From NCBI RefSeq assembly GCF_022865105.1, contig NZ_JAKNYM010000002.1:157501-221500 (forward strand): a stretch of 64,000 nucleotides of DNA, written 5' to 3'. The notes under the pieces were generated by a model. That model was not told the DNA's origin and ran no database searches. It worked only from the letters and a program-made list of their open reading frames with translations. The number at the start of each line of letters is the position of its first letter. Position 1 is the first letter of the stretch. A program made the translations under genes and the position numbers. Positions 1 to 64,000 of the stretch are shown piece by piece. Origin of the DNA: Sphingomicrobium astaxanthinifaciens (lineage in GTDB: Bacteria > Pseudomonadota > Alphaproteobacteria > Sphingomonadales > Sphingomonadaceae).

Positions 1-190
1 TTGTTTACCGACAGACCCGAACCTAGTGTTCCGGATGCCGGGCCGCCGCCCGCATGTCCCTTCATTCTAACCGACAATGTCAAAGAGCCGACGCCACCTC
101 ATCCCCGTCCTGATCGTTCGGGGCGTCGTGTTACCGACAGCTGAAGAAGCGTCGCAAGCAAGCGGAACCGGTGGGCGCCGCCGCTGCTGT
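1..190 (-). other. 5' leader of an rRNA operon (16S gene lies beyond the left edge)
   Basis: Read on the minus strand, this stretch contains GCTCTTTGACATTG at 75-88. This is the boxA-type antitermination element found just before 16S rRNA in alphaproteobacteria. It is followed by a GGGACATG...GGCGGCGGCC segment typical of the same leaders. No 16S sequence is inside the window, so the mature rRNA should begin left of position 1. The leader follows a strong promoter at 198-226. A 64-codon minus-strand reading frame across the leader is judged not to be a gene. Seen: the boxA-like motif and promoter. Inferred: the identity of the downstream rRNA operon. Confidence 0.75.
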
Positions 191-197
191 GAGGAGG

Positions 198-240
198 CAT
201 ATATGGACGCCTCGGCCTTGGGTCAATGGCTTTTTTCAAA
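198..240 (-). promoter_or_regulatory. Strong sigma-70 promoter of the rRNA operon
   Basis: On the minus strand there is a -35 box TTGACC (221-226), a 17-base spacer and a -10 box TATATG (198-203). An A-rich stretch (TTTGAAAAAA, 231-240) lies directly upstream and resembles an UP element. Transcription should start near 190 and run leftward into the boxA-containing leader. Box quality, spacing and the A-tract fit a stable-RNA promoter. The start site itself is inferred. Confidence 0.75.
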
Positions 241-302
241 TCCGTGACCCAAAAGTGCCAGCGCCCGCATGCCGACGAAGACTTCCCTAGCAATTCAGCG
301 AT

Positions 303-734
303 TTACGCTTCCTGAATATAGTCGCGCATCATCGCCGCCTCGGCCGCCAGCTGGTCGATCTGATACTTCACCAGGTCGCCGATCGAGACGATTCCCACCA
401 TCGCCCCCGATTCCACCACCGGCAAATGCCGAATCCGCCGCCGCGTCATCAACCCCAACACCACCTCCACGCGCTCGTCTCGCCCGACCGTGGTGGCGGG
501 CGCGGTCATGATCCGTTCGACCGGCCAGCCGAGCAGCGCCTCGCCGGCCACCCCCAGGTTGGTCACCACGTCGCGCTCCGAGCAGATCCCGGCGATCTCT
601 CCCGCCGCGTCGAGCACCACCAGCGCGCCGATCCGGCGCTCGCCGAGCAACCGCGCGGCCGCTTCCACCGGGGTATCGGCAGTGACCGTGACCACGTCGG
701 CTCCCTTGGCCTCGAGGATGGCGGCGATCGTCAT
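303..734 (-). CDS. CBS domain pair protein
   Basis: A 143-residue protein made almost entirely of two CBS motifs (about residues 8-60 and 75-130), with the usual 'G(A/I)LVV' and 'I.S..D(L/V)V' strands of each repeat. Stand-alone CBS pairs bind adenosine nucleotides (AMP, ATP, NAD or S-adenosylmethionine) and act as energy or redox sensors. Which ligand is bound here cannot be told. A longer reading frame extends upstream, but the CBS homology begins at the ATG at 734, preceded by GGGAG, so that start is used. The gene points the same way as the rRNA promoter 76 bases beyond its stop, with no terminator visible between them. Confidence 0.85.
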   Translation of the reverse strand: MTIAAILEAKGADVVTVTADTPVEAAARLLGERRIGALVVLDAAGEIAGICSERDVVTNLGVAGEALLGWPVERIMTAPATTVGRDERVEVVLGLMTRRRIRHLPVVESGAMVGIVSIGDLVKYQIDQLAAEAAMMRDYIQEA

Positions 735-782
735 GCTCTGTCTCCCGGGCCGCAGCCGCGACCCCATAGCCCACAGCCCCCT

Positions 783-792
783 ATATAATAAT
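783..792. promoter_or_regulatory. AT-rich promoter-like spot between divergent genes
   Basis: TATAATAATG is an isolated AT-rich run in very GC-rich DNA, between the minus-strand CBS gene and the plus-strand membrane protein gene. It contains a perfect TATAAT (784-789, plus). I find no good -35 box at 16-18 bases on either strand, so this is only a candidate -10 region. Confidence 0.3.
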
Positions 793-884
793 GTAGGGAG
801 CCAGGCCAGCGCGGCGGCCGCGCGCGCGGCCACGCGGCGCCGAAGGGCTTGCGTATCGGCGCGCCCCGGCCCATCTGCCGATCC

Positions 885-1172
885 ATGCCGAGGATGGAAC
901 CCGAGCTCAAGGCCGCCGCGCTGGCGCGGCTGCGCGTCACCTTGCGGCGGCTGGCGCTGTTTTCGCTGGCCTGCGCGCTCGTCGCGGTGGCGGTGACCTT
1001 TCGCAACAGCGAGGCGCCGACGATCCACCTCCTCCTCGCGGTCGCGATCCTGGCGGGGGGCAGCGTGCTCGTCGCCACCTTCCTGATGGCGCTGATCTTC
1101 TACAGCGCGCGCAGCGGCCACGACGCCGAAGCCCATGATGCCCACCCCCTCAACGACGAGGATGAACAATGA
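885..1172 (+). CDS. Small two-helix membrane protein, unknown function
   Basis: About 95 residues with two hydrophobic segments (roughly residues 22-38 and 50-72), a basic N-terminal stretch and an acidic, His/Asp-rich C-terminal tail. This suggests a small inner-membrane protein with both ends on the same side. I do not recognise a family. The start is uncertain: a TTG at 849 and ATGs at 885 and 894 are all in frame, and none has an ideal ribosome binding site. The stop overlaps the thioesterase start (ATGA), so the two genes are translationally coupled. Confidence 0.6.
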   Translation: MPRMEPELKAAALARLRVTLRRLALFSLACALVAVAVTFRNSEAPTIHLLLAVAILAGGSVLVATFLMALIFYSARSGHDAEAHDAHPLNDEDEQ

Positions 1173-1552
1173 ATCGTGACGGTCTCCAGGCCATCCTGCG
1201 CGTGGTCCCGCGCCCCGCCGACATCAATGCCAACGGGCACATCTTCGGCGGGTGGGTGCTCAGCCAGATGGATATCGCGGGCGGGATCGTGGCGGCGCGC
1301 CGGGCGCGCGGCCAAGTCGCCACCGTGGCGATCGACCGGATGGAGTTCATCGCGCCGATCCTCCTGCACGACCTCATCAGCGTCTACGCCGATGTCGAGA
1401 AGGTCGGGCGCACCTCGATGAGCATCCGGATCGAGGTCGTCGCCACCCGCGATGGCGGCGCGCGCGAGGTCAAGGTGACCGAGGCGCTCTTCACCTTCGT
1501 GGCGATCGACGCCAACGCGCGCCCGCGCCCGGTCGACGCCGATCCCGCCTGA
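1169..1552 (+). CDS. Acyl-CoA thioesterase, hotdog fold (YciA-like)
   Basis: The 127-residue protein carries the signature of the hotdog acyl-CoA thioester hydrolase family near its N terminus: 'ADINANGHIFGGWVLSQMD' (about residues 17-35), with the Asn/His and helix Asp used in thioester cleavage. The 'FIAPIL..DLISVYADV' segment continues the fold. The family hydrolyses acyl-CoA to free acid and CoA in the cytoplasm. The length is typical, and chain-length preference cannot be read from sequence. It overlaps the upstream membrane-protein gene by four bases. Confidence 0.9.
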   Translation: MNRDGLQAILRVVPRPADINANGHIFGGWVLSQMDIAGGIVAARRARGQVATVAIDRMEFIAPILLHDLISVYADVEKVGRTSMSIRIEVVATRDGGAREVKVTEALFTFVAIDANARPRPVDADPA

Positions 1553-1583
1553 ACCGGGCGCGGCGCGCCGGTCGAAAGCCATC

Positions 1584-1604
1584 GCCCCCCTTGCCCGAGG
1601 GGGC
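1584..1604 (+). terminator. Possible terminator hairpin after the thioesterase gene
   Basis: GCCCCC (1584-1589) and GGGGGC (1599-1604) form a 6-bp GC stem with a 9-base loop, 32 bases after the thioesterase stop. Only a weak T-containing tail (ATTAGTTGT) follows, so termination strength is doubtful. It is placed where the short upstream operon would be separated from gspC. Confidence 0.35.
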
Positions 1605-1690
1605 ATTAGTTGTCGCAATTCGATCCGAAACATGTCTTGATAGAGTCATCGAGGCCTCCCACGCTGGGAGGGACGGTGGGTGAGACCAGC

Positions 1691-2497
1691 ATGTTGGGTT
1701 CGATCTTGAGACTACGCCCCGGGCGCCGCGACCGGCTGGCCTTCGCCGAGCTGCACCTGCTGGCCCGCGCCGTGCTGCTCGCCATCCTCGCCGCGCTGCT
1801 CTCGCGGCTGTTCTGGGTGCTGGTCACCCCGGTCGGGCCGCTCGGGGCCTGGCAGGCGGCCGAGCCGCGGCTGCTCTCGCCCGAGGCGCAGACCGCGCTG
1901 CTGACCGGCTACGACCCCTTCCCCGCCCCCGCCGCGACGCTCGCCGCCGGGGGCGAGGGGGTCACCGACCTCGACCTTGAACTGTTCGGCACCCTCCTCA
2001 ACCGCGGCGCCGGGACCGGCAGCGCGATCATCGCCGGCGACGACGGCGAGCAGCAGAGCTATGCGGTCGGCGACGAGGTGTCCCCCGGGGTCCGGCTCGC
2101 CGAGGTCGCCTTCGACCATGTCGTGCTCGACCGCGGCGGAGTGCGCGAACGGCTCTATCTCGACGGCTCGGTTCCGGCGGAGGACGCCGCGCCCGCCGCC
2201 GCCGCGGCGGGCGCGGGGAGCGAAGCCACCGCCCGCGCGAGCATCCCCGACTATCAGTTCGAACCGCGTCGCAGCGGCAGCCGCATCACCGGCATCCGCC
2301 TCCCCGTCACCACCGACCCGGCGCTGCTCTCGGTCATCGGCCTGCGCCCGGGCGACGTCATCGTCGGGGTCAATGGCGTGCCGGTGCGCAGCCAGGCCGA
2401 CATCGACCAGTTCAAGGCCAGCCTCAAACCCGCCGCGCGGCTCAGCCTCGATGTCGAACGCGGCGCGACCACCGTGCCGATCGCGGTCAACCTGTAG
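1691..2497 (+). CDS. gspC: Type II secretion system protein GspC
   Basis: Inner-membrane component that links the cytoplasmic-membrane platform to the secretin GspD. The 268-residue product has a short basic cytoplasmic N terminus and one transmembrane helix (about residues 21-43). A periplasmic HR region follows ('LFGTLLN...AIIAG..GEQQSYAVGD'), and a C-terminal PDZ domain ('GLRPGDVIVGVNGVPV', last 60 residues). An in-frame TTG at 1610 would add 27 residues of unconvincing sequence, so the ATG at 1691 is preferred. This is the first gene of an uninterrupted gspC-O operon. gspD starts 15 bases after the stop. Confidence 0.92.
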   Translation: MLGSILRLRPGRRDRLAFAELHLLARAVLLAILAALLSRLFWVLVTPVGPLGAWQAAEPRLLSPEAQTALLTGYDPFPAPAATLAAGGEGVTDLDLELFGTLLNRGAGTGSAIIAGDDGEQQSYAVGDEVSPGVRLAEVAFDHVVLDRGGVRERLYLDGSVPAEDAAPAAAAAGAGSEATARASIPDYQFEPRRSGSRITGIRLPVTTDPALLSVIGLRPGDVIVGVNGVPVRSQADIDQFKASLKPAARLSLDVERGATTVPIAVNL

Positions 2498-2512
2498 ACA
2501 AGGCTAGTTCCC

Positions 2513-4660
2513 ATGAAGCGCATCGTCCTCCTCACCGCCGCTTGTCTCATGGCCGCCGCGCCCACGGTGGCGAGCGCGCAATATATGCTCAACTTCCGCG
2601 AGGCCGACGTGCGCGCCTTCGTCGACGATGCCGCACGGGTCACGGGGCTGACCTTCGTCGTCGACAGCCGCGTCAACCAGACGATCAGCGTCGTCACCAA
2701 CCGCTCGCTCTCGCGCTCCGAATATTTCGAGGTCTTCCTCGCCACGCTGCGCGCCAACGGGCTGGTCGCCATCCCCATCCCCGGCGGCTACCGGATCCAG
2801 CCGGTGCAGGGCGCGGCGACCCAGCCGACGGGCGGGCTGCGCGGGGCAGCGCGCAACCAGTTCGTCACCGAGATCTTCCGGCTCCAGTCGATCGAGGCGG
2901 CGGGCGCGATCGAGAGCCTGCGCCCGCTCGTCAGCTCGGACGGCTCGATCACCGCCAACCGCAACGCCAATTCGATCATCGTCGCCGACTATGCCGACAA
3001 TGTCGCGCGCATCCGCGGGCTGCTCGGGCGGATCGACACCGACACCAGCGCCACCGACATCGTCTACCTGCAAAATGCCGGCGCGCGCGAGGTCGCCGAG
3101 GCGCTCGCGGGGCTCGGCGAGGGGGGCGAGGGGCTCGCTCCCCCGGTCCAGGTCAGCGCGATCGACAGCGCCAACGGGCTCGCGCTGCGCGGGCCCGCCG
3201 AGAGCGTCGCGCGCTTCGCCGCGCTCGCGCGCGAACTCGACGCGCAGGCGGCCGGCGGCTCCGACATCCGCATCTACTGGCTCGAGCATGCCGATGCCGA
3301 ACAGCTGCTCCCCGTGCTCCAGCAACTGCTCGGCCAGCCCGTGAGCGCGGCCGCGAGCGAGCCCGGGTTCCTGCGCGGGCAGGCGGGCGAGGGCACCGGG
3401 GCGGGGCCCGCGCAGCCGCCCGCCCCGCCGCCCCCGGTCACCACCGCGGCGACCCGCGACAACGGCATCGCCCGCTACGGCCCCGCGGTGGTCACCCGCT
3501 ATTCGGGCACCAACGCGATCATCATCGCCGCCAACCCCACCGTGCAGCGGCAGATCGGCGAGATCGTGCGCCAGCTCGACACCCGCCGCGAACAGGTGCT
3601 GGTCGAGGCGATCATCGTCGAGATCGGCGACAATGCCGCGCGCCAGCTCGGGGTCCAGTTCCTGCTCGCGGGGGAGAATTCGCCCTTTCTCGCCGCCAAC
3701 TATTCGAACGCCCAGCCCAACATCCTCGCGATCGGCGGCGCGGTCGCCAATTACGAGCTCGGGCGCGAGACCAGCGTCAATGCCGACGGGGTGGTCACCT
3801 CGACCTTCGACAATCCGCTCGGCGAGGCGGTCAACGAGGCCGCCGCCGCCTCGGTGCTGAGCGCCACCGGCGGCTTTGCCGGCGGGGTCGTCGACCTGGC
3901 GGGCAACGCGCTGTTCGGCGCGATCGTCAACGCGGTCGAATCGGATACCGATTCGAACATCCTCTCGACCCCCTCGATCCTCACGCTCGACAACCAGGAG
4001 GCGCGCCTCCTCGTGGGCCAGGAAGTACCGGTCACCACCGGCGAGGCGCTGTCGACCAACTTCGACAACGCCTTCCGCACCGTCGAGCGGCAGAATGTCG
4101 GCATCCAGCTCGACGTCAAGCCGCAGGTCAATTCCTCGGGCTCGATCAAGCTGTTCATCCGGCAGGAGGTCTCGTCGGTCGCGGGACCGGTCTCGCAGGG
4201 CTCGGCCGACCTCGTCATCAACAAGCGCGAGTTCAAGACCGTGCTCACCGTCGACGACGGCGAGATCCTCGCGATCGGCGGGCTGCTCGACGAGAACGAA
4301 CGCAACACGATCGAGAAGATCCCGCTGCTCGGCGACATCCCGCTGCTCGGCGAGCTGTTCAAGTCGCGTTCGCGCGCGCGCGCCAAGACCAACCTCATGG
4401 TGTTCATTCGCCCGACCATCATCCGCGATGCGGGCGAGGCGCGGCGCATGACCGCGCGGCGTTACGACTATATGCGTAGCGCGCAATGGTATGCCGATCC
4501 GGGCCGCGAGCCCGCGCTCGACACGCTGGTTCGCGACTATCTCGGCGCCGCCCCGCCGCAGCCCGCCCCACTGGGCCCCGGCGACCGCTTCTATCGTCCC
4601 CCCGCCGTCGTCGACGTGCCCCCGTCCGCCTCCGCCGAGCCCGACCAGGACGCGCCGTGA
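2513..4660 (+). CDS. gspD: Type II secretion system secretin GspD
   Basis: Outer-membrane secretin that forms the multimeric exit channel. The 715-residue product starts with a clear signal peptide (cleavage likely after 'TVASA', about residue 22). The N0 domain ('LNFREADVRAFV') and repeated N1-N3 ring domains follow, each with an 'N..N.I(I/L)(I/V)' strand ('NANSIIVAD', 'GTNAIIIAANP'). The secretin core carries 'VLVEAIIVEI', 'VGQEVPV' and 'GGLLDENE...IPLLGDIPLLG.LF'. A Gly/Pro/Ala-rich linker near residues 282-315 sits inside N3. The C-terminal tail is Pro-rich. The stop TGA overlaps the GTG start of gspE. Confidence 0.97.
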   Translation: MKRIVLLTAACLMAAAPTVASAQYMLNFREADVRAFVDDAARVTGLTFVVDSRVNQTISVVTNRSLSRSEYFEVFLATLRANGLVAIPIPGGYRIQPVQGAATQPTGGLRGAARNQFVTEIFRLQSIEAAGAIESLRPLVSSDGSITANRNANSIIVADYADNVARIRGLLGRIDTDTSATDIVYLQNAGAREVAEALAGLGEGGEGLAPPVQVSAIDSANGLALRGPAESVARFAALARELDAQAAGGSDIRIYWLEHADAEQLLPVLQQLLGQPVSAAASEPGFLRGQAGEGTGAGPAQPPAPPPPVTTAATRDNGIARYGPAVVTRYSGTNAIIIAANPTVQRQIGEIVRQLDTRREQVLVEAIIVEIGDNAARQLGVQFLLAGENSPFLAANYSNAQPNILAIGGAVANYELGRETSVNADGVVTSTFDNPLGEAVNEAAAASVLSATGGFAGGVVDLAGNALFGAIVNAVESDTDSNILSTPSILTLDNQEARLLVGQEVPVTTGEALSTNFDNAFRTVERQNVGIQLDVKPQVNSSGSIKLFIRQEVSSVAGPVSQGSADLVINKREFKTVLTVDDGEILAIGGLLDENERNTIEKIPLLGDIPLLGELFKSRSRARAKTNLMVFIRPTIIRDAGEARRMTARRYDYMRSAQWYADPGREPALDTLVRDYLGAAPPQPAPLGPGDRFYRPPAVVDVPPSASAEPDQDAP

Positions 4661-6219
4661 GCAGCCGCCCCGGCGATCGCGGCCCGGGCGACGAGCCGGG
4701 CCTCGCGCCCCCGGGCGAGGGCGGCGACCTTGCGCCCGCCGCGCCGGCGCCCGACCTGCCCTACGCCTTCGCGCGCGAACGCGGCGTGGTAATCCGCGAG
4801 GACGCCGGCGAGCTGCGCGTCGCGCTGCGCGAGGGCGCCGATCCGGCGGCGCTAATCGAGGTCCGCCGCTTTCTCGCGCAGCCCTTCGCCGTCGAGCACG
4901 TCACCGAGCGCGACTTCGACCGCCTCCTCCACGGCCGCTATGCCGGGGGGGCCGCCGAGGGGCTCGGCGATTTCTCGGGCGGCGACGAACTCGACGCGCT
5001 GGCGAGCGGCATCCCCAGCGCGGAGGACCTGCTCGACAGCTCGGACGACGCGCCCGCGATCCGGCTGATCAACGGGATCATCGCCGAGGCGGTGCGGCTC
5101 GGCGTGTCGGATATCCATATCGAACCCTATGAGAGCGGGCTGGTCGTCCGGCTGCGCCGCGACGGCGTCCTCAAGGAGCACCTGCGCATGCCTGCGCATG
5201 CCGCCCCGGTGGTGGTCAGCCGCATCAAGGTCATGGCCCGGCTCGACATCGCCGAGCGCCGCGTGCCGCAGGACGGGCGCATCGCGCTCAAGCTCGGCGG
5301 GCGCCAGCTCGACGTGCGCGTCTCCACGCTGCCCAGCCGCGCGGGCGAGCGCGTGGTCATGCGCATCCTCGACAAGGACAATGCGGGGCTCAGCCTCGAC
5401 CTGCTCGGCATCGCCGACGGCGCCGACGAGATCCTGCGCGAAGCGCTGTCCGAACCCAACGGCATCATCCTCGTCACCGGTCCCACCGGGTCGGGCAAGA
5501 CGACCACCCTCTATGCCTGCCTCGCCCACCTCAACGACGGCCAGCGCAACATCCTCACCGTCGAGGACCCGGTCGAATATTCGATCGACGGCATCGGCCA
5601 GACGCAGGTCGACGCGAAGGTCGGGATGAGCTTTGCCGCGGGGCTGCGCGCCATCCTGCGGCAGGACCCCGACATCGTCATGGTCGGCGAGATCCGCGAT
5701 CGCGAGACCGCCGACATCGCGGTCCAGGCCAGCCTGACCGGGCACCTCGTCCTGTCGACCGTCCACACCAACGACGCGGTCGGCGCGATCACCCGGTTGC
5801 GCGACATGCGGATCGAACCCTTCCTGATCGCCTCGACGCTGCGCGCGGTGGTCGCGCAGCGGCTCGTGCGCCGGCTCTGCCCGAGCTGCCGCGAACCGGT
5901 CGCCGCCGACCGCTCGATCGCTGCGCTGCTCGGCTTCGACGAGGGCGAGATCGTCTATCGCGCGCGGGGCTGCGAGGACTGTTCGCAGACCGGCTTCAAG
6001 GGCCGGGTCGGGGTGTTCGAGGCGGTGCGCGTCGATCCCACCATCCGCCGCCTCATCGCCGACGGCGGCGACGAGGCGGTCATCGCGCGCCACGCCTTCC
6101 TCCATGCCCCCAACCTCGGCCAGGCGGCGCGCAAGCTGGTGCGCGCCGGCGACACCACCCCCGAGGAAGCGATCCGCGTCGCGCGCGGCCACGACGAGGG
6201 GCAGGACGAGCCCGCCTGA
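4657..6219 (+). CDS. gspE: Type II secretion ATPase GspE
   Basis: Cytoplasmic hexameric ATPase that drives pseudopilus assembly. Visible motifs are Walker A 'GPTGSGKTTT' (from residue 275), the Asp box downstream, Walker B 'DIVMVGEIRDRE' (from residue 339), a His box ('TGHLVLSTVHTND') and the zinc tetracysteine Cys408-x2-Cys411...Cys439-x2-Cys442. Length is 520 residues with the GTG at 4657, which overlaps the gspD stop (GTGA). The reading frame is open further upstream, but that sequence lies inside gspD and lacks homology. The N-terminal N1E domain that binds GspL is present. Confidence 0.97.
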   Translation: MSSRPGDRGPGDEPGLAPPGEGGDLAPAAPAPDLPYAFARERGVVIREDAGELRVALREGADPAALIEVRRFLAQPFAVEHVTERDFDRLLHGRYAGGAAEGLGDFSGGDELDALASGIPSAEDLLDSSDDAPAIRLINGIIAEAVRLGVSDIHIEPYESGLVVRLRRDGVLKEHLRMPAHAAPVVVSRIKVMARLDIAERRVPQDGRIALKLGGRQLDVRVSTLPSRAGERVVMRILDKDNAGLSLDLLGIADGADEILREALSEPNGIILVTGPTGSGKTTTLYACLAHLNDGQRNILTVEDPVEYSIDGIGQTQVDAKVGMSFAAGLRAILRQDPDIVMVGEIRDRETADIAVQASLTGHLVLSTVHTNDAVGAITRLRDMRIEPFLIASTLRAVVAQRLVRRLCPSCREPVAADRSIAALLGFDEGEIVYRARGCEDCSQTGFKGRVGVFEAVRVDPTIRRLIADGGDEAVIARHAFLHAPNLGQAARKLVRAGDTTPEEAIRVARGHDEGQDEPA

Positions 6220-7451
6220 TGCCCGCGCGCTTCGCCTATCTGGCGGTCGACGCCAAGGGCCGCGAGAAGCGCGGCCGGATCGATGCCGCGAGCGAGGCCG
6301 AGGCGCGCGCCATGCTCGAGAAACGCCGCCTCCTGCCCGTTCGCCTCAGCGCCGCCGAGAAGGACGCGCCCGCACCCGGCGGGTCGCCCGCCGGGCTCGG
6401 CATCGGTCGCGGCCGCGCGTTCAACGCCAAGGCGCGCGTGCTCTTCACTCGCCAGCTCGCCACCCTGATCAAGGTCTCGCCGCTCGAGGAGGCGCTGCGG
6501 ACCATCGCGCGCCAGTCCGAAAGGCCCGAGCATCGCGCGGTCGTGACCCGCGTCGCCGACCAGGTCGTCGAGGGCCGCCGCCTCGCCGACGCGCTGGGCC
6601 GGGAACCGCGGAGCTTCGACCCGCTCTACCGCGCGATGGTCGCCGCGGGCGAAAGTTCGGGCACGCTGTCCGAACAGCTCGACCGGCTCGCCGCGCTGCA
6701 GGAGCGGCAGGCGCAGATGCGCGCCAAGCTCCTCAGCGCGCTCGCCTATCCCGCGGTCCTCACCCTCGTCGCCATCGGCGTCGTCGCCGCGCTGATGATC
6801 GCGGTCGTCCCCAAGGTCGTCGAACAGTTCGAGGACGTCGGCCAGCAGCTGCCCTTCATCACCCGCGTCGTCATCGCCCTCTCCGATTTCCTCGCCGACT
6901 ACTGGTGGCTGCTCGGCCTCCTGATCCTCGCCGCCGCCGCCGGGCTCGGGGCGATGCTGCGCAACGAGGCCTTCCGCCTCCGGTTCGACAGCTGGCTCCT
7001 GCGGCTGCCCTTCTTCGGGCGGCTGCTGCGCGACCTCAATGCCGCGCGGATGGCGCGCACGCTGGCGACGATGGTCGCCGCGCGCCTGCCGCTGGTCGAG
7101 GGGCTGGCGCTGACCGCGCGGACGATCGCCAACCGCCGTCTCGCGCAGGCGACCCGCGCGATGGAGGAGGAGATTCGCGGCGGCGGCAGCCTGTCGGGCG
7201 CGCTGCGCCGCACCGGGCTGTTCCCCCCGTTGCTCGTTCACCTCGCCGCCAGCGGCGAGAGCGCGGGCCAGCTCGGCCCGATGCTGGGGCAGGCCGCCGA
7301 CTATCTCGAGCGCGAATTCGATACCTTCACCTCGAGCGCGCTGGCCTTGCTCGAACCGCTCATCATCATCATCATGGGCGCGGTGGTCGCCGCCATCGTG
7401 CTCGCCATCCTGATGCCCATCCTGCAATTGCAGACCCTGATCGGAAGTTAA
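6219..7451 (+). CDS. gspF: Type II secretion platform protein GspF
   Basis: Polytopic inner-membrane platform protein that couples the GspE ATPase to pseudopilin insertion. The 410 residues show the family pattern: a basic N terminus ('FAYLAVDAKGREKRG'), then two homologous cytoplasmic T2SSF helical domains ('FTRQLATLIKVSPLEEALR' near 78-97 and the later 'MARTLATMVAARLPLVEGL'). Hydrophobic helices follow each domain, the last ending 'AIVLAILMPILQLQTLIGS'. Its ATG shares a base with the gspE stop (TGATG). Confidence 0.96.
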   Translation: MPARFAYLAVDAKGREKRGRIDAASEAEARAMLEKRRLLPVRLSAAEKDAPAPGGSPAGLGIGRGRAFNAKARVLFTRQLATLIKVSPLEEALRTIARQSERPEHRAVVTRVADQVVEGRRLADALGREPRSFDPLYRAMVAAGESSGTLSEQLDRLAALQERQAQMRAKLLSALAYPAVLTLVAIGVVAALMIAVVPKVVEQFEDVGQQLPFITRVVIALSDFLADYWWLLGLLILAAAAGLGAMLRNEAFRLRFDSWLLRLPFFGRLLRDLNAARMARTLATMVAARLPLVEGLALTARTIANRRLAQATRAMEEEIRGGGSLSGALRRTGLFPPLLVHLAASGESAGQLGPMLGQAADYLEREFDTFTSSALALLEPLIIIIMGAVVAAIVLAILMPILQLQTLIGS

Positions 7452-7454
7452 GTC

Positions 7455-7892
7455 ATGACCCGTGCCCCCTCCCGCCGCCGCCGCCAGCGCAAGAACGGCT
7501 TCACCCTCGTCGAACTGATGGTGGTGATCGTGATCATCGGCCTGCTCGGCACGGTGGTGATGATCAACGTGCTGCCCAGCCTCGACCAGGCCAACCGCAC
7601 CAAGGCGCAGGCCGACATCGCCCAGCTGACCAATGCCGCCGAACAGTATCGCATCGACAATTTCGCCTATCCCGCGACGATCGAGGCGCTCAAGACCCCG
7701 CCCGCCGGGCTCGCGCAGCCCGACCGCTATCGTCCCGGCGGCTATGTCCGCGACATCCCCGCCGACCCGTGGGGCAATCCCTACCAGGTCCGGATCCCCG
7801 GCCGCGACGGCGGTCCGCTCGACATCTACAGCTTCGGCGCCGACGGCGCGCCGGGCGGCGAAGGCGAGAATGCCGACATCTACGCGGGCTAG
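7455..7892 (+). CDS. gspG: Major pseudopilin GspG
   Basis: Main subunit of the type II secretion pseudopilus. The class III leader is 15 residues and strongly basic, with the GspO cleavage site at Gly15/Phe16 followed by 'FTLVELMVVIVIIGLL' and the conserved Glu at +5. The C-terminal 'DPWGNPYQ' and 'DIYSFGADGAPGGEGENADI' are the GspG-specific calcium-binding region. Length 145 residues is standard. The last 23 bases overlap the start of gspH. Confidence 0.97.
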   Translation: MTRAPSRRRRQRKNGFTLVELMVVIVIIGLLGTVVMINVLPSLDQANRTKAQADIAQLTNAAEQYRIDNFAYPATIEALKTPPAGLAQPDRYRPGGYVRDIPADPWGNPYQVRIPGRDGGPLDIYSFGADGAPGGEGENADIYAG

Positions 7893-8334
7893 GCGCGCCG
7901 CCGCCGCCGGCTTCACGCTGGTCGAGCTGATGGTGGTGCTCGTGCTGCTCGGGCTCGCCGCCACCGCGGTGGTGCTCACGCTGCGCCCCGCCGATGCCGC
8001 GCGCGCCGAGGCGGTGATGCTCGCGGGGCGGATCGCGGCGCTGCGCGACGAGGCCATCCTGCGCGGGCGGCCCACCGGGCTGTCGCTGTCCCCCACCGGC
8101 TTCGCCTTCGAACAGTATCGCGCTGGGCAATGGGCGCCGCTGTCGTCGCGCCGGTTCGACGGGCGCACGCGCTTTGCCGACGGCGTCACCGCGCGCATCG
8201 CGGGCGAACGGCAGGGGGTGCGGTTCGACAATCTCGGCATGCCCTCGGCGCCGACCGTCTTCGTCCTCGACGATCCCGGCGGGCGGACCGCCACCGTCAG
8301 CATCGCCGCCAACGGCGCGGTCGAGGCGAGGTGA
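7870..8334 (+). CDS. gspH: Minor pseudopilin GspH
   Basis: The 154-residue protein has a prepilin leader MPTSTRARRAAAAG cleaved before 'FTLVELMVVLVLLGL' (Glu +5 present). The Ala/Arg-rich region that follows is typical of GspH ('MLAGRIAALRDEAILRGRPTGLS'). The start at 7870 lies within the 3' end of gspG in another frame and follows AAGGCGAG. An open frame reaches back to 7633 but has no signal sequence. Minor pseudopilins form the tip complex that primes pseudopilus assembly. Confidence 0.92.
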   Translation: MPTSTRARRAAAAGFTLVELMVVLVLLGLAATAVVLTLRPADAARAEAVMLAGRIAALRDEAILRGRPTGLSLSPTGFAFEQYRAGQWAPLSSRRFDGRTRFADGVTARIAGERQGVRFDNLGMPSAPTVFVLDDPGGRTATVSIAANGAVEAR

Positions 8335-8336
8335 CG

Positions 8337-8699
8337 ATGGCGGGACAGCGCGGCTTCACGCTGATCGAGATGCTCGTCGCCTTGAGCGTCTTCTCGATCG
8401 CCGCGCTCGCGCTGCTGCGCATCGACGCTTATGCCGTCTCCACCGCCGCCAACCTGCAAGAGAACGGGCTCGCCCGGCTCGTCGCCGCCAACGAGGCCGC
8501 GCTCATCGCCTCCGATCCCGCCGCGCCCGTGCGCGGGCAGTCCGCCCGGCAGGTCGTCAACGGCGGCCAGTCCTTCGCCGTCGTCACCGACGTCGCCCCC
8601 ACCCCCGACCCGCGCTTTCGCGCCGTGACCATCACCGTGCGCCCGCTCGCCGGCGGCCCCTCGCGCCGCCTCGTCACCGTCAAGCGGGTCGACCGATGA
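8337..8699 (+). CDS. gspI: Minor pseudopilin GspI
   Basis: 120 residues. A very short leader MAGQRG is followed by 'FTLIEMLVALSVFSIAALALLRI' (cleavage Gly6/Phe7, Glu +5). The rest fits the small GspI fold, including 'LARLVAANEAAL'. GspI nucleates the I-J-K tip complex. The ATG comes two bases after the gspH stop, and the stop overlaps the gspJ ATG. Confidence 0.92.
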   Translation: MAGQRGFTLIEMLVALSVFSIAALALLRIDAYAVSTAANLQENGLARLVAANEAALIASDPAAPVRGQSARQVVNGGQSFAVVTDVAPTPDPRFRAVTITVRPLAGGPSRRLVTVKRVDR

Positions 8700-9307
8700 C
8701 CCGGCGCGACGGCTTCACGCTGGTCGAGATGCTCGTCGGCCTCACCATCTTCGCGCTGGTCGCGAGCGCGGGGGTGGGGCTGCTGCGCGCCAGCGCCGAC
8801 ACGCAGGGGGCGGTCGATACCGCGCTGGCCGAGCAGGCGCGGGTCGAACGCATCGCGCTGCTGCTCGAAGCCGACCTCGGGCAGGCCGTCCTGCGCCCCA
8901 CGCGCCGCCCCGACGGGACCAGTCGCCCCCCCTTCAGCGGCAGCCCACGCGCGATGCAGTTCGTCCGCGGCGGGGTCGTCGCGCTCGGCGCCGAGCCCTC
9001 GAGCGACCTGCGGCGGACCGGCTGGGTCGCCGAGGACAATGCGCTCAAGCGGCTGACCTTCGCCGCGCTCGACGGGGGCGAGGCGCGGTTGCCCGAGGCG
9101 GTGCTGCTCGATCCGCTCGGGCAGTTGAGCTTCGCCTATCGCGACGCCGCCGGCGGTTGGGTCGACGCCTGGCCCGACGGGTCGGGGGCGCCGCTGCCGC
9201 GCGCGGTCCGGCTGACGCTGTCGGCGCCGCGGCTGCCCGCGACCGAGTTCGTCGTCGCGCTGCCGGCGGTGGCCCCCGCAAGCGAGAACAGGGGAGCGGG
9301 TCGATGA
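8696..9307 (+). CDS. gspJ: Minor pseudopilin GspJ
   Basis: 203 residues with leader MTRRDG before 'FTLVEMLVGLTIFALVASAGV' (Glu +5). The GspJ pattern of a long N-terminal helix follows, then a beta-rich domain with 'MQFVRGG' and 'LKRLTFAALDGG'. It is part of the pseudopilus tip with GspI and GspK. The start codon overlaps the gspI stop (ATGA), and its own stop overlaps gspK. Confidence 0.93.
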   Translation: MTRRDGFTLVEMLVGLTIFALVASAGVGLLRASADTQGAVDTALAEQARVERIALLLEADLGQAVLRPTRRPDGTSRPPFSGSPRAMQFVRGGVVALGAEPSSDLRRTGWVAEDNALKRLTFAALDGGEARLPEAVLLDPLGQLSFAYRDAAGGWVDAWPDGSGAPLPRAVRLTLSAPRLPATEFVVALPAVAPASENRGAGR

Positions 9308-10266
9308 GCGCCCCCGCGCGCGAGCGGGGAACCGCGCTCCTCTCGGTGCTGCTGATCGTCGCGGTGATGGCCGCGATCGCCGCCACCGCGCTCGACCGGC
9401 TCGGGCTCGCGACCCGGCTCGCGGGCAATGCGCAGGTCGCCACCCAGGGCCGCCACTGGCTCGCCATGGCCGAGGAGCTTGCCGCCGCCCGGCTGGTCGA
9501 CATCGCGCAGCTTTCGGGCGGGCAGCAGGCCGCGCTGCTCGGGGTCGAACGCGAGATCGTCCTGCCCGACGGGCAGGTCGTCGCGGCCCGGATCGAGGAC
9601 GGGACGAACTGTTTCAACGTCAACGCGCTGGTCCGCCCGCGCCGCGACGGCACGCTCCAGGCCACCGCGCGGCGGGTCTTCCTGTTCCGCGATTTCCTGG
9701 TGCTGGTGGGGCTGCCCGAAGCGCGCGCGCAACAGCTGGCGGACGCCGCGGGCGACGCAATCGACAGCGACCGGCTGTCGCGCCCGTTCGGCAGCGAGCA
9801 GCTGGGCAATGGCGATCCGGTCCCCGACCGCGCGCTCGCCAGCGCCGACGAACTGGCGGGGATCGAGGGGATGGATGCGGCGACCTGGGCGCAGCTGCGC
9901 CCGTGGCTGTGCGCGCTGCCCACCCACGACCCCATCGCGGTCAACGTGGAGACCCTCGCGCCCGAGCGCGCCGCGCTGCTGGCCATGCTCGACCCCGCCG
10001 CCATCAGCCTGTCCGCCGCACGTGCGCAGTTGCTCGCCCGCCCCCGGGGCGGCTACGGGTCGGTGGTCGACTTCTGGCAGACCGGGCCCCTGCGCGGGAT
10101 CCAGCCGGCCCGGGGACGCGATGCACAGGTGGCGGTCGAGACGCGCTATTTCCGGCTCGTCTCGCGGGTCGGCGAAGGGGATGGCGAATTGCAGCAGGAA
10201 GCGTTGTTTTCGGTCGAGGGCGAGACCGCACGGCTCCACGCCCGGCGCTGGACCACCGACTGGTGA
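9304..10266 (+). CDS. gspK: Minor pseudopilin GspK (tip subunit)
   Basis: 320 residues. The leader MSAPARERG precedes 'TALLSVLLIVAVMAAIAATALD'. The +5 Glu conserved in the other pseudopilins is absent, as is normal for GspK, which caps the pilus. The globular part contains 'DGTNCFNVNALV', a helical 'SAM-like' region ('DEIDS'-type repeats, 'ELAGIEGMDAATWAQLRPWLCALP'), and 'PIAVNVETLAPE', all typical of GspK. The ATG overlaps the gspJ stop, and the TGA overlaps the GTG start of gspL. Confidence 0.94.
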   Translation: MSAPARERGTALLSVLLIVAVMAAIAATALDRLGLATRLAGNAQVATQGRHWLAMAEELAAARLVDIAQLSGGQQAALLGVEREIVLPDGQVVAARIEDGTNCFNVNALVRPRRDGTLQATARRVFLFRDFLVLVGLPEARAQQLADAAGDAIDSDRLSRPFGSEQLGNGDPVPDRALASADELAGIEGMDAATWAQLRPWLCALPTHDPIAVNVETLAPERAALLAMLDPAAISLSAARAQLLARPRGGYGSVVDFWQTGPLRGIQPARGRDAQVAVETRYFRLVSRVGEGDGELQQEALFSVEGETARLHARRWTTDW

Positions 10267-11357
10267 GCCGCACCCTCCTCCTCTGGCTGCCCGCCGACGC
10301 GGAGGCGCCCGCCGAGACCGCCTGGTGGGAGGTCGCCGACGGCCGCCTCGTCGCGCAGGGGCACGACAGCGGCTGGCTGCCGCGCAGCCCCGACCGCGCC
10401 GCCGAGCCGGTCACCATCATCGGGCTGGTCGGCGCCGACGCGGTGCGCACCGAGCGGCGCGACCCGGCCAGCCTCGCCACCGCGCAGGCCCGCACCGCCG
10501 CGCGGCTCGAGGCCGAGGGCGGCGCGCTCGGCAGCGATCCGCATGCCGCGACGAGCGCCGCCGGCTGGATCGCCGTCACCGATGCCGCACGGATGCAGGC
10601 ATGGCTCGCCTGGGCCGAGGTGCAGGGAATCGGTCTCGACCACATCGTTCCCGCCGCCTGCCTCCTGCCGCGCGACGGCGGCTGGCACGCGGCGCGGTTC
10701 GGATCGCACGCGCTACTCGCGCGCGACGGGGTCGCGCTCCCCGACGACGAGGCGCTCGTCGCCGCGCTTGTGGGCGACGCCCCGTTCGGCCGCGTGGCGC
10801 CCGACGCACTCGACAACGCGATCGCCGGGCTCGCCAGCGCCCTGCCGGTCGACCTGCGCCAGGGCCGGTTCGCCCGCGCGCGTCGCTGGGCGCCCGACCC
10901 GCGGCGCCTGCGCGAATTCGCGCTGCTCCTGCTCTTCATCATGCTCGCCGCGCTCGCCATCCCGATTGCGAAGGCGGTCAAGTGGGAGGCGCAGGCGCGG
11001 GCGCTCGACCGCGACACCGCCGCGCTGGCCACCGCCGCGCTCGGCCGACCGGTCGAGGCGACCGCGGCGGAAACCGAATTGCGCGCCGCGCTCGGCAGCG
11101 GCGCCGCGGGCACCAACGCCGCGCAGATGGTCGCCAGCCTGTTCGCCGCGATGCAGTCGGCTCCCTCGGTCGAGGCGACCATGATCGACTGGGGCGCGGG
11201 GGGGCGGCTCGACGCGCGGCTCGTCGCCGGCGACGCGGGCGCGCTCAACGCGGTCCTGCTCATGCTCCAGCAACGCGGCTGGAGTGTCACCGCCACCCCG
11301 GTCGCAGGCGGCGACGGGCGTGCCGCGATCGACCTGTCGATGCGAGGCGCGTCATGA
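10263..11357 (+). CDS. gspL: Type II secretion protein GspL
   Basis: Bitopic inner-membrane protein that anchors GspE and pairs with GspM. Of 364 residues, about 1-200 form the actin-like cytoplasmic domain ('TLLLWLPAD', 'ARDGVALPDDEALVAAL'). One transmembrane helix lies near residues 215-238 ('FALLLLFIMLAALAIPIAKAV'), followed by a periplasmic ferredoxin-like domain. The GTG start overlaps the gspK stop. The upstream open frame lacks homology. Confidence 0.9.
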   Translation: MSRTLLLWLPADAEAPAETAWWEVADGRLVAQGHDSGWLPRSPDRAAEPVTIIGLVGADAVRTERRDPASLATAQARTAARLEAEGGALGSDPHAATSAAGWIAVTDAARMQAWLAWAEVQGIGLDHIVPAACLLPRDGGWHAARFGSHALLARDGVALPDDEALVAALVGDAPFGRVAPDALDNAIAGLASALPVDLRQGRFARARRWAPDPRRLREFALLLLFIMLAALAIPIAKAVKWEAQARALDRDTAALATAALGRPVEATAAETELRAALGSGAAGTNAAQMVASLFAAMQSAPSVEATMIDWGAGGRLDARLVAGDAGALNAVLLMLQQRGWSVTATPVAGGDGRAAIDLSMRGAS

Positions 11358-11836
11358 CCCCGCTGCTCGACTGGTACCGCGCGCGCAGTCGGCGCGAACA
11401 GGTGATGCTCGGGGCGATGATGCTGCTCGCCGTGCCGATCCTCGGCTGGTTCCTCGTCGTCGCGCCGGCGATGCACTGGCACGACGAGGCGCGCGACGCC
11501 TATCTCGAAGCGAGCGAACGCTACGGGCGCACCGTCGTCCTCGCCGAGGCGGTGGAGGCCGGGGGCGAGCGCGCCGCCGCGCGCCGGATCGCCCAGCCGC
11601 TCAGCGATTTCGTGGCGGCCTCGGCGGCGCAGGCGGGGTTCGCGCTGACGCGCAACGTCGCCACCGGGGGCGATCGCACCGAGGTCGGAATCGCGCAGGC
11701 GCGCCCCGATGCGGCGCTTGCGTGGCTGACGCAACTGCGCGCCGCCGGGGTGGCGATCGAGGGCATGCGCCTCACCGACAATGGCGAAGGCGGGGTCGAG
11801 GTCGATCTCCGCCTCGCCAAGGCGGCCGAACAATGA
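11354..11836 (+). CDS. gspM: Type II secretion protein GspM
   Basis: 160 residues: short cytoplasmic segment, one membrane helix (about 20-38, 'MLGAMMLLAVPILGWFLVV') and a periplasmic domain that pairs with GspL. Family features are the 'W...R..RE..ML' start and a helix-rich linker before the ferredoxin-like fold ('LTQLRAAGVAIEGMRLTD'). ATGA overlaps link it to gspL upstream and gspN downstream. Confidence 0.88.
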   Translation: MTPLLDWYRARSRREQVMLGAMMLLAVPILGWFLVVAPAMHWHDEARDAYLEASERYGRTVVLAEAVEAGGERAAARRIAQPLSDFVAASAAQAGFALTRNVATGGDRTEVGIAQARPDAALAWLTQLRAAGVAIEGMRLTDNGEGGVEVDLRLAKAAEQ

Positions 11837-12540
11837 GCCGGCGCTGGATCGCCTATGCGCTCGCGGTCTTCGCCGTCGCGCTGGTCACGCTGTTCCCGCT
11901 CCGCCTCGCGATGGACCTCGCGCTCGGGCGCGAGGCGCTGCTCAGCGCACGGCAGGTCGCGGGGACGGTCTGGGCGGGGCGGGTCGGCGACGCGATGCTC
12001 GGGCGCGAACGGCTCGGCAGCTTCGACGTCGGGCTCAGACCGCTCTCGCTCCTGCTCGGGCGCACCGAGGTCGAGGTCGAGCGGCTGGGCGATCCCGACG
12101 GGCCGTTGAGCGGCCGCTTCTTCCTCGCCGGGACCAGCGAGGGCGTCGCCGATCTCGACGGGCGGGTCGCGGTCGCCGACCTCGTCGCCCCGCTGCCGAT
12201 CGAGGCGCTGCGGTTCGAGGCGGTCGACGCGCTATTCGACGGCGAGGGCTGCGTGCGCGCGCAAGGCCGTATCACCGCGCTGCCCGCCACCGCGATCGCC
12301 CCGCTCTCGGGCGAATTGTCCGGCCCGCTGTCCTGCGCGCCCGACGGACGCGTCGAGGCGCTCCTGACCGGGGCGCGGGGGGCCGAGACGGTGGCGCTGC
12401 ACCTCGGCGCCGACGGCGAGATCGTGGCGGCGATCACCATCACCGGCGCCCCGCCCATGCTCGGCGAGGCGCTGGAGGCGGCGGGGTTCGAGCGGACCGA
12501 CACGGGCTGGACGCTGGCCACCCGCGGCCGGCTCGATTGA
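11833..12540 (+). CDS. gspN: Type II secretion protein GspN
   Basis: 235 residues with one N-terminal membrane helix (about 6-26) followed by a repetitive beta-rich periplasmic region ('GTVWAGRVGDAMLGRERLGSFDVGL', 'LSGRFFLAG', 'GALEG'-like turns). This matches the T2SN family in length and architecture. GspN is absent from many type II systems, and its role in the inner-membrane platform is poorly defined. Its position between gspM and gspO supports the call. Confidence 0.85.
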   Translation: MSRRWIAYALAVFAVALVTLFPLRLAMDLALGREALLSARQVAGTVWAGRVGDAMLGRERLGSFDVGLRPLSLLLGRTEVEVERLGDPDGPLSGRFFLAGTSEGVADLDGRVAVADLVAPLPIEALRFEAVDALFDGEGCVRAQGRITALPATAIAPLSGELSGPLSCAPDGRVEALLTGARGAETVALHLGADGEIVAAITITGAPPMLGEALEAAGFERTDTGWTLATRGRLD

Positions 12541-12542
12541 GC

Positions 12543-13286
12543 GTGTCGCCGCTTCTTGGCGGCCTTGCGGGCGGGGTCCTCGGCGCGCTGGTGGGCAGCC
12601 ATCTCGCCACCATCGCGCGGCGCTGGCCCGAGGGACGCTCGGCGCTGACCGGGCGCTCGCGCTGCGACCAATGCGGCACCGCGCTCGGCGCGCACGAGCT
12701 CGTCCCCGTCCTCTCCTACCTCGTCCAGCGCGGGGCCTGCCGTCATTGCGGCGCCGCGATCGCGCGCGTGCACCTGGCGGTCGAACTGGCCGCCGCCGCG
12801 ATCGGCGCGGCGTGCTTCGCGCTCCTCCCGCTGCCCGTGGCCGGGGCGCTGGCGGTGATGGGATGGCTGCTGCTCGCGCTCGGCTGGATCGACGCGCGCC
12901 ACCTGTGGCTGCCCGATGCGCTGGTGATCATGCTGGCGCTCGGCGGGCTGGCGCTCGGCGCGCTGGCCAGCGGGGCGCCGCTGCTCGACCGGCTGGTCGG
13001 CGGGGCAAGCGGCTTCGTCGTCCTCGCCGCGCTGCGGTGGGCCTATCTGCGACTGCGGGGGGTCGAGGGCATGGGGGCAGGCGACCCCAAGCTGCTCGGG
13101 GCGATCGGGCTATGGACCGGCTGGTGGCTGCTGGCGCCGATCCTGCTGCTGGCGAGCGCCGGGCTGCTGGTGGCGGCCCTGGTGACCGGCGCGCATCGCG
13201 ACCGGGCACGCGAATATCCGCTGGGAACCGCGCTGGCGGCGTCGGCCTTCGCCGTCACGCTCGCCGGCGCGGTCCTCCGGCTCTAG
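12543..13286 (+). CDS. gspO: Prepilin peptidase / N-methyltransferase GspO
   Basis: Polytopic membrane aspartic protease that cleaves and N-methylates the pseudopilins encoded upstream. Two CxxC pairs (Cys41/Cys44 and Cys66/Cys69) form the zinc-binding cytoplasmic loop. The catalytic aspartates are Asp117 in 'GWIDARH' and Asp181 in 'GMGAGDPK' (the GxGD motif). At 247 residues it is of family length. Start choice: GTG at 12543. A TTG overlapping the gspN stop at 12537 is two codons earlier. The stop TAG shares CTAG with the convergent DUF4167 gene. Confidence 0.95.
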   Translation: MSPLLGGLAGGVLGALVGSHLATIARRWPEGRSALTGRSRCDQCGTALGAHELVPVLSYLVQRGACRHCGAAIARVHLAVELAAAAIGAACFALLPLPVAGALAVMGWLLLALGWIDARHLWLPDALVIMLALGGLALGALASGAPLLDRLVGGASGFVVLAALRWAYLRLRGVEGMGAGDPKLLGAIGLWTGWWLLAPILLLASAGLLVAALVTGAHRDRAREYPLGTALAASAFAVTLAGAVLRL

Positions 13287-13810
13287 GCCGCGTCGGCCTC
13301 GTCGTCGGCGCTGATCGCGGGGGGCAGCGCGTCGGCCGAGATGCTGGGCGCGTCCTCGTCGCCGGCATCCTTCTTGCGACGCTGGCGCGGCTTGCGCTGC
13401 GGCTTGTCCTCGCCGCCCTCGTCGGGCTGCTCGGCCTTGGGCTTGCGGCGCGGCTTGCGTTCGGGCTTGCCGTCCTCCCGCGCGGCCTCGTCGTCGCCGT
13501 CCTCGTCCCGCGCGTCATCGTGATCGCGGTCGTGGTCGTCGCGCTGGCGGCCCTTCTTGCCCTGCTGCTTTTCCTGCCGCTTTTCCTGCTCGAGGCGGAT
13601 TTCCTCGAGCACGCGGAAATAATGGTCCGCGAACTGGAGGTAATATTCGGCCTGCACGCGGTCGCCCGACATCTGCGCGTCGCGCGCGAGCCCCTTGTAC
13701 TTCTCGAGGAGCTGGGACGCGTTGCCCCGGTTGCGATTGTCGCTGCGTCCGCCCTGCGGTCCACGCTGTCCACCGCGGCCGCGCCGCCGGTTTTGACGAT
13801 TACTGATCAA
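13283..13810 (-). CDS. DUF4167 domain protein
   Basis: 175 residues. Residues 2-30 are Arg/Gly/Asn-rich ('SNRQNRRRGRGG'). The conserved DUF4167 core follows ('ASQLLEKYKGLARDAQMSGD' and 'AEYYLQFADHYFRV'), then a long Lys/Arg/Glu/Asp low-complexity tail that is probably disordered. The composition suggests a nucleic-acid-binding protein, but the function is not known. No ATG fits the family N terminus. The TTG at 13810 (LISNRQ...) after AAGGGACG is chosen, although ATT one codon upstream cannot be excluded. Alphaproteobacteria usually carry it beside prmC-prfA, as here. Confidence 0.88.
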   Translation of the reverse strand: MISNRQNRRRGRGGQRGPQGGRSDNRNRGNASQLLEKYKGLARDAQMSGDRVQAEYYLQFADHYFRVLEEIRLEQEKRQEKQQGKKGRQRDDHDRDHDDARDEDGDDEAAREDGKPERKPRRKPKAEQPDEGGEDKPQRKPRQRRKKDAGDEDAPSISADALPPAISADDEADAA

Positions 13811-14061
13811 AATTCGTCCCTTGTCGTCTAGGGAGCACGCCCTGCAGGGCGGCGCCAGGAGCCGGCCGGGGCAAGGGGCCGTCGGCCGCACGGATCCCAT
13901 GTCTTGTGCCGCGCGCACATGCCGGAAGGGGCAAGGCGGGCAGGTGATTCGATGGGAGTGTCGCGGATCGGAGACCGACAAACTGTCGTACGACAAAGAT
14001 GGCGGAGCCCCGGTCCACCGATGGGTTTACCGCTTATTCCTTCCGAATCCAAGCTTTTTCA

Positions 14062-14867
14062 TCAGATCGCGATCGAGAGCACCCGCGGCCGCCCCGCGAG
14101 GTCGCGGCGAAGACCGCTTGACAGGCCGTGCCCGGCGAGGATCGCGGCGACCGATTCGGCCTGGGTCGCGCCGATCTCGAGCACCGCCAGCCCGCCCGGG
14201 GCGAGCAGCCGCGCGATCTGGGGCGCGAGCCGCCGATAGTCGTCGAGCCCCGCAGCGCCCGCGAACAGCGCCTCGGCGGGCTCGTGCGCGCGCACCTCGA
14301 CCGCCACTTCGGGATCGTTCGTCGCGATATAGGGCGGGTTGCACAAAAGCAGGTCGAACCGCTGCTCGATCCCCGCGCCCCAGTCGCCGCGGCGAAAGGC
14401 GGCGCGCTCGTCCATGCCCAGCCGGATGGCGTTGCGCCGCGCATAGCCCAGCGCGGTGTCCGAGGCATCGACCCCGAGCCCGCGCGCAGCCGGCCACTGG
14501 TCGAGCGCGGCGAGCAGCAGGCTGCCCGGACCGGTCCCGAGATCGAGGATATGCCGGGGCCCGGGGGTGCCCTTGAAGTGCGCCACCGCGGCATCGAGCA
14601 GCGTCTCGCTGTCGGGACGCGGGATCAGCACCCCCGGGCCGACCTCGAGCTCGATCGTCCAGAACGCCCGGCGGCCGGTGATATAGGCGAGCGGTTCGCC
14701 GGCGGCGCGCCGCTCGACCAGCGCGGCAAACTCCGCCCCTCCCTCGCGCATCCCCTCGAGCAGCAGCCGGTCGCGCTCGACCCCGAGCGCATGCGCGAGC
14801 AGCAATTCGGCATCGAGCCGCGGCGTGTCGCTGACGCCCTCGAGCCGCGCCGCCGCCTCGCGCAGCC

Positions 14868-14871
<4 letters not shown>
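14062..14871 (-). CDS. prmC: Release factor glutamine N5-methyltransferase PrmC
   Basis: Methylates the glutamine of the GGQ motif in release factors RF1 and RF2 using S-adenosylmethionine. The 269 residues contain an N-terminal helical PrmC domain ('[13 protein letters not shown]'), the SAM motif I '[14 protein letters not shown]' and the catalytic 'NPPYIA'. Its start overlaps the end of prfA, its substrate's gene, by four bases (ATGA), so enzyme and target are co-translated. A 251-base gap separates it from the DUF4167 gene. Confidence 0.96.
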
Positions 14872-15943
<1,072 letters not shown>

Positions 15944-15944
<1 letters not shown>

Positions 15945-17221
15945 TACGCCTGCTCCTCCTGCGACCATTCGGCCAGCATCGCCTCGGCGGCGATGTCGGT
16001 GATCGGCTCGACCGTTTCCTCGACCGTCAGCTGGCGCTGCTCGCCCGTCTTGAGGTCCTTGTACTGCACCGTGCCCGCCGCGATTTCCTCCTCGCCGATG
16101 ATCAGCGCCGCGCCCGCGCCCGCCGCGTCGGCGCGGCTCATCCGCTTGGCCATCTTGCCCGACCAGAAGATCTCGGTCGCGATCCCCGCCCCGCGCAGCA
16201 GCTGCGCCGCGCGGATCGCGTGGGGGCGCGCTTCCTCGCCCATCGGCAGGACCGCCGCCTCGATCCCGGCGCGCACCTCGTCGTCGACCAGCATCGCCAG
16301 CCGCTCGATCCCGGCGGCCCAGCCGACCGCCGGCGTGGGCGGTCCGCCCAATTGCTCGATCAGCCCGTCATAGCGCCCGCCTGCGAGCACGGTCCCCTGT
16401 GCGCCCAGCTGGTCGGTGACGAATTCGAACGCGGTGTGGCGATAATAATCGAGCCCGCGCACGAGGTGCGGGTCGAGCTCGTAGGCCACCCCGGCGGCAT
16501 CGAGCCCCGCCTTCACCTGCCCGAAGAAATCCTCCGCCTCGGCGGAAAGCACCATCTTGGGCGCGCTGTCGGCGAAGGGCCGGTCGCGCGGATCCTTGGA
16601 ATCGAGGATGCGCAGCGGGTTCTTCTCGAGCCGCGCCTGCGAATCCTCCGACAATTCGTCGTGGTGCGCCGCGAAATGCTCGATCAGCGCGGCACGCCAT
16701 CGGTCGCGGCTCTGCGCATCGCCCAGCGTGTTGAGCTTCAACCGCACCCCTTCGATCCCGAGCTCGTCGAGCAGCTGCGCGCCGAAGCAGAGCAGCTCGA
16801 CATCAGCCATCGGGTCGGCGCTGCCCAGCACCTCGGCATCGAGCTGGTGGAACTGGCGATAGCGCCCTTTCTGCGGGCGTTCGTAGCGGAAGGCGGCGCC
16901 GTGCGTCGCGACCTTCATCGGCGCATATTGCTTCCAGCCCTCCGACAGATAGGCGCGCGCGATCCCGGCGGTGAATTCGGGGCGCAGCGTCACCGAGCCC
17001 TCGGAGCGCGATTCGAAGCTCCACATCTCCTTGGAGACGACATCGCTGGTCTCGCCCATGGTGCGCGCGAACACGCCGGTCTGCTCGAACATCGGCACCT
17101 CGACGCGCGCGAAGCCGTAGAGACGGCGCACCTCCTCGAAGGTGGCGACGACATGGGCGAAGCGGTCGGCGGCTTCGCCGTAAAGGCTCTGGGTGCCCTT
17201 GATCGGACGCAATTTTTCCAT
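15944..17221 (-). CDS. hisS: Histidyl-tRNA synthetase
   Basis: Class II synthetase that charges tRNA-His. The 425 residues show '[15 protein letters not shown]' at the N terminus, motif 2 '[16 protein letters not shown]', the histidine-specific motifs '[12 protein letters not shown]' and 'GGRYDGLI', motif 3 '[12 protein letters not shown]' and a C-terminal anticodon-binding domain. It is the first gene of the hisS-prfA-prmC group, and the stop TAA overlaps the prfA ATG. Its promoter should lie in 17222-17326, shared with the divergent ppa gene. Confidence 0.97.
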
Positions 17222-17326
17222 GGCGCTGGCGATTAGCCGCTCCCCGCCCGGCTTTCCACCCGTTTTCGCCGCGCCGGAACCGAACCCCCTTGCGCCGCGC
17301 TTTCAAAGCCTTAAGGGAGCGCCACC

Positions 17327-17857
17327 ATGAATATCGACCTCATTCCCGTGGGCGACGACGCCCCCCACAGTCTCAACGTGTTCATCGAAGTCCCGATCGG
17401 CGGCGAGCCGGTCAAATATGAGTTCGACAAGAAATCGGGGGCGATGTTCGTCGACCGCATCCTGCACACCCCGATGCGCTACCCGACCAATTACGGCTTC
17501 GTGCCGCAGACGCTGTGCGACGACGGCGATCCCCTCGACTGCCTCGTCATGACCCGCTGGTCGCTGCTGCCCGGCACGGTGATCAAGGCGCGCCCGGTCG
17601 GCGTCCTCCATCTCGAGGACGAGGCGGGTGGCGATGAAAAGCTGCTCGCGGTGCCGGTGACCAAGGTCTCGCCCTATTACAAGGACGTCGAGGACTATAC
17701 CGACCTGCCCCCGATCGTGGTGCAGCAGATCGAGCATTTCTTCACCCACTATAAGGATCTCGAGAGCGAGAAATGGGTGCGGATCGGGCGCTGGGGCGAC
17801 CGCGACGACGCGCTCCAGGTGGTGCGCGACGCGGTCGCGCGCTGCCAGGCGAGGTAG
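17327..17857 (+). CDS. ppa: Inorganic pyrophosphatase (family I)
   Basis: Cytoplasmic Mg2+-dependent enzyme that hydrolyses pyrophosphate to phosphate and so drives biosynthetic reactions. At 176 residues it has the family I signature 'DGDPLDCLV' with the metal-binding aspartates. The active-site residues 'KYEFDKKSG' and 'RYPTNYGFVPQT', and the late 'KDVEDYTDLP', also match. A good ribosome binding site (AAGGGAGC) lies before the ATG. It is divergent from hisS and convergent, four bases apart, with the large receptor gene. Confidence 0.97.
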   Translation: MNIDLIPVGDDAPHSLNVFIEVPIGGEPVKYEFDKKSGAMFVDRILHTPMRYPTNYGFVPQTLCDDGDPLDCLVMTRWSLLPGTVIKARPVGVLHLEDEAGGDEKLLAVPVTKVSPYYKDVEDYTDLPPIVVQQIEHFFTHYKDLESEKWVRIGRWGDRDDALQVVRDAVARCQAR

Positions 17858-17860
17858 GCG

Positions 17861-20509
17861 TCAGGCGCCGCCCCCGCGGCGGCGCTCGCTTTCCTCGCGG
17901 ATGAAGCGGCGCGGGACGAACAATTTCCTGATCTGGAACGCGATCGTCCGCCCCTTCGGAACGAGCAGCGCGGGCTGGTAGGCGAACGGCGTGTTGCCGA
18001 ATTCGTCGGTCACCCGCGGGCGCTGGTCGAGCACGTTGTCGATACCGATCCGCACCGAGGTGCCGCGCAGCCACGGTGCCTTGCTCATGAGGTCGAGCCG
18101 CTCGGTCAAGTTGGCGTAGAGCCGCAGGTCGACCGTGCCGTAATCCTCGAACCGCAGCCGCCCGATCCCGCTGTCGACCCGGGTGGTCCCGTACCAGTCG
18201 ACGTTCACGCGCGCCCCGAAGCCGTTGTTGAAGATCCCGAAGCGCGCCTCGACCCGGTGCCGGGGGCGCCCGCCGGTGCGCCCGAGCGAGGCGCCGTCAA
18301 GGAAATCAAGCAGCGGCCCCTCCTCCCCGATCAGCTGCTCGTCGGTGAAATTCACTTCATGCGTGATCGCGCCGTAGAGCCGCCCGCCGCGCGGGCCGCG
18401 CGCGGAGGAAAAACGCCCGAAGCCCCCGCCACCGCCGCCGCCGCGCCGCGCCTGCCGCTCGGGCGGAGGCGGCCCCTCGGCCTGCGGCGCGCCTGCCGCT
18501 TGCCGCGGCTGGGGCGGGGCGGACGGGCCCTGCTGGGCCGGGGGCGCCCGACGCTCGCCGCGCATGCTCGCAAGGCGGTCGCGGAACCGCTCGCGGGTCG
18601 CCGCCGACGGCGGGCGCGGCGCCAGCCGCTTGCTGAAGTTCAGCCCCCAGCGCAGCGTGTCGCGCCGCTCCCGCGCCGAATTGATCGGGGTGATGTCGAG
18701 CGCCACCAGCCGTCCCTCGGAATCGCGCGTCACCCGCTCGGGGAAGGCCGCCTCGACCTGCGGCGTGAGTTCGGGAAAGCCCCCGATCGGGTCGTCGATC
18801 CGGGTCGAGGTGAAATCGCCGCGCAGGCTCACCGTCCACTCCTCATCGTCGATCGGCAGCGCGTAATTGGCGCCCAGCTTCCACACCGTGCGCCGGTCTG
18901 CGAGCAGCCCCGCATTGCCCCCCCTGGTCACCGCCGCCACCACCGTCTCGCCGGTGACGAGGTCGAGCACGCGCGCGGCCGGATCGGTCACCACCGGGTC
19001 ACCCAGCTGCGACAGGCTCGGCGCGCCTTCCTCGACGGTGAAGCTGGCGAGAAGGTGGAGACCCTTCAGCGGTTCGACATTCACGCCCGCGCCATAGACC
19101 GCGAGCAGGCCAAAATCCGACAGCGCCTCCACCTCGCCATTCGCATTGACCGACAGCCCCTCGAGCAGCGGCACGTCGAAGCTCGCCGCCCCGAACAATC
19201 GCCGGCGGTCGAGGAAGAGCGCCTCGTCGGCGCCGTCCAGCACGCTCGCCGAATCGATCGACAAATAGGTCGCCCCGAGGCGCAGGCTGCTGGTCATCGG
19301 TCCCGCGGGCAACCGCGCCAGCTCGCCCGACAACAGCCCGTCGACCCCGCTCGACAGCACCGTCGATCGCGCCCGGTCGCGCGGCACCAGCGGGGCAAAG
19401 CGCAACGCGCCCGCCGGATCGATCCGCGGGTCGAGCGCGTCGAGCCCGGCCTGCACCGCGCGCGTGTCGGGGCCCCGGTCGGTGCAAGTGCGCGTCTCGG
19501 TCACCTCGAGTTTGCCCGTGGTCGACCAGCGCCAGTCGCCCGGCGCCGAATTGACGACAAAGGCCAGCGCGCCCTCGCGCGTCCGGCGATCGCGCTCCAA
19601 CGGTCCCAGCCCGCTATCGCGCAACAGGCTGTAGGCGGCACCGTCGGCAAAAGTGCTGGCGGCGGGAACGTCGAGCGAGGCGGTCGCCGGCCCCAGCCAG
19701 CTCGTCGCATCGACCTCGGACAATTCCACATTGATCGTGCCAGTCGCCTCGCCGATCGGGCGCTTGATGACGGTCGAAAGCTGCAGCCCTTCCTGCGAGG
19801 CCACCAGGCTGCGCGACGGGCGCGGATCGATATCGCCGTCGGCCGTCTCGACAGGGTCGAGCGCGATGTCGCGTTCGTCCTCGGTGAGCATGCCGTCGGA
19901 TTCATAATCGACGTTGAATGTCGTGCGCTTGCCGGGGCTGAGCATGAGGCGATCGGCTTCGATCTCGCCTCCGAAGCGGCCGCCGGCGGTGGGGAAGCGC
20001 GCTTCGGTCTCGATGGTCGTCGAGAAGAAATTCTCGCGCAGCACGAAATTCACCACCCGCTGGTCGGCGCGATAGCCGTAGCGCAGCGCGACCTCCTCGG
20101 GCAGCACCTCGACCCGCTCGATCGCCTCCGCCGGCAGGTCGCGCAACTCGCGAAACCCCGAGATTCGCCGCCCGTCGACGAGCAGGATCGGGCGCCCCCC
20201 GCCGCGCCCGCGGGTCGACCCGAGTTCGGGGGCCAGTGCCTCGAGCAGCTCGCTCACGCTGGTGGCGCCGGTGGCGCGGATGTCGCGCGCGTCGAGCGTG
20301 AGGAGCGGATCGATATCGCCGACGACCGCGCCGCGCGGTCGCGACCCGGTGACGATGATGGGGTCGCCCTCAGCCTCGATCGCGTCAAGCGCGCGTTCGG
20401 CCTCGGGTGTCGTGGGGGGCGTCGTGGGGGACGTCGAGGGGGGCGGCGAGGACGGCTCCTGCTGCGGGGCGAGCGTGGCCATCGCCCATGCCGGAGAAAG
20501 TGTGATCAT
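17861..20509 (-). CDS. TonB-dependent receptor-like outer membrane protein with low-complexity insertion
   Basis: 882 residues. After a short N terminus and a Pro/Ser/Thr-rich stretch (about 15-35), a TonB-box-like 'DPIIVTGSRPRG' leads into a plug domain ('ATSVSELLEALAPELGS', 'RPILLVDGRRISGF', 'IERVEVLPEEVALRYGY'). A beta-barrel follows, ending near 'VLDQRPRVTDEFG'. Residues about 650-710 are a Pro/Gln/Ala then Arg/Gly-rich segment inside the barrel region, unusual for a receptor. The start is unsure: MITLSPAWAMA is a weak signal peptide, and the frame upstream to the next stop has no ATG, GTG or TTG. The substrate is unknown. Confidence 0.8.
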   Translation of the reverse strand: MITLSPAWAMATLAPQQEPSSPPPSTSPTTPPTTPEAERALDAIEAEGDPIIVTGSRPRGAVVGDIDPLLTLDARDIRATGATSVSELLEALAPELGSTRGRGGGRPILLVDGRRISGFRELRDLPAEAIERVEVLPEEVALRYGYRADQRVVNFVLRENFFSTTIETEARFPTAGGRFGGEIEADRLMLSPGKRTTFNVDYESDGMLTEDERDIALDPVETADGDIDPRPSRSLVASQEGLQLSTVIKRPIGEATGTINVELSEVDATSWLGPATASLDVPAASTFADGAAYSLLRDSGLGPLERDRRTREGALAFVVNSAPGDWRWSTTGKLEVTETRTCTDRGPDTRAVQAGLDALDPRIDPAGALRFAPLVPRDRARSTVLSSGVDGLLSGELARLPAGPMTSSLRLGATYLSIDSASVLDGADEALFLDRRRLFGAASFDVPLLEGLSVNANGEVEALSDFGLLAVYGAGVNVEPLKGLHLLASFTVEEGAPSLSQLGDPVVTDPAARVLDLVTGETVVAAVTRGGNAGLLADRRTVWKLGANYALPIDDEEWTVSLRGDFTSTRIDDPIGGFPELTPQVEAAFPERVTRDSEGRLVALDITPINSARERRDTLRWGLNFSKRLAPRPPSAATRERFRDRLASMRGERRAPPAQQGPSAPPQPRQAAGAPQAEGPPPPERQARRGGGGGGGFGRFSSARGPRGGRLYGAITHEVNFTDEQLIGEEGPLLDFLDGASLGRTGGRPRHRVEARFGIFNNGFGARVNVDWYGTTRVDSGIGRLRFEDYGTVDLRLYANLTERLDLMSKAPWLRGTSVRIGIDNVLDQRPRVTDEFGNTPFAYQPALLVPKGRTIAFQIRKLFVPRRFIREESERRRGGGA

Positions 20510-20624
20510 CGCCGCGCCCTTCGCTTGCGCCGACCGTGCCGCGTTGTCCGCATGGGCCGACCCCCCTCCCTAACCATCGAGGCGGGCAAAGGGACCCCGG
20601 GCAAGAGGTCGCGCGTCCGCGCGG

Positions 20625-21530
20625 TCAGGGGCTCGCCTCGAGCGAGGGTCCGGGTTCGACCCGGCGCCGCGCGGCGATCCAGCTGCCCGCAACGATGAAG
20701 CCGGCGCCGACCAGCGTCCAGCCGCTCGGCACCTCGCCGAAGACGAGGAAGCCGAACAATGCGCCCCATACGAACCCCGAATATTCGGTGGTCGACAGAT
20801 AGCTCGCCTCGGCGCGGGCATAGGCCCAGGCCAGCCCCATCATCCCGACGACCGCGAGCAGCGTGGCGAGGAGCATGGCGACGGGTTCGCCGCGCGGCAG
20901 CGGCGGTGCGCCGACGAACAGCGCGACCAGCCAGAAGCCCAGCCCCGAGACCGCGAAATAGTAGAAGGCGACCTCGACCGGGCCCGCGGTTCGGCTCTGT
21001 TCGCGCATCAGCACGATATTGACCGAATAGAGCAGCGCCGAGCCGAGGATCGCGAAACTGCCGACCAGCGCGTCGCGGCCAAGGTCGGCCTGCGCCTGCC
21101 CGAAGAAGATCACGAGGACTCCCCCGAAAGCGAGCAGCGAGCCGGTCACGATGGCCCGCCCGACGCGTTCGCCGAGGAACAGTCCGGCGAGCAGCAGCGC
21201 GAGCAGCGGGGCGATGAAGGCGAGCGCGATCGCCTGCGCCATCGGCACATAGGTCAGCCCGTAGAAGAAGGCGAAGCTCATCGGCACCATCATCAGCCCG
21301 CGCACGAGGTGGAATCGCATCGCGCGGCGCGAGGGCGGCGCCTTGCGCCAGAGGAAATAGGGCAGCGCCAGCAGCGGTGTGGCGATGACCGTGCGCCACG
21401 CGAGCGCGGCGAAGGCGCCGTAGGCGAGGCTGACCGTCTTCATCGCCGCGTCCATCGCCGACAGGAAGCCGATCGCGAGGACCGCGCCGAGAAAGGCGAT
21501 GAGCGGATGGCGGGCGGGCGGCGTCGTCAC
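20625..21530 (-). CDS. EamA/DMT-family transporter
   Basis: 301 residues with about ten hydrophobic helices arranged as two EamA repeats: the first begins 'FLGAVLAIGFLSAMDAAMK', and the second begins near 'GSFAILGSALLYSVNIVLMR'. The family contains small-metabolite exporters and permeases of the inner membrane, and the substrate cannot be inferred. The start is an ATG at 21530. It lies 39 bases after the retropepsin-like gene, so it may be the last gene of the ispG operon. Confidence 0.9.
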   Translation of the reverse strand: MTTPPARHPLIAFLGAVLAIGFLSAMDAAMKTVSLAYGAFAALAWRTVIATPLLALPYFLWRKAPPSRRAMRFHLVRGLMMVPMSFAFFYGLTYVPMAQAIALAFIAPLLALLLAGLFLGERVGRAIVTGSLLAFGGVLVIFFGQAQADLGRDALVGSFAILGSALLYSVNIVLMREQSRTAGPVEVAFYYFAVSGLGFWLVALFVGAPPLPRGEPVAMLLATLLAVVGMMGLAWAYARAEASYLSTTEYSGFVWGALFGFLVFGEVPSGWTLVGAGFIVAGSWIAARRRVEPGPSLEASP

Positions 21531-21569
21531 GCCCCGGGCTTGCCCCGTCGCGGCGCCGCTGTCGAGCGG

Positions 21570-22100
21570 CTAGCGCAGCAGCATGCGCCCGCCCTCCATC
21601 TCGATCCGGCCCGCGCGCGTGAGGAACGACTGGCCGAGGAGCGATTCGCGCGCGCCCTCGACCACGATCCCGGCCACGTCGGTCACCCGCTTGTCGCCGA
21701 CCCGCACCGAGGGCAGCGTGACGAACTGGCCGCGCACCTCGCCCGACACCTGCCGCCCGACGACGCGATAGCGCTGCGGGTCGAGCACGATCCCCGCGCG
21801 CCGGGCGTCGGCCTCGGTCAGCACCACCCCGGTCGCGCCGGTATCGACGAGGAAGCGGACCGAGGTGCCGCCGACATCGGCGAGGGTCCAGAAATGCCCG
21901 CCCGGCCCGCGCTCGAACGCCACCGCGCCATGAATGTTGGCGGGGGCTGCGGGCGGTGCGCTCGCGGGGGCGGCGGGCGCCGCGACATGGTTCACCTCGA
22001 CGCCCCCGGCCTCGCCCGCCGCCGCTTCGGACGGCAGGTCGGGCATCGCGAGCGCGACGATCAGCGCGAAGAGACAGATGATGAGGGCGAAGCCGCGCAT
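21570..22100 (-). CDS. Retropepsin-like aspartic protease, membrane-anchored
   Basis: 176 residues: an N-terminal hydrophobic anchor (about residues 4-20), an Ala/Pro linker, then a single retroviral-type protease domain with the active-site 'FLVDTGATGVVLT' (Asp86-Thr-Gly) and a distal 'LLGQSFL' strand. This matches the bacterial clan AA proteases of the TIGR02281 type, which must dimerise to be active, probably in the periplasm. Substrates are unknown. The upstream open frame is not used, since the ATG at 22100 begins a sensible membrane anchor. Confidence 0.85.
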   Translation of the reverse strand: MRGFALIICLFALIVALAMPDLPSEAAAGEAGGVEVNHVAAPAAPASAPPAAPANIHGAVAFERGPGGHFWTLADVGGTSVRFLVDTGATGVVLTEADARRAGIVLDPQRYRVVGRQVSGEVRGQFVTLPSVRVGDKRVTDVAGIVVEGARESLLGQSFLTRAGRIEMEGGRMLLR

Positions 22101-22123
22101 GACGGGAGCATAGCGCGGGCGGC

Positions 22124-23056
22124 TTAACGAAGCGCTTCCATGTCGCGCGCCGCGCCAACGCGCGCATTCTCGTCGGCCATGGCGAGCATCGAGGCGGCGT
22201 GGCGGCGCGCGACCTCGTGCTGGTCGTCGCCATAGCCCCCGCCCAGCGCGCTCGCGACCGGCACGCCGCGCTGGCGCGCCGCGCGCACGACCAGCCGGTC
22301 GCGCGCCGCCAGTCCCGCGCGGCTGAGCGCAAGCCGACCGAGCTTGTCGCCGACGTGCGGATCGACCCCCGCCTGATAGAGCAGAAGGTCGGGACCGACC
22401 GCGTCGATCAACCGGGGCAGTTCGGCCTCGAGCCGCGCGAGATAGGCCGCATCGCCGGTGCCGTCGGGCAGCCCGATATCGAGGTCCGAGGCCGCCTTGC
22501 GCACGGGGAAATTCTTCTCGGCGTGGATCGAGAAGGTAAAGATCTCGGGGCGCCCCGCCGTCAGGCTCGCGGTGCCGTCGCCCTGGTGGACGTCGAGATC
22601 GACGATCAGCACCTGCCGCACCTGCCCCTCGGCGAGCAGCCGGTGCGCGGCGACCGCGAGGTCGTTGAACACGCAATAGCCCGCGCCCGTGTCGTAGCGC
22701 GCGTGGTGGCTCCCCGCCGCCGAATTGGCGGCATAGCCATGCTCCATCGCCAGCCGGGCGGCGAGCCAGGTCCCGCCGCTGGTGTGACGAACGCGATCGC
22801 GAATGTGCGCCGTCACCGGAAAGCCGATGCGGCGCCCCTTCTCGGTCGGCACCCGCGTCTCGAAGACCTCGGCGACATAGTCGGGATCGTGCACCGCCTC
22901 GAGCCACTTGCGCGGCATGGGCGGCGGCGCATGTTCGGTCATCGAAGCCCCGCTTGCCCGCAGCGCGGCCATCACCAGCTGGTATTTGTCGAACCGGAAG
23001 GACCCGCGCTCGGGGCGCGGCGCCATATAGTCGGGGTGGTGGACGACGTGGAGCAC
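22124..23056 (-). CDS. Histone deacetylase family amidohydrolase
   Basis: 310 residues with the arginase/deacetylase fold signature: 'GSHHARYDTGAGYCVFNDLAVAA', then the zinc ligands in 'VLIVDLDVHQGDGTA', and 'YQAGVDPHVGDKLGRL' with the third ligand. Bacterial members deacetylate acetylpolyamines or acetyl-lysine, or are of unknown substrate, and this one cannot be assigned further. The GTG start at 23056 overlaps the ispG stop by one base, so the two are translationally coupled. Confidence 0.9.
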   Translation of the reverse strand: MLHVVHHPDYMAPRPERGSFRFDKYQLVMAALRASGASMTEHAPPPMPRKWLEAVHDPDYVAEVFETRVPTEKGRRIGFPVTAHIRDRVRHTSGGTWLAARLAMEHGYAANSAAGSHHARYDTGAGYCVFNDLAVAAHRLLAEGQVRQVLIVDLDVHQGDGTASLTAGRPEIFTFSIHAEKNFPVRKAASDLDIGLPDGTGDAAYLARLEAELPRLIDAVGPDLLLYQAGVDPHVGDKLGRLALSRAGLAARDRLVVRAARQRGVPVASALGGGYGDDQHEVARRHAASMLAMADENARVGAARDMEALR

Positions 23057-24183
23057 TAGTGCCCCGGCAAGAAGGCCTCGGCCTCTCCCGCCTCGATCTT
23101 CGCCGCCTTCTCCTCGACGAGGCGGACGATGTGATCGACCATGTTTTCGTCCTGGATATGATGGTCCTTCACGCCCGAGAGATAGACCATGTGGCTGCCG
23201 TTGCCGCCGCCGGTCACCCCGATATCGGTCTCGCGCGCCTCGCCCGGCCCGTTGACCACGCAGCCGAGCACCGAGAGGCTCATCGGCGTCTTGATGTGCT
23301 GCAAGCGTTCCTCGAGCGTCTGCACGGTGCGGATGACGTCGAACCCCTGCCGCGCGCACGACGGGCAGGACACCACCCGCACCCCGCGCGCACGCAGCCC
23401 GAGCGACTTCAAGATCTCGTAGCCGACACGAACCTCGTCCTCGGGCTCGGCCGAGAGCGAGACGCGGATGGTATCGCCGATCCCCGCCCACAAGAGCGAG
23501 CCGATGCCGAGCGCCGACTTCACCGTGCCGCCGATCAGCCCGCCCGCCTCGGTGATACCGAGGTGGAGCGGGCAGTCGAGCTGGTCGGCAAGGTCGGTAT
23601 AGGCGGCGACCGCGAGCATCAGGTCCGAGGCCTTCACCGCGACCTTATACTGGTCGAAGTCGTGATCCTGCAGGATCCTGACATGGTCCATCGCGCTCTC
23701 GACCAGCGCCTCGGGGCAGGGCTCGCCATATTTCTCGAGCAGGTGCTTCTCGAGGCTGCCCGCATTGACCCCGATGCGGATCGCGCAGCCGTTGGCCTTG
23801 GCGGCGCGGATGACTTCCTTGACCCGCTCGTCCGAGCCGATGTTGCCGGGGTTGATGCGCAGGCACGCCGCCCCCGCATCGGCTGCCTCGAGCGCGCGCT
23901 TGTAGTGAAAATGGATGTCGGCGACGATCGGCACGCTGGCGGCGCGGACGATCTCGCGCATCGCCGCGGTCGAATCGGTATCGGGGCAGGACACGCGGAT
24001 GATGTCGACCCCCGCTTCCTCGCAGCGACGGATCTGGTCGATCGTCGCCCCGGCATCGGCGGTCGGGGTGTTGGTCATCGTCTGCACGCTGATCGGGGCG
24101 CCGCCCCCGACGGGGACGTCGCCGACCATGATCTGGCGGGACGGACGGCGCTCGATCGTGCGCCACGGACGGATCTGGGACAT
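23056..24183 (-). CDS. ispG: 4-hydroxy-3-methylbut-2-enyl diphosphate synthase (flavodoxin type)
   Basis: Penultimate enzyme of the MEP isoprenoid pathway. It converts ME-cPP to HMBPP using a [4Fe-4S] cluster. The 375 residues contain the N-terminal TIM-barrel start '[17 protein letters not shown]' and the cluster-binding cysteines in '[13 protein letters not shown]' and '[11 protein letters not shown]'. The ATG at 24183 is the first plausible start. It is the first gene of a minus-strand run with the deacetylase, retropepsin-like and EamA genes. Confidence 0.97.
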
Positions 24184-24269
24184 GGGGACGATATAGAAGC
24201 TCTCGATGACGAACCCAAGGCGGTCCTTCGATCATTGGGCAGATAAGCGAAATTCGATGGAGAAGCCCC

Positions 24270-24935
24270 ATGCCCACCGTCCTCATCACCGGCGCCAATC
24301 GCGGCATCGGGCGCGCGCTGACCGAGCAATATGCGGGCGCGGGCTGGGACGTCATCGCCACCGCCCGCGCCGATGACGACATCGCCGAGCTGGACCGGAT
24401 CGAAGGCGTGCGCGCGCATCGGCTCGACGTGAAGGAGGCGGGCGGGATCGACCGGCTCGTCGGCGAGCTCGGCGACGCGGCGATCGACGTGTTCATCAAC
24501 AATGCGGGCATCTACGGGCCGCGCGAACCCGAGCGCGAGGGCTGGCTCGAGCTGATGGAGGTCAATGTCATCGCCCCCACGCTGCTCGCGCTCGCGCTGC
24601 GCTCGAACGTCGCGCGCTCGGACCACAGGAAGATGGTCGTGCTCACCTCGAAGATGGGGTCGATCGCGGACAATGGCTCGGGAGGATCGATCCCCTACCG
24701 CTCCTCCAAGGCGGCGGTGAACGCGGCGTGGAAGAGCCTCGCGCACGATCTGCGCGACGAGGGGATCGCGGTCGCCATGCTCCACCCGGGCTGGGTCGAG
24801 ACCGATATGGGGGGCCCCAACGCGCTCATCGACACCGCCACCAGCGCGGCCGGGTTGCGCCAGCGCATCGAGGAAACCGGCCTCGACAACACGGGGCGCT
24901 TCGTGGCCTATGACGGGCAGGAGATTCCCTGGTAG
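24270..24935 (+). CDS. Short-chain dehydrogenase/reductase
   Basis: 221-residue SDR with the Rossmann 'TGANRGIG' (residues 7-14) and 'NNAGIYG'. The catalytic Ser is in 'TSKMGS', Tyr-x3-Lys is in 'PYRSSKAAV', and 'HPGWVETDMGG' follows. This resembles the classical C-factor-like/sniffer group, NAD(P)-dependent with an undefined substrate. The ATG follows GGAGAAGCCCC, a good ribosome binding site. The stop is 34 bases before the isoaspartyl peptidase gene, which has its own site, so the two may be cotranscribed. Confidence 0.93.
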   Translation: MPTVLITGANRGIGRALTEQYAGAGWDVIATARADDDIAELDRIEGVRAHRLDVKEAGGIDRLVGELGDAAIDVFINNAGIYGPREPEREGWLELMEVNVIAPTLLALALRSNVARSDHRKMVVLTSKMGSIADNGSGGSIPYRSSKAAVNAAWKSLAHDLRDEGIAVAMLHPGWVETDMGGPNALIDTATSAAGLRQRIEETGLDNTGRFVAYDGQEIPW

Positions 24936-24969
24936 CCGCGCGGCTGCCGTCCGCTTAAGGAGCCCTTGC

Positions 24970-26019
24970 ATGTCGGTCCTCATCGCCCTTGGCCTCGCCC
25001 TCGCGCATCCCGCGAGCGCGCCCGAAAACGCGGACGCGCCGTCCGTGCCGCAGTGGTCGCTCGTCGTGCACGGCGGCGCCGGGACGATCCTGCGCGAGAA
25101 GATGAGCCCCCAGACCGAGGCCGAGATCCGCGCCGCGCTCGATGCCGCGCTCGCGCTCGGCGCGGCGCATCTGGCGGCGGGGGGATCCTCGCTCGAGGCG
25201 GTCGAGATGGTGATCCGCGCGCTCGAGGACGATGCGCATTTCAACGCCGGGCGCGGCGCCGTCTTCACCTGGGAGGGTACCAACAGCCTCGATGCCTCGA
25301 TCATGCGCGGCGACACGCTGGAGGCGGGCGCGGTTGCCGGCCTGTCCGAAAGCCGCCACCCGATCAGCGTCGCGCGCGCGGTGATGGAGCAGAGCCCCCA
25401 CGTCCTGCTGTCGGGCGACGATGCCGAACGCTTCGCCCGCGCCAAGGGGCTGGAGCGGGTCGACCCCTCCTTCTTCTTCACGCAGTGGCGCTACGACGCG
25501 CTTGTTCGCTACAAGGCGCAGGTCGAGGCCGAGGCCGCGGACGCGGTCACGCAACGCGCGCCCGACGCCAAGTTCGGCACCGTCGGCGCGGTCGCGCGCG
25601 ATAGTGCGGGGGTCATCAGCGCGGGGACCTCGACGGGCGGGATGACCGGCAAGCGCTGGGGGCGGATCGGCGATTCGCCGATCATCGGCGCCGGCACCTA
25701 TGCCACCGCCCGCTGCGGGGTCTCGGCGACCGGGCACGGCGAATATTTCATCCGGCTCGGAGTGGCGCAGCGGATCTGCACCCATTTCGACGCCGATCTC
25801 CCGCCCCCGCCCGCGTCCGACCTCGTCGCCGGCCCGGTGACGCCGCAGCAATGGGTCGACGGGGTGATGAAGCGGGTCGGCCAACTCGGCGGGTCGGGCG
25901 GGGTCGTGTTCATCGACCCCGACGGCCGCCCGGGCTGGAGTTTCGACACGCCCGGCATGTATCGCGGCTATGCCACCCCCGAGGCGCGCCGCGTCGCCAT
26001 TTTCAAGGACGAAGAATGA
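24970..26019 (+). CDS. Secreted isoaspartyl peptidase / L-asparaginase (Ntn hydrolase)
   Basis: 349 residues. Residues 1-17 form a short signal-like segment, and the plant-type asparaginase fold follows: 'LVVHGGAGTIL', 'FNAGRGAVFTWEG', 'SLDASIM'. Autocatalytic cleavage should occur before the nucleophile Thr204 in 'KFGTVGAVARD', with 'STGGMTGKRWGRIGDSPIIGAGTYA' features downstream. The family removes isoaspartyl residues from peptides or hydrolyses asparagine. AAGGAG lies seven bases before the ATG at 24970. The stop overlaps the nuclease start (ATGA). A second copy without a signal lies at 29481. Confidence 0.92.
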   Translation: MSVLIALGLALAHPASAPENADAPSVPQWSLVVHGGAGTILREKMSPQTEAEIRAALDAALALGAAHLAAGGSSLEAVEMVIRALEDDAHFNAGRGAVFTWEGTNSLDASIMRGDTLEAGAVAGLSESRHPISVARAVMEQSPHVLLSGDDAERFARAKGLERVDPSFFFTQWRYDALVRYKAQVEAEAADAVTQRAPDAKFGTVGAVARDSAGVISAGTSTGGMTGKRWGRIGDSPIIGAGTYATARCGVSATGHGEYFIRLGVAQRICTHFDADLPPPPASDLVAGPVTPQQWVDGVMKRVGQLGGSGGVVFIDPDGRPGWSFDTPGMYRGYATPEARRVAIFKDEE

Positions 26020-26897
26020 TCCGTTTCCTCGCCGCTACGCTCGCGGCCTGCAGCCTCTTCATCGCCAGCCCCGCCGCCGCCTATTGGGAATATGGCCACG
26101 GGCTGGTCGCGCGCATCGCGATGAACGAGGTGCGCCCCGAAACCCGCGCCGCGATCCGCGCGCTCCTCGCACAGGGCCACCTCCTCGAGACCCCCGGATG
26201 CTCGGTCGCCACGGTGGAGGATGCGAGCTACTGGGCCGACTGCATCAAGCCGATGGGCGACCGCTATGCCTATGCCTTCCCGTGGCACTACCAGAACGTC
26301 AACATCTGCAAGCCATTCGACCTCGGCCCCGCCTGCGAGGGGGGCAATTGCGTCGCCGCGCAGGTCGAACGCAACGCGCGGCTGCTGGCCGATCACGACC
26401 TGCCGACCAGCGTTCGGGTCGAGGCGCTCGCCTTCCTGCTGCACTTCGTCGGCGACCTCCACCAGCCGATGCACGCGGGCGACATGGGCGATCGCGGCGG
26501 CAATGACGTCGAGGCGCTTTATGGCGTGATCGACGAAACCAACCTCCACGCGATCTGGGACGGCTATCTCGCAGAGCGCGCCTTCACCACCCCGCCGGGG
26601 GGCCCCGAAGGACTGGTCGCCGGGTACGACCGCGCCGACCTCGACGCCTTCAAGCAGGGCGATGTCGTCGACTGGAGCCGCGACATGTGGGAGGTGTCGA
26701 AAACCTACGCCTATCCGCTGCTCCTCGACGCCGACCCCTGCGATGCCGAGGTCGAGCGCCCGGTGCTGAGCCAGACCGACATCGAGACGCTCGTCCCCGT
26801 GATGCGGCAGAGCGCGGTCAAGGGCGGCATGCGGCTCGCGCGGCTGCTCGACGAGGCGCTGCTCGGGGGCAAGGCCCCCCGCTTTCGCCGCTTCTAG
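26016..26897 (+). CDS. Secreted S1/P1-type nuclease
   Basis: 293 residues with a clear signal peptide (cleaved after 'SPAAA', about residue 22). The mature start 'YWEYGHGLVARIA' supplies the Trp and His ligands of the tri-zinc site, and 'FLLHFVGDLHQPMHAGD' supplies later His and Asp ligands. The family degrades single-stranded DNA and RNA and removes 3'-phosphates outside the cytoplasm. It is coupled to the upstream secreted peptidase, which suggests nutrient scavenging. The stop TAG shares a CTAG with the convergent hydrolase gene. Confidence 0.92.
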   Translation: MIRFLAATLAACSLFIASPAAAYWEYGHGLVARIAMNEVRPETRAAIRALLAQGHLLETPGCSVATVEDASYWADCIKPMGDRYAYAFPWHYQNVNICKPFDLGPACEGGNCVAAQVERNARLLADHDLPTSVRVEALAFLLHFVGDLHQPMHAGDMGDRGGNDVEALYGVIDETNLHAIWDGYLAERAFTTPPGGPEGLVAGYDRADLDAFKQGDVVDWSRDMWEVSKTYAYPLLLDADPCDAEVERPVLSQTDIETLVPVMRQSAVKGGMRLARLLDEALLGGKAPRFRRF

Positions 26898-27871
26898 CGC
26901 TCGGCGAGGATGAAGTCGGCGATCACCGCGGCGATGCGCGGGTCGATCGCCCGCGCCCCGTCGAGATAGGCGGCGCGGTTGTCGGCGACGTCGCCCGCGA
27001 TCACCGGCTTGAGCACATGGTTGACCCCGTCGAGGTCGACCCGCCGTGCATCGGGCCGCGCGGCCGCGAGCGTGGCGGCGTCGGCGTCGGCCACCTGCAG
27101 GTCCTCGCCCAGCTGGACGATGAGCAGCGGCAGCGCGCTTTGCCCCGCCAGCTGCGCGGGATCGGCGCGGATGAGGTCCGAGAGGAAGCCGATCACGGCG
27201 GGGGTGAACAGCGCCGCCAGCGGGGGCGGGAGCGGCGCGGGGTCGGGGGTGCCGCCCGCCTCGATGGTCGCGATCACGCGGTCGAATTCGGCCAGCGTCT
27301 CGGCGGGCAGCTGGCGGCCGAGCTGTTCGCGCAGCAGCACCCCGACCGAGCGTCCCGGCCCCGCCAGGCTGATGACCCCGCACCAGCGATCGGGGGCCTG
27401 CGCGGCGAGCAGCGCGACGATCGCACCCTCGCTATGCCCGAGCAGCCAGGCGCAGGGCTTGCCCCGGTCGATCAACAGGTCGGCGAACGCCGCCGCGTCG
27501 GCAGCATAATCGGCGAGCCGCACGGCATTGGGGTCGGTGATCGCGGCCGCCGAGGCGAACATCCCTCGCTTGTCGGCGCGTAGCGTGGCGATGCCGCGCT
27601 CGGCCAGCCCGACCGCGAGCTGTTCGTAGATCTTGCCCCCGCCCGGCAGCATCGGGCTCGTGCCGTCGCGACTGGTCGGTCCCGACCCCGGGATCAGGAT
27701 CACGACCGGCGCCGCCGGGGCGGGGTCGTGATAGAGCGCCGACAGCGCCCCCTCGGGCCCGGCAACGCGTACCTCCTCGAAGACGATCGCGGACGGGTTT
27801 GCGGGGGAAGGCGTGGGTGAAGAGGCGGGCGCGGCCGCGAGCAGCGCTGCCATGGCGAACATCGGGGTCAT
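26894..27871 (-). CDS. Alpha/beta hydrolase, probably exported
   Basis: 325 residues with a short hydrophobic leader (about 1-16). The oxyanion-hole segment 'VVILIPGSGPTSRDG', the nucleophile elbow 'LLGHSEGAIVAL' (Ser147), and a late His in 'DGVNHVLKPV' indicate an esterase/lipase-like alpha/beta hydrolase of the periplasm. The substrate is unknown. It starts 12 bases after the stop of the 89-residue membrane protein and is therefore the probable last gene of the SPFH operon. Its stop codon shares CTAG with the nuclease gene. Confidence 0.88.
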   Translation of the reverse strand: MTPMFAMAALLAAAPASSPTPSPANPSAIVFEEVRVAGPEGALSALYHDPAPAAPVVILIPGSGPTSRDGTSPMLPGGGKIYEQLAVGLAERGIATLRADKRGMFASAAAITDPNAVRLADYAADAAAFADLLIDRGKPCAWLLGHSEGAIVALLAAQAPDRWCGVISLAGPGRSVGVLLREQLGRQLPAETLAEFDRVIATIEAGGTPDPAPLPPPLAALFTPAVIGFLSDLIRADPAQLAGQSALPLLIVQLGEDLQVADADAATLAAARPDARRVDLDGVNHVLKPVIAGDVADNRAAYLDGARAIDPRIAAVIADFILAER

Positions 27872-27883
27872 CGGTTCGATCTC

Positions 27884-28153
27884 CTACCAGGTGCCGCCGT
27901 CACGATCCTTGCCGAAACGCCATTGCCACCCCCCCGTGGTCGTGCGCCGCGCGACCAGCACGTACAACCCGGTGAGCAGGATCATGACGCCGACGAAGGC
28001 GAGCGCGCTGCGCTCGAGCAGGAGCGTGGCTGCCGCCATCACCCCCGCGAGATAGAGCAGCAGCACGAGCCAGCCCTGCCAGCTGCGCGGCAGTCCGGCA
28101 CCATAGCCGTAGCGCTTGGCGTAGAACCAGCCGTTGGAGCCGTCCTCGATCAT
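27884..28153 (-). CDS. Small two-helix membrane protein of the SPFH operon
   Basis: 89 residues. A polar, aromatic N terminus ('NGWFYAKRYGYGAG') is followed by two transmembrane helices (about 27-46 and 50-68), a basic loop and a Trp-rich charged tail. I do not recognise the family. It begins at the ATG that overlaps the stop of the 38-codon gene (ATGA), and 12 bases separate it from the hydrolase. The tight chain SPFH-RHH-38-89-hydrolase implies one transcript. Membrane location fits a link with the SPFH protein, but that is inference. Confidence 0.75.
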   Translation of the reverse strand: MIEDGSNGWFYAKRYGYGAGLPRSWQGWLVLLLYLAGVMAAATLLLERSALAFVGVMILLTGLYVLVARRTTTGGWQWRFGKDRDGGTW

Positions 28154-28266
28154 GCGCCCGCCCCGACCAGCAGCGCGATGCCACCGCTCAGTAGCAGCAC
28201 CGCGATGGCCCAGGCGGCCAGCCGCACCCCGAGCGGGGCGGTCCCGAGCATCAATCCCAACATCAT
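28150..28266 (-). CDS. 38-residue single-pass membrane micropeptide
   Basis: A 38-codon gene whose product starts MMLGLMLGTAPLG and is mostly one hydrophobic helix (residues 15-36). An excellent ribosome binding site, AAGGAG, lies five bases before its ATG. The start overlaps the stop of the RHH gene, and its stop overlaps the start of the 89-residue membrane gene. Because of this double overlap and the strong site I treat it as real, despite its size. Function is unknown. A small membrane partner for the SPFH protein is one possibility. Confidence 0.65.
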   Translation of the reverse strand: MMLGLMLGTAPLGVRLAAWAIAVLLLSGGIALLVGAGA

Positions 28267-28463
28267 GGATTCTCCTTCTTGGGGGGACGGCCGCGCTTGA
28301 CCGGCTGGGGCGGATCGAGATCGACCCCGCGGCGCTTGAGCGCCTCGCGCAGCAGGATCTCGATCTCCGCATTGGTCGAGCGCAACTCGATCGCGGCGAG
28401 CATCTCGATCCGTTCGTAAAGCGCGGGATCGAGCCGCAGGGGGAAGGCCTTTCGCTTTGCCAT
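28263..28463 (-). CDS. Ribbon-helix-helix (Arc-type) DNA-binding protein
   Basis: 66 residues. The N-terminal strand 'KAFPLRLDPALYERIEMLA' and helices 'ELRSTNAEIEILLREALKRR' are those of Arc/MetJ-like ribbon-helix-helix regulators, which bind DNA as dimers of dimers through the paired strand. The C-terminal tail is Lys/Arg/Pro-rich. It sits second in the SPFH operon, so autoregulation through the palindrome at 29401-29421 is likely but unproven. There is no toxin-like partner of known type. Confidence 0.85.
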   Translation of the reverse strand: MAKRKAFPLRLDPALYERIEMLAAIELRSTNAEIEILLREALKRRGVDLDPPQPVKRGRPPKKENP

Positions 28464-28484
28464 CGGACCGGGTCCGTCGTGCCC

Positions 28485-29384
28485 CTAGTAGAGGCTGCCG
28501 GCATTGACGACCGGCTGGGTGTCGCGTTCGCCGCACAGCACCACCATCAGGTTCGAAACCATCGCCGCGCGGCGCTCGTCGTCGAGTTCGACCACGTCGC
28601 GCTTGGACAGGTCGGCGAGCGCCTGCTCGACCATCCCGACCGCGCCCTCGACCAGCGTCTGGCGCGCCGCGACCACCGCCTGCGCCTGCTGGCGCCGCAG
28701 CATCGCGCTGGCGATCTCTTGCGCATAGGCAAGGTGGGTGAAGCCGCATTCGTCGACGGTGATCCCGGCGACCTTGAGCCGCTCGCGCACCTCGCGAAGC
28801 AGTTCGACCCCGACCTCGTCGAGATGCCCGCGCAGCGTGATGTCATCGCTGTCGAAATCGTCATAGGGATGGCGCGAGGCCACGGTGCGGATGGCGACCT
28901 CGACCTGGACGCGGACGAATTCCTTGTAATCGTCGACGTCGAACACCGCCTGCGCGGTATCGACCACGCGCCACACCACCTGCGCCGCCATCTCGATCGG
29001 GTTGCCGCGCTGGTCGTTGACCTTGATGCGGTCGGAGATGAAGTTGTTCGCGCGCACCGAGATCTTGTGCTTGGCGAGCCACGGCCAGACCCAGCGCAGC
29101 CCGTCGGTGCGATCGGTCCCCTTGTAGGTCCCGAACAGCGTGATCACCGCCGCCTGGTTGGGCTGCAGCATGTAGAAACCGATCGAGAAGAACAGGAAGG
29201 CGGGCGGCCAGAAGATCACCCCCGCGACGACATACCAGGGATGGTGGTCGGCGATGAGGTTGGAAATGGTCCATGCCAGCCCGGCCGCCGTGAACAGGAG
29301 GACGACCAGCATCGGGTAGCCCGAATGGGTGGTCGCCGGACGCTCGTCGCTCGCGCGCAGCCGGCCTTCGTCGATGACGGTCAT
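28485..29384 (-). CDS. SPFH (band 7/stomatin-prohibitin-like) membrane protein
   Basis: 299 residues. Two N-terminal hydrophobic segments (about 24-45 and 51-72) precede a band-7 domain: '[30 protein letters not shown]' features, '[19 protein letters not shown]' and '[20 protein letters not shown]'. A coiled-coil-prone Ala/Gln/Glu stretch follows ('[21 protein letters not shown]'-like). SPFH proteins oligomerise into membrane microdomains and scaffold partner enzymes. The ATG at 29384, seven bases after GGGAG, is preferred to the in-frame TTG at 29390. Confidence 0.92.
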
Positions 29385-29400
29385 ATGCAATCTCCCGAAT

Positions 29401-29421
29401 ATGATATCACTTTTATATCAT
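29401..29421. promoter_or_regulatory. 21-bp AT-rich palindrome, likely operator between divergent genes
   Basis: Perfect 7-bp inverted repeat ATGATAT ... ATATCAT separated by CACTTTT, in the 96 bases between the SPFH operon (minus) and the second isoaspartyl peptidase gene (plus). The sequence is far more AT-rich than its surroundings. On the minus strand it contains TATAAA, with a weak CTTGCG 16 bases upstream, so a bound repressor would cover a -10 region. The operon's own RHH protein is the obvious candidate binder (inference). Confidence 0.65.
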
Positions 29422-29480
29422 CGTGGTTCGATTCGCAAGCGAAACTGGCCAGCGCGCGCGCCAGCCGCTAGGGCGGCCTC

Positions 29481-30395
29481 ATGTGGAAGCTGATGATCCA
29501 TGGCGGGGCCGGCTCGATGCGCCCCGGCCAGCTCGACCCCCAACAGGAAGCGGCGGCGCGCGCCGGGCTGGCGCGCGCGCTCGACGCCGGCGCGGCCATT
29601 CTCGACGAAGGCGGCGGCGCGGTCGACGCGGTCGAGGCCGCCGCCCGCGTGCTCGAGGAGGATCCCGCCTTCAACGCCGGGCATGGCAGCGTGCTCGCCG
29701 CCGACGGCCATGTCGAATGCGACGCCGCGATCATGGATGGCAACGGGCGCCACGCCGGCGCGGTCGCCGGGCTGCGCTCGACCCGCGCCCCCATCTCGGC
29801 GGCGCGCAAGGTGATGGAGGACAGTCCGCACGTCCTCATCTCCAAGGGCGGGGCCGACGAGTTCGCGCGCGAGGCCGGGCTCGAGCAGGTCGCCAACAGC
29901 TGGTTCGTCACCCCCGAGCGGCGGCGCCAGCTCGACGAACTGCTCGCCAAGGGACACGACGCCTTCGATGCCGAGATCAAATATGGCACCATCGGCGCGG
30001 TCGCGGTCGACCGCGACGGCCATGTCGCCGCCGCCACCTCGACGGGCGGGCTGACCGCCAAGCGCTGGGGCCGGATCGGCGATTCGCCGTTGATCGGGGC
30101 GGGCACCTATGCCGACGATCGCGCCGCGGCGGTCTCGGCGACCGGACTGGGCGAGATCTTCATCCGCACGGCCGCCGCGCATGAAATCTGCGCACGGATG
30201 CGCTATTGCGGGCACGACCTGCAAGCCGCGCTCGACCATGTGCTGGACGAGATCGGCGCGATGGGCGGGACCGGGGGGGTGATCGCGGTCTCCCCTGCGG
30301 GCGACGCGGCCTGGAGCTTCACCACCCCCGGCATGTATCGAGGCCTCGCCGCCGAGGACGGCACCCGCGAGGTCGCCGTGTTCGGCAGCGACTGA
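29481..30395 (+). CDS. Isoaspartyl peptidase / L-asparaginase, cytoplasmic paralogue
   Basis: 304 residues with no signal peptide, beginning directly at 'MWKLMIHGGAG'. The Ntn-hydrolase landmarks are 'FNAGHGSVLAADGHVE', 'CDAAIMDG', the nucleophile Thr170 in 'KYGTIGAVAVD', 'STGGLTAKRWGRIGDSP' and 'FTTPGMYRG'. It cleaves isoaspartyl dipeptides and may release ammonia from asparagine. It shares most motif blocks with the secreted copy at 24970. The palindrome upstream could regulate it together with the SPFH operon. Confidence 0.93.
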   Translation: MWKLMIHGGAGSMRPGQLDPQQEAAARAGLARALDAGAAILDEGGGAVDAVEAAARVLEEDPAFNAGHGSVLAADGHVECDAAIMDGNGRHAGAVAGLRSTRAPISAARKVMEDSPHVLISKGGADEFAREAGLEQVANSWFVTPERRRQLDELLAKGHDAFDAEIKYGTIGAVAVDRDGHVAAATSTGGLTAKRWGRIGDSPLIGAGTYADDRAAAVSATGLGEIFIRTAAAHEICARMRYCGHDLQAALDHVLDEIGAMGGTGGVIAVSPAGDAAWSFTTPGMYRGLAAEDGTREVAVFGSD

Positions 30396-30398
30396 CGC

Positions 30399-31526
30399 TC
30401 AGCCCCGCCGGTAGGGCAGCGCGGCCTCGCCCCATGCCATTTCCTGCGCCACCGCCTCGCGCTCGCGCGCGAGGAAGTCGGCGACCGCGGCGCGAAACCC
30501 GGGGTCGGGCAGGAAATGCGCCGAGTAGGTACGCACCGGCTCGTAGCCGCGCAGCAGCTTGTGCTCGCCCTGCGCTCCCGCCTGCACCACGCCGATCGCG
30601 TGCGTGATCGCCCATTCGATCGCGCGATAGTAGGACAGCTCGAAGTGGAGCCCGGGCCGGTCGATCGCGGTGCCCCAGTAGCGCCCGTAGAGCACGTCGC
30701 CGCCAACGAGGTTGAGCGCGCCCGCGACCGGCACCCCCTCCTCGCGCGCGAGGAACAGCAACAGCGCATCGCCCAGCGCGTCGACCATGCCGTCGAAGAA
30801 GCCGCGCGTGAGATAGGGATAGCCCCACTTGCGGCGCCCCGTGTCCTGGTAGAAGCGCCACATCGCCTCGACCGCCTCGGGCGTGATCTGCGTCCCGCGC
30901 AGCGTCTCCACCTCGAGCCGTTCGAGGCTGCGCGCGCGCTCCTTGCGGATGTTCTTGCGCCGCCCGCTGCTCAGCGCGGCGAGAAAGTCGTCGAAGACGG
31001 CATAGCCGCGGTTGTGCCAGTGATATTGCACCCCTTCGCGCACCAGCCAGCCGCGCGCCTCGAAGGCGGTACGGTCGGCCTCCTCGAGGAAGGTCGCATG
31101 CGCGCCGGACAGCCCGTTCTGCACCACCGCCGCCTCGAGCCCTGCGATGAGCGCGGCGCGATCCCCGAGCAGCCGCGGCCCCGGGCACGGTGTGAAGGGC
31201 ACGCTCAGCTGCAGCTTGGGATAATAGTCGCCGCCCGCCCGGGCGAAGGCTTCGGCCCACCCTTGGTCGAACACATATTCGCCCTGGCTGTGCGCCTTGA
31301 GATAGGCGGGCGCGGCGCCGATGAGCTTGCCACCGCTTTCGACGAGCAAGTGCAGCGGCGACCAGCCGGTGCCCGCGCCCACGCTCCCCGAGCGTTCGAG
31401 CAGCGCGAGGAAGGCATGCGCAACGAACGGGTCGTCGGTGCCCGCCAGCCGGTCCCACGCCGCGGCGTCGACCGCGGCGATCGACGGCACCAGCTGCGCG
31501 CTCAGCTCAGGATCGGGGGTCGCCAT
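30399..31526 (-). CDS. FemAB-like / GNAT-fold protein (peptidogalycan biosynthesis family, PF04339)
   Basis: 375 residues matching the PF04339 family: 'WDRLAGTDDPFVAHAFLALLERSGSV', 'PAYLKAHSQGEYVFDQGWAEA', 'YYPKLQLSVPFTPCPGPR', 'SSGRRKNIRKER' and 'YGRYWG'. These proteins have a double acetyltransferase-like fold, and their reaction is not established. The ATG at 31526 follows GGGAGGG and lies 20 bases inside the upstream phosphodiesterase gene. It is the last gene of a six-gene minus-strand run. Confidence 0.88.
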   Translation of the reverse strand: MATPDPELSAQLVPSIAAVDAAAWDRLAGTDDPFVAHAFLALLERSGSVGAGTGWSPLHLLVESGGKLIGAAPAYLKAHSQGEYVFDQGWAEAFARAGGDYYPKLQLSVPFTPCPGPRLLGDRAALIAGLEAAVVQNGLSGAHATFLEEADRTAFEARGWLVREGVQYHWHNRGYAVFDDFLAALSSGRRKNIRKERARSLERLEVETLRGTQITPEAVEAMWRFYQDTGRRKWGYPYLTRGFFDGMVDALGDALLLFLAREEGVPVAGALNLVGGDVLYGRYWGTAIDRPGLHFELSYYRAIEWAITHAIGVVQAGAQGEHKLLRGYEPVRTYSAHFLPDPGFRAAVADFLAREREAVAQEMAWGEAALPYRRG

Positions 31527-32229
31527 CGCCCTCCCAGATGGGGGCATCGGCGAAGCGTGCAAGCTTGGCCGCGTCGGCGCGCGTTCGCGCGGTCCAGCTG
31601 TAGACCGGCATGACGCCGCGCGCCGCCTGCACCCAGCCCCGGTCGGCGATGCTCACCTTGACCGCGAGGAATTGCGGCTGCGCCCGCTGGCGCTTGTCCC
31701 AGCGCCGCATCGCCACGTCGCGGCCCGACAGCACCAGCCCGCGGCGCACGTCGGGCGCGGTCAGCCGGACGAAGCGCATCGCCCGCGCCGAGAAGCTCAT
31801 CACCCCGACCGGCCCGTCATAGCCCTGCAGCGCGCGCAACGCCGCCGCCGCGATCCGTTCGCCGTTGCGATGCTCTTCCTTGAGCTCGAGCAGCAGCGGC
31901 ACCCGCCCGGCGACGAGCTCGAGCAGCTGGGTGAGGGTCGGGACCCGCTCGGGGGAGGTGCCGATCGACCAGCCGCCGATGGTCTCGGCGTCATGGTCGG
32001 CAAGGCGCCCGTCGTGCCCGCACAGCCGCCGCCCGTCGCGGTCGTGGAAGACGATCGCGCTGTTGCAGCCCGACAGCTGGAGGTCGCATTCGATCCCGCA
32101 GCCGGCCTCGATCGCGGCGCGAAACGCGGCGAGCGAATTCTCGGGACGGGACTCGTCGTGCAGGCCGCGGTGGGCGAACCCGCCCGGGCCGGGGTGGAGC
32201 GGGTCAGTCGCTGATCTTGACGATTGCAT
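31507..32229 (-). CDS. Glycerophosphodiester phosphodiesterase
   Basis: 240 residues with the GDPD TIM-barrel signature: 'AHRGLHDE' (catalytic His-Arg), 'RPENSLAAF', 'GIECDLQLS' (metal ligands Glu and Asp) and 'VFHD' (second His). It hydrolyses glycerophosphodiesters to glycerol-3-phosphate and alcohol. It lacks a signal peptide, so it is probably cytoplasmic. The ATG at 32229 overlaps the 3' end of the ridA-like gene by 26 bases, an unusually long overlap. The alternative start at 32268 has no better support. Confidence 0.92.
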   Translation of the reverse strand: MQSSRSATDPLHPGPGGFAHRGLHDESRPENSLAAFRAAIEAGCGIECDLQLSGCNSAIVFHDRDGRRLCGHDGRLADHDAETIGGWSIGTSPERVPTLTQLLELVAGRVPLLLELKEEHRNGERIAAAALRALQGYDGPVGVMSFSARAMRFVRLTAPDVRRGLVLSGRDVAMRRWDKRQRAQPQFLAVKVSIADRGWVQAARGVMPVYSWTARTRADAAKLARFADAPIWEGDGDPRS

Positions 32230-32665
32230 CGACCTCGACCGCGACGCCGAGGGGCAGGGTGTTGACACCGACCGCCGAGCGGGCGTGGCGCCCGGCCTCG
32301 CCGAACACCTCCTGCATCAGGTTGGAGGCACCGTTGATGACCTTGGGCTGATCGGTGAAATCGGGGGCGGAATTGACGAACCCGCCGAGCTTGACGATGC
32401 GTTCGACCCGGTCGAGCGAGCCGAGCGCGGCCTTCATCTGCGCCAGCAGCATGATGCCGCAGCGGCGCGCCGCTGCGATCCCCGCCTCGAGGTCATAGTC
32501 CTCGCCCAGCGTCCCGACGATCAGCGACCCGTCCTCGCGCATCGAGATCTGGCCCGAGACGTGGAGGACCCCCCCCGCCTCGACGGCGGGCAGGTAGGAG
32601 GCCACCGGGGCGGCAGGTTCGGGCAGCTTGATGCCCAGCTCTTCGAGTTTGGCTTCGATCGACAT
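32204..32665 (-). CDS. RidA/YjgF family protein
   Basis: 153 residues of the longer RidA subgroup: 'LEELGIKLPEPAAPVASY' at the N terminus, 'GVLHVSGQISM', 'LAQMKAALGSLDRVERIVKLGGFVNSAPDF', and 'GRHARSAVGVNTLPLGVAVEVDA'. It lacks the pattern of the best-known imine deaminase members at the C terminus, so deamination of reactive enamines is likely but not certain. Trimeric, cytoplasmic family. It is transcribed with the SDR gene upstream (32-base gap). Confidence 0.9.
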   Translation of the reverse strand: MSIEAKLEELGIKLPEPAAPVASYLPAVEAGGVLHVSGQISMREDGSLIVGTLGEDYDLEAGIAAARRCGIMLLAQMKAALGSLDRVERIVKLGGFVNSAPDFTDQPKVINGASNLMQEVFGEAGRHARSAVGVNTLPLGVAVEVDAIVKISD

Positions 32666-32697
32666 GCCCGTCGCCCTGCCCGCTGGCTCGGGCAGCG

Positions 32698-33447
32698 TCA
32701 AGATGCGCGATGGACGCTGAAGCCGGCGAAGCTCTGGTTGGTGGGCATCACCTCGAGGCGGTTGATATTGACGTGAGGCGGCAGCAGCGCGCACCAGCGC
32801 ACCGCCTCGGCGATGTCCTCGGCGGTGAGCGGCGCCATGTCGGCATAGAGCGCGTCCGAGGCGGCGCGGTCGCCCCCGGTACGCACCAGCGTGAACTCGG
32901 TCTCCACCATTCCCGGCTCGATCGCAGTGACCCGCACGCCCGTGCCGGCAAGGTCCGAGCGCAGCGACAGCCCGAACTGGGTGAGGAATGCCTTGGTCGC
33001 GCCATAGACCGCGCCGCCGCGATAGGGATAGCTGCCTGCCACGCTCGACAGATTGATGATCGCGCCCTTGCGCTCGATGAGGCGCGGCAGCAGCGCGCGG
33101 GTCAGCGCGACGAGCCCATCCATGTTGGTGTGCATGGCATTGAGCTGCGCCTCGAGGTCGGCGTCCTGAAAATCGTCCATCGGCGGGGCGAGCCCGGCGT
33201 TGTTGAGGAGGAGGTCGACCTCGCGCCACGGCGCGGGCAGCTGGCGCACGATTCGTTCGAGGTCGGGCAGGTCGCGCATGTCCCCGGTGATCGGCAGGAA
33301 ATCCTCGCCCAGTTCATCCGCGAGCTCGGTCAGCCGCGGCTTGCGGCGGCCCAGCCCGATGATGCGCCAGCCCTCCCCCGCGAGCGCGCGCGCCGCGGCG
33401 GCGCCGATCCCCGAGGTCGCGCCGGTGATGAACGCGGTTCGTGTCAT
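32698..33447 (-). CDS. Short-chain dehydrogenase (YdfG-like)
   Basis: 249-residue SDR: 'ITGATSGIGAAAARALAGEGW' region, 'NNAGLAPP', catalytic Ser in 'NLSSVAGSYPYRGG', Tyr-x3-Lys in 'VYGATKAF', and 'IEPGMVETEF'. The 'SYPYRGG..YGATKAF' pattern and length match the NADP-dependent 3-hydroxy acid dehydrogenases of the YdfG type. The ATG at 33447 overlaps the HAD gene stop (ATGA). Upstream in-frame codons to 33474 are not needed. Confidence 0.93.
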   Translation of the reverse strand: MTRTAFITGATSGIGAAAARALAGEGWRIIGLGRRKPRLTELADELGEDFLPITGDMRDLPDLERIVRQLPAPWREVDLLLNNAGLAPPMDDFQDADLEAQLNAMHTNMDGLVALTRALLPRLIERKGAIINLSSVAGSYPYRGGAVYGATKAFLTQFGLSLRSDLAGTGVRVTAIEPGMVETEFTLVRTGGDRAASDALYADMAPLTAEDIAEAVRWCALLPPHVNINRLEVMPTNQSFAGFSVHRAS

Positions 33448-34085
33448 GCCTTGCCCCATTGCTCGAGGATCCATTGCGTGGCCGCGCCCCAGTCATCGAT
33501 TCGAGCATGTGCATGCCGCGAGGGCGGGACCGCCGGGGCGAGCCGCGGCTCGGCCACCATGTGCAGCCGGCGCACGCCGGGCGCGTGCTTCTTGACCGAA
33601 CGATGGTGCCCCGACAGGTCGTCGACGAAGACCGCGGCAGTGGGATGATGGCGGTGCAGCAACTGCACGACGGGCCGCCCCTTCCCCCCGCGGTTGGTCA
33701 CCACTTCATGGTCGAGCCCGAAGCCGCGCAACTGCTCGACCCGGAAGCCGTGCGCCTCCTGCCCGATGTTGGTGAGGATCACGATATCGCCATGCTCGCC
33801 CAGCACCTCGAGCGCTTCGGCCGCGCCCGGGACCAGCGTCTGGCGATGCATCTCGGCGCGAAAGAAGCGGTCGAGCAGCGCCCACACGTCGTCCTCGTGG
33901 ACCGGCCGCCCGTCGTCGACATAGGTCAGCGCTTCGGCGAACCGGCCGGTCTCGAAATCGAAGTGGACCCCCTCGGCCTCGCCCAGCCATTGCTGGAAAT
34001 GGGTCACCATGTGCAGCAGCACTTCGTCGCAATCGCAGATCAGCAGCGGGCGCGCCTGGCGCCTGAGGGTTCGGGCCATCGTCAT
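33444..34085 (-). CDS. HAD-superfamily hydrolase
   Basis: 213 residues with HAD motif I 'LLICDCDEVLLHM' (nucleophile Asp and acid Asp), motif II 'DIVILTNIG', a Lys in 'GGKGRPV' and motif III 'AAVFVDDLSGHH'. This is a phosphatase-like hydrolase with a helical cap; the substrate is not predictable. The ATG at 34085 overlaps the DUF3572 stop, and the TGA overlaps the SDR ATG, so the three genes are coupled. Confidence 0.88.
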   Translation of the reverse strand: MTMARTLRRQARPLLICDCDEVLLHMVTHFQQWLGEAEGVHFDFETGRFAEALTYVDDGRPVHEDDVWALLDRFFRAEMHRQTLVPGAAEALEVLGEHGDIVILTNIGQEAHGFRVEQLRGFGLDHEVVTNRGGKGRPVVQLLHRHHPTAAVFVDDLSGHHRSVKKHAPGVRRLHMVAEPRLAPAVPPSRHAHARIDDWGAATQWILEQWGKA

Positions 34086-34345
34086 CGTTCGAGAAACGCT
34101 CGGCTGCGGACAAGTTCCTCGGGCGCCACCTCGAGCTCGGCGGCGACCTCGAGGAGGTCGGGCTCGTGCGCCTCGAGGAAGGCGAGCGTCGCCGCCAGCA
34201 TCGCCGGGTCGGTCGCCCCCGCGCGCAGCGCCGCCGCGCTCAGTCCGGTGGTGGCGAGCAGCCGGTCGGCGCGACGCTGGTCGCCCAGCGTCGCCGCCAG
34301 CGCTCGGAGCCCGAGGATGTGCGGGTCGTTTGGTTTTTCGGGCAT
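34082..34345 (-). CDS. DUF3572 protein
   Basis: 87-residue helical protein of the alphaproteobacterial DUF3572 family: 'LGLRALAATLGDQRRADRLLATTGLS', 'LRAGATDPAMLAATLAFL' and 'EVAPEELVRSRAFL' match its three-helix pattern. Function is unknown. It is the first gene of the minus-strand run down to 30399 and is divergent from divK, separated by 53 bases. In other alphaproteobacteria this family sits beside divK, as here. Confidence 0.88.
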   Translation of the reverse strand: MPEKPNDPHILGLRALAATLGDQRRADRLLATTGLSAAALRAGATDPAMLAATLAFLEAHEPDLLEVAAELEVAPEELVRSRAFLER

Positions 34346-34398
34346 GATCGCCTATTGCCGCCAGAGAATGAAGTCGCAATGTCGCGTGAACGGGGTGC

Positions 34399-34887
34399 AT
34401 GATGGCACGGATCATGATTGTCGAGGACAATGCCCTCAACATCAAGCTTTTCTGCGACCTGCTCGATGCGCATGGCCACGAGACCCGCGGGGTCACCGAC
34501 AGCCGCGGGGCGATGGCGACCGCGCACGAGTTCGCGCCCGACCTCGTGATCACCGACATCCAGCTCCCGCATATCGACGGGATGGAGTTGATGCGCCGCC
34601 TGCGCGCCGATCCCGAGCTGTGCCGGGTCCCGATCATGGCAGTGACCGCCTATGCCGGCGAAGGCGACGACGAGCGGATCCGCGAGGCGGGCGCGCAGGC
34701 CTATGTCTCGAAACCGATCTCCGTCGCCAGGTTCGCCGCCGCGGTCGATGCGCTGCTCGAGGAGGGCCCTCTGCCTGCCCCGGACGAGGATGCCGAGGGC
34801 ACGGATGACGCCGCCCCGCCGCAGGCACGAGAAAACGGGGCCGCAAGCGACCCCGTTCCTCCCGCGACCGGCAAGGCCGGCGCGTAA
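34399..34887 (+). CDS. divK: Single-domain response regulator, DivK
   Basis: 162 residues. Residues 4-122 are a receiver domain with acidic residues 'VEDN', phosphoacceptor Asp53 in 'VITDIQLPHIDG', Thr in 'AVTAY' and Lys in 'YVSKPIS'. The blocks 'EDNALNIKLFCDLLDAHGHE' and 'GDDERIREAGAQAYVSKPIS' match DivK, the cell-cycle regulator that signals through DivL to CckA. It has an extra acidic/Pro-rich tail of about 35 residues. The tail's coding DNA also holds the rpmG terminator on the other strand. PleD is not encoded next to it. Confidence 0.9.
   Translation: MMARIMIVEDNALNIKLFCDLLDAHGHETRGVTDSRGAMATAHEFAPDLVITDIQLPHIDGMELMRRLRADPELCRVPIMAVTAYAGEGDDERIREAGAQAYVSKPISVARFAAAVDALLEEGPLPAPDEDAEGTDDAAPPQARENGAASDPVPPATGKAGA
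34831..34857 (-). terminator. Intrinsic terminator for rpmG, inside the 3' end of divK
   Basis: AACGGGG (34834-34840) pairs with CCCCGTT (34851-34857), with a further CGC/GCG pairing possible in the loop. Read on the minus strand, the hairpin ends in TTTTC, giving a T-tail. It lies 69 bases past the rpmG stop. On the plus strand no T-run follows, so it serves rpmG. It lies entirely within divK coding sequence. Confidence 0.7.
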
Positions 34888-34925
34888 GCCGATTCGCGCG
34901 CCCCGGGTTGGAGCGCGATCCTCGC

Positions 34926-35093
34926 CTACTTGATCTTGGCTTCCTTGAACTCGACGTGCTTGCGCGCGACCGGGTCATATTTGCGGAAGCTCATCTTCTC
35001 GGTGATATTCCGCGGATTCTTCTTGGTGACGTAGAAGAAGCCCGTGTCGGCGGTGCTGACGAGCTTGATCTTGACGGTTGCCGGCTTGGCCAT
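34926..35093 (-). CDS. rpmG: 50S ribosomal protein L33
   Basis: 55-residue L33 ([20 protein letters not shown]... to KFKEAKIK-type end): Lys-rich, with 'TKKNPRN', '[13 protein letters not shown]' and 'FKEAKIK'. These are the usual alphaproteobacterial features, without the cysteine pairs of zinc-binding L33. It is a small protein of the large ribosomal subunit near the exit site. It is convergent with divK. The 5' side contains a promoter-like TTGACA and a terminator-like hairpin, described separately. Confidence 0.95.
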
Positions 35094-35117
35094 GGTCTAT
35101 CCCGCTAGAAAACAGTG

Positions 35118-35146
35118 AAAAAAAGAAGGCGGCGCACACGGCCGCC
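35118..35146 (-). terminator. Terminator-like hairpin in the rpmG leader (possible attenuator)
   Basis: On the minus strand GGCGGC (35141-35146) and GCCGCC (35128-35133) form a pure GC 6-bp stem with a 7-base loop, followed at once by TTCTTTTTTT (35127 down to 35118). This is a textbook intrinsic terminator, but it lies 25 bases upstream of the rpmG start codon and downstream of a TTGACA. No minus-strand gene lies upstream that would need it. Attenuation of rpmG, or termination of antisense transcripts from the dps promoter region, are the readings. Confidence 0.6.
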
Positions 35147-35160
35147 CCGGATCGAGCGGG

Positions 35161-35189
35161 TCTTTGTCGCACGCCGCCGCTTTTGTCAA
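35161..35189 (-). promoter_or_regulatory. Candidate rpmG promoter
   Basis: TTGACA (35184-35189, minus strand) is a perfect -35 box. The hexamer 17 bases downstream, CAAAGA (35161-35166), is a poor -10. The position, about 70-95 bases before rpmG, is sensible and would place the terminator-like hairpin inside the transcript leader. The -10 assignment is uncertain. Confidence 0.4.
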
Positions 35190-35285
35190 GTGAGCGGCTC
35201 GATCCCACTTAGTGCCAAACTCGCTCGAACCGGCGGGGCGGCCGTTCGTTGGACCGGTGAACCCGCGAATCGAACGGAGACCGAC

Positions 35286-35777
35286 ATGACCACCGCCAAA
35301 CTCGCCACCCCGACCGACCTCAAGTCGAACGACATCAAGGACGTCGCGACGGGACTCAACCGCGTGCTCGCCGACAGCTATGCGCTCTACCTAAAGACCA
35401 AGAATTTCCACTGGCACGTCTCGGGCCCGCACTTTCGCGACTATCACCTGATGTTCGACGAGCAGGCGGCCGCGATCCTCGGCACCACCGACGCGATTGC
35501 CGAGCGGGTGCGCAAGACCGGCAACACCACCTTGCGCTCGATCGGCGATATCGCGCGGCACCAGACGATCGAGGACAATGACGCCGAATTCGTCGCCGCC
35601 GCCGACATGCTCAAGATCCTGCGCGACGACAATCTCGCGCTGGTCGAGACGCTGCGCGGGCTCAAGGACGTGGCCGACGACGCCAAGGACCACGCGACCA
35701 GCGCGCTGGTCGACGAATGGATCGATGCCGCCGAGGAGCGCGCCTGGTTCCTGTTCGAGACCGCGCAGAAGGGGTGA
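35286..35777 (+). CDS. dps: Dps-family ferritin-like DNA-protection protein
   Basis: 163-residue four-helix ferritin-like protein with the Dps ferroxidase signature 'KNFHWHVSGPHFRDYHLMFDEQA' spread over its first helices (His, Asp and Glu ligands at the dimer interface), then 'DAIAERVRKTG'. Dps dodecamers oxidise and store iron and protect DNA during stress. The N terminus is short and only mildly basic. GGAGA precedes the ATG at 35286. The upstream open frame to 35115 overlaps the rpmG leader and is not coding. The DNA ligase gene follows after 51 bases. Confidence 0.93.
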   Translation: MTTAKLATPTDLKSNDIKDVATGLNRVLADSYALYLKTKNFHWHVSGPHFRDYHLMFDEQAAAILGTTDAIAERVRKTGNTTLRSIGDIARHQTIEDNDAEFVAAADMLKILRDDNLALVETLRGLKDVADDAKDHATSALVDEWIDAAEERAWFLFETAQKG

Positions 35778-35828
35778 GCCCGGCGCGCGACGAGGAGCCA
35801 TTGCCCGGGGCCGCGGGTTGGTCGTGAC

Positions 35829-37415
35829 ATGCGTGCCTTTTCGCAACTGCTCGACGACCTCACCTATACGCGCAGCCGCAATGCCAAGCTGCGCCGGATC
35901 GGCGAGTATCTCCAGCGCCAGCCCGACCCCGACCGCGGGCTGGCGCTCGCCGCGCTGACCGACACGCTCGACATCCCGCACGTCAAACCCGCCGCGATCC
36001 GCGCGCTGGCGGAGGAACGCATCGACCCCGTGCTCTACAAGATGAGCCGCGACTATGTCGGCGATTCGGCGGAAACGATCTCGCTCCTCTGGGACGAGGC
36101 GGCCGATGGCCGGCCGACGATCGACGACGGCACGATCCGCCTCGCGGAGGCGGTCGAGCGGCTGACGCGCACGAACCGGGCCGAAGCGCCCCGCGAGCTC
36201 GCCGCGATGCTCGACCATCTCGACCCCTCGGGGCGCTACGCGCTGATCAAGCTGGCCAGCGGCGGCCTGCGGGTCGGGGTCTCGGCCCGGCTCGCCAAGG
36301 TCGCCTTCGCGCAGGCATTCGACCTCGACGTCGAGCAGGTCGAGGAGGTGTGGCACGCCTACGCCCCGCCCTTCACCGCGCTGTTCGACTGGGCCGAGGG
36401 ACGCAGCGCCGCGCCCGATGTCAGCGACCTGCCCGTGTTCCGCCCCTTCATGCTTGCGCACCCGCTCGAGGACGAGGCGGCGATCGACCTTGCCGATTAC
36501 GCCGCCGAGTGGAAATGGGACGGGATCCGCGTGCAGCTGGTTCGCGCCGGCGGCGAGACCCGTCTCTACAGCCGGACCGGTGATGATATCGGCGCGAGCT
36601 TTCCCGATGTCTGCGCGGCCTTCGCGCACGACGGCGTGGTCGATGGCGAACTGCTCGTGCGCGGCGCCGAGCAGGGCGGCGAGGCGGGCAGCTTCAACGC
36701 TCTCCAGCAGCGCCTCGGGCGCAAGACGGTCAGCCCCAAGATGCTGCGCGAGGCCCCCGCCTTCGTGCGGCTCTACGATATCCTGATCGACGGGCGCGAG
36801 GACGTCCGACCGCTCGGCTGGAGCGAGCGGCGCGACCGGCTCGAGCGGTTCGCGCCGCGGCTCGACCCCGACCGCTTCGACCTGAGCGAGCTGGTCACGG
36901 CGCGCGATCTCGACCATCTCGCCGCGTTGCGCGAGGAGGCGCGCGATGCCGGGGTCGAGGGACTGATGCTCAAGCGCCGCGATGCGCCCTATGTGGCGGG
37001 CCGCAAGGTCGGGCTGTGGTACAAGTGGAAGCGCGACCCGCTCACCGCCGACTGCGTCATGATGTACGCGCAGCGCGGCTCGGGCAAACGCTCCTCCTTC
37101 TTCTCCGACTTTACCTTCGGCTGCTGGACCGACGATGGCCGGCTGCTGCCCGTCGGCAAGGCCTATTTCGGCTTTACCGACGAGGAGTTGAAATGGCTCG
37201 ACCGCTTCGTGCGCAACAACACGGTCAATCGCTTCGGCCCGGTCCGCGAGGTGGAGAAGAGCCTCGTGCTCGAGGTCGCCTTCGACTCGATCCACGCCTC
37301 GAGCCGGCACAAGTCTGGGCTCGCCATGCGCTTCCCGCGCATCGCCCGGATCCGCGACGACAAGCCCGCGCACGAGGCCGACACCATCGCCGGGCTCGAA
37401 CGCCTCGCGACCTGA
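35829..37415 (+). CDS. ATP-dependent DNA ligase (cisplatin damage response type)
   Basis: 528 residues. An N-terminal helical DNA-binding domain (1-200) is followed by the nucleotidyltransferase core with adenylation Lys229 in 'EWKWDGIRVQL', 'RLYSRTGDDIG', 'DGELLV', 'EGLMLKR' and 'WYKWKRDPLTAD', then a C-terminal OB fold. The architecture matches the bacterial ligase family TIGR04120, usually encoded beside a metallo-exonuclease and a DEXH helicase for DNA damage responses. Neither partner is in this window, and the neighbour is dps. Confidence 0.93.
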   Translation: MRAFSQLLDDLTYTRSRNAKLRRIGEYLQRQPDPDRGLALAALTDTLDIPHVKPAAIRALAEERIDPVLYKMSRDYVGDSAETISLLWDEAADGRPTIDDGTIRLAEAVERLTRTNRAEAPRELAAMLDHLDPSGRYALIKLASGGLRVGVSARLAKVAFAQAFDLDVEQVEEVWHAYAPPFTALFDWAEGRSAAPDVSDLPVFRPFMLAHPLEDEAAIDLADYAAEWKWDGIRVQLVRAGGETRLYSRTGDDIGASFPDVCAAFAHDGVVDGELLVRGAEQGGEAGSFNALQQRLGRKTVSPKMLREAPAFVRLYDILIDGREDVRPLGWSERRDRLERFAPRLDPDRFDLSELVTARDLDHLAALREEARDAGVEGLMLKRRDAPYVAGRKVGLWYKWKRDPLTADCVMMYAQRGSGKRSSFFSDFTFGCWTDDGRLLPVGKAYFGFTDEELKWLDRFVRNNTVNRFGPVREVEKSLVLEVAFDSIHASSRHKSGLAMRFPRIARIRDDKPAHEADTIAGLERLAT

Positions 37416-37436
37416 TCCGCGCGCGCGGCCCCGCGG

Positions 37437-37787
37437 CTAGCGGCCCGCGGGCGCCTCGCCCGAGGTCGCCTGCGCCGCGCCGATGCCGTTGAGCCGCCGC
37501 CCCATGTCGCCGAGCCGCCGCTGGCAGGCCGACAGGATGGCGCCGAGCGGGGCGCCGTCGATCCGCGCGCTGGCCGCACGAGCCGCCGCCATGATTGCCG
37601 CATCGTCGACCCCGCGCGCGTCGATGCGCCCGAGATAGTAGGTCGACAGCGGCGCGATCACCGCGTTGGGCGCCTCCTCGCGCTGCGCCGCCACGGTGGT
37701 GGCGGTGATGCACTGGAGGTCGAACTCGAGGCTGGTGGCGTCGCTGATCGGCGCGCCTTGCAGCGCGAGCGCGAGGATGGACAACAT
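37437..37787 (-). CDS. Hypothetical protein, possibly exported
   Basis: 116 residues starting with a hydrophobic stretch MLSILALALQGAP that could be a weak signal peptide. An Ala-rich helical region with two cysteines ('LQCITATTVAAQ', 'ILSACQRRLGDMGRRLN') follows. I recognise no family. The ATG at 37787 is chosen because the longer frame upstream is Arg/Pro-rich shadow sequence containing the cold-shock gene terminator. It is convergent with the ligase gene. Confidence 0.6.
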   Translation of the reverse strand: MLSILALALQGAPISDATSLEFDLQCITATTVAAQREEAPNAVIAPLSTYYLGRIDARGVDDAAIMAAARAASARIDGAPLGAILSACQRRLGDMGRRLNGIGAAQATSGEAPAGR

Positions 37788-37924
37788 GTTGGCTCCAATC
37801 GTCGATGGAAGGATGTGCGAGTGACCCGGGACATCGGGGCGAGATCGGCGCGCGGCAAGCGGGCGACGCCGCCCCTGCGATGCGCCGTGGCTCGGTCGCG
37901 GTGGCGCGTGCCGCCGCGCCATCG

Positions 37925-37959
37925 AAAAAGGGCCGCGCTCCCGGGGGAGCACGGCCCTT
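37925..37959 (-). terminator. Intrinsic terminator of the cold-shock protein gene
   Basis: AAGGGCCG (37928-37935) pairs with CGGCCCTT (37952-37959), and after one mismatch five more pairs close a 4-base loop. On the minus strand the stem is followed by TTTTT (37929-37925). It lies 19 bases beyond the stop of the cold-shock gene. This is the clearest intrinsic terminator in the window. Confidence 0.85.
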
Positions 37960-37977
37960 GTTTCGGTCGGCCCCCGC

Positions 37978-38802
<825 letters not shown>

Positions 38803-39044
38803 GCCCGTCCAGACTTTATATTCCGTCCCGGATAATCAATTCGGAAAATAGGGGCCTGCCGGGACCATTCCCCCCACTTCCGGGAATCCGGGATTCGGCC
38901 CGCATTCATCGTCATCCTTACACGATAAACCATGGCGCTCCTACCGTTTCGTCGCAATTTGGCTGCGGCGCGGCTCTGGCCCTTCGCCGATGGGGCGGCT
39001 ATGAGCGCCGTCGAGCGTAGCATTGCGAGAGGAACAGACCTGAA

Positions 39045-39665
39045 ATGGCGGTATATTTTCACGAGGAGGACCTACCCGGGGACCTTGCCTTCGCCGACGG
39101 CCCGATCGCGGTCGATACCGAGGCGATGGGGCTGATGCCGGGGCGCGACCGCCTCTGCCTCGTGCAGCTGTCCGACGGCCATGGCGACGAGCACCTCGTC
39201 CGATTCTCGCCCGACAGCGACTATGCCGCGCCCAACCTCAAGGCGCTGCTGGGCGACGAGGATCGCCTCAAGCTCTACCATTTCGCGCGGTTCGATATCG
39301 GCATCATGGCCGCCTATCTCGGGATCATGGCAGCGCCGCTCTACTGTACCCGCACCGCGAGCCGCCTCGTGCGCACTTACACCGACCGTCACGGGCTCAA
39401 GGAGCTGGTCAAGGAGCTGCTCGGCGAGGACATCTCCAAGCAGCAGCAGACGTCCGACTGGGGCGGCCCCGAGCTGAGCGAGGCGCAGCGCGACTATGCC
39501 GCGAGCGACGTGCGCTTCCTCCACCGCCTCAAGGACGAGCTCGACCGCCGCCTCCTGCGCGAGGACCGGATGGAGCTGGCGCAGGGCATCTTCGACTTCC
39601 TCCCGACCCGCGCGCTGCTCGACCTCGAGGGCTGGGACGAGGTCGACCTCCTGGCGCACAGCTAG
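39045..39665 (+). CDS. rnd: Ribonuclease D-like 3'-5' exonuclease
   Basis: 206 residues holding only the DEDD exonuclease domain: ExoI 'IAVDTEAMGL' (Asp, Glu), ExoII 'YHFARFDIGIM' (Asp) and ExoIII 'YAASDVRFLH' (Tyr, Asp). The C-terminal HRDC domains of longer RNase D are absent, as usual for the short alphaproteobacterial form. It trims 3' ends of structured RNAs. The stop is three bases before lptC, making it first in the rnd-lptC-lptA-lptB-rpoN series. Confidence 0.93.
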   Translation: MAVYFHEEDLPGDLAFADGPIAVDTEAMGLMPGRDRLCLVQLSDGHGDEHLVRFSPDSDYAAPNLKALLGDEDRLKLYHFARFDIGIMAAYLGIMAAPLYCTRTASRLVRTYTDRHGLKELVKELLGEDISKQQQTSDWGGPELSEAQRDYAASDVRFLHRLKDELDRRLLREDRMELAQGIFDFLPTRALLDLEGWDEVDLLAHS

Positions 39666-39668
39666 GCG

Positions 39669-40307
39669 ATGAGCCGGCTCGCCCGAGAGGAACGCGCGCA
39701 GAAGCGTCGCTGGGCCGAGCCGGGGAGCCGGCACGACACCCTCGTGCGGGTCGCCAAGTGGGTGCTGCCCGCCGCCTTCGTGGCGATGCTCCTCATCCTC
39801 GCCTTCGCGCCCTTCTCCAAGCGCGAGGAGAATACCTTCATCCTCGACAAGACCGAGGTCGCGCAGGCCGAGGAACGGATGCGGGTCGAGAAGGCGCGCT
39901 ATCGCGGCGAGGACGGCGAGGGGCGCAAGTTCCTGATCGTCGCCAACGAGGCGGTGCAGGAGACCAGCCGCGTCCCGATCGTCAACATCCGCGGCATGGC
40001 GGCGCGGCTCGAGACCCGGCGCGGGCCGCTCATCGTGCTGGCGCCGCGCTCGCGCTATGACATCGAGGACAAGCGCGTCGCCGTGCCCGGCCCGCTCCGG
40101 ATCAGCGGCCCCGACGGCTACCGGCTCGACACCGCCGACGTCGAGCTCGACCTCGACGCCAAGACGCTGCGCTCGAACGGCGCGGTGACGGGGGCGACCC
40201 GGCTCGGCACCTTCGAGGCGGGGGGGCTGTCCGCCGACCTCGACGCCCGGACCGTCAGCCTGACGGGTCGTGCACGCTTGAAAATCGCGCAAGGGGCGGT
40301 CAGATGA
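39669..40307 (+). CDS. lptC: LPS export protein LptC
   Basis: 212 residues: basic cytoplasmic start, one membrane helix (about 29-48) and a periplasmic beta-jellyroll ('IVNIRGMAARLETRRGPLIVLAPRSRYDIE', 'LDTADVELDLDAKTLRSNGAV' features). LptC is the bitopic subunit that takes lipopolysaccharide from the LptB2FG transporter and passes it to LptA. It lies directly before lptA, with an ATGA overlap. Confidence 0.92.
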   Translation: MSRLAREERAQKRRWAEPGSRHDTLVRVAKWVLPAAFVAMLLILAFAPFSKREENTFILDKTEVAQAEERMRVEKARYRGEDGEGRKFLIVANEAVQETSRVPIVNIRGMAARLETRRGPLIVLAPRSRYDIEDKRVAVPGPLRISGPDGYRLDTADVELDLDAKTLRSNGAVTGATRLGTFEAGGLSADLDARTVSLTGRARLKIAQGAVR

Positions 40308-40834
40308 ACATTATGCATGTCAGATCGCTCCTTGCCGCGCTGCTTCTCGCCGGCCTCGCCGCCGGCGCCAGCGCCCGGCAGGACGCCTCGTCGGCGCTGC
40401 GCGGGCACGATATCGCCGCGCCCGTCGAGGTCGCCGCCGACCGGATCGAGGTGCAGGACCGCGACGACCGCGCGCTGTTCGTCGGCAATGTCGTCGTCCG
40501 CCAGGCCGGGCTGACGCTGGTGACCGAGCGGTTGCGCATCGCCTATGCCGCCGACGGCGGCATCGACATCAAGCGGCTCGACGCCTCGGGCGGGGTGACC
40601 CTGACCTCCGGGACCGAGACCGCGCGCGGCGGTTATGCGGTCTACGACCTCGACGGCGGGATCATCACGCTGGTCGGCGACGTCGAGCTGCGACAGGGCC
40701 GCAACGAACTGTTCGGCTCGCGGCTGACGATCGACCTCGACTCGGGGCGCGCGGTGATCGACGGCGGACCGCGCGGGGTCGACCAGTCGGGCGGACGCGT
40801 CACCGGGCGGTTCACCGTCCCGCGGCGCGACTAG
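40304..40834 (+). CDS. lptA: LPS transport periplasmic bridge protein LptA
   Basis: 176 residues with a signal peptide (cleavage near 'GASA', about residue 23) and the OstA-like jellyroll: 'PVEVAADRIEVQDRDDRALFVGNVVV', 'AGLTLVTERLRIAYA', 'ASGGVTLTSGTETARGGYAVYDLDGGIITLVGDVELRQG' features. LptA polymerises across the periplasm, carrying lipopolysaccharide to LptD. The start overlaps the lptC stop; a second ATG nine bases later is also possible. Confidence 0.93.
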   Translation: MNIMHVRSLLAALLLAGLAAGASARQDASSALRGHDIAAPVEVAADRIEVQDRDDRALFVGNVVVRQAGLTLVTERLRIAYAADGGIDIKRLDASGGVTLTSGTETARGGYAVYDLDGGIITLVGDVELRQGRNELFGSRLTIDLDSGRAVIDGGPRGVDQSGGRVTGRFTVPRRD

Positions 40835-40835
40835 G

Positions 40836-41627
40836 ATGCACGAGATGAACGAGGCCCCCGAACTGCACCGCACCGACCTGTCGGCCGTGCCCGAGGAGGT
40901 CGCGTACCGCGGGCTGCAGGTCAATTCGATCGCCAAGAGCTACGGCAAGAATGTCGTGCTCAAGGACGTCTCGATGGCGGTCGCGCGCGGCGAGGTCGTC
41001 GGCCTCCTCGGTCCCAATGGCGCGGGCAAGACGACGAGCTTCTATTCGGTGATGGGGCTGGTCAAACCCGATTCGGGCCGGATCATCCTCGATGGCCGCG
41101 ACATCACCGGGCTGCCGATGTATCGCCGCGCCATCCTCGGGCTCGGCTACCTGCCGCAGGAGACCTCGATCTTCCGCGGGCTGACGGTCGAGCAGAACAT
41201 CCTCTCGGTGCTCGAGATCGCCGAGCCCGATCGCGCCGCGCGCGAGGCCCGGCTCGAGCAATTGCTCGACGAATTCGGGCTCCAGCGGCTGCGCGAGAGC
41301 CCGGCGATGGCGCTGTCGGGGGGCGAGCGCCGCCGCTGCGAGATCGCCCGCGCGCTCGCCGCCAGCCCCTCGATCATGCTCCTCGACGAACCCTTCGCGG
41401 GAATCGACCCGCTGTCGATCGGCGACATCCGCGACCTCATCAAGGAACTCAAGCAGCGCGACATCGGGGTGCTGATCACCGATCACAATGTTCGCGAGAT
41501 GCTCGATATCGTCGATCGTGCCTGCATCATCTACGACGGGCAGGTCCTGTTCCAGGGGACCCCGCAGGCGCTTGTCGCCGACGCCGAGGTGCGGCGGCTC
41601 TACCTTGGCGAAAGCTTCGCGCTCTAG
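40836..41627 (+). CDS. lptB: LPS export ABC transporter ATPase LptB
   Basis: 263 residues: Walker A '[10 protein letters not shown]', Q-loop 'LGYLPQETS', signature 'LSGGERRRCEIARALA', Walker B 'IMLLDEPFAGIDP' and H-loop 'LITDHNVRE'. It powers extraction of lipopolysaccharide from the inner membrane with LptF and LptG, encoded elsewhere. About 25 residues precede the usual LptB start. The ATG follows the lptA stop by one base. Confidence 0.97.
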   Translation: MHEMNEAPELHRTDLSAVPEEVAYRGLQVNSIAKSYGKNVVLKDVSMAVARGEVVGLLGPNGAGKTTSFYSVMGLVKPDSGRIILDGRDITGLPMYRRAILGLGYLPQETSIFRGLTVEQNILSVLEIAEPDRAAREARLEQLLDEFGLQRLRESPAMALSGGERRRCEIARALAASPSIMLLDEPFAGIDPLSIGDIRDLIKELKQRDIGVLITDHNVREMLDIVDRACIIYDGQVLFQGTPQALVADAEVRRLYLGESFAL

Positions 41628-41637
41628 GGCGTCCTGA

Positions 41638-43074
41638 ATGGCGCTCGGTCCAACCCTCGATCTTCGGCAGACGCAGTCGCTGGTGATGACCCAGCAGCTG
41701 CAGCAGGCGATCCGGCTGCTCGCGCTGTCGAGCCTCGAGGTCGAGGCGGTGGTGGCCGAGGAATTGGCGAAGAACCCGCTGCTCGAGGAGGAGCGTGACG
41801 ACCGCGCCGAGACGCGCGAGGACCCCGTCGAGGGCGACGGGTTCGACGACCCGGAACCGACCGGCGCCGACGCCTTCGACGCCGAGGGCAGCGCGCTCGA
41901 CTATGATGCCGGCGCGGCCGCGCGCGAGACCGACAGTCTGCCCGACCTGCCGATGAGCGAGGCGGGCGAGGCGTTCGATTTCGACCGATTGGAAGCGCGC
42001 CCGCACAGCCTCAAGGAGCATCTGCTCGACCAGCTCGCGGGGCTGTCGGGCACGCATGGCGCGCTCGCCGAGGCGATCGTCCACAGCCTCGCCGAGACGG
42101 GCTATCTGGAACGGCCGCTCGGTGACCTCGCCGAGAGCCTCGGGGTCACCGAGCCCGAGATCGAGGCCGCGCTCGCCACCGTTCAGGATCTCGATCCCCC
42201 CGGTATCGGCGCACGCTCGCTGCGCGAGTGTCTTTTGCTCCAGGCCAAGGCCGCCGACCGCTACGACCCCGCGATGGCGCGGCTGATCGACAATCTCGAC
42301 CTGCTCGCCAAGGGGCGGATGAAGGACCTCCAGCGCATTTGCCGGGTCGACGAGGAGGATCTAGCCGACATGGTGCGCGAGCTGCGCGCCTTCGATCCCA
42401 AGCCCGGCTGCCGGTTCAGCTCGACCCCCGCCACCGAGATCGTCCCCGACGTCCTCGTCCGTGCCGGCGAGGAGGGGTGGGAGGTCGAGCTCAACCCCGA
42501 GGCGCTGCCGCGCGTGCTGGTCAACCGCGCCTACCATGCCGAATTGAAGGCGAGCGCCTCGGACAAGGCGGCCAAGACCTGGCTCGCCGACCACCTCCAG
42601 AGCGCCAACTGGCTGGTCAGGGCGCTCGACCAGCGCGCGCAGACGATCCTCAAGACCGCGATCGAGATCGTGCGCGTGCAGGAGGGGTTCTTCAAGGAAG
42701 GCGTGTCGGCATTGAAACCGCTCACGCTCGCTGCGGTCGCCGACAAGATCGACGTCCATGAATCGACCGTCAGCCGGGTGACCTCGAACAAGTATCTGTT
42801 CTGCGAGCGCGGGCTCTACGAGCTCAAATATTTCTTCGGCTCGGGGGTCGGCGCCGAAGGCAGCGAGGAGGGCGCTAGCGCGCTCGCGGTCAAGGCGGCG
42901 ATCAAGAAGCTGATCGACGAGGAGGACAAGGTCCTGTCCGACGATGCGCTGGTGAAGGCGTTGCGCGACCAGGGGTTCGACCTCGCGCGCCGCACCGTCG
43001 CCAAATATCGCGAGGCGATGGGGATCGGGTCGAGCATCCAGCGCCGTCGCCAGCGCAAGATGGAGGGGCGCTAG
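41638..43074 (+). CDS. rpoN: RNA polymerase sigma-54 factor RpoN
   Basis: 478 residues. Region I 'LRQTQSLVMTQQLQQAIRLLALSS' features bind the activator, and the acidic region II covers about 46-100. The core-binding region and the DNA-binding part follow ('DKIDVHESTVSRVTSNKY'), with the C-terminal RpoN box 'ARRTVAKYREAMGI'. It directs transcription from -24/-12 promoters in response to AAA+ activators. It follows lptB by 10 bases, the classic lptAB-rpoN order. The stop shares CTAG with the convergent gene, and no hpf/ptsN follows. Confidence 0.97.
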   Translation: MALGPTLDLRQTQSLVMTQQLQQAIRLLALSSLEVEAVVAEELAKNPLLEEERDDRAETREDPVEGDGFDDPEPTGADAFDAEGSALDYDAGAAARETDSLPDLPMSEAGEAFDFDRLEARPHSLKEHLLDQLAGLSGTHGALAEAIVHSLAETGYLERPLGDLAESLGVTEPEIEAALATVQDLDPPGIGARSLRECLLLQAKAADRYDPAMARLIDNLDLLAKGRMKDLQRICRVDEEDLADMVRELRAFDPKPGCRFSSTPATEIVPDVLVRAGEEGWEVELNPEALPRVLVNRAYHAELKASASDKAAKTWLADHLQSANWLVRALDQRAQTILKTAIEIVRVQEGFFKEGVSALKPLTLAAVADKIDVHESTVSRVTSNKYLFCERGLYELKYFFGSGVGAEGSEEGASALAVKAAIKKLIDEEDKVLSDDALVKALRDQGFDLARRTVAKYREAMGIGSSIQRRRQRKMEGR

Positions 43075-43853
43075 TCGGCTTTCGTCGGCGCGGCGAAGCC
43101 GATCTTCGCCCACACCGGCAGGTGATCGCTCGCGCGCCGCGCCGCCGCGCTGCGGTGCACCCCGCTCTCGACCACGGTCAGCCGCTTGTCGACGAAGATG
43201 CGGTCGAGCGTCGCGATCGGTTTGCGCGTGTGGTAGCTCGGCCCGCAGGCGGCGCAGGCGAAGCGCTCCTCGAGCGCATCGAGGCTGTTGCTCCCGGTGC
43301 GCCATTCGTTGGTGTCGCCGGCGATGATCGTCGGCCGGTCGTGACCCAGCGCATCGATCGTGGCGAGCAGGTGCGTCACCTGCCGCCGGCGGTAGAGCCC
43401 CGACAGGTCGAGGTGCGCGCCGACGACGCGCAGCGGCTGCGCGTCGACCGTGAGCTGCGCGAGCAGCGCCCCGCGCGGCTCGAGGCTGGGCAGGTCGAGG
43501 CACATGGCGTCCTCGACCTCATGGTCCTCGCGCACGAGGATCGCATTGCCGTGCCAGCCGATATTGCGCGTATCCAACCTGTCGAGCAACGGGCGGGTGA
43601 GCGGATGCTCGGGCACGAGGTCGAGCAGCTTGTCGTGGCTGCGCGCCGCCGGCACCGGCTGCCAGTGGCCATGCGCGGCGACCAGTTCGTGTGGCAAGGC
43701 CGCCCCACGCGTGCCGACGCGCTTGTCGGCCTCCTGCAGCACGACGATGTCGGGGTTCACCTCCTCCAGCACGCGCAGGATGCGCGACGGATCGCGCTTG
43801 CGATCGGTCCCGATCGCTTTGCGGATGTTGAAGGAGGCGATGGTCAGGGTCAT
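43071..43853 (-). CDS. Endonuclease/exonuclease/phosphatase family protein
   Basis: 260 residues of the EEP fold: 'LTIASFNIRKAIG' with the Asn, 'DIVVLQEADK' with the catalytic Glu, 'RVVGAHLDLSGLYRR' and 'TIIAGDTNEW' with the Asp/Asn pair, and 'RASDHLPVWAKI' with the final Asp-His. Members are metal-dependent phosphodiesterases acting on nucleic acids, phospholipids or inositides, and no signal peptide is seen. The substrate is unknown. The stop overlaps rpoN by CTAG, and it starts 36 bases after gyrB. Confidence 0.9.
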   Translation of the reverse strand: MTLTIASFNIRKAIGTDRKRDPSRILRVLEEVNPDIVVLQEADKRVGTRGAALPHELVAAHGHWQPVPAARSHDKLLDLVPEHPLTRPLLDRLDTRNIGWHGNAILVREDHEVEDAMCLDLPSLEPRGALLAQLTVDAQPLRVVGAHLDLSGLYRRRQVTHLLATIDALGHDRPTIIAGDTNEWRTGSNSLDALEERFACAACGPSYHTRKPIATLDRIFVDKRLTVVESGVHRSAAARRASDHLPVWAKIGFAAPTKAD

Positions 43854-43889
43854 GCCCGCTAGAACCGCCCCGCCGCCGCCGCCGTTCCG

Positions 43890-46331
<2,442 letters not shown>

Positions 46332-46470
46332 TCAATGATTTGAGAAAGGTCGCTCGGGTCATCGACGGCGCGGGTCGCCGGTCGCTCCAGAGGGTGGATG
46401 GAAGGGCCCGTCCTGCATCCTCGATTTATGGCAGAAACGGACTTTGAAACCAAGCCTTTCAGCCCGCTTG

Positions 46471-47934
46471 TCAGCGCCGCTGGCCGAGGCTCGCGAGGGC
46501 CGCCTCGAGCATCACGTCGAGCCCCTCGCCGTGGCGGATCGCGCCCGGCGGAACGGGCACGTCGGGCAGGGTGCCACGGTCGGGGTGGAAGCCCGCGCGA
46601 TGCCATGCGACCAGCGGGATGTCGAAGGCCAGGTCGGCGCCGGGGAGCCGGGCGATGAAGAAGGCATCGCCATTGCTGCCGCGCCGGTTGAGCCCGGTCT
46701 CCTGCCCGACCAGCAGCCCCAGCCCGGCCGCCTTCACCACCTCGGCGAAGATCCCCGTGGCCGACGCGTTGTCGGGGCCCACCACGACCGCCACCGGCCC
46801 GGTGAAGCGACGCCCGCGCGGCCGGATGACGCGCTCGCCCGGCGCCTCGGGAACGCGGCGCAACCCGCCCCCGACGCGCGGGAAGTCGCGGCCGATGTCG
46901 TAGAGGCTGTCGTCCCAGCTCGACAAGTACGGGCGGTCCTCCTCGGCCACCGCGCCGAGCCGCGTCAGCCGGTCGCCCGCGGGCATCGGGGTCGGCGCTG
47001 CGACCAGCCGCTCGAGGAGCGCGCGGCCGCAATCGAAATAGCCGCCCTCGTTGCCGCGCAGGTCGACGACCAGCCCGCGCGTCGCGTCGGTAGTGATCTC
47101 GTCGAGCGCCGCCTCGAGCCAGCCGCGCCAGTCCCACCGCGTGTTGAAGGTCGCCCAGCTTGGCATCGTCAGGATCGCAACCCCGTCGCGGCGCTCGAGC
47201 CGCCACCACGGCTGGTCGGCGTCGCGCGCGAGCGCGGGCGGCGCGGCGGCGCGGCGCTCGGCCAGCGTGATCGTCGGCACCCGCCGGTGCACGAGGCGGT
47301 GCCCCCGGCCGCCGAGCCCCAGCCGGACGCTCGGGCCGTAGCGGGCGAGCGGTGCGGCGAGCCAGTCGAAGGTCTCGAAGCGGCGCGCGCGCCCGACCCC
47401 GAGCAGCGCGCGGCGGCGGTGATCAAGGTCGCCGTCGGCGCGCGTGAGCGGGAGGAGCGCCGACTGGATCGCCGCCACGCCCGCGCCCTCGATCGTCGCC
47501 ACCTCCTGCCCCGGCGCCAGCCCGACCCCGTGCGGGTCGGCGGTGACGAGCATCCGCCCGCCGCGCCATTCGAAATCGAATGGCAGCAGCCGCGCCCCTT
47601 GCGCGAAATGCCGCTCGATCATCGCCGCGCTCTGGTTGTGCGGGTTGACGTGCGTGTGCCCGCAGCGGATCGCGCCGAGCAATCGCGCCAGCGCGAGGAA
47701 GCGCGCCCCCGGCCCGCTCGCGCGGTCGAAGCGGGCACGGAACGCCGCGGCCTCCCGCGCCCATGCCCCCGCCGCCTGGTAGCGCAGCAGGCCCGGATGG
47801 TAGCGCTCGAGCAGCCGCACCGCGACCACGCCTTCGGACGCGGCGCGCGCGGCGCCGCGCGCGGGGCGGGGCCAGAGCGCCAGCGCGCCCGCGGCGCCCC
47901 CGCTTACCAGCATCGCCCGTCGATCCAGCCGCAC
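46471..47934 (-). CDS. S41-family peptidase-like protein, exported
   Basis: 487 residues starting at GTG 47934 after GGGAGAAGG. The N terminus 'VRLDRRAMLVSGGAAGALALW' has two arginines and a hydrophobic stretch, suggesting a Tat-type signal. The C-terminal half resembles tail-specific (S41) proteases: 'GVAILTMPSWATFN', 'GLVVDLRGNEGGYFDCGRALL', 'GPVAVVVGPDNASATGIFAEVVK' where the nucleophile Ser should lie, and 'GLLVGQETGLN'. The catalytic Lys position is unclear. Substrates are unknown. It lies upstream of gyrB on the same strand with a 157-base gap. Confidence 0.75.
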   Translation of the reverse strand: MRLDRRAMLVSGGAAGALALWPRPARGAARAASEGVVAVRLLERYHPGLLRYQAAGAWAREAAAFRARFDRASGPGARFLALARLLGAIRCGHTHVNPHNQSAAMIERHFAQGARLLPFDFEWRGGRMLVTADPHGVGLAPGQEVATIEGAGVAAIQSALLPLTRADGDLDHRRRALLGVGRARRFETFDWLAAPLARYGPSVRLGLGGRGHRLVHRRVPTITLAERRAAAPPALARDADQPWWRLERRDGVAILTMPSWATFNTRWDWRGWLEAALDEITTDATRGLVVDLRGNEGGYFDCGRALLERLVAAPTPMPAGDRLTRLGAVAEEDRPYLSSWDDSLYDIGRDFPRVGGGLRRVPEAPGERVIRPRGRRFTGPVAVVVGPDNASATGIFAEVVKAAGLGLLVGQETGLNRRGSNGDAFFIARLPGADLAFDIPLVAWHRAGFHPDRGTLPDVPVPPGAIRHGEGLDVMLEAALASLGQRR

Positions 47935-48029
47935 CGCCTTCTCCCGCTTCGACCCGAGGCTAGACCAAAGCCCGATGCGGCGAAAGCCGGGCTCCATCGT
48001 TAGAGCCGAAAGCAGGAGGTTACGAAGCA

Positions 48030-49331
48030 ATGCCGCGTTGGCGCTGGCTCATCGGCCAATTGACCCGTCGGATCTGGTTTCGCGCGACGCTGATCGCGCT
48101 CTTCTCGGTGGTGCTCGCGCTGGCCGCCGAGCGGCTGGCGCCGCTGATCCCCTACGAGTTCGGCCGGATCGGCTCGAGCGCGGTCGACAACGTCCTCACC
48201 GTGCTTGCCTCCTCGATGCTCGCGGTGACCACCTTCTCGCTCACCGCGATGGTCACCGCCTTCTCGGGCGCGAGCCAGAACGGCACGCCGCGCGCGACCG
48301 AATTGCTGGTCAAGGATGCCGCCGCGCAAAACGCGCTGTCGACCTTCCTCGGCGCCTTCCTGTTCGCGATCGTCGGCATCATCGCGCTCAAAGCCGGCTA
48401 TTACGGCGTCCAGGGACGCGCCGTCCTGCTTGTCGGCACGGTCGGGGTGATCGGCTGGATCTCGATCGTCCTGCTGCAATGGATCGGACAGCTGACGCAT
48501 TTCGGCCGCGTCTCCGACACGATCGCCCGGGTCGAGCGCAAGGCGATCGACGCGGTCGAGGCCTATGACGGGCCGCTCGTGCTGTCCGGGCGCGACCCGC
48601 GCCACCCCGACGGCCGCACCGCGCTCGCCGCCTTCGCCGCGTCGAGTGGCTATGTCGCGCATATCGCGCGCGCCGAACTGGCCGAACTGGCCGCCAAGAA
48701 CGAGGTCGTCATCCATGTCGGCGCCCCGGCGGGCACCTTCGTCGCGCGCAGCCGCCCGCTGGCGTGGACCAAGCTTGACCCCGCCACGCCCGACCCCGAC
48801 GGCGCCGACGACACCGCCTTTCGCGACCGGCTCGCCGATGCCTTCACCATCACCGACAGTCGCGACTTCGACCAGGACCCGCGCTTCGGGATCACCGTGC
48901 TCGGCGAGATCGCCAGCCGCGCGCTATCGCCCGCGGTCAACGACCCCGGCACCGCGATCGCGGCGCTCGCCGCGGCGATGCGCGTCTTCGACCGCTTCAT
49001 CGACTGTTGCCGCGAGGAGCGCGACCGGTCGCTCGACGGCGTGATCGAGCCCGCGCTCAGCCTCGAGGAGATGGTGCGCGACATCGTCGAGCCGATCGCC
49101 CGCGACGGCGCCGGGTTGGTCGAGGTGCAGATGCGCTTGCAGGACGTGCTCGGCGCGATCGCCGCGCGCGCCGAGGCGGAATGCGACTGCTTCGCGACGA
49201 TCGCCCGCGAGGCGCGCGACCGCTCGCTGGCGCGGCTCGACGATGCGCGCGATCGCGAACGCCTGTGCGCGACGTGGGAGGCCACCTTCGGCGATCGCGA
49301 CGTCGAACCCGCGCGGCATCGGGCGCGCTAG
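48030..49331 (+). CDS. DUF2254 membrane protein
   Basis: 433 residues matching DUF2254: four hydrophobic helices in the first 165 residues ('[19 protein letters not shown]', '[20 protein letters not shown]', '[15 protein letters not shown]', '[19 protein letters not shown]'). A soluble domain with '[10 protein letters not shown]' and '[25 protein letters not shown]' follows, the family's most conserved block. Function is not established. The ATG follows GGAGGTTACGAAGCA. It overlaps the end of recF by the CTAG tetranucleotide. Confidence 0.9.
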
Positions 49332-50389
49332 GCCGGGGACGCGCGCTCGATCGCGCCCGCGTGCACGTCGAACCGCGCCGCCTCGCCCACCGCCGCGAAC
49401 AGCGCCGGCTCGGTACCCGTCATGAACACCTGCCCCCGCCCCCCGAGCCGGCGATAGAGCGCCTCGCGGCGCGCGGGATCGAGATGCGCCGCGACCTCGT
49501 CGAGCAGCAGCACGGGGTCGAGCCCGCGCGCCGCGCGCACGGTATCGGCATGCGCCAGCACGATCCCGAGCAGGAGCGCCTTCTGCTCGCCGGTCGAACA
49601 GTCGGCGGCGGGCTGCCCCTTGGCGGCGTAGGTCACCGCGAGATCGACGCGGTGCGGTCCCGCCAGGGTCCGGCCCGCGGCCATGTCGCGCCGCCGCCCG
49701 CGCGCAAGCGCAGCGGCCAGGTCGCCCCCCTCGAACCGCTCGAGTGCCAGCCGGGCGGCGGGAAAGTCGTCGTCGCCCGCGCCCGCCCCGTCGAGCGCCG
49801 CGACCGTGCGCATCCGCGCGTCGTGGAGCGCGTGCCCCGCCTCGGCCATGCGCAGTTCGAGCCCCTCGAGCCAGGCCGGATCGGGATGGAGTTCCTCGGC
49901 CAACAGGCGGTTGCGCTCGCGCATCGCCTGCTCGTAGAGGCTCGCGTTGCGCGCATGATCGGGCTCGAGCGCGAGCGTCAGCCGATCGAGAAAGGCGCGC
50001 CGTCCCGCCGCGCCTTCGAGGAACAAGCGGTCCATCGCCGGGGTCAGCCAGAGGATCGCGAGCCGCTCCGCCAGCGCGCTCGCCGCGGCATTGGCACCGT
50101 TGATCCGCACCATCCGCCGGTCGGGCGCGTTCGGCTGCGTGCCCACCCCGACCTCGCTGCCGTCGCCCAGCCGCGCGGCGATCGCAAACCCGCCGGCCCC
50201 GCCGCCGCGCGCCATCGTCCGCAGCGCCGCGCGCCGCAGCCCGCGCCCGGGGCTGAGCAGGCTGATCGCCTCGAGCACATTGGTCTTGCCCGCCCCGTTG
50301 GGCCCGGTCAGCAGGTTGAACCCGGGCCCGGGCGCGAGGAGCGTGTCGCGATGGTTGCGAAAATCGGAAAGGGCGAGGCGGGTGATCAC
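49328..50389 (-). CDS. recF: DNA repair/replication protein RecF
   Basis: 353 residues: '[14 protein letters not shown]' start, Walker A '[27 protein letters not shown]', signature '[17 protein letters not shown]' and Walker B '[13 protein letters not shown]'. RecF loads RecA at gapped DNA with RecO and RecR. The start is a GTG at 50389 that overlaps the stop of the small HTH gene (GTGA), so it is translationally coupled to it. An open frame upstream to 50827 is a shadow. Confidence 0.96.
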
Positions 50390-50808
50390 TCCCCCTGCTT
50401 GGCGCGCCACAGGCGGCGGATCAAGCGCGACAGCCGCGGCGTACGCGGCGACAACCCCTGCCGTGCGAGGCGGGCCTCGATGCCGCGCGCGGTGCGCCCG
50501 AGCAGCAGCGCCATCGCCTCGATCGGCAGGCCGTCGCGATAGTAGCCCGCGAGGCGGGCGCTGTCGTGCGCGCTCCAGCGCCGCCCGCGATACGAGAGCC
50601 GGCCGCGCCGCCCCACGCGCGGTTGGTGCCGACCGCTCGCGGCCTTCGATCCGGCCGCGGCCGTACCCGCTCCCACGCCGTGGAGCGCCACTTCCTGCCA
50701 TTGCCCGGGACTGAGCACGACCGTGCCCTGGTCGTGCACGGTGATCCGGACGCCGTCCTCGTCCCGCGCCACCACGACGCGCCGATCGGTGCTCTGCCAC
50801 GTGGTCAT
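50386..50808 (-). CDS. Small two-part protein with C-terminal GcrA-like helix-turn-helix
   Basis: 140 residues, no family recognised for the whole. Residues 1-45 look beta-rich ('[20 protein letters not shown]', '[12 protein letters not shown]'). A basic linker follows, then a putative helix-turn-helix (about 83-122): '[20 protein letters not shown]' and '[22 protein letters not shown]', resembling the GcrA/Myb-like pattern of Trp, gap, 'LG.T...V..RL..LGL'. The tail is Arg-rich. The ATG at 50808 is preceded by a G-rich tract. It lies between dnaN and recF, overlapping recF, which suggests a DNA-related role (inference). Confidence 0.75.
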
Positions 50809-50989
50809 GCCCGGGCCCCCCTTGCAACGATTCGGCGGGCCGACCTTCGCGCGATCGCGCGCGAATGCCAGCGCTGCGCTCGCCGCTCGGCGCGGCCCGC
50901 GCGGACAGCGCCCAAGGGCGTCAAGCCGGGGCGCCGCGCGGCCGGTCATGGGCGGGAGAAGATGCGGGGGCGGGCCGCGTCGTGGCGGC

Positions 50990-52090
50990 TCAGACCCGCA
51001 TCGGCATGAGGACGTAGAGCGCGGGGCTGTCGTCCTTTTCGCGCAGCAGCGTGGGCGCGGCCGCGTCGGCGAGGTGCACCTCGACCGTGTCGCCCTCGAT
51101 CTCGTGGAGGATGTCCATGAGGTAGCGCGCGTTGAACCCGATCTCGAGCCCGTCGCTCTTGTAGTCGGCGGGGATTTCCTCGACCGCGACGCCGTTTTCG
51201 GGGCTGGTCACCGACAGCGTCACCGTGTCGTTCGACACCGCCATCTTCACCGCGCGAGTCTTCTCGCTGGCGATGGTCGCGACGCGGTCGACGCCGGCCA
51301 TGAAGCTCTTGGGATCGAGCTTGAGGAGCTTGTCGTTGGCGGTCGGGATGACGCGGTTGTAATCGGGGAACTTGCCGTCGATCAGCTTGGAGGTGAGCAC
51401 CGCCGCGCCAAGCCCGAAGCGGATCTTCGAATCCGACAGCGATACCTCGACCGTGCCCTCGACCTCGTCGAGCAGCTTGCGCAGTTCGCCCACGCACTTC
51501 TTGGGGACGATGATGTCGGGCATGCCGTCCGAGCCCTCGGGCTTCTCGACCGTCACGCGGGCGAGGCGGTGGCCGTCGGTCGCGGCGGCCTTCATCGCAT
51601 CCTCGGTGACGTGGAAGAAGATGCCCATCAGGTAATAGCGCGTCTCCTCGTTGGAGATGGCAAAGCGCGTCTTGTCGATGATCTGCCGCAGCGTCGCGGC
51701 GGGCAGTTCGAAGCGGGTCGGCAGCTCGCCCTCGGCGATCACCGGGAAATCGTCGCGCGGCAGCGTCTGGAGGTTGAAGCGCGCGCGCCCGGCGACGACC
51801 TGCATCTTGCCGTCGGCGGCGGTCAGCTCGACCTGCGCGCCCTCGGGCAGCTTGCGCACGATGTCGAAGAAGGTGTGCGCGGGTACGGTCGTCGCCCCTT
51901 CCTGGCTGACGTCGGCGGCCACGGTTTCGTCGACCTGCAGGTCGAGGTCGGTGGCCATCAGGCGCAGCCCGTTCGCCCCCGCCTCGAGGAGGACATTGGA
52001 GAGAATGGGAATGGTGTTGCGGCGCTCCACCACCGATTGAACATGGCCGAGGCTCTTCAGGAGAACCGCCCGTTCCAACGTCGCTTTCAT
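50990..52090 (-). CDS. dnaN: DNA polymerase III beta subunit (sliding clamp)
   Basis: 366 residues with three repeated clamp domains: 'MKATLERAVLLKSLGHVQSVVERRNTIPILSNVLLEA' features at the N terminus, 'LPRDDFPVI' in domain 2, and the C-terminal 'DSPALYVLMPMRV'. It encircles DNA and tethers polymerase III. An in-frame TTG at 52099 is three codons upstream, and the ATG at 52090 is preferred. dnaA is not adjacent in the window. The small HTH gene follows after a 181-base gap. Confidence 0.97.
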   Translation of the reverse strand: MKATLERAVLLKSLGHVQSVVERRNTIPILSNVLLEAGANGLRLMATDLDLQVDETVAADVSQEGATTVPAHTFFDIVRKLPEGAQVELTAADGKMQVVAGRARFNLQTLPRDDFPVIAEGELPTRFELPAATLRQIIDKTRFAISNEETRYYLMGIFFHVTEDAMKAAATDGHRLARVTVEKPEGSDGMPDIIVPKKCVGELRKLLDEVEGTVEVSLSDSKIRFGLGAAVLTSKLIDGKFPDYNRVIPTANDKLLKLDPKSFMAGVDRVATIASEKTRAVKMAVSNDTVTLSVTSPENGVAVEEIPADYKSDGLEIGFNARYLMDILHEIEGDTVEVHLADAAAPTLLREKDDSPALYVLMPMRV

Positions 52091-52326
52091 CTGTTGCAAG
52101 CCCCCGCAAAATCTCGTGGTCGCGGCCGGGATCGGCCGGGTCAGGCCTCGTTATACCGCACGCGAGGGCTTGCGCCAGCCCCTTTGCACGGCGGGGCGGG
52201 AGCGTTGCCGATGCCCCTGCCGGGCAGCCCGCGATCGCCCGCCAGTGGCGGTGCCGCGGCGGGCTGCGACGGCGCCGATCGTGCGCGGCCCGGGTCAGGT
52301 GCGGCGTTGGTCGGGTGCCGCGCGGC

Positions 52327-55300
52327 TCAGGCGATCCGCGCGGTGTCCGCCGAGCCCGCCGCACGCCGGGTGGCGATCGCCTCGAGCGTGGCGCTCGCGG
52401 CGCGGTTGAGCCGCTCGAGCACACGCTGGCCCGCGGCGACGTCGCCGGCCTCCTCGAGCGCGGTCGCCAGCGCAGCGATGCGGCGCGCGCCCGCGCTGCC
52501 TGCGGCGCCCTTGAGCGCGTGTGCCTCCTTCGCGACCCTCGCCAGATCGGCGTCGGCCAGCGCGCCGGCGATCTGGTCGGGGCGCAGTTCGAGCTCGACC
52601 GCCATCAGCCCGAGCAAATTGTCGAACCGCTTGGCCCCCGACGCCCGTTCGAGCTCGGCCAGCCGTTCCTCGTCGAGCAGCGGCTCCTGCCCCGCCTCGG
52701 GTGCCTGCGGCGGCCCGCCCCCCTCCGGCGCGGTCACCGCAGCGCGCGTCGCCGGCCCCGACGAGGCGCCGTCGGGCGGCGCGGACGACGCGCTGGCGGA
52801 GTCCCCCGGCCCCGGCGACCCGGCGGCGGGATCCCCCGGTGCGGACGCGTGCGCCAGCATCGGTGCCGCCTCGCGCCCGCCACCCGCCGCGACGACATCG
52901 TCGCGCTCGCGGCCCGCGCGCTGGTCGGCGAGCTGCTCGAGCGTGCGGTAGAGCGCGTCGCGGTCGATCGGCTTGGTCAGGAAGGCGTCGAGCCCGACAT
53001 TGTCATAGAAGCGCCGCCGCTCGGGCGCGGCATCGGCCGACAGCGCGATCACCGGAGCGCGGCCCCGCCGTCCCCCGAGCGCGCGGATCTGGCGGGTCGC
53101 CGCGATCCCGTCCATCTCGGGCATCTGCATGTCCATGACTACCGCGTCGAAGCGCCCGCGCCGCATCGCCTCGACCGCCGCGCGGCCGTTGGCGACGCAG
53201 CTCACCTCGTGTCCGCGCGCGGTCAGCATCGAGCGGATCAGCATCTGGTTGACCGCATTGTCCTCCGCGACCAGCACGCGCAGCGGGCGCGCGGCGATGC
53301 GCGCGGGCGCCGCCCCCTCGCTCGCCTGCTCCGGCTCCTCGCCGACCGGGAGCGCGAGTTGCAACGTGAAGGTGCTGCCCTCCCCGGGCTCGCTGTCGAC
53401 CGCGATCTCGCCCCCCATGGCTTGCGCCAGCCGCTGCGCGATCGACAGCCCGAGCCCCGTCCCCGCCCGTTCGCGCCACCGGCTCGCATCGGCCTGCGCG
53501 AAGGGTTCGAACAGCTGCTCCTGCAGCTCGGGCGCGATCCCGATGCCGCTATCGCGCACCGCCACCGTCCATTGCTGTTCGTCGATCCGCGAGCGCCGCG
53601 TCAGGGTGACCACCACTTCGCCCTCGTCGGTGAACTTGATCGCGTTGGAAAGGAGGTTGGCGATGATCTGGCGGAACCGCTGCGCATCGCCGCGGGCCGG
53701 GAGCGGGCGCCCGATATCGGCTTCGAGCCGGAGCCCGATGCCCTTGGCCCGCGCGCCCGGAGCGAACAGCTCGATCGCCTGGCCCTGCGCGTCGCGCTCG
53801 GCCTGCAACGCCAGCCGCGCATGCCGACGCTCGTCGCCGACGCGATAGTCGATCGCACACTCGAAGCTCGACTTGCGCCGGCGCGCCTCGCGCACCGCGT
53901 TGATGAGGATGTGCCGCGCCGTCGGGCCGAGCTGCCGCACGAGCGTGCGCGCCTCGATCATCCGCCCGGGCGCCTTGTGGAGCAGGCGATAGAGCTGGTG
54001 GCTGTGGTCGAACCCTCCGTCGGCGAAAGCGTAGCGCCAGTGCGCCACCCCCGACAGTTCCTCGGCGAGCACCAGCAGCCGGTGGCTGTCGCGCAACTTG
54101 GCCGCGCTCTCGGCCATGAGGTCCTCGGTCAGCTGGCGGCGGTGGATGTCGCGCACGGTGGCGATCATCTCGCGCGGCTGGCCCGAGCGGTGGTAGACGA
54201 GCTTGAACATCGCCTCGACCCAGCGCCATTGCCCGTCGGCGCGGCGAAGCCGGAAGCGCAATTCGGGGGGTTCGGCCCCGACGACGATGTCGGACAAGAG
54301 GCGCGTGAAGACCGGCCAGTCCTGCCCGTGGACGAGCGGGCGGATCGAGGTGTCGCGCAGCGCCTCGGGCGGATGCCCCAGCACGCGCTCGGCCGCCGAG
54401 GAGGCGAACAGCACCCGCCCCTCGAGGTCGAGCCGCAGGATTATGTCGCGGCTGTTCTCGGCGACCAGCCGGTAGAGCCGCTCGCTGCGCGCCAGCGCCT
54501 CGGCGTCGCGCCGCCGCGCGGTGACATCGTCGAGCATGATGAGGAAACCGGTGCAGCGCGCGCCATCGAGCAGCGCGCTGATGTCGATCCGATAGTGGCA
54601 CGTCGCGTCCCCGTCGGGCACGCGCACCTCGAGCGAGGCGTCCTCCTTGGTCACCCGTGCGCGCGACCAGACGAGGTCGAATTGCACCGCATCGTCGGCA
54701 TCGAGCCGGCGACGCTGCCGGTGCTGCTGCTCGCCTCCTATCGGCTGCCGCTCCCCGGGCTCGTCGGGGCGATCGCCGGCTGGAGCAAGCAGCGGCATCG
54801 GTCCGGCGACCCGCGACGGTGCCGGGCCCAACGCGGCGATCGGCAGGTCGCGCTCGAGCAGCAGCGGTAGCAGGGCGAGGTGGCCGAGCGAAAAGGCGAA
54901 GAAAGTGGGAATGAAGACCTGCGCCAGCGGGGCGTTCGCGGCCAGCGACAGGGCGGCGGCGGCGAGCAGGCTGGCGAATTGCGTGGCGACGAGCAGCCGG
55001 ACGAGCGGCGCCTGCCCGGGGCGCTCCACCCCGTCGCCCGCATCGTGCCCGTCGAGCGCAGCGATCGCCGCGCGCGCCTCCCCCGCCGCCGCCAGCGCGG
55101 CCGGCGATCCGCGGTCCCCGGCGCGGCGCGCGCCGCGCGGGTCGAGCAGCAGCGCCACCAGCCACGCCTCCCCCGCGACGACCGGACCGAGGAGCCAGCT
55201 CGGCGCCGCGCCCCCCGGGTCGAGCACGGCCGCCACGGCGCCCACCGCGGCGGTGCCGGCGGCGACGCCCACGGTCGCGGCGAGGCCGCGCCAGCGCCCG

Positions 55301-55575
55301 AACTGGACCAGCGCGACGACGAGCAGCGCGCTCGTCGGCCACCACAGCAGTAGCAAGTCGAACCACGCGCCTGCCCACAGGGCCACGACCGCGACCGGCG
55401 CCGCGAGCAGGCCGGCGGCGAGCGCGGTCACGAGCAGCGGCCCGGGGCGCGGGCCGGCAGGGCGGTAACGATCGGCGGTCTCGGAGATGGGGCCTCCTTG
55501 CTGGCAAGGGACGCGCGGCCGACCGCGGCCGCGACGGTCCGCGGCCGCCAGGCGGCACAACTTGATCCGCGACAC
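52327..55575 (-). CDS. Hybrid sensor histidine kinase lacking a DHp (HisKA) domain
   Basis: Up to 1082 residues. About six membrane helices span 46-245, PAS 1 spans 365-478 and PAS 2 spans about 500-600. The HATPase domain (628-745) has N box 'NLLSNAIKFTDEG', G1 'DSGIGI' and G2 'GTGLGLSI'. The receiver is 764-885 with Asp815 in 'VVMDMQMPEMDG'. An Ala/Pro/Ser linker leads to an Hpt domain with His1019 in 'AHALKG'. No H-box or 'HE.RTP' helix exists: PAS 2 runs straight into the HATPase linker at residues 598-606. The start is doubtful: GTG at 55575 has a weak site, while AAGGAGG at 55493-55499 stands four bases before an in-frame ATC. Confidence 0.88.
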   Translation of the reverse strand: MSRIKLCRLAAADRRGRGRPRVPCQQGGPISETADRYRPAGPRPGPLLVTALAAGLLAAPVAVVALWAGAWFDLLLLWWPTSALLVVALVQFGRWRGLAATVGVAAGTAAVGAVAAVLDPGGAAPSWLLGPVVAGEAWLVALLLDPRGARRAGDRGSPAALAAAGEARAAIAALDGHDAGDGVERPGQAPLVRLLVATQFASLLAAAALSLAANAPLAQVFIPTFFAFSLGHLALLPLLLERDLPIAALGPAPSRVAGPMPLLAPAGDRPDEPGERQPIGGEQQHRQRRRLDADDAVQFDLVWSRARVTKEDASLEVRVPDGDATCHYRIDISALLDGARCTGFLIMLDDVTARRRDAEALARSERLYRLVAENSRDIILRLDLEGRVLFASSAAERVLGHPPEALRDTSIRPLVHGQDWPVFTRLLSDIVVGAEPPELRFRLRRADGQWRWVEAMFKLVYHRSGQPREMIATVRDIHRRQLTEDLMAESAAKLRDSHRLLVLAEELSGVAHWRYAFADGGFDHSHQLYRLLHKAPGRMIEARTLVRQLGPTARHILINAVREARRRKSSFECAIDYRVGDERRHARLALQAERDAQGQAIELFAPGARAKGIGLRLEADIGRPLPARGDAQRFRQIIANLLSNAIKFTDEGEVVVTLTRRSRIDEQQWTVAVRDSGIGIAPELQEQLFEPFAQADASRWRERAGTGLGLSIAQRLAQAMGGEIAVDSEPGEGSTFTLQLALPVGEEPEQASEGAAPARIAARPLRVLVAEDNAVNQMLIRSMLTARGHEVSCVANGRAAVEAMRRGRFDAVVMDMQMPEMDGIAATRQIRALGGRRGRAPVIALSADAAPERRRFYDNVGLDAFLTKPIDRDALYRTLEQLADQRAGRERDDVVAAGGGREAAPMLAHASAPGDPAAGSPGPGDSASASSAPPDGASSGPATRAAVTAPEGGGPPQAPEAGQEPLLDEERLAELERASGAKRFDNLLGLMAVELELRPDQIAGALADADLARVAKEAHALKGAAGSAGARRIAALATALEEAGDVAAGQRVLERLNRAASATLEAIATRRAAGSADTARIA

Positions 55576-55651
55576 CCTAGGCGGTCGGCGCGCGCGGCGC
55601 GCGCTCGATCGGATCGGATATGGACCTAAGCGGCCCCGCGGGGCGGCGCGG

Positions 55652-56998
55652 TCAGGCCTCGACCACGTCGCGTCCGAGCCGCCGCGCCGCCAGCGCCATC
55701 ATGATCGCCGCCCCGGCATAGACGAGCGTGGTCGCCATTGCCGAATAGCGCAGCGCCTCCTCGCCATAGAGCGGCGTCAGCGCATCGCTGATCTCGCCGA
55801 TCAGCGGCGAGCCGAGCCCGAGCCCGAGCAGGTTGTTGATGAACAGGAACAGCGCCGAGGCGGTCGCGCGCATGTTCGCGGGGACCAGCTTGGTGATCGC
55901 GGTGACCACCGGGCCGAGCCACATCAGCCCGAGCGCCGAGGGGATGAGGAACAGGAGGAAGCTGAGCCACAGCGTTTCGCTGGCGAAGGCGACGAGGTAG
56001 CTTGGCAGGGTCACGAGGAAGGCGATCGCGATGAGCCGCGCATAGCCCCCCGGCGCGCGCGATCCGAGCCGGTCGCCGAGCACGCCCCCCGCCCAGATAC
56101 CGGTCGCGCCCCCGAAGAAGGCGATGCCCGCCATCACCCAGCTGCGATCGACCAGCCCGAGATCGAAGCTGCGCGCGAGGAAGCTGGGGATCCAGAAGGC
56201 GAAACCGTACCCCGCCATGCTCGCCATGCCCGCGCCCAGCGAGAGGTACCAGAAGCTCGGCTTGGCGGCGATGGTGCGAAACACCGTGCCGATGGAGGGG
56301 GCGCTGCTCGTCGGGCGCGCGGCCGGTTCCGGGGCCGGTTCCGGAGCCGGCGCCGCGGCCGGCGCGGAGGGCGGCGCACTCATGTGCCCGTGCCCGGGGT
56401 CGCGCACCACATATTTGAAGATCGGCGCGAACAGCACCCCGACGAGGCCGATGGTGACGAAGGCCGCGCGCCAGTCGACCGACGCCGCGATCAGCCCGCC
56501 GAACAGCACCCCCAGCGCCGAGCCGATCGGGATCCCCAGCGAGAAGATCGCCAGCGCGCGGGCGCGCCGCTCGGGCGGGTAGAGGTCGCTGATCAGCGAA
56601 TAGGCGGGAGCCACCCCCGCCGCCTCGCCCACCCCGACGCTCATCCGCGCGAGGAACAGCTGCCAGAAATTCTGCGCCAGCCCGCACAGTGCGGTTGCCG
56701 CGCTCCACAGCGTCAGCCCGAGCGCGATGATCCAGCTGCGGTTGCGCCGGTCGGCGAGCATCGCCAGCGGGATCGCCAGCACCGTGTAAAAGAGCGCGAA
56801 GGCGGTGCCGCCCATCCACCCGAGCTGGCCGTCGCTCAGCCCGAGGTCGGCCTTGATCGGTTCGGCAAGGATGCCGACGATCTGGCGGTCGATGAAGTTG
56901 AGCGTGTAGGCGATGACGAGCATCGCCATCATCACCGGGCGGCTGGCCACGACGGGGCGCGAAGCGGCGGCGGTGGCGGGACGGGCAGGATCGATCAT
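55652..56998 (-). CDS. MFS transporter (Spinster-like)
   Basis: 448 residues with twelve predicted helices in two halves. 'YTLNFIDRQIVGILAEPIKADLGLSDGQLGW' features, 'LARMSVGVGEAAGVAPAYSLISDLYPPERRARALAIF' and the loop 'GDRLGSR' are typical of Spinster-type major facilitators. A long Ala/Pro/Glu cytoplasmic loop (about 205-235) joins the halves. The substrate is unknown. Its place 61 bases after the kynureninase-like gene suggests an aromatic or tryptophan-related compound, which is inference. Confidence 0.9.
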   Translation of the reverse strand: MIDPARPATAAASRPVVASRPVMMAMLVIAYTLNFIDRQIVGILAEPIKADLGLSDGQLGWMGGTAFALFYTVLAIPLAMLADRRNRSWIIALGLTLWSAATALCGLAQNFWQLFLARMSVGVGEAAGVAPAYSLISDLYPPERRARALAIFSLGIPIGSALGVLFGGLIAASVDWRAAFVTIGLVGVLFAPIFKYVVRDPGHGHMSAPPSAPAAAPAPEPAPEPAARPTSSAPSIGTVFRTIAAKPSFWYLSLGAGMASMAGYGFAFWIPSFLARSFDLGLVDRSWVMAGIAFFGGATGIWAGGVLGDRLGSRAPGGYARLIAIAFLVTLPSYLVAFASETLWLSFLLFLIPSALGLMWLGPVVTAITKLVPANMRATASALFLFINNLLGLGLGSPLIGEISDALTPLYGEEALRYSAMATTLVYAGAAIMMALAARRLGRDVVEA

Positions 56999-57059
56999 GC
57001 CCGTTCGCTAGCGCCCCCGGCGCCCCCGCGCCAGAGGCTTCGCCGCGCCGCGTCGCTGG

Positions 57060-58226
57060 CTAGAGCGCGCGCACCAGCGCGGCGAGCCGATCGACGTCGT
57101 CCGCGTCGTGGTAGAGGCCGAAGCCGAAGCGGATCACCTCGCCGCGCACGTCCGTCACGCAGTCCGCCGCCTTGAGCGCGGCGCACCAGCGCGCGGCATC
57201 GGCATGGCGATAGGCGAGGAAACGCGCGTGCGGGCCCGCGCCGAGCGGGTTGAGCAGCTCGGCCGCGCCGAGCGGGCTGTCGGCGAAGGCCGCCACCGCG
57301 CGGGCCTGCAGCTGCGCGACATGCGCCGAGATCGCCGCGGTATCGAGCCCCTCGCCGGCGAGCATCCGCCGCACCGCGTTGAACCGGTAGAGCGCGCTGG
57401 GGTCGAAGGTCGCCCCCATGAAGCGCATCGCGTCCTTGGCATAGCCGACCATGCCGGGGGGCAGGCTCAGGTCCTCGAACTCGGCGTACCAGCCGGTCAA
57501 CGGCGGGCGCTCGCCGAAGCCCGGCGGGCAACACATGAACCCCATGCCCTCGCCCGCCATCGCATATTTGTAGCCCCCGCCGAGGAAGAAGGCGCGCTCC
57601 GACCACGCCTGAGCGAAGGGCGCCTCGATCGCCATGAAGCTGTGGTAGCCGTCGATCACCACCCACGGCCCGTCGGGATCGGCGAGCTCGATGATCGGAG
57701 CGAGCGGATCGACCAGCTGCCCGGTGCCGAACAACAGCTGGCTGACCATCACGAGGTCGTGCTGCCCGCTCGCCGCGCGCGCCGCGAAGCGCGCGGCGAA
57801 ATCGTCGAACGGCGCGACCGGGACCGTCTCGAGCAGGATCTCCCCCGCTTCGACCCAGCGCGCGAACTGGCGCCGCGCCGAATGGAATTCGCCGTCGCTC
57901 GCGAGCACCCGCAGCGGCCCCCGAGCGCGGCGCGGACAGGCGGCGGCGAGGCGGAGGAGGAAATCGTGCGTATTGGCGGCAAAGACGATGCGATCGGCCT
58001 GCTCCGCGCCAATCCCCAGCTCGGCGGCGACATTGGCGGCCGCCTCGGGCCAGACCTCGCCCATCACCCGGTCCCACTTGTGGTCGGCGAGGCGGGCCGC
58101 ATCGTCCCAGCATTCGACCTGCCCGGCGCGGCTCGCATCGGGCCACAGGTGGTGGCTGTGCGCGGCGACGTGCAGCCGCCCGGGCGCCGCCTCGAGGCTG
58201 CGCGAGAAGAGCCGCTTGAAACTCAT
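57060..58226 (-). CDS. Kynureninase-like class V PLP enzyme
   Basis: 388 residues of fold-type I: 'HSHHLWPDASRAG' at the N terminus, 'VLASDGEFHSARRQF', the cofactor-facing Asp in 'WVVIDGYHSFMAI', and the Schiff-base Lys220 in 'GGGYKYAMAGEG'. Linked to tryptophan dioxygenase by a four-base overlap, so kynurenine cleavage to anthranilate and alanine is the likely reaction. However, the sequence departs from classical KynU blocks, and another aminotransferase-like reaction is possible. The ATG at 58226 is well placed. Confidence 0.8.
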   Translation of the reverse strand: MSFKRLFSRSLEAAPGRLHVAAHSHHLWPDASRAGQVECWDDAARLADHKWDRVMGEVWPEAAANVAAELGIGAEQADRIVFAANTHDFLLRLAAACPRRARGPLRVLASDGEFHSARRQFARWVEAGEILLETVPVAPFDDFAARFAARAASGQHDLVMVSQLLFGTGQLVDPLAPIIELADPDGPWVVIDGYHSFMAIEAPFAQAWSERAFFLGGGYKYAMAGEGMGFMCCPPGFGERPPLTGWYAEFEDLSLPPGMVGYAKDAMRFMGATFDPSALYRFNAVRRMLAGEGLDTAAISAHVAQLQARAVAAFADSPLGAAELLNPLGAGPHARFLAYRHADAARWCAALKAADCVTDVRGEVIRFGFGLYHDADDVDRLAALVRAL

Positions 58227-58984
58227 AGCTCGGTCCGCAACTCCCACAAGGCGGGGAACGCCCGCTTGTCGAGCGTCGAACGCAGGTAGGCGGCCCCCGC
58301 CGAGCCCCCGGTGCCCTTGCGCCCGCCGATCACGCGCTCGACCGTGAGCACATGCTTGTGCCGCCACGAGGCGAGCGCATCGTCGAGGTCGACCAGTTTC
58401 TCGGCCAGCCCGTAGAGCGGGGCGTGGCGCTGCGTGTCCTCGTAGACCGCCTTCCAGCTGGCCCGGATCGCGTCGGCGTCGGCCACGTCGAACCCCGCGC
58501 GCCCGAGCGCGGCATTGGCCTCGTCATAAACGCTCGGCGCCTCGAGCGCGGCGGTGAGCAGCTCGTGCTCGCCGCTGCCCGGCGCGTAATTCTTGAGGAA
58601 CCGCGGGTCCTTGATCCCGAGCCGATACTCGACCGCGCGGAACTGCGCCGACTGGAACCCCGAGGCCGAGCCGAAATGGTGGCGAAACTTCATGTAGTCC
58701 GAGGGGGTCAGCGTCGACAGGATGTCCCAGCTCATGGTCATGACCGTCTGGATCCGGCTGACCCGGCTGAGCGCCTTGTGCACGAACAGGAAGCGATCGG
58801 CGCGCAATTCCGCGCACGCATAGTCGATCTCGAACAGGATCTGCTTGAGCCACAATTCCATCGTCTGGTGGAGGACGATGAAGAGCATCTCGTCATGGAC
58901 GTCGCTGTGCGGCTTCTGCGCGCCGAGCAACTGCGGCAGCGACAGATAGTCGCCATAGGTCTGGTCGTCTGGAATGGCCGTCAT
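58223..58984 (-). CDS. kynA: Tryptophan 2,3-dioxygenase
   Basis: Heme enzyme that opens the indole ring of tryptophan to N-formylkynurenine, the first step of the kynurenine pathway. The 253 residues include 'TYGDYLSLPQLLGAQ', 'EMLFIVLHQTMELWLKQILFE', 'FRHHFGSASGFQSAQFRAVEYRLG' (substrate loop and distal region), and a C-terminal His in 'WRHKHVLTVERVIGGRKGTGG' that ligates heme. Length is normal for bacterial enzymes. It is the first gene of a three-gene run. No formamidase gene is nearby. Confidence 0.96.
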   Translation of the reverse strand: MTAIPDDQTYGDYLSLPQLLGAQKPHSDVHDEMLFIVLHQTMELWLKQILFEIDYACAELRADRFLFVHKALSRVSRIQTVMTMSWDILSTLTPSDYMKFRHHFGSASGFQSAQFRAVEYRLGIKDPRFLKNYAPGSGEHELLTAALEAPSVYDEANAALGRAGFDVADADAIRASWKAVYEDTQRHAPLYGLAEKLVDLDDALASWRHKHVLTVERVIGGRKGTGGSAGAAYLRSTLDKRAFPALWELRTEL

Positions 58985-59065
58985 GGCGACGGCCTAGCCC
59001 GCCCGCCCCGAGCCAGCAAGGGGCGCGACGCACGGGCCCATCGCCGCCGCCGCGCCGCGGCGGGG

Positions 59066-59524
59066 CTACTGCTGCGGCGGTCCCGCGATCCCGCCCATCT
59101 GGTTGACCGACCCGATGTTGCCGAACAATTCCTCGAAGAAGCTCTTCTCGCGGCCCAGCGTCGGGGTCTCGTCGTTCGACGGGTCGATCGCCACCGCCAG
59201 TTCGGGGCCGGTCTCGACCACCTCGGCCACGTTGCCGAACTCGTCGAAGCGCACGCGGATGACGCGCTGGTCGGTCAGGCGCGGCTGGCGGAAGGCGAAG
59301 CGATCGGTGCGGCGCGAGACATAATACCAGTCCTTGTCGTCGAACTGGCCGACGAAGCTCGGCGTGCCCAGCGTCGCCTTGACCGAGTCGCGATTGTCGA
59401 CCCCGGGGGCGATCGCCTCGGTCAGTTCCTGGTTGTAGACATAGCCCTGGTCGGACCGGATTCCGGCGCAGCCGCCGAGCAGGGCGGTCGCCACCGAGAG
59501 GGCCAGGAAATGGCTTGCACGCAT
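59066..59524 (-). CDS. bamE: Outer membrane assembly lipoprotein BamE
   Basis: 152 residues with a lipoprotein signal ending 'ATALLGGC' (lipidated Cys19) and the SmpA/OmlA fold: 'VDNRDSVKATLGTPSFVGQFDDKDWYYVSRR' features and 'DQRVIRVRFDEFGNVAEV'. BamE stabilises the BAM complex that inserts outer-membrane proteins. A Gly/Pro/Gln C-terminal tail extends the domain. The start ATG at 59524 has GGAAGAG upstream; the in-frame TTG at 59536 is less likely. It is divergent from the cytochrome chaperone gene. Confidence 0.92.
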   Translation of the reverse strand: MRASHFLALSVATALLGGCAGIRSDQGYVYNQELTEAIAPGVDNRDSVKATLGTPSFVGQFDDKDWYYVSRRTDRFAFRQPRLTDQRVIRVRFDEFGNVAEVVETGPELAVAIDPSNDETPTLGREKSFFEELFGNIGSVNQMGGIAGPPQQ

Positions 59525-59655
59525 CGTCTCTTCCAATTCTTAAAGGTCGCTTGCCCTTGCCGGGCACGGTCGCGCCGGACTATGCGGCTGTCACCGCTCG
59601 CTTGCAAGGAAAAGGCTGAACCGGCCCTTGCTCCCGGGCGAACAGGAGAGACGTC

Positions 59656-60174
59656 ATGCGCAACCTCTTTTCGTGGCTCCGTCCCCCGCCGGGCGCCGAG
59701 GCGGCCAGCCTCTACGCCGCGCTGGTCCGCGCCGCGCGCGATCCGCACTGGTATCGCGAGGGCAAGGTCCCCGATACCATCGAGGGGCGCTTCGGGCTGC
59801 TCGCCACGCTAATCGCGCTCACCGTGCTGCGACTCGAGAGCGGCGGGGAGGAAGCGGTGCGCGGGTCGGTCGCGCTGACCGAGGCGTTCATCGCCGACAT
59901 GGACGCGCAGATGCGCGAGGAGGGGTTCGACGCGGGGCTCGGCAAGCAGGTCCGCTCGATGGTCGGCGCGCTCGCCGCGCGGATCGACCGCTGGCGCTTC
60001 GTCGCCGACGAGGATACCCCCGCCGAGCGCTGGCGCGAGGCCGCGCGGTGGAGCGTGTTCCGCGACGACGAGCCCGACGAGAGCGCGCTGACCTATGTCA
60101 GCGAACAGTGCCGACGCTTCGCCGAACGGATCGGCGGCGAGGCCGACGCGCAATTGTTGCGGGGGGAGCTGTGA
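59656..60174 (+). CDS. Ubiquinol-cytochrome c chaperone family protein
   Basis: 172 residues of the CBP3-like chaperone domain: 'YAALVRAARDPHWYREGKVPDTIEGRFGLLATLIALTVLRLE' features, 'LTEAFIADMDAQMREEGF' and 'VGKQVRSMVGALAAR'-type helix. In mitochondria the homologue aids cytochrome b and bc1 complex assembly, so a role in respiratory complex III maturation is likely. GGAGA lies upstream of the ATG. The stop overlaps the GTG start of the DUF177 gene. Confidence 0.92.
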   Translation: MRNLFSWLRPPPGAEAASLYAALVRAARDPHWYREGKVPDTIEGRFGLLATLIALTVLRLESGGEEAVRGSVALTEAFIADMDAQMREEGFDAGLGKQVRSMVGALAARIDRWRFVADEDTPAERWREAARWSVFRDDEPDESALTYVSEQCRRFAERIGGEADAQLLRGEL

Positions 60175-60707
60175 TCGACCGGCTCGAACCGGTCGCGCTG
60201 GCGACGCTGCGCGACGGCGAGACCGTCGCGATCGCTCCCGACGCGGAGGAACGCGCGGGCATCGCCGCCCGGCTCGGGCTCGAGGCGATCGAGGCGTTGC
60301 GGTTCGACGCCACGATCCAACGCGAGGACCCGGCGGTGAGCGTCACCGGCACGCTCGCGGCGCGGGTGGTCCACGCCTGCGTGGCGACCGGCGACCCGGT
60401 GGCCGAGACGATCGAGGAACCCTTCGCGCTGCTCTTCGCCCCGCACCCCGAGCATGACGAGGACGCCGAGGTCGAACTCGGGGTCGACGACCTCGACACC
60501 ATCTTCCACAACGGTCGGGAGATCGCGCTCGGCGACGCGCTGGTCGATACGCTTGCGCTGTCGCTCGATCCCTACCCGCGGGTCGCCGATGCCGACGCGC
60601 GGCTGCGCGCCGCGGGGGTGCTGAGCGAGGAGGAAGCCGGCGCCTTCGGCGCGCTTGCCGGGCTCAAGAAGAAGCTCGAGGACGGCGGCGAGGGCGAGCC
60701 TTCCTGA
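60171..60707 (+). CDS. DUF177 / YceD-family protein
   Basis: 178 residues: 'RFDATIQREDPAVSVTGTLAARVVHACVATGDPVAETIEEPFALLF' features, then 'DLDTIFHNGREIALGDALVDTLALSLDPYPR', the typical YceD core in which cysteines and 'E.ALL.LP..P.' are conserved. E. coli YceD affects 23S rRNA accumulation. The start is a GTG overlapping the preceding stop. In many bacteria rpmF or plsX-fabH follows this gene, but here ssb lies in the opposite orientation. Confidence 0.9.
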   Translation: MIDRLEPVALATLRDGETVAIAPDAEERAGIAARLGLEAIEALRFDATIQREDPAVSVTGTLAARVVHACVATGDPVAETIEEPFALLFAPHPEHDEDAEVELGVDDLDTIFHNGREIALGDALVDTLALSLDPYPRVADADARLRAAGVLSEEEAGAFGALAGLKKKLEDGGEGEPS

Positions 60708-60777
60708 ACCCCTCGGGGCCCCGCCAGACAGGCCGCCCCCCGATCGCGATGCGCCACCGTGCGGCGGCGACGCGCCC

Positions 60778-61293
60778 CTAGAAGGGCACGTCGTCGTCGA
60801 GGTCGTTGTCGAAGCTCGCGGGCTGCGGGCGCTGCTGCGGCGCATTACCGCCGCCGCCCTGGCCACCGCCGAAGCCGCCGCCCTGACCGCCACCGCCGCC
60901 ATAGCCGCCCTGGCTGCCGCCATAGCCGCTCCCGCCACCGCCGCCTTCGCGCGGATCGAGCAGCACGAGTTCGCCGCGATAGCGCTGCAGCACCACCTCG
61001 GTCGAATAGCGGTCGTTGCCGTTCTGGTCCTGCCACTTGCGGGTCTGCAGTTGGCCCTCGAGATAGACCTTCGAGCCCTTGCGCAGGTAATTCTTGGCGA
61101 CCCGGCCGAGGTTCTCATTCCAGATCACCACCTGGTGCCATTCGGTGCGCTCCTGGCGGTTGCCGTCGCGGTCCTTCCACGTCTCCGAGGTGGCGACGCG
61201 TAGGTTGACCACTTCGCCGCCGTTGTTGAGCGAGCGCGCCTCGGGGTCCGCCCCCAGATTGCCCACCAGGATCACCTTGTTCACGCCCGCCAT
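60778..61293 (-). CDS. ssb: Single-stranded DNA-binding protein
   Basis: 171 residues. The OB fold covers 1-110 ('[33 protein letters not shown]', '[39 protein letters not shown]' features). A Gly-rich linker (about 115-155) follows, and the acidic tip DDDVPF binds partner proteins. It protects single strands during replication and repair. The upstream region up to 61484 is shared with the divergent TonB receptor gene and contains an AT-rich TATAAT spot (61331-61336) without a clear -35. Confidence 0.97.
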
Positions 61294-61484
61294 AATCTCA
61301 GTCTCCGAAAGTCCGTCTTTGCTTGAGGGTTATAATGGTGCAGGGCCGCTGTCGACCCGCCGCGGGCAAATTCGGCGGCTCGACCACCCGCGCGCACCGT
61401 TGGTCGAACGGCGCTGGCCGCCGCCTTCGCCAGCGGCGCAAAGGGTCGCTCACCATCGTCATTCTCGAAAGGGCCCAACCCCCG

Positions 61485-63533
61485 ATGCGTCACCTTCGCC
61501 TGCTCTCCAGCGCCGCGCTCGCCCTCGTGCTCCTGCCGGCCATGGCCAGCGCGCAGCAGGCCGACAGCGTGACGGCGGCCGATCGAGACGCCACCCGGGG
61601 GGCGCGGGTCTACACCTACGCCGACCTTGCCCAATATGCGCCGCAGACCGCGCTCGACATGGTCAACCGCATCCCCGGCTTCGCCGCGGACGGGGGCAAC
61701 AATCGCGGCAATCGCGGGCTCGGGCAGGCGAGCCAGAACATCCTGCTCAACGGCGCCCGCGTGTCGGGCAAGTCGAACAACGTGTTCGACGTGCTGGGGC
61801 GGATTAGCGCGCGCGACGTCGTGCGCATCGAGATCGTCGATGGCGCCACCCTCGATGTCCCCGGGCTGTCGGGCGAGGTCGCCAACGTCATCTACGAGGC
61901 GGGGGGCATCAGCGGCACCTTCGAGTATCGCGCCCAGTTCCGCCCCCGGCTCGAGGACACGCTGCTCGATGCCAAGGCCAGCATCTCGGGCGGCGATGAA
62001 CGCGCCAACTGGAGCCTCAGCCTCGAGACCAACAGCCGGCGGCAGGGGCATTGGGGCCCTGAAGTCGTGACCGGTCCCGACGGCGCGCTGCTGGTCACCC
62101 GCGACGAGTTCGGCATCTACAACAGCGACAGCCCCGAGATCGCGGGCAGCTATTCGCGCCGCGCGCGCAACGGCAACGAGTTCAACGCCAACGCCTCCGC
62201 CCAGCTCAACATCCAGCGCAACCGCATCAGCGGCGCCATCGTCGAGGCCGACGGCACCCGCTTCGAGGAACTGTTCCGCGGCGGCGAGGACGAATGGAAC
62301 GCCGAGCTCGGGCTCGACTATGCCTTCGACCTGGGCCCCGGGCGGCTCAAGCTGATCGGGCTCCAGCGCAACGAACACTCGCCCGTCTATGACGAATTCG
62401 GCATCGTCGGCGGGCGCCGCGATCGCTTCGAACAGGTGATCGACGAGAATGAATCGATCGTGCGCGGCGAATATGGCTGGTCGCGCGGGCAGAGCGACTG
62501 GGAGCTCAGCCTCGAGGGCGCCTACAACAGCCTCTCGCAGGAAGCCGAACTGATCGCGCTCCCGGCGACGGGCAGCGCGACGGTGACGCTCCTGCCGGGC
62601 AACCGCATCGAGGAATTGCGCAGCGAGGCGATCGCCAGCCTCTCGCGCCCACTGTCACCGCGGCTGTCGCTCCAGCTCAACGGCGGCGCCGAATTCAGCT
62701 CGATCGCGGCGGGCGCGGCCGATCCGCGCGCCTACCTGCGCCCCAAGGGCTCGGCGGCGCTGAGCTGGCGCGCCAGCGATGACGTCACCATCGATGCCAA
62801 GCTCGAGCGCGTCGTCGACCAGCTCAACTTCTTCGACTTCCTCGCCGCGGTCGACGTGCAGGACGGACAGGACCGCGGGCGCAACAACGAGATCGTCCCG
62901 CCGCAGCGCTGGCGCGCGCGGGTCGAGGGTATCGTCCGGCTCGGCGCCTATGGCAGCCTGACCCCCTATGCGCAGGGCGAGATCATCGAGGACGTGATCG
63001 AGGCGATCCCCACCAGCCCGACCGAGGAAGCGCTCGGCAATGCCGGCGATGCGACCGCGTGGGTGGTCGGGGTCGACGGCACCATCCTGCTTGCCCCGCT
63101 CGGGGTCGCGGGCGCGCGGCTCGACCTGCACGCGCATACCGGCGATTCGCGTTTCACAGACCCCTTGCTCGGGACCACCCGCGCGCTCAACGGGCAGGAA
63201 TATACCCACGCCCGGCTGCAATATCGCCACGACCTGCCGGGCAGCGACCTCGCCTATGGCGGCAGCATCCAGCGCCGTCACATGGGGGGCAGCTTCCGCC
63301 TCGACCAGTTCGCGCGGCGCTTCAACGCGGGCTGGCAGGCCGAGCTGTTCGTCGAGCACAAGGACGTACTCGGGCTGCAGGTCACCGCGGGGGTCAACAA
63401 CCTCTTCAACTCGACCGACAATTTCGAGCGCATCGCCTATGTCGACCGCCGCGACGGCCCGATCGCCTTCTTCGAGGACCGCGCGCGCGAATACGGTCGC
63501 ATCGTCTACGTCAACGTGGCCGGGCGCTTCTAG
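61485..63533 (+). CDS. TonB-dependent receptor-like outer membrane protein
   Basis: 682 residues with a good signal peptide (MRHLRLLSSAALALVLLPAMASA, residues 1-23, cleaved before QQAD). A plug domain follows ('YADLAQYAPQTALDMVNRIPGF', 'SQNILLNGARVSGKSN', 'VVRIEIVDGATLDVPG'), then a beta-barrel ending in aromatic 'VYVNVAGRF', as outer-membrane proteins should. No obvious TonB box or carboxypeptidase-like extension is seen. The substrate is unknown. The neighbouring convergent gene is feoB, which hints at iron, but only weakly. The upstream open frame to 61323 is not used. Confidence 0.88.
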   Translation: MRHLRLLSSAALALVLLPAMASAQQADSVTAADRDATRGARVYTYADLAQYAPQTALDMVNRIPGFAADGGNNRGNRGLGQASQNILLNGARVSGKSNNVFDVLGRISARDVVRIEIVDGATLDVPGLSGEVANVIYEAGGISGTFEYRAQFRPRLEDTLLDAKASISGGDERANWSLSLETNSRRQGHWGPEVVTGPDGALLVTRDEFGIYNSDSPEIAGSYSRRARNGNEFNANASAQLNIQRNRISGAIVEADGTRFEELFRGGEDEWNAELGLDYAFDLGPGRLKLIGLQRNEHSPVYDEFGIVGGRRDRFEQVIDENESIVRGEYGWSRGQSDWELSLEGAYNSLSQEAELIALPATGSATVTLLPGNRIEELRSEAIASLSRPLSPRLSLQLNGGAEFSSIAAGAADPRAYLRPKGSAALSWRASDDVTIDAKLERVVDQLNFFDFLAAVDVQDGQDRGRNNEIVPPQRWRARVEGIVRLGAYGSLTPYAQGEIIEDVIEAIPTSPTEEALGNAGDATAWVVGVDGTILLAPLGVAGARLDLHAHTGDSRFTDPLLGTTRALNGQEYTHARLQYRHDLPGSDLAYGGSIQRRHMGGSFRLDQFARRFNAGWQAELFVEHKDVLGLQVTAGVNNLFNSTDNFERIAYVDRRDGPIAFFEDRAREYGRIVYVNVAGRF

Positions 63534-63548
63534 CCCGGCGCGGCGGCG

Positions 63549-64000
63549 CTAGCCGAGCCCGAAGGCGACCGCGGTCCAGTAGGTCGCGCCCGCCGCGACA
63601 TAGGCGACCGCGAACAGGTAGCCGGTCATGAAAAGCGGCCATTTCCAGCCGTTGGTCTCGCGCCGGGTCACCGCGATCGTCGAGATGCATTGCGGAGCGA
63701 ACACGAACCACGCGAGGAAGGCCAGCGCGGTCGCCAGGCTCCAGCGCCCGGCGAGCCGCGTCTCGAGCGTCTCGAGCCCGGCCTCGTCTTCGGCGTCGAG
63801 CGCATAGACCGTGCCGATCGCCGCCACCGCCACCTCGCGCGCCGCCATCGCCGGCAACAGCGCCAGGCTGATGTCGCGGTTGAAGCCGATCGGTTCGACG
63901 ACGACGTGGATCGCATCGCCGATCTGTCCCGCGATCGAGACCTCGGACTGCACCTCGCCCTGTCCCGCTTTGGGGTAGGAAGCGAGCGCCCAGAGTATGA
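63549..64000 (-). CDS. feoB: Ferrous iron transport protein FeoB, C-terminal part (cut by window edge)
   Basis: The last 150 codons of a gene whose 5' part lies beyond the right edge. The frame runs open to the end (…ILWALASYPKAGQ) and continues through 'IEPIGF'-like 'VVVEPIGFNRDISLALLPAMAAREVAVAAIGTVYAL', 'ALAFLAWFVFAPQCISTIAVTRRETNGWKWPLFM' features and a final membrane helix. These are the GATE/FeoB C-terminal membrane segments with the conserved 'FAPQC' cysteine. The N-terminal GTPase domain is outside the window. Confidence 0.93.
   Translation of the reverse strand, partial: ILWALASYPKAGQGEVQSEVSIAGQIGDAIHVVVEPIGFNRDISLALLPAMAAREVAVAAIGTVYALDAEDEAGLETLETRLAGRWSLATALAFLAWFVFAPQCISTIAVTRRETNGWKWPLFMTGYLFAVAYVAAGATYWTAVAFGLG

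Follow-up and report, generated by a model that had tools for sequence, protein, structure and literature searches.

Autophosphorylation of a histidine kinase requires the histidine and the dimer bundle of the DHp domain, which also docks receivers. In ArcB, a reverse phosphorelay through the Hpt and receiver (REC) domains drains phosphate from ArcA~P (PMC3364231). In the split kinase of Rhodobacter sphaeroides, CheA4 phosphorylates CheA3 (PMC3591291), and DivL is a histidine kinase that has no autokinase function yet is functional (PMC4211667). The ChrS pseudokinase (ChrS-Ala245fs) keeps its DHp and has lost the ATPase domain, and further removal of the DHp ended its benefit (PMC9491836). The titles and abstracts searched contain no matching hybrid case among kinases lacking DHp. 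The window analyzed here, the whole stretch of 64,000 nucleotides, carries such a gene next to dnaN: the HisKA/DHp domain with its H-box histidine is absent, the HATPase boxes and the receiver aspartate are present, and an Hpt domain with its histidine is also found, as in ArcB-like tripartite kinases.

The open reading frame, Pfam matches and inspection of residues agree with the preliminary description of a 1082-residue kinase with intact N, G1 and G2 boxes, a receiver aspartate (Asp815) and an Hpt histidine (His1019), the features of which are collected in Table 1. The ATP-binding residues are kept (Asn640/Asn644, Asp675-Ser-Gly-Ile-Gly, Phe689 and a GTGLGL run from residue 705), as are Asp772, Ser846 and Lys868 of the receiver. 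The open frame is in itself weak evidence, because long frames remain open on either strand of the GC-rich DNA here; a frame of 851 aa is open on the strand opposite the gene. AlphaFold2, applied to residues 482-1082, models HATPase, REC and the greater part of Hpt with confidence, and the score is below 50 across much of PAS2, which only two alignment rows cover; the closest PDB structures to the model are known histidine kinases, such as ShkA and GacS. Compared with the orthologues, the linker between receiver and Hpt (window about 52690-52911, reverse strand) is far longer and has a higher content of Pro, Ala, Gly and Ser.

Table 1. Features of the DHp-less hybrid kinase gene, in window coordinates.
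Feature	Position	Strand	Basis or remark
DHp-less hybrid histidine kinase gene	52327..55575	reverse	1082 aa, GTG start, open frame; dnaN-side orthologues in the relative G002 and nine other congeners
N-terminal membrane region (residues 1-287) and tail of truncated first PAS (288-345)	54541..55575	reverse	
PAS1, residues 346-480	54136..54540	reverse	Pfam PAS families; family HMM E=5e-55
PAS2, residues 481-598, C-terminal end cut	53782..54135	reverse	Family HMM E=1.5e-45
Deletion junction, residues 598-607, GQAIELFAPG	53755..53784	reverse	G002 DNA alignment; constant spacing in nine relatives
HATPase_c, residues 629-742, N/G1/F/G2 boxes intact	53350..53691	reverse	Pfam E=6e-31 and residues
Receiver domain, residues 767-879, Asp815	52939..53277	reverse	Pfam E=1e-22 and residues
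Hpt domain, residues 991-1062, His1019	52390..52605	reverse	Pfam E=2e-9 and residues

No HisKA is matched by Pfam in the 1082-aa protein at E-values up to 10, and a search of the whole genome with PF00512 places none at this gene. When the gene is aligned at the DNA level with its orthologue in the closest relative, G002, a single in-frame gap of 348 bp is seen in the window, between CAGGGCCAGG and CGATCGAGCTG, so that the missing HisKA of the preliminary description is confirmed. The two proteins are 71% identical on either side of residue 600. The G002 orthologue lies beside dnaN and recF, with an MFS transporter and kynureninase upstream of it, and is syntenic with the window gene; its segment opposite the gap codes for a HisKA domain with FLATMSHEIRTPMTGVIG (SHEIRTP), assigned by Pfam to residues 601-665. 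The HisKA domain of the orthologue thus sits at the point of the junction, and this alignment supports the earlier proposal of a deletion that fused the end of the PAC segment to the linker following HisKA. More is missing than the DHp/HisKA region, for which a normal length of about 65-100 residues was given: the 116 absent codons take in the final strand of the PAC, the exit helix, HisKA in full and the linker. The motif QAIELFAPG at the join corresponds to residues 599-607 (codons 53755-53781, with GTG as residue 1), one position beyond the 598-606 first given.

The spacing between the anchors flanking this segment is identical in all nine relatives aligned (G002 and eight further). HisKA is present in the five orthologues run through Pfam, and the H-box is kept in all ten other dnaN-adjacent orthologues found in the genus. 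In a wider scan of homologues, an H-box-like motif is found in 139 matches and is absent in three, one of which ends at a contig end, the other two being other kinases of the same genome. Transfer of HisKA to another site can be rejected, because the deleted segment is not found elsewhere in the genome, where the best match (38%) is part of another kinase. The loss of the phosphoacceptor domain is real, in-frame and specific to this lineage among the genomes searched.

With regard to the cause of the deletion, the LFG of the PAC segment and the LF of the linker are exactly 116 codons apart in most relatives. In that register, 4-9 consecutive bases (CTGTTCG or nearly so) are common to both ends in seven of the nine relatives, and in several of them this sharing exceeds that in nearly all other registers. 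An origin by slippage or recombination between short repeats is therefore plausible, as suggested previously for the ELF-coding stretches, yet unproven, because only two bases are shared in this register in G002.

Candidates for a cryptic or replacement phosphoacceptor were considered and rejected. Residues 481-598 correspond to PAS2 of the orthologues (E=1.5e-45), in which a separate HisKA follows, and a DHp hidden within PAS2 is rejected on these grounds. The SHQ motif of PAS2, which was paired with the H-box in one alignment, is judged to be misaligned. His498, which is Asn in the outgroups, is found where PAS2 begins, more than 100 residues ahead of HATPase, and has no H-box around it.

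The N-terminal part of the protein is also unusual. It contains six hydrophobic stretches and no Pfam match to MASE1, a domain present in four of the five orthologues run through Pfam, G002 being the one without a match, and the truncated first PAS lacks its N-terminal half. The N-terminal sensor and first PAS are probably a second lesion in the same gene. A frameshift behind this odd N-terminus is rejected, as the other two frames contain no PAS-like sequence and third-position GC is high throughout.

The remaining protein appears to be under normal constraint. Compared with G002, dN/dS is 0.24-0.30 in the PAS, HATPase and receiver domains and 0.47 in Hpt, the least conserved domain. At sites of the linker and HATPase that are fixed in three outgroups, private changes number three in the window lineage vs seven in that of G002, so conserved HATPase sites do not show more changes peculiar to the window than expected from G002. 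A rough bound derived from these counts limits neutral evolution to no more than about 10-40% of the branch after the split from G002, the value varying with the omega assumed. The retention of catalytic residues together with normal constraint in HATPase, receiver and Hpt suggests that either the deletion is recent or the remaining protein is still selected; because no relaxed constraint is seen in HATPase, the protein may be kept by selection.

The states of the locus were compared in dnaN neighbourhoods from part of the genus. They comprise ten kinases with HisKA, the DHp-less form of the window, a PAS-PAS-REC form (G004), an Hpt-like form only (G008) and empty loci. A HATPase-receiver probe finds no kinase beside dnaN in eleven genomes, G008 being counted among them, and domain HMMs find no trace in ten; together with the two reduced forms, twelve other congeners thus have no full gene there. 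In G004, a dnaN-adjacent ORF of 476 aa (L142 1294-2721, reverse strand) encodes PAS-PAS-REC without HisKA, HATPase or Hpt. This ORF, at the orthologous locus, appears to have lost the kinase core in frame in a separate event, and the conserved Thr/Ser of its receiver appears to be Leu. The Hpt-like ORF of 141 aa beside dnaN in G008 (L137 7354-7776, forward strand) is recognized by the family HMM (E about 1e-6), has no NCBIfam match and, as read by eye, contains no His in the aligned H-box. The states are scattered over a dnaN tree, a single-gene tree that is midpoint-rooted and of mixed support. Because clades that are apart from each other carry the full form at this one locus, the simplest reading of these sequences is that the gene has repeatedly been trimmed or lost in the genus. 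Both this erosion across the locus and the probable lesion in the N-terminus and first PAS were overlooked in the preliminary description.

Taken together, the window gene probably encodes an autokinase-dead, eroding hybrid kinase left by one in-frame deletion of DHp, and any residual activity would most plausibly proceed through REC and Hpt. The ancestor was presumably a hybrid histidine kinase of the order MASE1-PAS-PAS-PAS-HisKA-HATPase-REC-Hpt, in which a single 348-bp in-frame deletion, in the lineage of the window, joined late PAS2 to the linker before HATPase. The whole DHp, that is, the phosphoacceptor histidine, the dimer bundle and the receiver-docking surface, was removed by this event. 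ATP binding would be retained, but no DHp histidine would be available in cis, which would leave the protein dead as an autokinase. Because these three elements are gone, autophosphorylation is not expected on established histidine-kinase biochemistry, from which it also follows, as originally proposed, that phosphorylation would occur in trans or not at all. The receiver (Asp815) and Hpt (His1019) could draw phosphate off a response regulator and then lose it through hydrolysis, or could instead pass on phosphate received from another kinase; such a sink or relay is possible because ArcB drains ArcA~P through these two domains. The allele would mark an early stage in the decay of this sensor, which is repeatedly trimmed or lost in the genus. 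Early gene erosion with kinase function gone is most likely, and a maintained receiver-Hpt drain has a smaller chance.

That smaller chance corresponds to a DHp-less protein that selection maintains for draining or relaying phosphate, in which PAS signals and ATP binding would gate the REC-Hpt half, and this half would remove phosphate from a response regulator or transfer it to one. To our knowledge, there is no way to couple the ATPase to REC without a DHp, which speaks against such gating. The preservation of catalytic residues in HATPase, REC and Hpt, the conserved sites without excess changes, the reading frame preserved across the deletion and the dephosphorylation of ArcA~P by ArcB through Hpt and REC (PMC3364231) are all consistent with selection for this role, but a recent deletion accounts equally well for the constraint, Hpt is the least conserved domain, and the dnaN locus is empty or reduced in twelve other congeners. 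Selection for a drain or relay is therefore considered unlikely, and less likely again is the wider proposal that PAS-HATPase-REC-Hpt is a natural protein, created when DHp was removed in frame, and is selected as an ATP- and signal-gated phosphate drain or relay, the forms in G004 and G008 then being further repurposed. It is very improbable that the deletion stems from misassembly or is present in only part of the sequenced population: the species is represented by the assembled sequence of one genome, and short repeats occur at the deletion ends in relatives, but the gap is exactly in frame, and assembly collapse is unlikely because the assembly consists of two contigs, with completeness 100 and contamination 0.02, and no collapsible long repeat is found at the gap ends. 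Least probable of all is a kinase acting in trans, its HATPase phosphorylating the DHp or Hpt histidine of another protein as CheA4 does CheA3 (PMC3591291), since, although HATPase is intact, split kinases are known and the genome offers 15 HisKA-like and 4 Hpt domains as candidate targets, CheA4 retains its dimerization domain, the DHp dimer bundle is gone from the window protein and the neighbouring genes encode no partner.

In the window gene, a hybrid kinase appears to have been caught soon after losing its defining domain, with its downstream parts intact. The locus in the genus, with full, DHp-less, PAS-PAS-REC, Hpt-like-only and empty states, forms a natural series for the decay of a multidomain sensor, and it also bears on the question of whether receiver and Hpt can function by themselves. 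An active protein would provide a ready-made test of phosphorelay regulation by an ATPase domain without DHp.

The nearest counterparts of the window gene are the dnaN-adjacent kinases of its congeners (G002, G001, G034, G017, G003 and others), which are orthologous and syntenic and have the same PAS, HATPase, REC and Hpt domains; they differ in that all ten have HisKA and four of five have MASE1 by Pfam, whereas Pfam recognizes neither in the window gene. The order HATPase-REC-Hpt, the receiver aspartate and the Hpt histidine are common to the window protein and the tripartite kinases ArcB, BarA and TorS, and in NCBIfam it scores best against TorS, BarA and ArcB, in each case far under the cut-off. 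Unlike these kinases, it has no HisKA/DHp and hence no site of autophosphorylation. CheA4 is similar in bearing an ATPase without a phosphoacceptor domain of its own, but it keeps a dimerization domain and has a known partner; a dimerization domain of its own is not left in the window protein, whose DHp dimer bundle was encoded by part of the 116 deleted codons. In DivL, the DHp is retained and carries a Tyr. Two other kinases of the same genome depart from the usual H-box: one has Tyr in place of the H-box histidine (MSYELRTPL; L007, G000 C2:1345527-1346282), as in DivL, and the other, a 439-aa frame, has DDTLRTPLTR at the H-box, with no histidine and a sub-threshold HisKA score (L008, G000 C2:1223346-1223960). 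DivL and ChrS have no autokinase function, as is likely also for the window protein, but both retain DHp. In comparison with ChrS the loss is the opposite one: DHp is kept and the ATPase lost in ChrS, whereas in the window protein DHp is lost and the ATPase is kept.
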